DNA of 21,868 bases from IMG/VR virus record IMGVR_UViG_3300045999_007641, positions 1 to 21,868 of that record; one strand, written 5' to 3'. The position numbers were made by a program, and so were the translations under genes. This stretch comes from a virus. Below are positions 1 to 21,868 of the stretch, piece by piece; within the stretch, counting starts at the first letter, position 1; every line of letters starts with the position of its first letter. The notes under the pieces were generated by a model that made no database searches, was not told the DNA's origin, and was given only the letters and a program-made list of their open reading frames with translations.

Positions 1-672
1 GACAACTTAAAACGAAATATTGAACAACTCCAGCTCGGAATTGCGCTATTCATGCCCGACGGAATCAATACAAGTTACGATAATGAATATGAGGCATTAT
101 CTGTAACAGGAACTCTGGGTGCAGTTGGATTCGGCGCGCAAGCACTTGCCTCGAAAGGTGGCGCAGTAGATGAAACAAATGCATTTATCGCAGAAGCAGC
201 GTCAAGTATTTTAGGTCGTATAGCAGGAAATGAAGATTTAACTAAATTAGGTGTATTTGCAACGACAGGTCGAGTGATTAATCCACAACTTGAAATGCTA
301 TACACCTCTCCAGTTCTTCGTAAGTTTACATTCGACTTTAGAATGATTCCTAGAAATGAGGCAGAATCATCTGCGATTTATCAAATTATCACTTATCTTA
401 AGTATTATGCTTCTCCAACTATCCCAGATAATTCCACAGGTCGCTATTTTATTCCTCCAGCGCAGTTTGAGATTGAATTCTATGATGGAAAAAATAATTT
501 AAATACATTCTTGTTTAAAACTAAAAAATGCGTTTTGTCTGGAATTAACGTTGATTATTCTCCAAATGGATTTTCTACGTTTAGAAATGGCGCACCTGTA
601 GAAACAAGACTGCAGTTGACATTTCAAGAAACTGTTATTATTGATAGAAAGGCTGTCACTGAGGGTTACTGA
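1..672 (+). CDS. 48: Tail-tube/baseplate cap protein, gp48/gp54 type (5' partial)
   Basis: The reading frame is open from base 1, so the gene begins before the window. The ATG at 52 is internal: the codons before it read as normal protein (…QLGIALFMPDGI). In T4, gp48 and gp54 sit on the hub and start tail-tube polymerisation. The visible part fits that group: the 'ALFMPDGINTSYDNEYEA' segment, a Gly/Ala-rich stretch, then 'NPQLEMLYTSPVLRKFTFDF' and 'RNEAESSAIYQIITYLKYY', and a tube-like beta C-terminus ending near 'RLQLTFQETVIIDRKAVTEGY'. It is followed directly by gp53 with a 1-nt overlap. Choosing gp48 rather than gp54 rests on memory of gene order in marine T4-like phages; the two are related and could be confused. 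Confidence 0.75.
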   Translation, partial: DNLKRNIEQLQLGIALFMPDGINTSYDNEYEALSVTGTLGAVGFGAQALASKGGAVDETNAFIAEAASSILGRIAGNEDLTKLGVFATTGRVINPQLEMLYTSPVLRKFTFDFRMIPRNEAESSAIYQIITYLKYYASPTIPDNSTGRYFIPPAQFEIEFYDGKNNLNTFLFKTKKCVLSGINVDYSPNGFSTFRNGAPVETRLQLTFQETVIIDRKAVTEGY

Positions 673-1352
673 TGTATTTTAGAGAATTTCCTAAAACATT
701 ATATTCTTTTGATTTAAAGAACGATAGTCCAACTGTCATTGCAAACATCTTTTCACGTTTTAAGATTCGCAGTAACGTATTGAACAATACAGTAGCATTC
801 TACAAATACCAATTACAAGAAGGTGATACACCTGAAATTGTAGCATACCAACAATATGGTGATGCTTCGTATCATTGGATCGTATGTATGGTGAATGATC
901 TAATTGACCCACATTTTGATTTTCCTCTAACAACTGATGCACTAGAACGAAAAATCATTAAGCAGTATGGATATACTAATATTGCTAATGCATACTCTGA
1001 GATTCATCATTATGAACTTGAGCAAGAAAAGACATATGCAGAAGTTAATGGTCCAACAACAACTACAACTGAGAATCATATTGTCACATTAAATCAATAT
1101 GATTACACTTCAAATACTCTAATTCTACAAAACTTAAATACTCCAACGACCGAGACGTATCCATTTAGATCTAATAATGCGGATCCAAATACTGCAATTA
1201 CATCGACTGTAACAATCAAATCAACGTATAAAGCAGTGTATGTGTACAATCATGAAACTGAATTAAACGAACAAAAACGAGAAATTAAATTGCTCAAACC
1301 GCAGTATGTGCAACCTTTAATTAATGAACTTGGAACTGTGTTGAATGGCTGA
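672..1352 (+). CDS. 53: Baseplate wedge subunit gp53
   Basis: The 226-residue protein resembles T4 gp53 (196 residues), the wedge component that packs against gp25, gp6 and gp7 and closes the ring around the hub. The N-terminus 'MYFREFPKTLYSFDL' is followed at about residues 45-85 by a LysM-like segment: 'YQLQEGDTPEIVAYQQYGD', then a YHW core, 'VNDLIDPHFDFPL' and a helix. The middle (residues 115-180) is Thr/Asn-rich and looks less conserved. The ATG shares its A with the previous TGA stop, and GAGG at 661-664 gives a good ribosome binding site. The 3' end overlaps the next gene by 8 nt, pointing to coupled translation. Confidence 0.85.
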   Translation: MYFREFPKTLYSFDLKNDSPTVIANIFSRFKIRSNVLNNTVAFYKYQLQEGDTPEIVAYQQYGDASYHWIVCMVNDLIDPHFDFPLTTDALERKIIKQYGYTNIANAYSEIHHYELEQEKTYAEVNGPTTTTTENHIVTLNQYDYTSNTLILQNLNTPTTETYPFRSNNADPNTAITSTVTIKSTYKAVYVYNHETELNEQKREIKLLKPQYVQPLINELGTVLNG

Positions 1353-2703
1353 TATTAATAATAACACATCTACCCGAGATGTGATCATACATGAACTTTC
1401 GATCATCAATTCTCTTGGTGAAATTAAAGACATAACAAGTCTGTTTAATGTCATAAACATATATGAAGATGTGTTTATGCCTGTTGTGAGCGGATCAATT
1501 CAATTGATTGATGGCGTTGACTTGTTTTCTAGTATGGGATTGCATGGCAACGAGTATCTTTACATTTCATTCAGTCGCCCAGGACAAAGTGCCTCTGACC
1601 AAAAATACAAAAGAACATTTCGAATCTATAAAGCAACCGAACGAAAGCCTGCAGGCAAAACTCAAGCGCAATCGTACGTGCTACACTTTTGTTCTGAAGA
1701 ATTATTGTTTTCGAATCAACTAACCTTGTCAAGAAAACTTACGGGCAAAAATTCAAGAGACTATGCAGTAAACATTTGCATATACGACCTTAAAGTCAAT
1801 AGAAAAAAACTAAACGTCAACAACTTTGAGAATTCATTTGGCTCAACAAACTTTATGCTTACCAGATATAAACCGCTGGAAGCACTTGAGTATCTTGCAT
1901 CTCAATCTTATAATGAAAACGAATCCACGTTTATGTTCTTTGAGAATAAGGATGGATTCAATTTTATTTCTCTTGAAGGTTTGTTTAAACGTGAAGTCAT
2001 AACAAAACTAAACTTCAACACCGCTAAATTAACACAAGAGCAAAGCACTGCTCCATTTGCAAATGCGAATGATATTAATGACTTCCGCTTCAATACCAGC
2101 TTTGATGTGTTATCAAACACAAAAAATTCTGCATACAATGGTAGACTATTCACACTCGATTTAATTACGCAAAAATATAAAAAGAGCGATTACTCTTTGG
2201 TTAATTCATTTAACAAAAGAATAATGATGGATGGATTCTTTCCTCTGAACAACGCAAAGAATAGAAACGAGAAAGCAATCTATGAAGAATATGAGACTCA
2301 GATAGATTATTGGCTCACAAATAAAGGGCAGACAAACAATCCGTACTTTATTTCAAAGGGATTTAAAATTGTGGAGACTGGAGTTGAAAAGACACTAATG
2401 CAAAGAAGAGTCCAGTTAAATCTTCTGCGCAGCACAGAATTGAATTGTATCGTTCCAGGCAATCCGTTTTACTCAGCTGGCTATCTCGTTGAATTTGATA
2501 TGCCAGCCTTCACGCCTAGCACAGAGGGTGAGCGAACAATTGATCCATATCATTCTGGTAAATATCTAATCACTGCAGTTCGTCATACAATCACACCTTC
2601 TGATGGCTTACAAACAGTATTGACATTGTGTAAAAACTCTATTGCTGCGCCATTTGATTTGGCTACAGAAAGAGAAGAATTTAGAAAAGCGAGAAATTTC
2701 TAA
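1345..2703 (+). CDS. 27: Baseplate hub ring protein, gp27-like
   Basis: The 452-residue protein lies directly before the spike gene. In T4, gp27 forms the trimeric ring that carries the gp5 spike and adapts it to the tube. The first tube-like domain is visible: beta strands around 'VVSGSIQLIDGVDLFSSMG' and 'GNEYLYISFSRPG', resembling the T4 gp27 stretch where a short beta strand precedes 'MDGNEIIQISV'. A second one lies near the C-terminus ('NCIVPGNPFYSAGYLVEFDM', 'YLITAVRHTITPSDGLQTVL'), matching the end of T4 gp27. It is longer than T4 gp27 (391 residues); the extra length lies mostly in the middle. The start ATG overlaps the gp53 stop (ATGGCTGA). The assignment rests on this domain pattern plus neighbours. 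Confidence 0.78.
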   Translation: MADINNNTSTRDVIIHELSIINSLGEIKDITSLFNVINIYEDVFMPVVSGSIQLIDGVDLFSSMGLHGNEYLYISFSRPGQSASDQKYKRTFRIYKATERKPAGKTQAQSYVLHFCSEELLFSNQLTLSRKLTGKNSRDYAVNICIYDLKVNRKKLNVNNFENSFGSTNFMLTRYKPLEALEYLASQSYNENESTFMFFENKDGFNFISLEGLFKREVITKLNFNTAKLTQEQSTAPFANANDINDFRFNTSFDVLSNTKNSAYNGRLFTLDLITQKYKKSDYSLVNSFNKRIMMDGFFPLNNAKNRNEKAIYEEYETQIDYWLTNKGQTNNPYFISKGFKIVETGVEKTLMQRRVQLNLLRSTELNCIVPGNPFYSAGYLVEFDMPAFTPSTEGERTIDPYHSGKYLITAVRHTITPSDGLQTVLTLCKNSIAAPFDLATEREEFRKARNF

Positions 2704-4298
2704 TGGATCATAATTTTTTAGGATTAGGAAATTTTGTTTGGTGGTTTGGGATCGTAGAAAACAGATTAGATCCACTTGAACTTGGTCGTTGCCAGGTTCG
2801 TTGTTTTGGTTGGCACACAGAAGATATCAATCAAATTCCAATTCCTGATCTTCCATGGGCGCATCCAATTATACCATATGGCATGAAAGCAGTGCAACCT
2901 CCACCAGAGGGAACAATGGTATTTGGATTTTTCGCAGATGGTAAGGAAGGACAATATCCAATCATCATGGGAACTGTTCCAGGTATTCCCGAAGAGTTGC
3001 GCGATAATAATCTTGGATTCACAGATCCGTATACAGAAGATGAAAAAGCATCGCAAGGATTCCCAAAAAAGATTAAAGAAGCATCGATCAAACGCGATGG
3101 TCGTGGCATTCAAATCAAAGAAGATGTTGCAAAACGAAATCCATCAAACTTAAATGAGCCAACAGTCTCTAGACTTGCTCGACCAGTTCGTGGCGAACAA
3201 GATGGAGTGTATGATGGTATTGACTCTGCTTCTATCGCAAATACAACAATTGACATTCAGCGTAAAACAAGAATTCCAAACATCATCACGGCAGACGGTG
3301 GAAGAACATGGGATGAGCCATATCCATCTTACAATGCTCAATATCCATTCAATAATGTGACTGAGACTGAATCTGGTCATGCTTTTGAAATGGACGATAC
3401 AAAGGGATATGAGAGAGTTCAATTGTCTCATAGAACTGGTTCGACTCTTGAATTTTTGCCAGAAGGGCATACAAAGATTAAATCACAAAAGAGTCGCTAT
3501 GATGTGACGATGGGCGACCACAGAAGTTACGTCAATGGTCAGAAAGTAGAAACAGTCGATTCAGATATGTTTCTTCGTGTGAATGGTAAACTTCGAATTG
3601 AATGTGCTGATCTTGAAATTATATCAGCAGATAAAATTCAAATGTCTTCGACGAGCGATACAAATGTTAGAGCGGGCAGAGCAATGAATCTTGGTGCTCT
3701 GCAAACTTTCTTGAGTGGACTTGATGTGAATATTTCCGCAACAAATATGGCAAAGATGTATGGTGGCTTCCAGAGCGTTGTGAAGAGTTCTGGTGTTGCT
3801 TCAATGGGTGGCTCTTTGACTCACGTCTCTGGTGGTGTTCTAGAACTCATCACTCAATTGCTTCTCACTTCAGGTATTCAAGATCTAAATTCAAATATAC
3901 CTGCAGTCGGAAAGGTTGGTCCAACTGCTGATTTCGCAAAAGCCCCAGATATGAAGGGCGCAGCTGAATTGACTCGAGTTCAGGCTGCAGCGCAAGTTCC
4001 AAAAACCGATATCTTCTCTAAATTGCAAGAAGAACGAGAGAAGGAAGCCTCTGTCAATAGCGCAACTGTTGTTGAAGGCACTAAAGTTACACTACCTTCA
4101 ACAACTGGAGCAAACGTCAGCGCGATTATTGATGCGAATAATACAGTTAAAGTTGATGTCACAATTCCAACTAATGAATTAGAAGTGACTGCCCAAGAAC
4201 CTGTGATCATAACAGGATTCGAAGAAAGTTCATCTCAAAGAGAACCAGAACCAGACTCAAGTGGATTTAAGGGTGCTGATGACACCTCTGGATTCTGA
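2703..4298 (+). CDS. 5: Baseplate central spike, gp5-like, without lysozyme domain
   Basis: The 531-residue protein is the trimeric membrane-puncturing spike at the tail tip. Residues about 8-100 are the OB-fold domain ('VWWFGIVENRLDPLELGRCQ', 'PWAHPIIPYG', 'PPPEGTMVFGFFADG', 'YPIIMGTVPGIPEE'). A polar linker (about 105-200) follows. From about 236 to 325 come short alternating beta repeats ('ERVQLSHRTGSTLEFLPEG', 'SRYDVTMGDHRSYVNGQ', 'MFLRVNGKLRIECADLEI') typical of the gp5 C-terminal/VgrG beta-helix. T4 gp5 has a lysozyme domain between these parts; here only the linker is present and no lysozyme-like segment is seen. Residues 330-531 are Ala/Ser/Thr-rich and end in a Glu/Asp/Ser-rich tail. 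The ATG overlaps the previous TAA by one base (TAATG); the binding site is weak, so translation is probably coupled. Confidence 0.85.
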   Translation: MDHNFLGLGNFVWWFGIVENRLDPLELGRCQVRCFGWHTEDINQIPIPDLPWAHPIIPYGMKAVQPPPEGTMVFGFFADGKEGQYPIIMGTVPGIPEELRDNNLGFTDPYTEDEKASQGFPKKIKEASIKRDGRGIQIKEDVAKRNPSNLNEPTVSRLARPVRGEQDGVYDGIDSASIANTTIDIQRKTRIPNIITADGGRTWDEPYPSYNAQYPFNNVTETESGHAFEMDDTKGYERVQLSHRTGSTLEFLPEGHTKIKSQKSRYDVTMGDHRSYVNGQKVETVDSDMFLRVNGKLRIECADLEIISADKIQMSSTSDTNVRAGRAMNLGALQTFLSGLDVNISATNMAKMYGGFQSVVKSSGVASMGGSLTHVSGGVLELITQLLLTSGIQDLNSNIPAVGKVGPTADFAKAPDMKGAAELTRVQAAAQVPKTDIFSKLQEEREKEASVNSATVVEGTKVTLPSTTGANVSAIIDANNTVKVDVTIPTNELEVTAQEPVIITGFEESSSQREPEPDSSGFKGADDTSGF

Positions 4299-4299
4299 G

Positions 4300-4307
4300 G
4301 ATAAATA
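4300..4307 (+). promoter_or_regulatory. Possible T4-type late promoter (GATAAATA)
   Basis: GATAAATA matches 7 of 8 bases of the T4 late promoter box TATAAATA and lies just after the gp5-like stop, in one of the few non-coding gaps. Transcription would begin a few bases downstream, close to the ATG at 4316, which would leave almost no leader for that start. Single 7/8 matches are expected by chance in AT-rich DNA, so this is only a candidate. Confidence 0.35.
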
Positions 4308-4315
4308 CACTCTAT

Positions 4316-4501
4316 ATGTGCATTAAACGAAAAGATATTAACGAGTACAATTTGATCATGAGTAAGATGAGCAAGCACGAACACTTATCAAATTCAGATA
4401 AAGAATTCATGCTCGAGCATGGACTTAAGCAAAAGTACGATTCATATGTTCTTTTATTAGATTTAAAAGAACGCTTTTATGGGAGTAATGTGTCTTCCTA
4501 G
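4316..4501 (+). CDS. Small hypothetical protein (61 aa)
   Basis: I do not recognise this protein. It is short, highly charged (many Lys, Glu, Asp) and probably helical, with no membrane segment or known motif. It fills the gap between the spike gene and the 675-residue gene, and there is no competing ORF there. GAGG at 4297-4300 is about 15 bases before the ATG at 4316, longer than ideal; an in-frame ATG at 4358 (MSKMSKHE…) is an alternative start. Its last 14 bases overlap the disputed start region of the next gene, so it may also have a translational coupling role. Confidence 0.5.
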   Translation: MCIKRKDINEYNLIMSKMSKHEHLSNSDKEFMLEHGLKQKYDSYVLLLDLKERFYGSNVSS

Positions 4502-4512
4502 GTAAAATTATA
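4481..4512 (+). promoter_or_regulatory. Unusual translation-start region of the 675-aa gene
   Basis: The downstream ORF is open back to the TAA at 4486-4488 but contains no ATG or GTG before 4579. TAGGTA at 4499-4504 copies the binding site before the genes at 14168 and 18122, and it is followed in frame by ATT (4507) and ATA (4510). Alternatively, ATG at 4488 reads M-C-L-P, then a rare AGG codon and TAA; a +1 slip on CCT-A at AGG would enter the long frame as M-C-L-P-G-K-I-I. The sequence shows the options but does not decide between them. Confidence 0.4.
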
Positions 4513-4539
4513 GGCAAAATTATTAAAATAATTCTCTGT

Positions 4540-6567
4540 TTGATCGGAGGATTACCGCTTCTTCAGACCTTGGCAATCATGTTTACAGGGAAGCCCATTC
4601 CATTTGCAAAATTGAAGGGCATGTTTGCAGATACTGCGCTTGGTCAATTCTTAAGTGGGATCAAAAAAGATATAACAAAAGGCATCGATGCAGTAAAAAA
4701 CTTCTTTGCGCAGAATTTTATTAATCCATTAAAGAATGGGCTCAATAGCGAAAACTTTATATCATCTCCTCTTAATGATCTAAATCAAGAGTTAGAATTT
4801 CTTACGGCAAATAATTATGCGGGAATGCAGGCTGCATTACCATTATTATTCTCAAACACAACACCATCAGTTGTAACAGCTCGAAATGAATTGTTAAGTC
4901 GACTTGGTCAAGTAAAAGAACTAAACACCTCATCAAACTTTAAAATTGGACCATTTACGATTGGTGAACTCAATTCAATGGCTGATGAGGCGGATTCTCT
5001 TGCTAGAACACTACAAGAGATGGAACAACACACAGATAATCTTTCTGGTTTAGGTGGCGCTCAAGTAAAGTTTAGGCTTGAGAGAATTACTGGAAATTTG
5101 ATTCTACAAAATACTAGTGTCCACATTGTATCGTCAAACGTTGTGTATGCAAATTTGAGTCAACGTGTTTATCCAGTTGTAAATATTGGCGATACCATTG
5201 TTATCGATACGCAAGAAAGAGTTGTCACTGATAAAAAATTCACGCCAACTTTCGATGGCACAGTAAGTATCAATACATCAGCAAATAGTTATAAACTCAC
5301 TACAACTTCCATTGCAACACTAAATCTCGCAAGTTGTAATCTTTCTGTGAATGGTGGTATTGGAGTTCTAGAGACAGGCAATCTTGTCCTTGCGAAGGAT
5401 ATGTTTATTTCAGTGAATGGTGAAGTTCGTCAGGTGAATACAATTAATAGTCTTGGAGACTACTTAACTGTCTATGCGCCATTTGATAATTCAGTTACAG
5501 GTTCGCTTCTCCTTAAAGAAACTTCCTTTAATGTAAACTCAGCATTTACAACCACAAATGAGGAGTTGATTAGAGTTAAGACCTCATTTGTAGCAAATTC
5601 TACTTGTTTAGATAATGTGATCACTGGGCAAGGAACAACATTCACTTCACAACTTCAACCAAATAACAAGATAATCTATGATAGCAAAGAATATATTGTC
5701 AAATCAGTAACAAATACTACAATTGAAGTTGAAGACGATTGGTTAAGATACACAGTAAACTTTCCAATATTTAAGGTTGTTGAGGAAGTTCCATTTCTTG
5801 ATTTGACTGAAGACTTGGTTGATCCAGATGGAATCTTGACAGCATTCACTCTTCCTGGGCAAATAATGGGTGATGAGAACGTTCTTGTGGGTCTAACCAC
5901 GAAAGTTCGAAGAGCAAATGGAATTTACCAATCTGTAAGTGCATCAAAACCAACAGATGCAGCACAGGCTCTATTCCAAAAAGAGTTGATGCGCCGAACT
6001 AAAGAAATATTAACTCAAATGAAGTATGATTTGCGTAATGATGCAATTCGAGGATTAGCATCAACAACACTTGTTCAACGAATTAATGAAACAGAAACGC
6101 GAATCTTAAACATTAAAAATGATATAAAAAATGTTGTTGAACAAGATATCGCTGTGCTAAATCAAGTTAAAGGCATCGTGAAGGGAATGATTAAGTTATT
6201 CTCTATGTCTTGCTCTAAGAAAAAGCGAAAAGACGAAGGTCGCAAAACAGATTCAGATGATTATCTAGATCTTATTCTACAACCAAACCCAGATAGACAG
6301 GGTTGCGATGCAACAGGTAGTGATTTTATCGAAATTCTCGATGATTTTGATAAAGAATATAACGATCCAGATGTCTCATCGAACAATACTCCAACAGTAG
6401 ACACCACAATCCCAACCACTGATCTATTCGATGGATTGGATGGCATTACTGGTCCATTCCCACGACAGCCAATTGGTCCAGCTGGTGGAGATAATACTGG
6501 TGGTGACGTTGATGATCAAGATCCAGATGTGAATGTTCCAGAAGATCCATGTGCAAAACCTTGCTAA
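4540..6567 (+). CDS. Large virion protein of unknown function between spike and gp25
   Basis: I do not recognise the family. The TTG at 4540 is used only as a minimal start: it has no binding site before it, and the frame continues upstream with a plausible hydrophobic sequence (GKIIGKIIKIILCLIGG) running into 'LPLLQTLAIMF', which could be a membrane segment or amphipathic helix. Residues (from TTG) about 60-165 are helical. About 193-420 hold three copies of a small beta module with a 'GDTIVIDTQERVV' pattern, shared with other baseplate proteins here. About 474-560 are helical and coiled-coil-like. A basic patch (CSKKKRKDEGRK) and an acidic, Pro/Gly-rich tail ending 'EDPCAKPC' follow. Its position between gp5 and gp25 suggests a baseplate structural protein, perhaps at the hub or tail tip; that is inference. 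Confidence 0.75.
   Translation: MIGGLPLLQTLAIMFTGKPIPFAKLKGMFADTALGQFLSGIKKDITKGIDAVKNFFAQNFINPLKNGLNSENFISSPLNDLNQELEFLTANNYAGMQAALPLLFSNTTPSVVTARNELLSRLGQVKELNTSSNFKIGPFTIGELNSMADEADSLARTLQEMEQHTDNLSGLGGAQVKFRLERITGNLILQNTSVHIVSSNVVYANLSQRVYPVVNIGDTIVIDTQERVVTDKKFTPTFDGTVSINTSANSYKLTTTSIATLNLASCNLSVNGGIGVLETGNLVLAKDMFISVNGEVRQVNTINSLGDYLTVYAPFDNSVTGSLLLKETSFNVNSAFTTTNEELIRVKTSFVANSTCLDNVITGQGTTFTSQLQPNNKIIYDSKEYIVKSVTNTTIEVEDDWLRYTVNFPIFKVVEEVPFLDLTEDLVDPDGILTAFTLPGQIMGDENVLVGLTTKVRRANGIYQSVSASKPTDAAQALFQKELMRRTKEILTQMKYDLRNDAIRGLASTTLVQRINETETRILNIKNDIKNVVEQDIAVLNQVKGIVKGMIKLFSMSCSKKKRKDEGRKTDSDDYLDLILQPNPDRQGCDATGSDFIEILDDFDKEYNDPDVSSNNTPTVDTTIPTTDLFDGLDGITGPFPRQPIGPAGGDNTGGDVDDQDPDVNVPEDPCAKPC
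5119..5793 (+). repeat. Three copies of beta module A in the 675-aa protein
   Basis: Three diverged protein repeats at about 5119-5272, 5347-5519 and 5611-5793 share the order: strand, 'G-D/N-x-I' strand, R/K-x-V strand, then a strand before an aromatic or proline turn (for example 'NIGDTIVIDTQERVV', 'MFISVNGEVRQVNTI', 'NNKIIYDSKEYIVKSV'). The similarity is at protein level only. The boundaries are approximate. Confidence 0.5.
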
Positions 6568-6576
6568 ATATAAAAA
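6564..6576 (+). promoter_or_regulatory. Possible late promoter before gp25 (CTAAATATAAAAA)
   Basis: CTAAATA at 6564-6570 overlaps TATAAAAA at 6569-6576 (7 of 8 bases of the T4 late box). It lies at the stop of the previous gene, 15-28 bases before the gp25 ATG at 6592. The placement before a conserved baseplate gene supports a promoter, but the AT-richness makes chance matches likely. Confidence 0.35.
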
Positions 6577-6591
6577 AATAGTAGGTTGCAA

Positions 6592-6984
6592 ATGCCTTTA
6601 GAAGTAAGAACATATAAAGATTTAGATTTAAATTTCAGAGCGCATCCAGTAACAAAGGACGTCGTGAAGCGCACAGGAAATGCAGCGATCATCGGCGCAC
6701 TGAGAAATCTAATTCTCACAAATCTGTATGAAAAACCATTTCAACCGACGTTTGGTTCTCGAATTCGCGGTCTGCTCTTCGAAGATGTCTCGTTTATTAC
6801 TGCGAACATGCTTCAATCGGAGATTCAAACTGTAATTACTAACTTCGAACCTCGTGTTGGCATTGATGCAATTCGAGTTGAGGCTCAACCAGAAGAAAAT
6901 CGTTATGCGGTGACTCTTAGATTTTATATTAATAACCTAGAAGACCCTGTAACAATAAATCTATTTCTCGAGAAGGTTCGCTGA
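6592..6984 (+). CDS. 25: Baseplate wedge subunit gp25
   Basis: The 130-residue protein is close to T4 gp25 (132 residues), the small wedge protein that joins the sheath to the baseplate and is conserved across contractile injection systems. Visible features are 'YKDLDLNFRAHPVTKDVVKR', 'ALRNLILTNLYEKPFQPTFG' followed by 'SRIRGLLFED', and the family's EPR motif in 'NFEPRVGIDAIRVEAQ'. The chosen start is ATG 6592: TAGGT at 6582-6586 sits six bases before it, whereas the TTG two codons earlier (6586) would overlap that site. The gene ends in a TGATG overlap with gp6. Confidence 0.93.
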   Translation: MPLEVRTYKDLDLNFRAHPVTKDVVKRTGNAAIIGALRNLILTNLYEKPFQPTFGSRIRGLLFEDVSFITANMLQSEIQTVITNFEPRVGIDAIRVEAQPEENRYAVTLRFYINNLEDPVTINLFLEKVR

Positions 6985-9053
6985 TGGCTAATGTTGACCA
7001 AAAATTAACGATTTCTGAACTAGATTTCAATGATATCAAGACAAATTTAAAGAATTTTCTTCGCGATCAACAAGAATTTAGTGATTTTGACTTCGAAGCA
7101 GCTGGAATCAACGTAATTCTAGACATTTTAGCGTATAATACGCACTATATGGCGTTTTATAACAACATGATCGCGAATGAAATGTTCTTAGACACAGCTC
7201 TTTTGCGCGATTCAGTGGTTTCACACGCAAAAATGTTGGGTTACACCCCAGTTTCCGCAACTTCAGCGCGTGCACAGGTCAATTTACAGATTATTCGCCC
7301 TCAAGGGAACACACAAGCAACGCTAACCTTACCAAAATACACACGTTTTCAGTCAGAAGCAATTGATTCAACGTCATATACCTTTGTAAATCGCGGCGCA
7401 GCTGTTGCAAACTATGATCCTACTTGTAATCGATTCTGTTTCGATAATCTTTACATCTATCAAGGTCAGCCACTCACATATACATTCACATATGACTCAA
7501 CATCAAACCCAGAACAAGCGTTTGAACTGCCAGATGTTGGAGTTGACACGGCTTCTCTTGAAGTTATCGTACAAGAATCTGCAACAAGCCTACGTTCTGA
7601 AAAGTATATTTTCGCTCCAAGAGCAACTTCGACTTCAAATACATCGGCTGTATTCTTTTTAGATGAAGTTCGTGGCGGAAAATACAAGGTTTATTTTGGT
7701 GATGGAGTTATCGGTAAGTCACTCACAAACGGCAACGTTGTGATTGTGAATTATCTTAAGACCGAAGGGGCTGCAGCAAACAAAGCAAACGCATTCACAT
7801 TAGTTCAGCCTGTTGGTGGATTCACAAATGCAATCGTATATCCTCTAGTTGCTGCCGCTGGTGGATCTTCAGTCGAATCTTCAGACAGAGTTCGTTATGC
7901 AGCGACAAAAGCGTTCACCTCTAATAACAGAGGCGTCACAAAAGACGACATCATTGCTCTGATTAATCAAAACTATCCATATTTCGAAGCTGTAAACGTT
8001 TGGGGTGGTGAGGAAAACGTTCCACCAGTTTATGGCAAGGTTTATATCGCAGCAAAACCAAGCAACGGATATGAAATAACAGAATCTGAAAAACTAACTG
8101 TTATCAATGAGATTATCAAGCCTGTATCAGTTGTAACAGTTATTCCTGAGTTTGTCGACGTTGATTACAACTACTTGAATATTTTTGCAGAAGTGTTTTA
8201 CGATCCAACGAAAACAAATTTATCTCAAGACGGAATTTCTGCTGTAATCAGAAATGCAATTATCTCTTATAAGAATGCAGATTTAGATAATTTCAACAGC
8301 CGCTTTAAGTTATCAAAACTTCTCCGATATATCGACGATTCGAATATATCAATTGCATATTCTGATGCAATTGCGACTATTGAAAAGAGATTAGTCCCTC
8401 AAGTCGGTGCTTCTAGAAATTATACTTTAAATTTCGGAGTATCCTTGTCAAGAGAGGATACCAAGTATCGCATTTATTCGACACCTGCGTTTACAAAATA
8501 TGATTCAGAAGGTGCACTTCGTAAGTGTTTCTTCGAAGAAACACCAGGTACATCTTCTGGTATTGAGGCAATTGAAATTATTGCAGCACCAACATCATAT
8601 CTTTCTCCACCAACAATATCAATCGTTGGCGACGGGTTTGGTGCAAATGCATATCCAATCGTTGTGAACGGAAAGATTACTGAAGTCGTAATTGATAATC
8701 CAGGTGTGAACTACACCACAGCCACTGTGACAATGTACTATCAAGATGAATTTGATGGCACAGCTAATTTTAATGTTGTTCTTCAAGGGCGTTATGGCGT
8801 TCTCCGTAGTTTCTTCTTCGACGACAACAATGTAAAGACTGTTCTGAATCCAGAAGCTGGCACTATCGATTATAAAGAAGGCAAAATAACTCTAACACAG
8901 TTTGATCCATTTGCAATTGAAGATCCATTGAAGATTCTTCGAATCGTTGCCAAGCCAGATACAAATAGTTTTGAATCTGCTCGAAGCAGAATCATTACAA
9001 TTGATGAGGAAGATGTTTCTTCAATAACAGTTAACGCCAAGACTATTGATTGA
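6984..9053 (+). CDS. 6: Baseplate wedge subunit gp6 (baseplate J-like)
   Basis: The 689-residue protein resembles T4 gp6 (660 residues), which forms the ring-like backbone of the wedges. The N-terminus 'ISELDFNDIKTNLKNFLRDQ' with 'ILDILAYNTHYMAFYNNMIA' and 'LRDSVVSHAKMLGYTPVSA' is characteristic. A baseplate J-like core follows at about residues 297-370 ('SSDRVRYAATKAFTSNNRGV', 'TKDDIIALINQNYPYFEAV', 'GKVYIAAKPSNG'). Near the C-terminus (about 527-586) is one copy of a 'GSGY'-type beta module ('APTSYLSPPTISIVG…ITEVVIDNPGVNYTTATV') shared with other proteins here. It overlaps gp25 upstream and the next gene downstream by one base each. Confidence 0.93.
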   Translation: MANVDQKLTISELDFNDIKTNLKNFLRDQQEFSDFDFEAAGINVILDILAYNTHYMAFYNNMIANEMFLDTALLRDSVVSHAKMLGYTPVSATSARAQVNLQIIRPQGNTQATLTLPKYTRFQSEAIDSTSYTFVNRGAAVANYDPTCNRFCFDNLYIYQGQPLTYTFTYDSTSNPEQAFELPDVGVDTASLEVIVQESATSLRSEKYIFAPRATSTSNTSAVFFLDEVRGGKYKVYFGDGVIGKSLTNGNVVIVNYLKTEGAAANKANAFTLVQPVGGFTNAIVYPLVAAAGGSSVESSDRVRYAATKAFTSNNRGVTKDDIIALINQNYPYFEAVNVWGGEENVPPVYGKVYIAAKPSNGYEITESEKLTVINEIIKPVSVVTVIPEFVDVDYNYLNIFAEVFYDPTKTNLSQDGISAVIRNAIISYKNADLDNFNSRFKLSKLLRYIDDSNISIAYSDAIATIEKRLVPQVGASRNYTLNFGVSLSREDTKYRIYSTPAFTKYDSEGALRKCFFEETPGTSSGIEAIEIIAAPTSYLSPPTISIVGDGFGANAYPIVVNGKITEVVIDNPGVNYTTATVTMYYQDEFDGTANFNVVLQGRYGVLRSFFFDDNNVKTVLNPEAGTIDYKEGKITLTQFDPFAIEDPLKILRIVAKPDTNSFESARSRIITIDEEDVSSITVNAKTID
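8562..8741 (+). repeat. GSGY-type beta module (module B) in gp6
   Basis: The encoded stretch runs from 'IEAIEIIAAPTSYLSPPTIS' to 'IDNPGVNYTTATVTMYYQ'. It shows the two-half pattern 'I..I.......Y..PPTI.I…G.I..V.I.NPG..Y' also seen in the gp7 counterpart, gp8 and the 962-residue protein. Confidence 0.55.
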
Positions 9054-12000
9054 TGTTTGCAAATAATTACATATCAACAATCGTAGAAAGTCAGTTACCT
9101 GACTTCATTGTAGCAGATCACCCAAAATTCGTAACGCTTTTGAAGAAGTATTACGAGTACATGGAACAAAACAATAAGACTCTTGATGTCGGTAAGAAGC
9201 TCTATGATTTCATGGATATCGATACGACACGAGACGATTTGGTCAAATATATCAAGTCGAAGTTTGTTCCAAATTTTCCAGATAGCACTGAACTTTCTGC
9301 TGAAAAAATTGTTAAAGCATCTAGAGAGTTTTATTCTATAAAAGGAACTCCAGATTCTTTCAAATTTTTATTCAGAGTTCTATATAATCAAGAAATCGAT
9401 ATCTACTTCCCAAAGCAAGATGTTCTTCGAGCCTCTGATGGTAAGTGGAAACTGCCGCAAGCGTTACGATTGGCATTTAATGATACGCTAACTCTTGTTG
9501 AACCAGGAAACGTAAATGTTTTTGCTGTTTCAGCCAACACAGTAACAGCAAACGGATTTAATTTAGTTTCTGCTGGAATTACTTCGAATTCATTTATTCA
9601 AATTGGAACAGAAAAACGTCTTGTTCAAAATGTAAATGCGCAGGGATTATCTCTTACGGTTTCTATTCCGTTCTCAAATGTGTATAATACTGCACTTGAA
9701 ACATACGAAACACAAACGTTTGATTCCGAAAAATTATATAAAGTTACACCAAGCGAATACTCTGGATTTGATATCAATCGTCTCGAAAGACGTCGTGGCG
9801 TTGGTGAAGATTCACGAACATCATTTATTATCGAAAGCGCAACACGATCTATTGATAAAGAAACAGGAAGAGAAATAATCGAGTTGTATGTTTCAAATGT
9901 CACTCGCATATTTGAGGCTGGTGAATATGTTTTAATTGATTACGTTGATGAGAATGGTGACACTCAGACGTTTAGATCTAAAATTATTTCTCTAATATCA
10001 AATGTCAGATTATTCCGCAATCGTCTAGGAATTGTTCAAACTGGTCGTCGCTATAGAGGTGGAGACCCAGTTGTATTTTCTGGTGGACTTGCAGATACGC
10101 CAGAAGCAGAAAAAGCAATTGCAGTTGTAAACAATGTTTCTACTGGCACAATTGACTCTGTGAGTGTTACTGGAAAGGGATACTATTTCAGAGAATTTGC
10201 AAACTCTCTCATACGCATTAACTCAAATACAGGCATTGGCGCAAACGTTATTGTTGATCGTATTTGGGACGATATTCCTGCAAATGCAAATAATTTTGCA
10301 TACTGCACAGATGCAATTGTGTATAAGAGAGACATTACAATCAATTCAAGTAATGGCTATGATTTTGATAACGTTCCTGGCATCATTAATTTGACAACAG
10401 GTTCAGGCAATAGCACGACAACGGTTAATCTAAACACTGCAACATTTCTAGCAAGTTCAGTAAACGACTACTATAATTCTTACGTTCTACAAATCGTTGG
10501 TGGCACTGGTGCTGGTGCATCGCCAAACAGAGCAACAATTACAGATTATGATGGAACAACCAAAATTGCAACATTGAGTGTTGCACTTGGTACTGCACCA
10601 GATGCCACAAGTAATGTAAAAGTGTTCGCGAATGCTCAAACTCAAATCGGAAGAGCATTTACTTACGACACAATCACACTTGGTGCAATTCGTTCAGTCT
10701 TTTTGGAAGATGGCGGATCATTCTTCGAAGAGCCACCAACGTTTGAAACTATTTCTATATTTGACACAGACTATTCGATTGATGAAGGATTTATGTCTAT
10801 CCCTGCAGGGCAGTTTTCTGGATATAATAGAACAGGATTGCCATATCCATCAATTCGTTTGAGTTCTTCAAATTCATCTTATAGTCTTGCAAATGGTTTC
10901 TATACTGGATGTCGATTATTTTTAGACGTTGGTCAAACAGAGCATTACGCAAATGTTGTTGATTATGTCGTAACAAATCCAGGCACATCTGCAAATGTTA
11001 AGACAGTTTATCTCGACAGAGCATTTGAGAATAATATAAACTCAACCAACATTCTAAGATTTAGATTGTTTATGGACTTCCGCCAGAATGTTCGAAATAC
11101 TGGTCACCTGGGTATCATTCTAGTCAAAAAAGGTGGCGAAGGTTATAGCAACTCAGATATGGTTGAGTTTGTTGGAACTGGCTATGGTGGAACTGCTACC
11201 ATCGAAACAGGAGCAAATGGATCAATAGTTGCTGTACATTTGGGAAATAGAGGTGAAGGCTACGTTGCAATGCCAACAATTAGAGTTTGGGATTCAACAG
11301 GAGCAAATTTATCTCTCGGATCAAATGCAGAATTTCAAGTTATTGGTTTAAGTGACGGCGAAGAACTTACTGCAGAAACTTCTGACATTGGTCGTATTCA
11401 AGATTTCAGAATTATCAGTCGTGGTTTTGACTACGAAGCAACACCAAATGTCTCATTGAAGATTGTTGACATTCTAACTGACAACCTTCCACTAATAACA
11501 GTTTTGAGTAGTGGAAATAGAGTGTGGCAAGGTAATGTTGCATCGAACGCAAATGCAACATTCTCTGCTATCATCGATGATGCATTTAGACCAGATTCTA
11601 CGAACACAGTAATTCGTTTGTATGATTATAACGGTAGTTTGAATACAGCAATTCCATTAAACATTAATGCTGCTACTGGAAACGTCACAGTCAATCTATC
11701 GACTCAAAATGCAATCATTTCCTTCTTGGACATTAATGATGCTGTTGAGAGAAAGTATCCACACTTCTATGGCGATGGTAAAGCCAAAGCCAATGCTGAG
11801 TTCTTGGCTGGATTGATCAAATACGATGGATTCTTCTTAAACACAGACGGCTTCATCAGTGCTGATAAGAAATTGCAAGACAAAGATTATTATCACAATT
11901 TCTCATATGAGATCCAATCTGAGAAATCATTAGATGAATATAAGGAAACAATCTTTAGAATTGCGCATCCAGCTGGTATGGACCTCAAGTCTAAGTTTGT

Positions 12001-12526
12001 AATCAAAGACACTCAACAAGATATTATCACGATTAAGAGCAATACGTTTACTCAAAATTCTGTTGGAACAACTAACCTCAATACAAGTTACACAAGCAAT
12101 ATTGTATATGGCAACACCTCAGCATTTTTGAGTAACGTAAATATCGGTGACATAATTATCATAAATAGTAACGAAACTGCTTCGCAAAAACAATATAGTC
12201 GCGTCGTCACAAACGTTGTTTCTAACGATATTATTTGGCTTGAATCTCCAATCGGTGGAATTGGTGATGGAAGAATTAGAGTAATTTCTGGAAACGCAAA
12301 CGTATTTGTTTATGGTAACACATATTCAGTCGGTGAAAGTATTGAGGTTGGCGATAATATAAGTTTCAATGTTGCAAATGTTGAATATAGAAAAGAGGTG
12401 GTTGGCGTTTCTGGTAACGTTGTTCAGTTGAACACTTCAACAGGTCACACAAACGCTAATGTTCTTTACCGTAAAACACCTATCTACAATGTAGTTGGTT
12501 ATAGCATTATCAGAACTAACGGATAA
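9053..12526 (+). CDS. Large baseplate wedge protein in the position of gp7
   Basis: The 1157-residue protein sits between gp6 and gp8, where T4 has gp7 (1032 residues). I see no clear sequence match to T4 gp7, so the role is inferred from place and size. The N-terminal domain (about 1-140) is distinctive: 'ESQLPDFIVADHPKFVTLLK', 'KYYEYMEQNNKTLDVGKKLY', 'FYSIKGTPDSFKFLFRVLYN'. The centre is a chain of beta modules: module A near 153-232, B near 358-405 and 686-806, C near 471-525. A conserved-looking C-terminal domain follows ('VERKYPHFYGDGKAKANAEF', 'DEYKETIFRIAHPAGMDLKS', about 897-980), then two more A modules. The ATG at 9053 is chosen over TTG 9050 because it makes the same TGATG coupling as its neighbours. 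Confidence 0.8.
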   Translation: MFANNYISTIVESQLPDFIVADHPKFVTLLKKYYEYMEQNNKTLDVGKKLYDFMDIDTTRDDLVKYIKSKFVPNFPDSTELSAEKIVKASREFYSIKGTPDSFKFLFRVLYNQEIDIYFPKQDVLRASDGKWKLPQALRLAFNDTLTLVEPGNVNVFAVSANTVTANGFNLVSAGITSNSFIQIGTEKRLVQNVNAQGLSLTVSIPFSNVYNTALETYETQTFDSEKLYKVTPSEYSGFDINRLERRRGVGEDSRTSFIIESATRSIDKETGREIIELYVSNVTRIFEAGEYVLIDYVDENGDTQTFRSKIISLISNVRLFRNRLGIVQTGRRYRGGDPVVFSGGLADTPEAEKAIAVVNNVSTGTIDSVSVTGKGYYFREFANSLIRINSNTGIGANVIVDRIWDDIPANANNFAYCTDAIVYKRDITINSSNGYDFDNVPGIINLTTGSGNSTTTVNLNTATFLASSVNDYYNSYVLQIVGGTGAGASPNRATITDYDGTTKIATLSVALGTAPDATSNVKVFANAQTQIGRAFTYDTITLGAIRSVFLEDGGSFFEEPPTFETISIFDTDYSIDEGFMSIPAGQFSGYNRTGLPYPSIRLSSSNSSYSLANGFYTGCRLFLDVGQTEHYANVVDYVVTNPGTSANVKTVYLDRAFENNINSTNILRFRLFMDFRQNVRNTGHLGIILVKKGGEGYSNSDMVEFVGTGYGGTATIETGANGSIVAVHLGNRGEGYVAMPTIRVWDSTGANLSLGSNAEFQVIGLSDGEELTAETSDIGRIQDFRIISRGFDYEATPNVSLKIVDILTDNLPLITVLSSGNRVWQGNVASNANATFSAIIDDAFRPDSTNTVIRLYDYNGSLNTAIPLNINAATGNVTVNLSTQNAIISFLDINDAVERKYPHFYGDGKAKANAEFLAGLIKYDGFFLNTDGFISADKKLQDKDYYHNFSYEIQSEKSLDEYKETIFRIAHPAGMDLKSKFVIKDTQQDIITIKSNTFTQNSVGTTNLNTSYTSNIVYGNTSAFLSNVNIGDIIIINSNETASQKQYSRVVTNVVSNDIIWLESPIGGIGDGRIRVISGNANVFVYGNTYSVGESIEVGDNISFNVANVEYRKEVVGVSGNVVQLNTSTGHTNANVLYRKTPIYNVVGYSIIRTNG
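9509..9748 (+). repeat. Beta module A, first copy in the gp7 counterpart
   Basis: The encoded stretch 'SFIQIGTEKRLVQNVNAQG' then 'LSLTVSIPFSNVYNTALE' and 'KLYKV' closely parallels the insert in gp8 ('SLIRVGEEIKEVCDINASG', 'ASLTVNTPFASAYTNANL', 'YKV'). The two also share the 12-base string TTATATAAAGTT at 9734-9745 and 13070-13081. Confidence 0.65.
10463..10628 (+). repeat. Beta module C ('GTGAG…YDGTTK') in the gp7 counterpart
   Basis: The encoded stretch 'NSYVLQIVGGTGAGASPNRA' then 'TITDYDGTTKIATLSVALG' has the pattern of a short beta module I remember from many phage tail proteins. A second copy is in the 1312-residue protein and a distant one in the 962-residue protein. Confidence 0.55.
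11109..11470 (+). repeat. GSGY-type beta modules (module B) in the gp7 counterpart
   Basis: The encoded repeats are 'IILVKKGGEGYSNSDMVEF', 'GSIVAVHLGNRGEGYVAMPT' and 'QDFRIISRGFDYEATPNVSL', in tandem. Weaker copies lie at about 10126-10268 ('IDSVSVTGKGYYFREF') and 10698-10760 ('FLEDGGSFFEEPPTF'). Confidence 0.55.
12041..12489 (+). repeat. Two C-terminal beta modules A in the gp7 counterpart
   Basis: The two consecutive copies are seen as 'FLSNVNIGDIIIINSNET' with 'YSRVVTNVVSNDIIWLESPI', and 'SIEVGDNISFNVANVEYRKE' with 'VVGVSGNVVQLNTSTGHTN'. They follow the conserved C-terminal domain, so they look like an appended tail. Confidence 0.55.
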
Positions 12527-12529
12527 AAA

Positions 12530-14152
12530 ATGGCTTCAATTATCACAAAAGATTTTGGAATTGCAAACGCTATCAATTTTGAGAAAATGATTTCATTGCC
12601 ATTAGCGAATGTCTACATTATGATGGGCAGATCAATTCCTTGGGCTAACTCTTCAAATTCTGAATTATTCGATGACTCGTTAGTTCCAGATCCATATGAC
12701 ACCGTAGAGACAAAAAACCAAATTTCTCGCGATGCTTTAGTCATGGTGAAGATCACAAGTAACGATGTTCAGCCAGTGATTCCGAGAGTAGACTGGGCAA
12801 ACACAGAAGTCTACGTCGCATATGATCATACTTTAAATACATTTGCAAAATCAATAGAAACAAAATACAATGGGAATGTGAACGTTTCTATCAGTTCACT
12901 TCAAACTTTAAATTCGGCGACAATAAATCTTGCTTCTGTTAATCCAGTATTGACTGTCGGCTCATTGATTCGCGTTGGTGAGGAAATTAAAGAAGTTTGT
13001 GATATTAATGCTTCTGGCGCATCATTAACTGTTAATACGCCGTTTGCGTCAGCATATACTAATGCAAATTTATATAAAGTTGTAACAAGCACAACTCAAT
13101 ATGCGAATAAGTTTTATGTTCGCAACATGTCTGATCAAGTGTTTAAGTGTATGGATAATAATGGCGGGGCAAATTCCACTGTTATGCCAGAAATTACTCT
13201 TGGTGGACAATTACCAGAAAATCCATTTATCGAAACTTCAGATGGATATAAATGGAAGTATATGTACACAATCCCTAGTGGATTGAAGAATAAATTCTTT
13301 ACAGACAAATACATGCCTGTAATTCGCGAACCAATTGTTTTTGAAAATGCAGAAAATGGTCGCATCGACATCATTCAAATCGTAGATGGCGGCTCAGGAT
13401 ATTTCTCTGGCGGTTCTGTTACTAACTACGCTGTTGTAGATGTAACAGGCGACGGTGCAAATGCAAACGTGTCTATTGATGTCACGAATGGTGTTATCAC
13501 AAATGTGAACATCATCGATGGCGGCAACACTTACACTACTGCAACAATCACGGTCGATGATACGATTCAAACTCTATCTGGAAACACTGCTGAACTCAGA
13601 GCGGTTATATCCCCAAGATATGGACATGGATTTGATCCAGTAAGAGAACTTGGTGGATCAGATCAAATGGTGAGCGTTGATTTTGAGGGTGATTTAGACG
13701 GAGTCCTTCCAACGCAAGGAGATGGAACTGAAAAGGTTCGTCAAGTTTCAATCATTAAAGATCCAAAACTTGCAAATGGAGTATATGCAACTTCAACAGT
13801 ATATGCAATGTATACTTCGTTGCAAGTTTCTAATCCGCCTGTAGATTTTTCACACGGATCTATCGTATATGCTGGATCTAGTTTCGAAACTTCGACCTTC
13901 AATGCGCGTGTTATCCATTTTGATAATAACACTAATGTATTGTATATCAATCGCATTGTCGGAAATGTTGCTCAAGTTGTATCAGAAACGATTTATGAGA
14001 AAGATAATCCATCAGCAGCGGCTAGAATATTTTCTATCACCGAACCCGATATAAATATCTTCAGCGGAGAGGTGTTGTTTATAGAAAACAAATCTCCAAT
14101 TATTCGTTCTCCAAATCAGACAGAAACCGTTAAACTAGTCGTTGAATTTTAA
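12530..14152 (+). CDS. 8: Baseplate wedge subunit gp8, enlarged by two inserted domains
   Basis: The 540-residue protein is clearly gp8-like. Motifs shared with T4 gp8 (334 residues) occur in order: 'MMGRSIPWANSSNSE' (T4 GRSEPW), 'VIPRVDW' (T4 VIPRRDW), 'SDGYKWKYMYTIPSG' (T4 GDGYVWEYLFEIP), 'VRQVSIIKDPKLA' (T4 FRQISIITNP) and 'LFIENKSPIIRSPNQTETVK' (T4 IYMENRPPIIMAMDQTEEIN). The extra 200 residues fall mainly into two blocks: module A at about residues 115-186 and module B at about 277-347. gp8 forms dimers that bind gp7 and gp10 in T4 wedges. The gene begins 3 nt after the previous stop; its binding site is weak (CGGA). Confidence 0.93.
   Translation: MASIITKDFGIANAINFEKMISLPLANVYIMMGRSIPWANSSNSELFDDSLVPDPYDTVETKNQISRDALVMVKITSNDVQPVIPRVDWANTEVYVAYDHTLNTFAKSIETKYNGNVNVSISSLQTLNSATINLASVNPVLTVGSLIRVGEEIKEVCDINASGASLTVNTPFASAYTNANLYKVVTSTTQYANKFYVRNMSDQVFKCMDNNGGANSTVMPEITLGGQLPENPFIETSDGYKWKYMYTIPSGLKNKFFTDKYMPVIREPIVFENAENGRIDIIQIVDGGSGYFSGGSVTNYAVVDVTGDGANANVSIDVTNGVITNVNIIDGGNTYTTATITVDDTIQTLSGNTAELRAVISPRYGHGFDPVRELGGSDQMVSVDFEGDLDGVLPTQGDGTEKVRQVSIIKDPKLANGVYATSTVYAMYTSLQVSNPPVDFSHGSIVYAGSSFETSTFNARVIHFDNNTNVLYINRIVGNVAQVVSETIYEKDNPSAAARIFSITEPDINIFSGEVLFIENKSPIIRSPNQTETVKLVVEF
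12874..13086 (+). repeat. Module A inserted in gp8
   Basis: This segment lies between 'VIPRVDWANTEVYVAYDHT' and 'FYVRNMSDQVFKCMDNNGG', which are nearly adjacent in T4 gp8. Its product ('PVLTVGSLIRVGEEIKEV…SLTVNTPFASAYTNANLYKV') matches module A copies in the gp7 counterpart and the 1312-residue protein. Confidence 0.7.
13358..13570 (+). repeat. Module B (GSGY) inserted in gp8
   Basis: This segment lies between 'KNKFFTDKYMPVI' and 'KVRQVSIIKDPKL'. Its product has two half-repeats: 'IDIIQIVDGGSGYFSGGSV' and 'GVITNVNIIDGGNTYTTATI', with a Gly/Asp/Asn/Ala-rich link between them. T4 gp8 has nothing comparable as far as I can recall its sequence. Confidence 0.7.
14050..14057 (+). promoter_or_regulatory. 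Perfect T4 late-promoter box TATAAATA inside the end of gp8
   Basis: All eight bases match the T4 late consensus TATAAATA. It lies in codons for Asp-Ile-Asn-Ile near the gp8 C-terminus, about 110 bases before the ATG of the 1312-residue gene, a normal place for a T4 late promoter. It could also be a chance product of the AT-rich codons. Confidence 0.4.
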
Positions 14153-14167
14153 AAATAGGTAGTATCC

Positions 14168-17100
14168 ATGGCAGATTTTAATGCAGAACCATACTGGGAC
14201 GATTTTGAAGCAACGAACGGTGCGTTTGAGCAGAATTACATGCGAATTCTCTTTCGCCCTGGATACGCTGTTCAGGCAAGAGAACTCACGCAGATCCAGT
14301 CGATCCTTCAAAATCAGATCAGACAATTCGGCGATCACATTTTTAAAGATGGATCTCCAGTTATCGGTGGGCATCTAACTCTTGACACTGGAATCAGTTA
14401 TGTTAAACTTGAGCAACAGTTTAACGGTATCGACATCGACCTTGAAGATTTTATCGGTCTAACGGTTTTTAATTCAGGAAGTCCAAAAACTCGTGCAAAG
14501 GTAATTCAGACTTTCTCATCAACAACTGATCGCACTCTTCTTGTAAGATATTTGAGAGGCAGTGCCTTCACAAATACGCAAACAATCTCAACAGCAGGTG
14601 GTTCATCTGCTAATACAGTTTCTGCAAATGCGACTGGAACAGGATCTGTAGTTTCTATCAACGAAGGAATATTCTATGTTGATGGATACTTTGTTCGCGT
14701 TGCTCCACAAACGATTGTTCTTGATCCATATTCTAGCGCACCAACTTATCGTATTGGTCTTCAGATTAATGATGAGATCATCACAGAATCAATCGATAAC
14801 GCATTGCTCGATCCAGCACAAGAATCATTCAACTATCAGGCTCCTGGAGCGCACAGATACCAATTTAGTCTCGATCTAACAAAAAGAACGATCGACTCAA
14901 TCGATGATCGTCGTTTCTTCGAATTGCTTCGTGTTGAAAATGGCGTAATCACCAAACAAGTAAGTTATCCAATTTACTCAGAGCTCGAAAAGACTCTAGC
15001 TCGCCGTACATTTGACGAATCTGGCAACTACGTTGTAAGACCTTTCCGCGTAAATCTGTCTGCAAACACTCCAATTGGGGCAGCAGAAAATACATCAACA
15101 TTTATTGTTAATGTTGAGCCAGGAAAGGGTTATGTTCGAGGATTTGAATACGAAACCATCGGCACGGTTAAGTTGCCTTCACCAAGAGCAAGAACAACAA
15201 GATCGAGCAAAGACTACGACTTGAGTGTATTCTATGGAAATAGAATTCAATTGAATAACGTTTTTGGTAGCGCAAATGGTGTTGTATTTGCTGGTGGATT
15301 GGAAAGAGTTGACATACACTGCGTTGCAAATAACGGAGTTGTGTTAAACGGAAATACCGCTAACTATTACGCAACCAGAATCGGTACTGCGAGAATCAGA
15401 AATTTCGATCGTACTAGTGCTGCAACAACATACTTCACGTATCTAACTGAAGTTGATTTCCAACCTATCACAACAGTTACGATTGCAAACGCAGAAAATA
15501 CAAAGTCAGTAAACCTAGCATCGTATTTCTCGCCAGTTAACAATGCATACGTTAATGGCATCGTAACACTAGTGAATACATCTGGGGCAATTGGCAACTC
15601 AGCAAAAATTATTCACTATAATGGAACGACAAAAGTTGCTGTTGTTGATAAAGATTTTGCTACAACTGTTGTGTCAGGCGATCAAATCTCAATTTCGATG
15701 CCTCTTGGATCGGCAAATGCATTTATTGTGCCTAATCCAACAACCTTTGCAAGTGCAAATTTACAAGCAAATGTTGCACCAACAAGTAAGGATGCACTAG
15801 GTGCAGCATTCATTCAAGATGCTTCTTATGATAGCATGATCTTTAAACTCCCAAATGATTATATCAAATGGGATAGTGATGCGAGCGTTGATTTCTACAG
15901 AAGATATATCTTAAGAAACCAATCATTTGCATCAAACGGTGCAATTACGATTGGCTTGACTGGCAGCGAAACCTTTGATTTCGGAACTAATGGTCAATTA
16001 GTTTCTGATTCTGATATTTTGGAAAATATTATTGTTGTTCCAACGTCAGGCGCAAATAGTGGCACAATCAGAGATTTGACTGAAGGTGCAGCAAATGTTT
16101 ATCGCACATCAGATCAGTCCATCACAATCTATACTAATAGCGGTTCTGGTGCATCGTTCACTGGCGACATCTATCTAACAACTCAAATCACCAATGCAAA
16201 CGGTAATTATCGTCGCGTTAAGTCGCTTGTTGAATCAAACGCAGCATTGACAGTTCACGATACTCTTGCATCTGCTACCGCAGTCACAGGATTCTCTGAA
16301 GTTCTAATTAATGCATCAAACGGTATTGTGTGGTTTACAAGCGCAAACGTTGTGAACAAAATTCCAGATGTGAAGCAGTCTCTATTTTTGTCAGACGTCG
16401 TTAGAATCAATAAGGTTTATGACTCTGCAAATGTTTCGCATGCTCCAAACACCACAAACATGGTTGACATTACAGAGCGTTTTGCGTTTGATAGCGGTCA
16501 AAGAGACGGATATTATGATCATGGTTCCATTATTTTGCGTCCAGGTGCTCAACCACCTTCTGGACAAACAGTGGTTCTATTGGATTATTTCACGCACTCG
16601 GGCACTGGTTATCTATCAGCAAAATCATACGCCAACACATTGTATGAAACAGAGCAAATTCCAATCTATAAGAACTCAAAGGGTGATCTTGTAAATCTAC
16701 GAGATTCCATTGACATGCGACCACTCCGAGTTTCTGGATTGACAGTTGATCCATATTTCAAGACCAACGTAAACGCGAAGGTGAACGTTTCTTCTGGTGG
16801 TTACACAGTCACAGCGAATCTATCGTTAGCTGGTAATGTGCTTGCCCCACCAATTGTTACTGGCACTATGATCAAAGTCAATGGTCAAATGCGCACAGTC
16901 AATTCAGTTGTAAGTGCAACGCAAGTTACAGTGAGTGCACCATTCACGGCTGCAGCAACGAATACAGCCATTGAAGTCATAACTCCAAATCTTCAGTTGA
17001 CTGGTGGAATCATTCAGCGACCAACTGATTCAATGGAATTGGATTATGAATTCTATCTACCTAGAATTGATAAACTCGTTGTCACTAAAGATAAAGAATT

Positions 17101-18106
17101 CAAAATTCTACAAGGAATTCCTTCTCTAACTCCACAAGAACCATTCGAAGATACAAATTCAATGGCGATCTATACATTGTATATTCCGCCATACACTGCT
17201 TCTATTCGTTCAATCGACTTGAGATATATCGAAAATCGTCGTTATACGATGAAAGATATTGCTCGCATCGATGATCGAGTGAAGGCAATCGAAGAATATG
17301 TCAAGCTGAAGGAATCAGAAAGCGACGTTATCAACGATCCACCAAAATCACCAGAAACTCCAACAATCAATAAGCCAATTTATGGTACCATTGTTGATGA
17401 GTTTAATGATATGACAATCGTTGATATGACAAATGATTTTGCATGCTCTATTGAGAATGGATTATTATCTTGCTTCCGCGACATTAAGAACTATGCATTG
17501 GCACCAAAAACACCATTCGCACCAAATGTCAGAGACAAGTTCATCACTCTACCATTTACAGAAACTTCAATGGTATCGCAAAATCTATATACAAATACGA
17601 AGAGCGAAGTTGTTCAAACTGCAATCATTGCTAAATTTGAAGGCTTTGCGACGTTGACTCCAGAAAGCGATTACTTCTATTCACTAGAACACCAGCCAGA
17701 AGTCTTGAACGGATTTGGAAGAACAGTTGATGTTCCTCAAAAGCCAAAAGAAGATGATACAGTCATAGACAGCACTTATGTACAACAAATTGGCGGTGGT
17801 GGATACTTCAAATCTGCAGACTATATTGTCAGCGGATCAAGCGAGCAAGTTCAGAATCAATACACGATCCCTGTTCCTGCATACAATAACCTACCAACAG
17901 ACTTTGAACCAATTTATACCCAACCACTGAACATCTATCAAGCTGGATTCAATCCATTTACTGCATTGAATCCAAACTGGACTGGTGACACAAACCCAGC
18001 ATTAATTGATAATGTCAATTATTTCGAAGGATGGAATTTAAATAATGGTTTGACTGCTGGTGGTGGGAAATTAGCCGACTTTGATATTATTAATATAGAT
18101 TTTTAA
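14168..18106 (+). CDS. Very large baseplate/tail structural protein (1312 aa), DUF4815-like
   Basis: The N-terminus (about 15-75) carries 'NYMRILFRPGYAVQARELTQ', 'IQSILQNQIRQFGDHIF' and 'KDGSPVIGG', which I recognise from memory as the DUF4815-type family of marine T4-like phages; no search was run. The middle is beta-rich, with one module C (about 456-511) and one module A (about 868-939). The C-terminal third has 'RYTMKDIARIDDRVKAIEEY' (about 1028-1047), a likely coiled coil for trimerisation, then an Asn/Pro/Gly-rich end. Its place after gp8 is where T4 has gp9 and gp10, so it is probably a peripheral wedge or fibre-attachment protein (inferred). AGGT at 14157-14160 is a good binding site, eight bases before the ATG. 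Confidence 0.8.
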   Translation: MADFNAEPYWDDFEATNGAFEQNYMRILFRPGYAVQARELTQIQSILQNQIRQFGDHIFKDGSPVIGGHLTLDTGISYVKLEQQFNGIDIDLEDFIGLTVFNSGSPKTRAKVIQTFSSTTDRTLLVRYLRGSAFTNTQTISTAGGSSANTVSANATGTGSVVSINEGIFYVDGYFVRVAPQTIVLDPYSSAPTYRIGLQINDEIITESIDNALLDPAQESFNYQAPGAHRYQFSLDLTKRTIDSIDDRRFFELLRVENGVITKQVSYPIYSELEKTLARRTFDESGNYVVRPFRVNLSANTPIGAAENTSTFIVNVEPGKGYVRGFEYETIGTVKLPSPRARTTRSSKDYDLSVFYGNRIQLNNVFGSANGVVFAGGLERVDIHCVANNGVVLNGNTANYYATRIGTARIRNFDRTSAATTYFTYLTEVDFQPITTVTIANAENTKSVNLASYFSPVNNAYVNGIVTLVNTSGAIGNSAKIIHYNGTTKVAVVDKDFATTVVSGDQISISMPLGSANAFIVPNPTTFASANLQANVAPTSKDALGAAFIQDASYDSMIFKLPNDYIKWDSDASVDFYRRYILRNQSFASNGAITIGLTGSETFDFGTNGQLVSDSDILENIIVVPTSGANSGTIRDLTEGAANVYRTSDQSITIYTNSGSGASFTGDIYLTTQITNANGNYRRVKSLVESNAALTVHDTLASATAVTGFSEVLINASNGIVWFTSANVVNKIPDVKQSLFLSDVVRINKVYDSANVSHAPNTTNMVDITERFAFDSGQRDGYYDHGSIILRPGAQPPSGQTVVLLDYFTHSGTGYLSAKSYANTLYETEQIPIYKNSKGDLVNLRDSIDMRPLRVSGLTVDPYFKTNVNAKVNVSSGGYTVTANLSLAGNVLAPPIVTGTMIKVNGQMRTVNSVVSATQVTVSAPFTAAATNTAIEVITPNLQLTGGIIQRPTDSMELDYEFYLPRIDKLVVTKDKEFKILQGIPSLTPQEPFEDTNSMAIYTLYIPPYTASIRSIDLRYIENRRYTMKDIARIDDRVKAIEEYVKLKESESDVINDPPKSPETPTINKPIYGTIVDEFNDMTIVDMTNDFACSIENGLLSCFRDIKNYALAPKTPFAPNVRDKFITLPFTETSMVSQNLYTNTKSEVVQTAIIAKFEGFATLTPESDYFYSLEHQPEVLNGFGRTVDVPQKPKEDDTVIDSTYVQQIGGGGYFKSADYIVSGSSEQVQNQYTIPVPAYNNLPTDFEPIYTQPLNIYQAGFNPFTALNPNWTGDTNPALIDNVNYFEGWNLNNGLTAGGGKLADFDIINIDF
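15534..15700 (+). repeat. Module C copy in the 1312-aa protein
   Basis: The product 'NAYVNGIVTLVNTSGAIGNS' then 'AKIIHYNGTTKVAVVDKDF' parallels 'NSYVLQIVGGTGAGASPNRA' then 'TITDYDGTTKIATLSVALG' in the gp7 counterpart, with the same spacing to the Y-(D/N)-G-T-T-K core. Confidence 0.55.
16771..16983 (+). repeat. Module A copy in the 1312-aa protein
   Basis: The product 'GTMIKVNGQMRTVNSVVSAT' then 'QVTVSAPFTAAATNTAIEVI' repeats the order seen in gp8 and in the gp7 counterpart: 'G-x-x-I' strand, R/K-x-V strand, short strand, then 'PF' and an Ala/Asn/Thr turn. Confidence 0.6.
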
Positions 18107-18121
18107 ATTAGGTAAGAAAAT

Positions 18122-21010
18122 ATGGGAAATCCTGTACACTTGTTACAACGCCGCATTGGAGCAACAGAAGCTGAATTACCTCGATTTATTGATCGAGATG
18201 ATCCAGTACAAGTCGGCATAACGACTGGACTTGCTCCGTTCATTCGCGAAAACGATGTTAACTTTAGCGTCACAAATTTAAAACCAGGTAATGACGCAAA
18301 TATTTTCTTCGACGAAGTTCTTGTAAATAATTTTTCTCAAAGAGCATCGTATGTCAACGTAACATCAAGTTCTGCGTTTTCTTCTTTAAGAATTAATGAA
18401 GGATTGTATGGATCTACCTCAAAAGCATATGCTGAAGTCTTGGGTACATCATTAACATCAACTGATAACATCGTCTATGTTAATGATAACTTTTTGAGTA
18501 TTCGAGTTCAAAAAGGAACTAGTTCTGCAGATCTAACTGTGAATGATTATAATGCTGGTGATTTAATTTACCAAACTGTAGATAATCTTATTTTTAATTT
18601 TGACATATACACAGGAGCTCAACAACCAATTTATACTTTCTTGGCGAAAGTGAAAAATTGGCAATTGATTGATGCATCAAATGGCGTTCTTGTTGTTGAT
18701 CCAATTCTAGGAACTTGCAATACTGCGTTAACAAATGCGGCGTCAAATCGTATTTGGAATCTAACAAATGGATATATTACTCTTAAGGATGCAGCATACA
18801 TCCATGGTAATAATCGTTTCTCAGCTGGCGAAACTGTAACAACTTCTTCGTCTCAATCGTTAACGATTGCTGCTGCAAATTCTTACGTTGGATTATCTGG
18901 CGTTGTTGTTGGAGCAAATACTGCCAACAGCCCAATTCGTTCTATTGTAATTGCAACAAACAATATTTCTCGTGATGGATTGTCAACGCTCGTTGGAAAC
19001 AGCATTACAATCGTTTCTGGAACCAACATGGGTTTCAAAGCAAACGTTGTTGGAACAGTCGCAAATAATGCTGCTGGCGGCACAGAAGCAATTCTTGATG
19101 CAACACTACCAGCCCATTGCACATCAAATACTGTATACTCAGTGGGATCACATAAAGTCAATGATGTTGGTGGATTGTACGGCATTTTCCATATTCCATC
19201 TGAGAATAATCTAAGATGGTTGACTGGCGAGCGTGTATTTACAATCACAGATACCGCAACGCACAATAATAATTCTTATAAGATGAGAGCAATTGCAAAG
19301 TATACTGCTCTCGGTAAGACAAATACCGTGGAGAATGCTCGTAACTTTGTGTTGCGCGAACAATCTCCAAGCACTGCACGTGCACCAGAAACGATTACGC
19401 AAACCACAACAAAGGTTGATGATCGTAAGTTTATGGCACAAACCTTCTTCACACCACGTTCCAATCAAGTCGTGAATGGTGAGGTTAAGAATGCGTTTGG
19501 CGTGTATATCACTTCTGTTGATTTGTTCTTTAAAACAAAACCAACAAATGCTGAAGAATTGCTGCCATTCACAGTTGCAATTTCTCCTGTTGTAAATGGA
19601 CTACCAGCAAATGAAATCATTGCTTCTAAAACACTAGAACCTGCGTCGATCAATACATCGTCCTCTCCAACTTCTTCTAATACAAGCACACTAACAAGAT
19701 TCACATTTACTGATCCTGTTTACTTGCTTCCAGAAACAGAGTATGCAATTAAGTTGATCACTGAATCTGGCGACTATCAAGTTTGGACTGCAACGTTGGG
19801 TGAAGAGTATACGGATTCTTCAGGAAATCTTCGTAGAATTTCAGAACAGCCATATATTGGAAATTTCTTCAAGGCGCAAAATGCATCTAACTGGAATCCA
19901 ATTCTAAATCAAGATTTGATGTTCCAGATCAACAGAGCAGCATTTAGCAGCTCAAATACTGTTTTCTTCGAATTGAATCCAAAGACAACAGGAACAGCAG
20001 TTGATTTCTCAACAAACTCTGTGTTTGATATGATCAAGGTATCGTCAACAGAGCAGCAATTCTCTCCAACTTCTATAACATATGAAGTCAAGACTTTGCT
20101 CACAGATGGAACTGCAACTGACTACATTCGCTTGAATAATAATGAAATCTATAACTTCGGTAAAGATCTCAATATTTCTAGCGCAACTTCTCGTCGCCGC
20201 CGATTAATTAAAGCAGGCAACACAGCCTCAATTAACGTCAAGGTGACGATGACAACTTCTGATGATCGTATTTCTCCAATATTGAACTACGAAAGATTGA
20301 ATTTGTTTACTCTACAAAACATTATCAATAATGCTGGTATTGCAAACAATCTAATCTCTGTCACAAGTCCAGGCGCACATAGTAACGCTGCAAATATTGC
20401 AGTTACAATCAGTGCTCCAGATGTTGGAACAAACAGAGCCACTGCAAATGTAACTGCAGCTCTACTATCTTCTGGTAAAGTTGTGGGCATTAATATCATC
20501 AATCCAGGATCAGGATACTTTACAACACCAACAATCACAATCGCAGAAGCTGGTGCATCGTCAAATGCAACTGCAGTGATCAGTGGTGAAACTGATTCTA
20601 CTGGCGGAAACATTTTAGCGAAATATCAAACTAAGATTGTTACTCTTGAAGATGGATTTGATTCAGGAGATTTGATTGTTCGTCTCGATGCAATCAAACC
20701 AAGCGGAACAGATGTTCAAGTCTATTTCAAAGTCCTATCTGCTCTTGATTCTGATCCATTCATTACCAAGAAATGGCAGCTTATGACAAAATCTCGCGAT
20801 AACATTTCTGCAGATTTGACAAAGCGCGTTCCACTTGAATATCGTCATTCTCTCACAAAGGGTAAGATCGAATATTTCGATGGATCAAAGACAATGCCAC
20901 TAGGTGGAACATTCAAGCAATTTGCAGTTAAGATACGTTTAACTTCTGAAGATCCAACGGTTGTTCCTAGCGTAGAATCGCTCCGCGTGATTGCTGTTCC
21001 TGGTGGCTAA
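18122..21010 (+). CDS. Large virion protein (962 aa), probable peripheral baseplate or fibre-attachment protein
   Basis: The exact family is not certain. The N-terminus contains 'FSVTNLKPGNDANIFFDEVL', like a 'LKP…FFD' element I remember from marine phage structural proteins. About residues 452-605 form a beta domain with 'AFGVYITSVDLFFKTKPTN', 'TFTDPVYLLPETEYAIKLIT' and 'QPYIGNFFKAQNASNWNPI', which looks like a carbohydrate-binding or jelly-roll-like fold; that is a guess. A GSGY module follows at about 744-822, then a C-terminal domain around 'FITKKWQLMTKSRDNISADL'. A distant module C lies at about 280-342. AGGT at 18110-18113 sits nine bases before the ATG. It lies between the 1312-residue gene and a fibre gene, so it may join wedges to fibres. 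Confidence 0.7.
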   Translation: MGNPVHLLQRRIGATEAELPRFIDRDDPVQVGITTGLAPFIRENDVNFSVTNLKPGNDANIFFDEVLVNNFSQRASYVNVTSSSAFSSLRINEGLYGSTSKAYAEVLGTSLTSTDNIVYVNDNFLSIRVQKGTSSADLTVNDYNAGDLIYQTVDNLIFNFDIYTGAQQPIYTFLAKVKNWQLIDASNGVLVVDPILGTCNTALTNAASNRIWNLTNGYITLKDAAYIHGNNRFSAGETVTTSSSQSLTIAAANSYVGLSGVVVGANTANSPIRSIVIATNNISRDGLSTLVGNSITIVSGTNMGFKANVVGTVANNAAGGTEAILDATLPAHCTSNTVYSVGSHKVNDVGGLYGIFHIPSENNLRWLTGERVFTITDTATHNNNSYKMRAIAKYTALGKTNTVENARNFVLREQSPSTARAPETITQTTTKVDDRKFMAQTFFTPRSNQVVNGEVKNAFGVYITSVDLFFKTKPTNAEELLPFTVAISPVVNGLPANEIIASKTLEPASINTSSSPTSSNTSTLTRFTFTDPVYLLPETEYAIKLITESGDYQVWTATLGEEYTDSSGNLRRISEQPYIGNFFKAQNASNWNPILNQDLMFQINRAAFSSSNTVFFELNPKTTGTAVDFSTNSVFDMIKVSSTEQQFSPTSITYEVKTLLTDGTATDYIRLNNNEIYNFGKDLNISSATSRRRRLIKAGNTASINVKVTMTTSDDRISPILNYERLNLFTLQNIINNAGIANNLISVTSPGAHSNAANIAVTISAPDVGTNRATANVTAALLSSGKVVGINIINPGSGYFTTPTITIAEAGASSNATAVISGETDSTGGNILAKYQTKIVTLEDGFDSGDLIVRLDAIKPSGTDVQVYFKVLSALDSDPFITKKWQLMTKSRDNISADLTKRVPLEYRHSLTKGKIEYFDGSKTMPLGGTFKQFAVKIRLTSEDPTVVPSVESLRVIAVPGG
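18961..19149 (+). repeat. Distant module C copy in the 962-aa protein
   Basis: The product 'LVGNSITIVSGTNMGFKANV' followed by an Asn/Ala/Gly stretch and 'TSNTVYSVG' follows the module C order (strand, 'SGT.xG', strand, 'P/A…S.Y.V') but lacks the Y-(D/N)-G-T-T-K core. The relationship is tentative. Confidence 0.35.
20351..20589 (+). repeat. Module B (GSGY) in the 962-aa protein
   Basis: The product ends in the clearest GSGY half-repeat of the window, 'KVVGINIINPGSGYFTTPTI' followed by 'TIAEAGASSNATAV'. The first half ('LISVTSPGAHSNAANIAVTI') is more diverged. Confidence 0.6.
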
Positions 21011-21013
21011 TAT

Positions 21014-21229
21014 ATGAAGTATGATATAAAGGGTACAAAATATACTCGTGATTTGCAAAATATGGCTGTTCTTTGTAAAGATAAAACTGAAAAGATGAGA
21101 TATGAAGAAGAAATTAGGAAGCATAAAGAAAATCAGAACCGAGACACAGAAATAAATAACCTTAAGAACGAAATGGCTGAAATTAAATCATTATTACAAA
21201 TCTTGGTGAACCGAGGACAAAATGGCTAA
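21014..21229 (+). CDS. Small coiled-coil protein (71 aa)
   Basis: I do not recognise a family. The protein is rich in Lys and Glu, and its second half ('EINNLKNEMAEIKSLLQILV') has the hydrophobic heptad spacing of a coiled coil. GGTGG at 21002-21006 is seven bases before the ATG. Its last eight bases overlap the fibre gene start (ATGGCTAA), the same arrangement as gp53 with the hub gene, so the two are probably translated together. A helper, linker or trimerisation partner of the fibre is possible but unproven. Confidence 0.7.
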   Translation: MKYDIKGTKYTRDLQNMAVLCKDKTEKMRYEEEIRKHKENQNRDTEINNLKNEMAEIKSLLQILVNRGQNG

Positions 21230-21868
21230 CGCAAATATTTCACTTGTTACTGTAACAAATACATTCGACGAATGGCGCGTAGCCAGTAATGATCTCATTT
21301 CAGATCGTAATATTCTACGAAATGCTCACTATGTAAAAGACAACAGCGACTTCACTGTTGCGAATGGTGCAGTCACAATCACTCGATCAACTGGCGGTGT
21401 TGTGCTTACGCTACCAGGAACAGGTAGTGCTCTTATCGGTGGAACAACGACTACAACTGATCTTATTGTCACAGATGATGCTTCTGTTGCAAATCAATTG
21501 ACTGTAAATCCTGGTAACACTGTTTTATTTGGTAACTTGTCTGTCAGCAAAAATACCACGATGGCTCAAAATGCCAACGTAACAGGAACAGTAAATCTAT
21601 TAAACACACTAGAAGTTACTGGCAATACAAGACTTTATTCTAATCTTGCTGTTTCTAAGAACGCTACAATTTCTTTAAATGCTGCAGTGCTCGGCACTCT
21701 AGCAGTTTCTGGAAACACAACCTTATCTCAAAATCTTTCTGTTGGCGCAAATGCAGTATTTTCACAAAATGCTAACGTTTCTGGCACAGTCAATCTAGCA
21801 AGTTTGTTAGATGTTGGTGGAAACACAAATCTATATTCTAATCTCGCAGTTTCTAGAAATGTTACAAT
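21222..21868 (+). CDS. Tail-fibre-like protein with tandem repeats (3' partial)
   Basis: The frame is open from ATG 21222 to the window end (215 codons seen). GAGG at 21213-21216 is five bases before the start. The N-terminus 'MANANISLVTVTNTFDEWRV' then 'ASNDLISDRNILRNAHYV' resembles fibre or baseplate attachment ends of marine T4-like phages (TFDEWR…N). After a Gly/Thr-rich stretch, from about residue 105, come beta repeats built on 'NLxVSxNxTxxxNA', 'VxGTxxL' and 'LxVxGNT'. Such repeats form trimeric fibrous shafts. The receptor-binding end lies outside the window. The assignment as a fibre is firm as a class; which fibre it is cannot be told. Confidence 0.82.
   Translation, partial: MANANISLVTVTNTFDEWRVASNDLISDRNILRNAHYVKDNSDFTVANGAVTITRSTGGVVLTLPGTGSALIGGTTTTTDLIVTDDASVANQLTVNPGNTVLFGNLSVSKNTTMAQNANVTGTVNLLNTLEVTGNTRLYSNLAVSKNATISLNAAVLGTLAVSGNTTLSQNLSVGANAVFSQNANVSGTVNLASLLDVGGNTNLYSNLAVSRNVT
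21534..21868 (+). repeat. 66-residue (198-bp) higher-order repeat in the fibre gene
   Basis: 'NLxV' units begin at 21534, 21642, 21732 and 21840, so spacing alternates 36 and 30 residues, giving an exact 198-base period (21534 to 21732; 21642 to 21840). Unit 1 'NANVTGTVNLLNTLEVTGNT' matches unit 3 'NANVSGTVNLASLLDVGGNT', and unit 2 'NLAVSKNAT' matches unit 4 'NLAVSRNVT'. The array continues past the window end. Confidence 0.8.

Follow-up and report, generated by a model that had tools for sequence, protein, structure and literature searches.

T4 gene 60 and frameshift genes of the prfB and dnaX type offer the closest described parallels to the gene junction analyzed here, which lies immediately upstream of a large phage protein designated X. 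In gene 60 bypassing, translation picks up the reading frame again with no start codon, the stop of the upstream ORF lies nearby and a Shine-Dalgarno-like stretch sits just 5' of the resumption codon; the X junction shares these features yet has no non-coding gap, no matched take-off and landing codon across lineages and no common stem-loop. Shine-Dalgarno-stimulated frameshifting of the prfB and dnaX type likewise combines overlapping frames, an upstream Shine-Dalgarno and a nearby stop, whereas X shows no conserved slippery heptamer or shift-prone codon. A third parallel is the coat/lysis termination-reinitiation of RNA phage GA, where the relevant passages of PMC9955659 describe an overlap, a stop near the start and a role for the Shine-Dalgarno; that junction uses AUG, while the X junction carries no start codon. 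The same passages indicate that translation can resume close to a stop without any start codon if ribosomes are not released, as upon loss of RRF (PMC9955659). Our search of the open PMC literature found no account of a junction like that of X, which does not establish it as unpublished.

The window, that is, the whole 21,868-nucleotide stretch analyzed (IMG/VR record IMGVR_UViG_3300045999_007641), holds a T4-like baseplate cluster whose genes we take, partly by position and recall, to encode a tube-cap protein (C-terminal part), gp53-like and gp27-like proteins, gp5, a 61-residue ORF, X, gp25, gp6, gp7 and gp8, together with two long ORFs for structural proteins (phrog_358; DUF4815 in the first). 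All window features described below lie on the + strand. The 675-codon open frame at 4540–6567 in the preliminary description is indeed present between the gp5-like spike (531 residues, phrog_430; 2703–4298) and the gp25-like wedge protein (phrog_261; 6592–6984, ATG at 6592). Its proposed start, a TTG at 4540–4542, does not hold up: the codon is not conserved, being TTA in a 72% relative (L004). Inspection of the upstream sequence reveals a frame that is open to 4489, with an in-frame stop at 4486–4488, and that is conserved to about 4492 (VFLGKIIGKIIKIILCLIGGLPLLQ) in all relatives with mostly synonymous DNA change. Because three homologues with a GTG start (L128, L150 and L154) begin at the codon aligned with 4492, we place the start of X there. 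The protein then comprises about 691 residues (VFLGKIIG to DPCAKPC; 4492–6567, by homologue alignment), and its aligned start position, 4492–4494, reads GTC, which is not a start codon. The earlier N-terminus was therefore 16 residues short, and the missing residues include the amphipathic part (KIIGKIIKIILC).

On present comparisons, X forms a new family whose members all come from uncultured T4-like viruses of bacteria. IMG/VR yielded two relatives with a single query, 35 with a three-row alignment and 77 loci with a 19-row alignment in one scan. In total, 55 distinct full-length homologues align end to end at 34–99% identity to window X, which places the frame far beyond chance; across these 55 proteins, conservation is strongest in the N-terminal IxK..ILCLIGGxPLLQ and the C-terminal PCxxPC. 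A tblastn search of 50,697 named phage records returned no match to window X at E 0.01, nor any to the X of L092 even at E 1, and no homologues were found in GTDB genomes. Window X has no PHROG match at E up to 1 and a single sub-threshold Pfam match, none being significant, while the 55 members show only scattered weak matches to PHROG and Pfam (best 7.4e-4). The best E in a PDB profile search was 0.13, and Rfam gave 0 matches. A confident assignment of X to scaffolds or chaperones, which would have counted against an earlier guess at a tail-tip or membrane-penetration role, did not emerge from the Pfam, PHROG or PDB profiles. Named relatives selected by gp6 (Melnitz-3, P-SSM4, Syn1 and BUCT-ZZ01) carry only small proteins between gp5 and gp25, where the region before gp25 was taken if no gp5 was annotated in the stretch.

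The preliminary description had not recognized what is the most unusual feature of this gene, a conserved absence of a start codon. The 139 loci reduce to 47 distinct junction sequences, in which the codon at the aligned start is GTC (29), GCT (13), GTG (3), GCC (1) or GCG (1). Forty-three of the 47 have GTC, GCT or GCC with no start codon there or before, and 41 contain no ATG, GTG or TTG anywhere from the upstream in-frame stop to the invariant Cys. Canonical codons occur as the GTG of L128, L150 and L154, as a TTG one codon past the aligned position in L020 and as a TTG within the conserved segment in L080 and L086. As a control, seven neighboring genes have ATG at the aligned start in 246 of 248 cases (gp53 30/30, gp27 34/34, gp5 38/40, gp25 45/45, gp6 45/45, gp7 34/34, gp8 20/20), versus no start codon in 42 of 46 cases when the same test is applied to X. 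In gp5 of L096 and L119, a canonical start is lacking within 12 codons of the aligned position. Sequencing error was rejected as a cause, since the same state recurs in many contigs from different metagenomes.

In the window, a Shine-Dalgarno-like GGAG (inside GGGAG; 4482–4485) lies 6 nt 5' of GTC 4492, and matches of 4–6 nt occur at an aligned spacing of 4–6 in 44 of the 47 junctions, of 8 in two, and not at all in one (L020). Fourfold identity over the first 20 codons of X is 0.53 versus 0.36 overall, a low synonymous drift that fits a translation-start region. In a tree of 55 rows, L094 (GCT) is the sister of the GTG clade (100/97), which starred branches place inside the start-less rows; GCN codons appear at several places (L091, L094, L013, L020 and the L047-type group). 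Given this nesting, the start-less state looks old and the canonical codons look regained, the direction being read from a midpoint root. The conserved absence suggests a functional role; in that case, it would amount to a novel recoding element or else to bacterial initiation free of a start codon. In most of these phages, a gene finder that insists on a start codon would call X too short and so hide its most conserved segment.

Directly 5' of X lies a small ORF beginning Met-Cys (the MC ORF), which in the window spans 4316–4501 (61 residues, TAG at 4499–4501) and overlaps X by 10 nt in another frame. Such an ORF is present in 46 of 47 junctions, the 47th (L128) being cut; in L100 its start was assigned too far downstream by the script. 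Its only invariant residues are M1 and C2 (35 rows), it is otherwise fast evolving, and its PHROG matches are weak and scattered. Its frame relative to X is identical in all 46 junctions where it is found, and 45 of these have its stop shortly after the X start position. The remaining one is L086, whose MC ORF (2849–2986) ends GAG GAG TAA before the overlap; this sole such junction comes from one contig and may be a variant or an error. L128, which has GTG at the X start, carries its upstream ORF (truncated at the 5' end) in the other frame, and this combination indicates that X can be a separate, unfused protein. In L074 to L076, the codon that precedes the start position is TGT, CGT or AGT, a variation that is silent in the MC frame (ATT, ATC, ATA) and would change the residue in the X frame. 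That the variation is silent in the MC frame alone implies that X-frame translation probably begins after that base. The window overlap reads GTG TCT TCC TAG and is not slippery, and that of L004 contains T_TTA_AAA.

Late-promoter-like elements flank both genes. In the section of PMC2984593 that treats S-PM2, NATAAATA is reported as a late-promoter motif, and the window carries ATAAATA at 4301–4307, 5' of the MC ORF, and CTAAATA at 6564–6570, over the last codon and stop of X and before gp25. Across relatives, 44 of 46 junctions carry [AC]TAAAT no more than 16 nt 5' of the MC ATG, and in 41 of 42 distinct 3' ends of X an NTAAATA element overlaps or follows the final Cys codon and stop. Counted over the window, the motif is no commoner than chance would give; it is the conserved place alone of these putative elements that is notable. 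The downstream element also constrains the last Cys codon. In many relatives, the upstream element touches or overlaps the MC ATG. Where the two abut, late RNA would be predicted from the geometry of T4 late promoters to start at or after that ATG. Analysis of RNA structure did not single out the X start: accessibility there is 0.49 compared with 0.48 at random sites, that is to say, not raised, and mRNA folding of the window region gives a z of -0.88. No stem-loop common to all groups was found. A hairpin predicted in the ILCLIGG codons (window about 4530–4556) occurs in groups A, C and D, or three of five groups, and was rejected as a recoding signal because it is not common to all groups and lies well past the overlap.

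To account for these observations, we propose that the X polypeptide would begin at 4492 on a non-start codon (GTC, or GCT or GCC in relatives), at a position set by the Shine-Dalgarno 5–6 nt upstream. Ribosomes would most likely arrive via termination of the overlapping MC ORF and then be captured by the Shine-Dalgarno, leading to low-level, start-codon-weak re-initiation at X. The start position itself is supported, and we infer the route and the initiating tRNA. Initiation of this kind at 4492, directed by the Shine-Dalgarno and probably coupled to MC termination, forms part of our best explanation, which we hold tentatively and at a little less than an even chance. The canonical Shine-Dalgarno spacing speaks for it, as do the GTG homologues, whose start falls on this very codon, and the changed frame of L128. 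Against it stand the uniform MC frame relative to X, as recoding would require, and the unremarkable accessibility of the start site. Initiation at GUC in E. coli, as reported in the relevant portion of PMC2268962, was obtained with an altered initiator anticodon, which counts against initiation at GTC 4492, and the pairing of GCU or GCC with the normal initiator anticodon is even worse than that of GUC. The 197-kb relative encodes 26 tRNA genes (L229 14187–19801; L230 10269–10343), of which three have the anticodon CAT and none GAC or GGC. The broader claim, that a clade-wide structural gene might be translated by Shine-Dalgarno-set initiation or resumption without any start codon, tolerating GUC, GCU and GCC, is possible but somewhat doubtful. 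If true, a start-codon-free mode would have been kept over deep divergence while the neighboring genes use AUG.

Two other routes into the X frame were weighed against non-start initiation. It is very improbable that X is an ordinary gene with an internal TTG or ATG start at 4540 or later, as the ORF finder output has it, given that TTG 4540 is lost in L004, that no internal start is conserved and that the discarded segment is the best-conserved part of the protein, with mostly synonymous change. A stronger case can be made for X being produced solely as a fusion to the MC ORF, through a frame departure in the overlap (net -1 or +2) or a hop, such that the mature protein would be MC...-X. The directly adjoining MC ORF with its constant relative frame and its stop past the X start would be expected of a fusion, as would the fact that 43 of 47 junctions offer X no start codon up to and including the aligned position; L128, the sole junction in another frame, is one of those with GTG, as though a constraint were lifted there. 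Frameshifting is known to be stimulated by an internal Shine-Dalgarno 5' of the shift site, so the Shine-Dalgarno-like sequence would help a frame change, and the T_TTA_AAA of L004 lies in the overlap. Nevertheless, we judge a fusion unlikely. Inspection by eye of the overlaps of all 47 junctions found no conserved slippery site for -1 programmed frameshifting, no shift site is common to all lineages, the window overlap is not slippery, and matched take-off and landing codons (also by eye) exist for GTG to GTC alone and not for the GCT, GCC or GCG lineages. Furthermore, the MC ORF of L086 stops before the overlap, late RNA may lack the MC ATG in many relatives given the position of the element, a common stem-loop is absent, and common descent of two coding genes also predicts conservation of the frame. 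Specific routes were rejected individually: P-site slippage at the MC stop (re-pairing is possible in some lineages alone), a +2 move from GTG to GTC (fails in the GCT, GCC and GCG lineages), a start on the GTG of the MC frame (which L049 and L094 lack, and whose spacing is short) and a hop from the Cys codon of the MC ORF to that of LCLIGG (conflicts with the conserved segment in between).

An AlphaFold model of X built from the 55-sequence alignment (mean pLDDT 73, pTM 0.69) bears out most of the architecture suggested by the preliminary description. Beta strands occupy residues 192–434 (the beta modules, 5065–5793; block-mean pLDDT mostly 83–93), and this region reaches a pLDDT of 89.8 when modeled separately. 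The long helical region corresponds to helices at residues 497–513 and 524–574, the latter a long helix encoded at 6061–6213. The basic patch is present as SCSKKKRKD, with KKKRK (6217–6231) following a conserved SCS, and so is the acidic tail ending CAKPC (6550–6564), where both Cys and the Pro are invariant in 55 of 55 sequences. The hydrophobic N-terminus was likewise recovered in sequence as an amphipathic/hydrophobic segment of residues 1–32 (4492–4587; ILCLIGGxPLLQ), the best-conserved part of X. Residues 1–45 and 627–686 have a pLDDT below 50, so the tail is modeled at low confidence.

Foldseek searches of the PDB with the X models returned nothing at E<=0.001, and a viral structure library gave 10 matches at E<=0.001 with TM under 0.2, mostly long phage proteins (sheath, tail, fiber or unnamed). 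In VIA-align, the beta region best matched the LKA1 tailspike (Z 9.0, rmsd 4.5, 82 aligned; also Z 8.7); at Z 5–7 came further tail proteins and small, unrelated barrels. Judged from the models, these matches point to a common barrel type, and no specific fold is identified. The X profile recovers its second beta module in window gp8 (12851–13150; E 8e-9), and the module was detected in gp7 or gp8 of seven of 10 X-carrying loci at E <1e-4. The remainder of X is unrelated to these wedge proteins, X is placed elsewhere in the cluster, and no whole-protein family match to gp7/gp8-type proteins appears in Pfam or PHROG. Among sequence evidence, this homology of one module to gp7/gp8 of the same phages is the best argument for a baseplate role, and it leads us to regard X as a baseplate protein.

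The slot that X occupies gives a further indication of its role. Of six X-less loci selected by gp25 (51–54% identity), two (L106 and L111) have a PAAR protein, a spike tip of the T4 gp5.4 kind, between gp5 and gp25. Two others have a 271–274-residue protein without a PHROG match (L101 6147–6962; L110 5526–6350), and L103 and L105 have no extra large gene there. PF05488 was detected in both PAAR-type relatives, but not in the window record or in any of 10 records that carry X, of which one is 197 kb long and the others are fragments. Compared with the PAAR tip, X is about seven times larger and beta-modular, with a hydrophobic N-terminus, and has no PAAR match (PF05488 or phrog_281) in Pfam or PHROG. 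X thus becomes a candidate for the tip or hub of an uncultured T4-like group without a detected PAAR tip. From N- to C-terminus, it joins a conserved hydrophobic segment to beta modules of the wedge type, a long helix and an acidic tail that closes with DPCxxPC. Our best explanation, tentative and just under an even chance as a whole, takes X for a structural baseplate protein that this clade makes late and places at a hub or tip position, with translation beginning on the non-start codon at 4492. X would then be in the virion and close to the spike tip, the latter suggested by gene position, and its N-terminus may contact or enter the host membrane.

The earlier guess at a tail-tip or membrane component was thus reasonable and is supported in part, with a corrected start. 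Synteny, the gp7/gp8 module, the late-promoter-like flanks and the PAAR slot favor its tail or baseplate half, while membrane penetration would be compatible with the data: the first 30 residues are the best-conserved part of X, but their modeled pLDDT is under 50. Could X instead be a non-virion hub assembly factor or chaperone, expressed at low level? T4 uses non-structural hub factors, which provides a precedent, and a catalytic amount would suit a weak start. The beta module shared with wedge proteins, the size and the modular build of X, and the lack of a match to chaperone families in Pfam and PHROG make this quite improbable. A tape measure protein is hardly credible: the size of X is near that of T4 gp29, helices are present and three of 55 members weakly match a PHROG tape-measure family (best 7.4e-4), but the modeled core is beta-rich and not largely helical. 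In addition, the 197-kb relative encodes a better candidate, a 916-residue protein of hub or tape-measure character that carries an SLT transglycosylase domain (E 7.5e-8; L231 8651–11401, - strand), and its location beside a T4_baseplate (gp26-type) gene makes X an unlikely tape measure. This SLT-domain hub protein may also be the seat of the lytic activity that the spike lacks.
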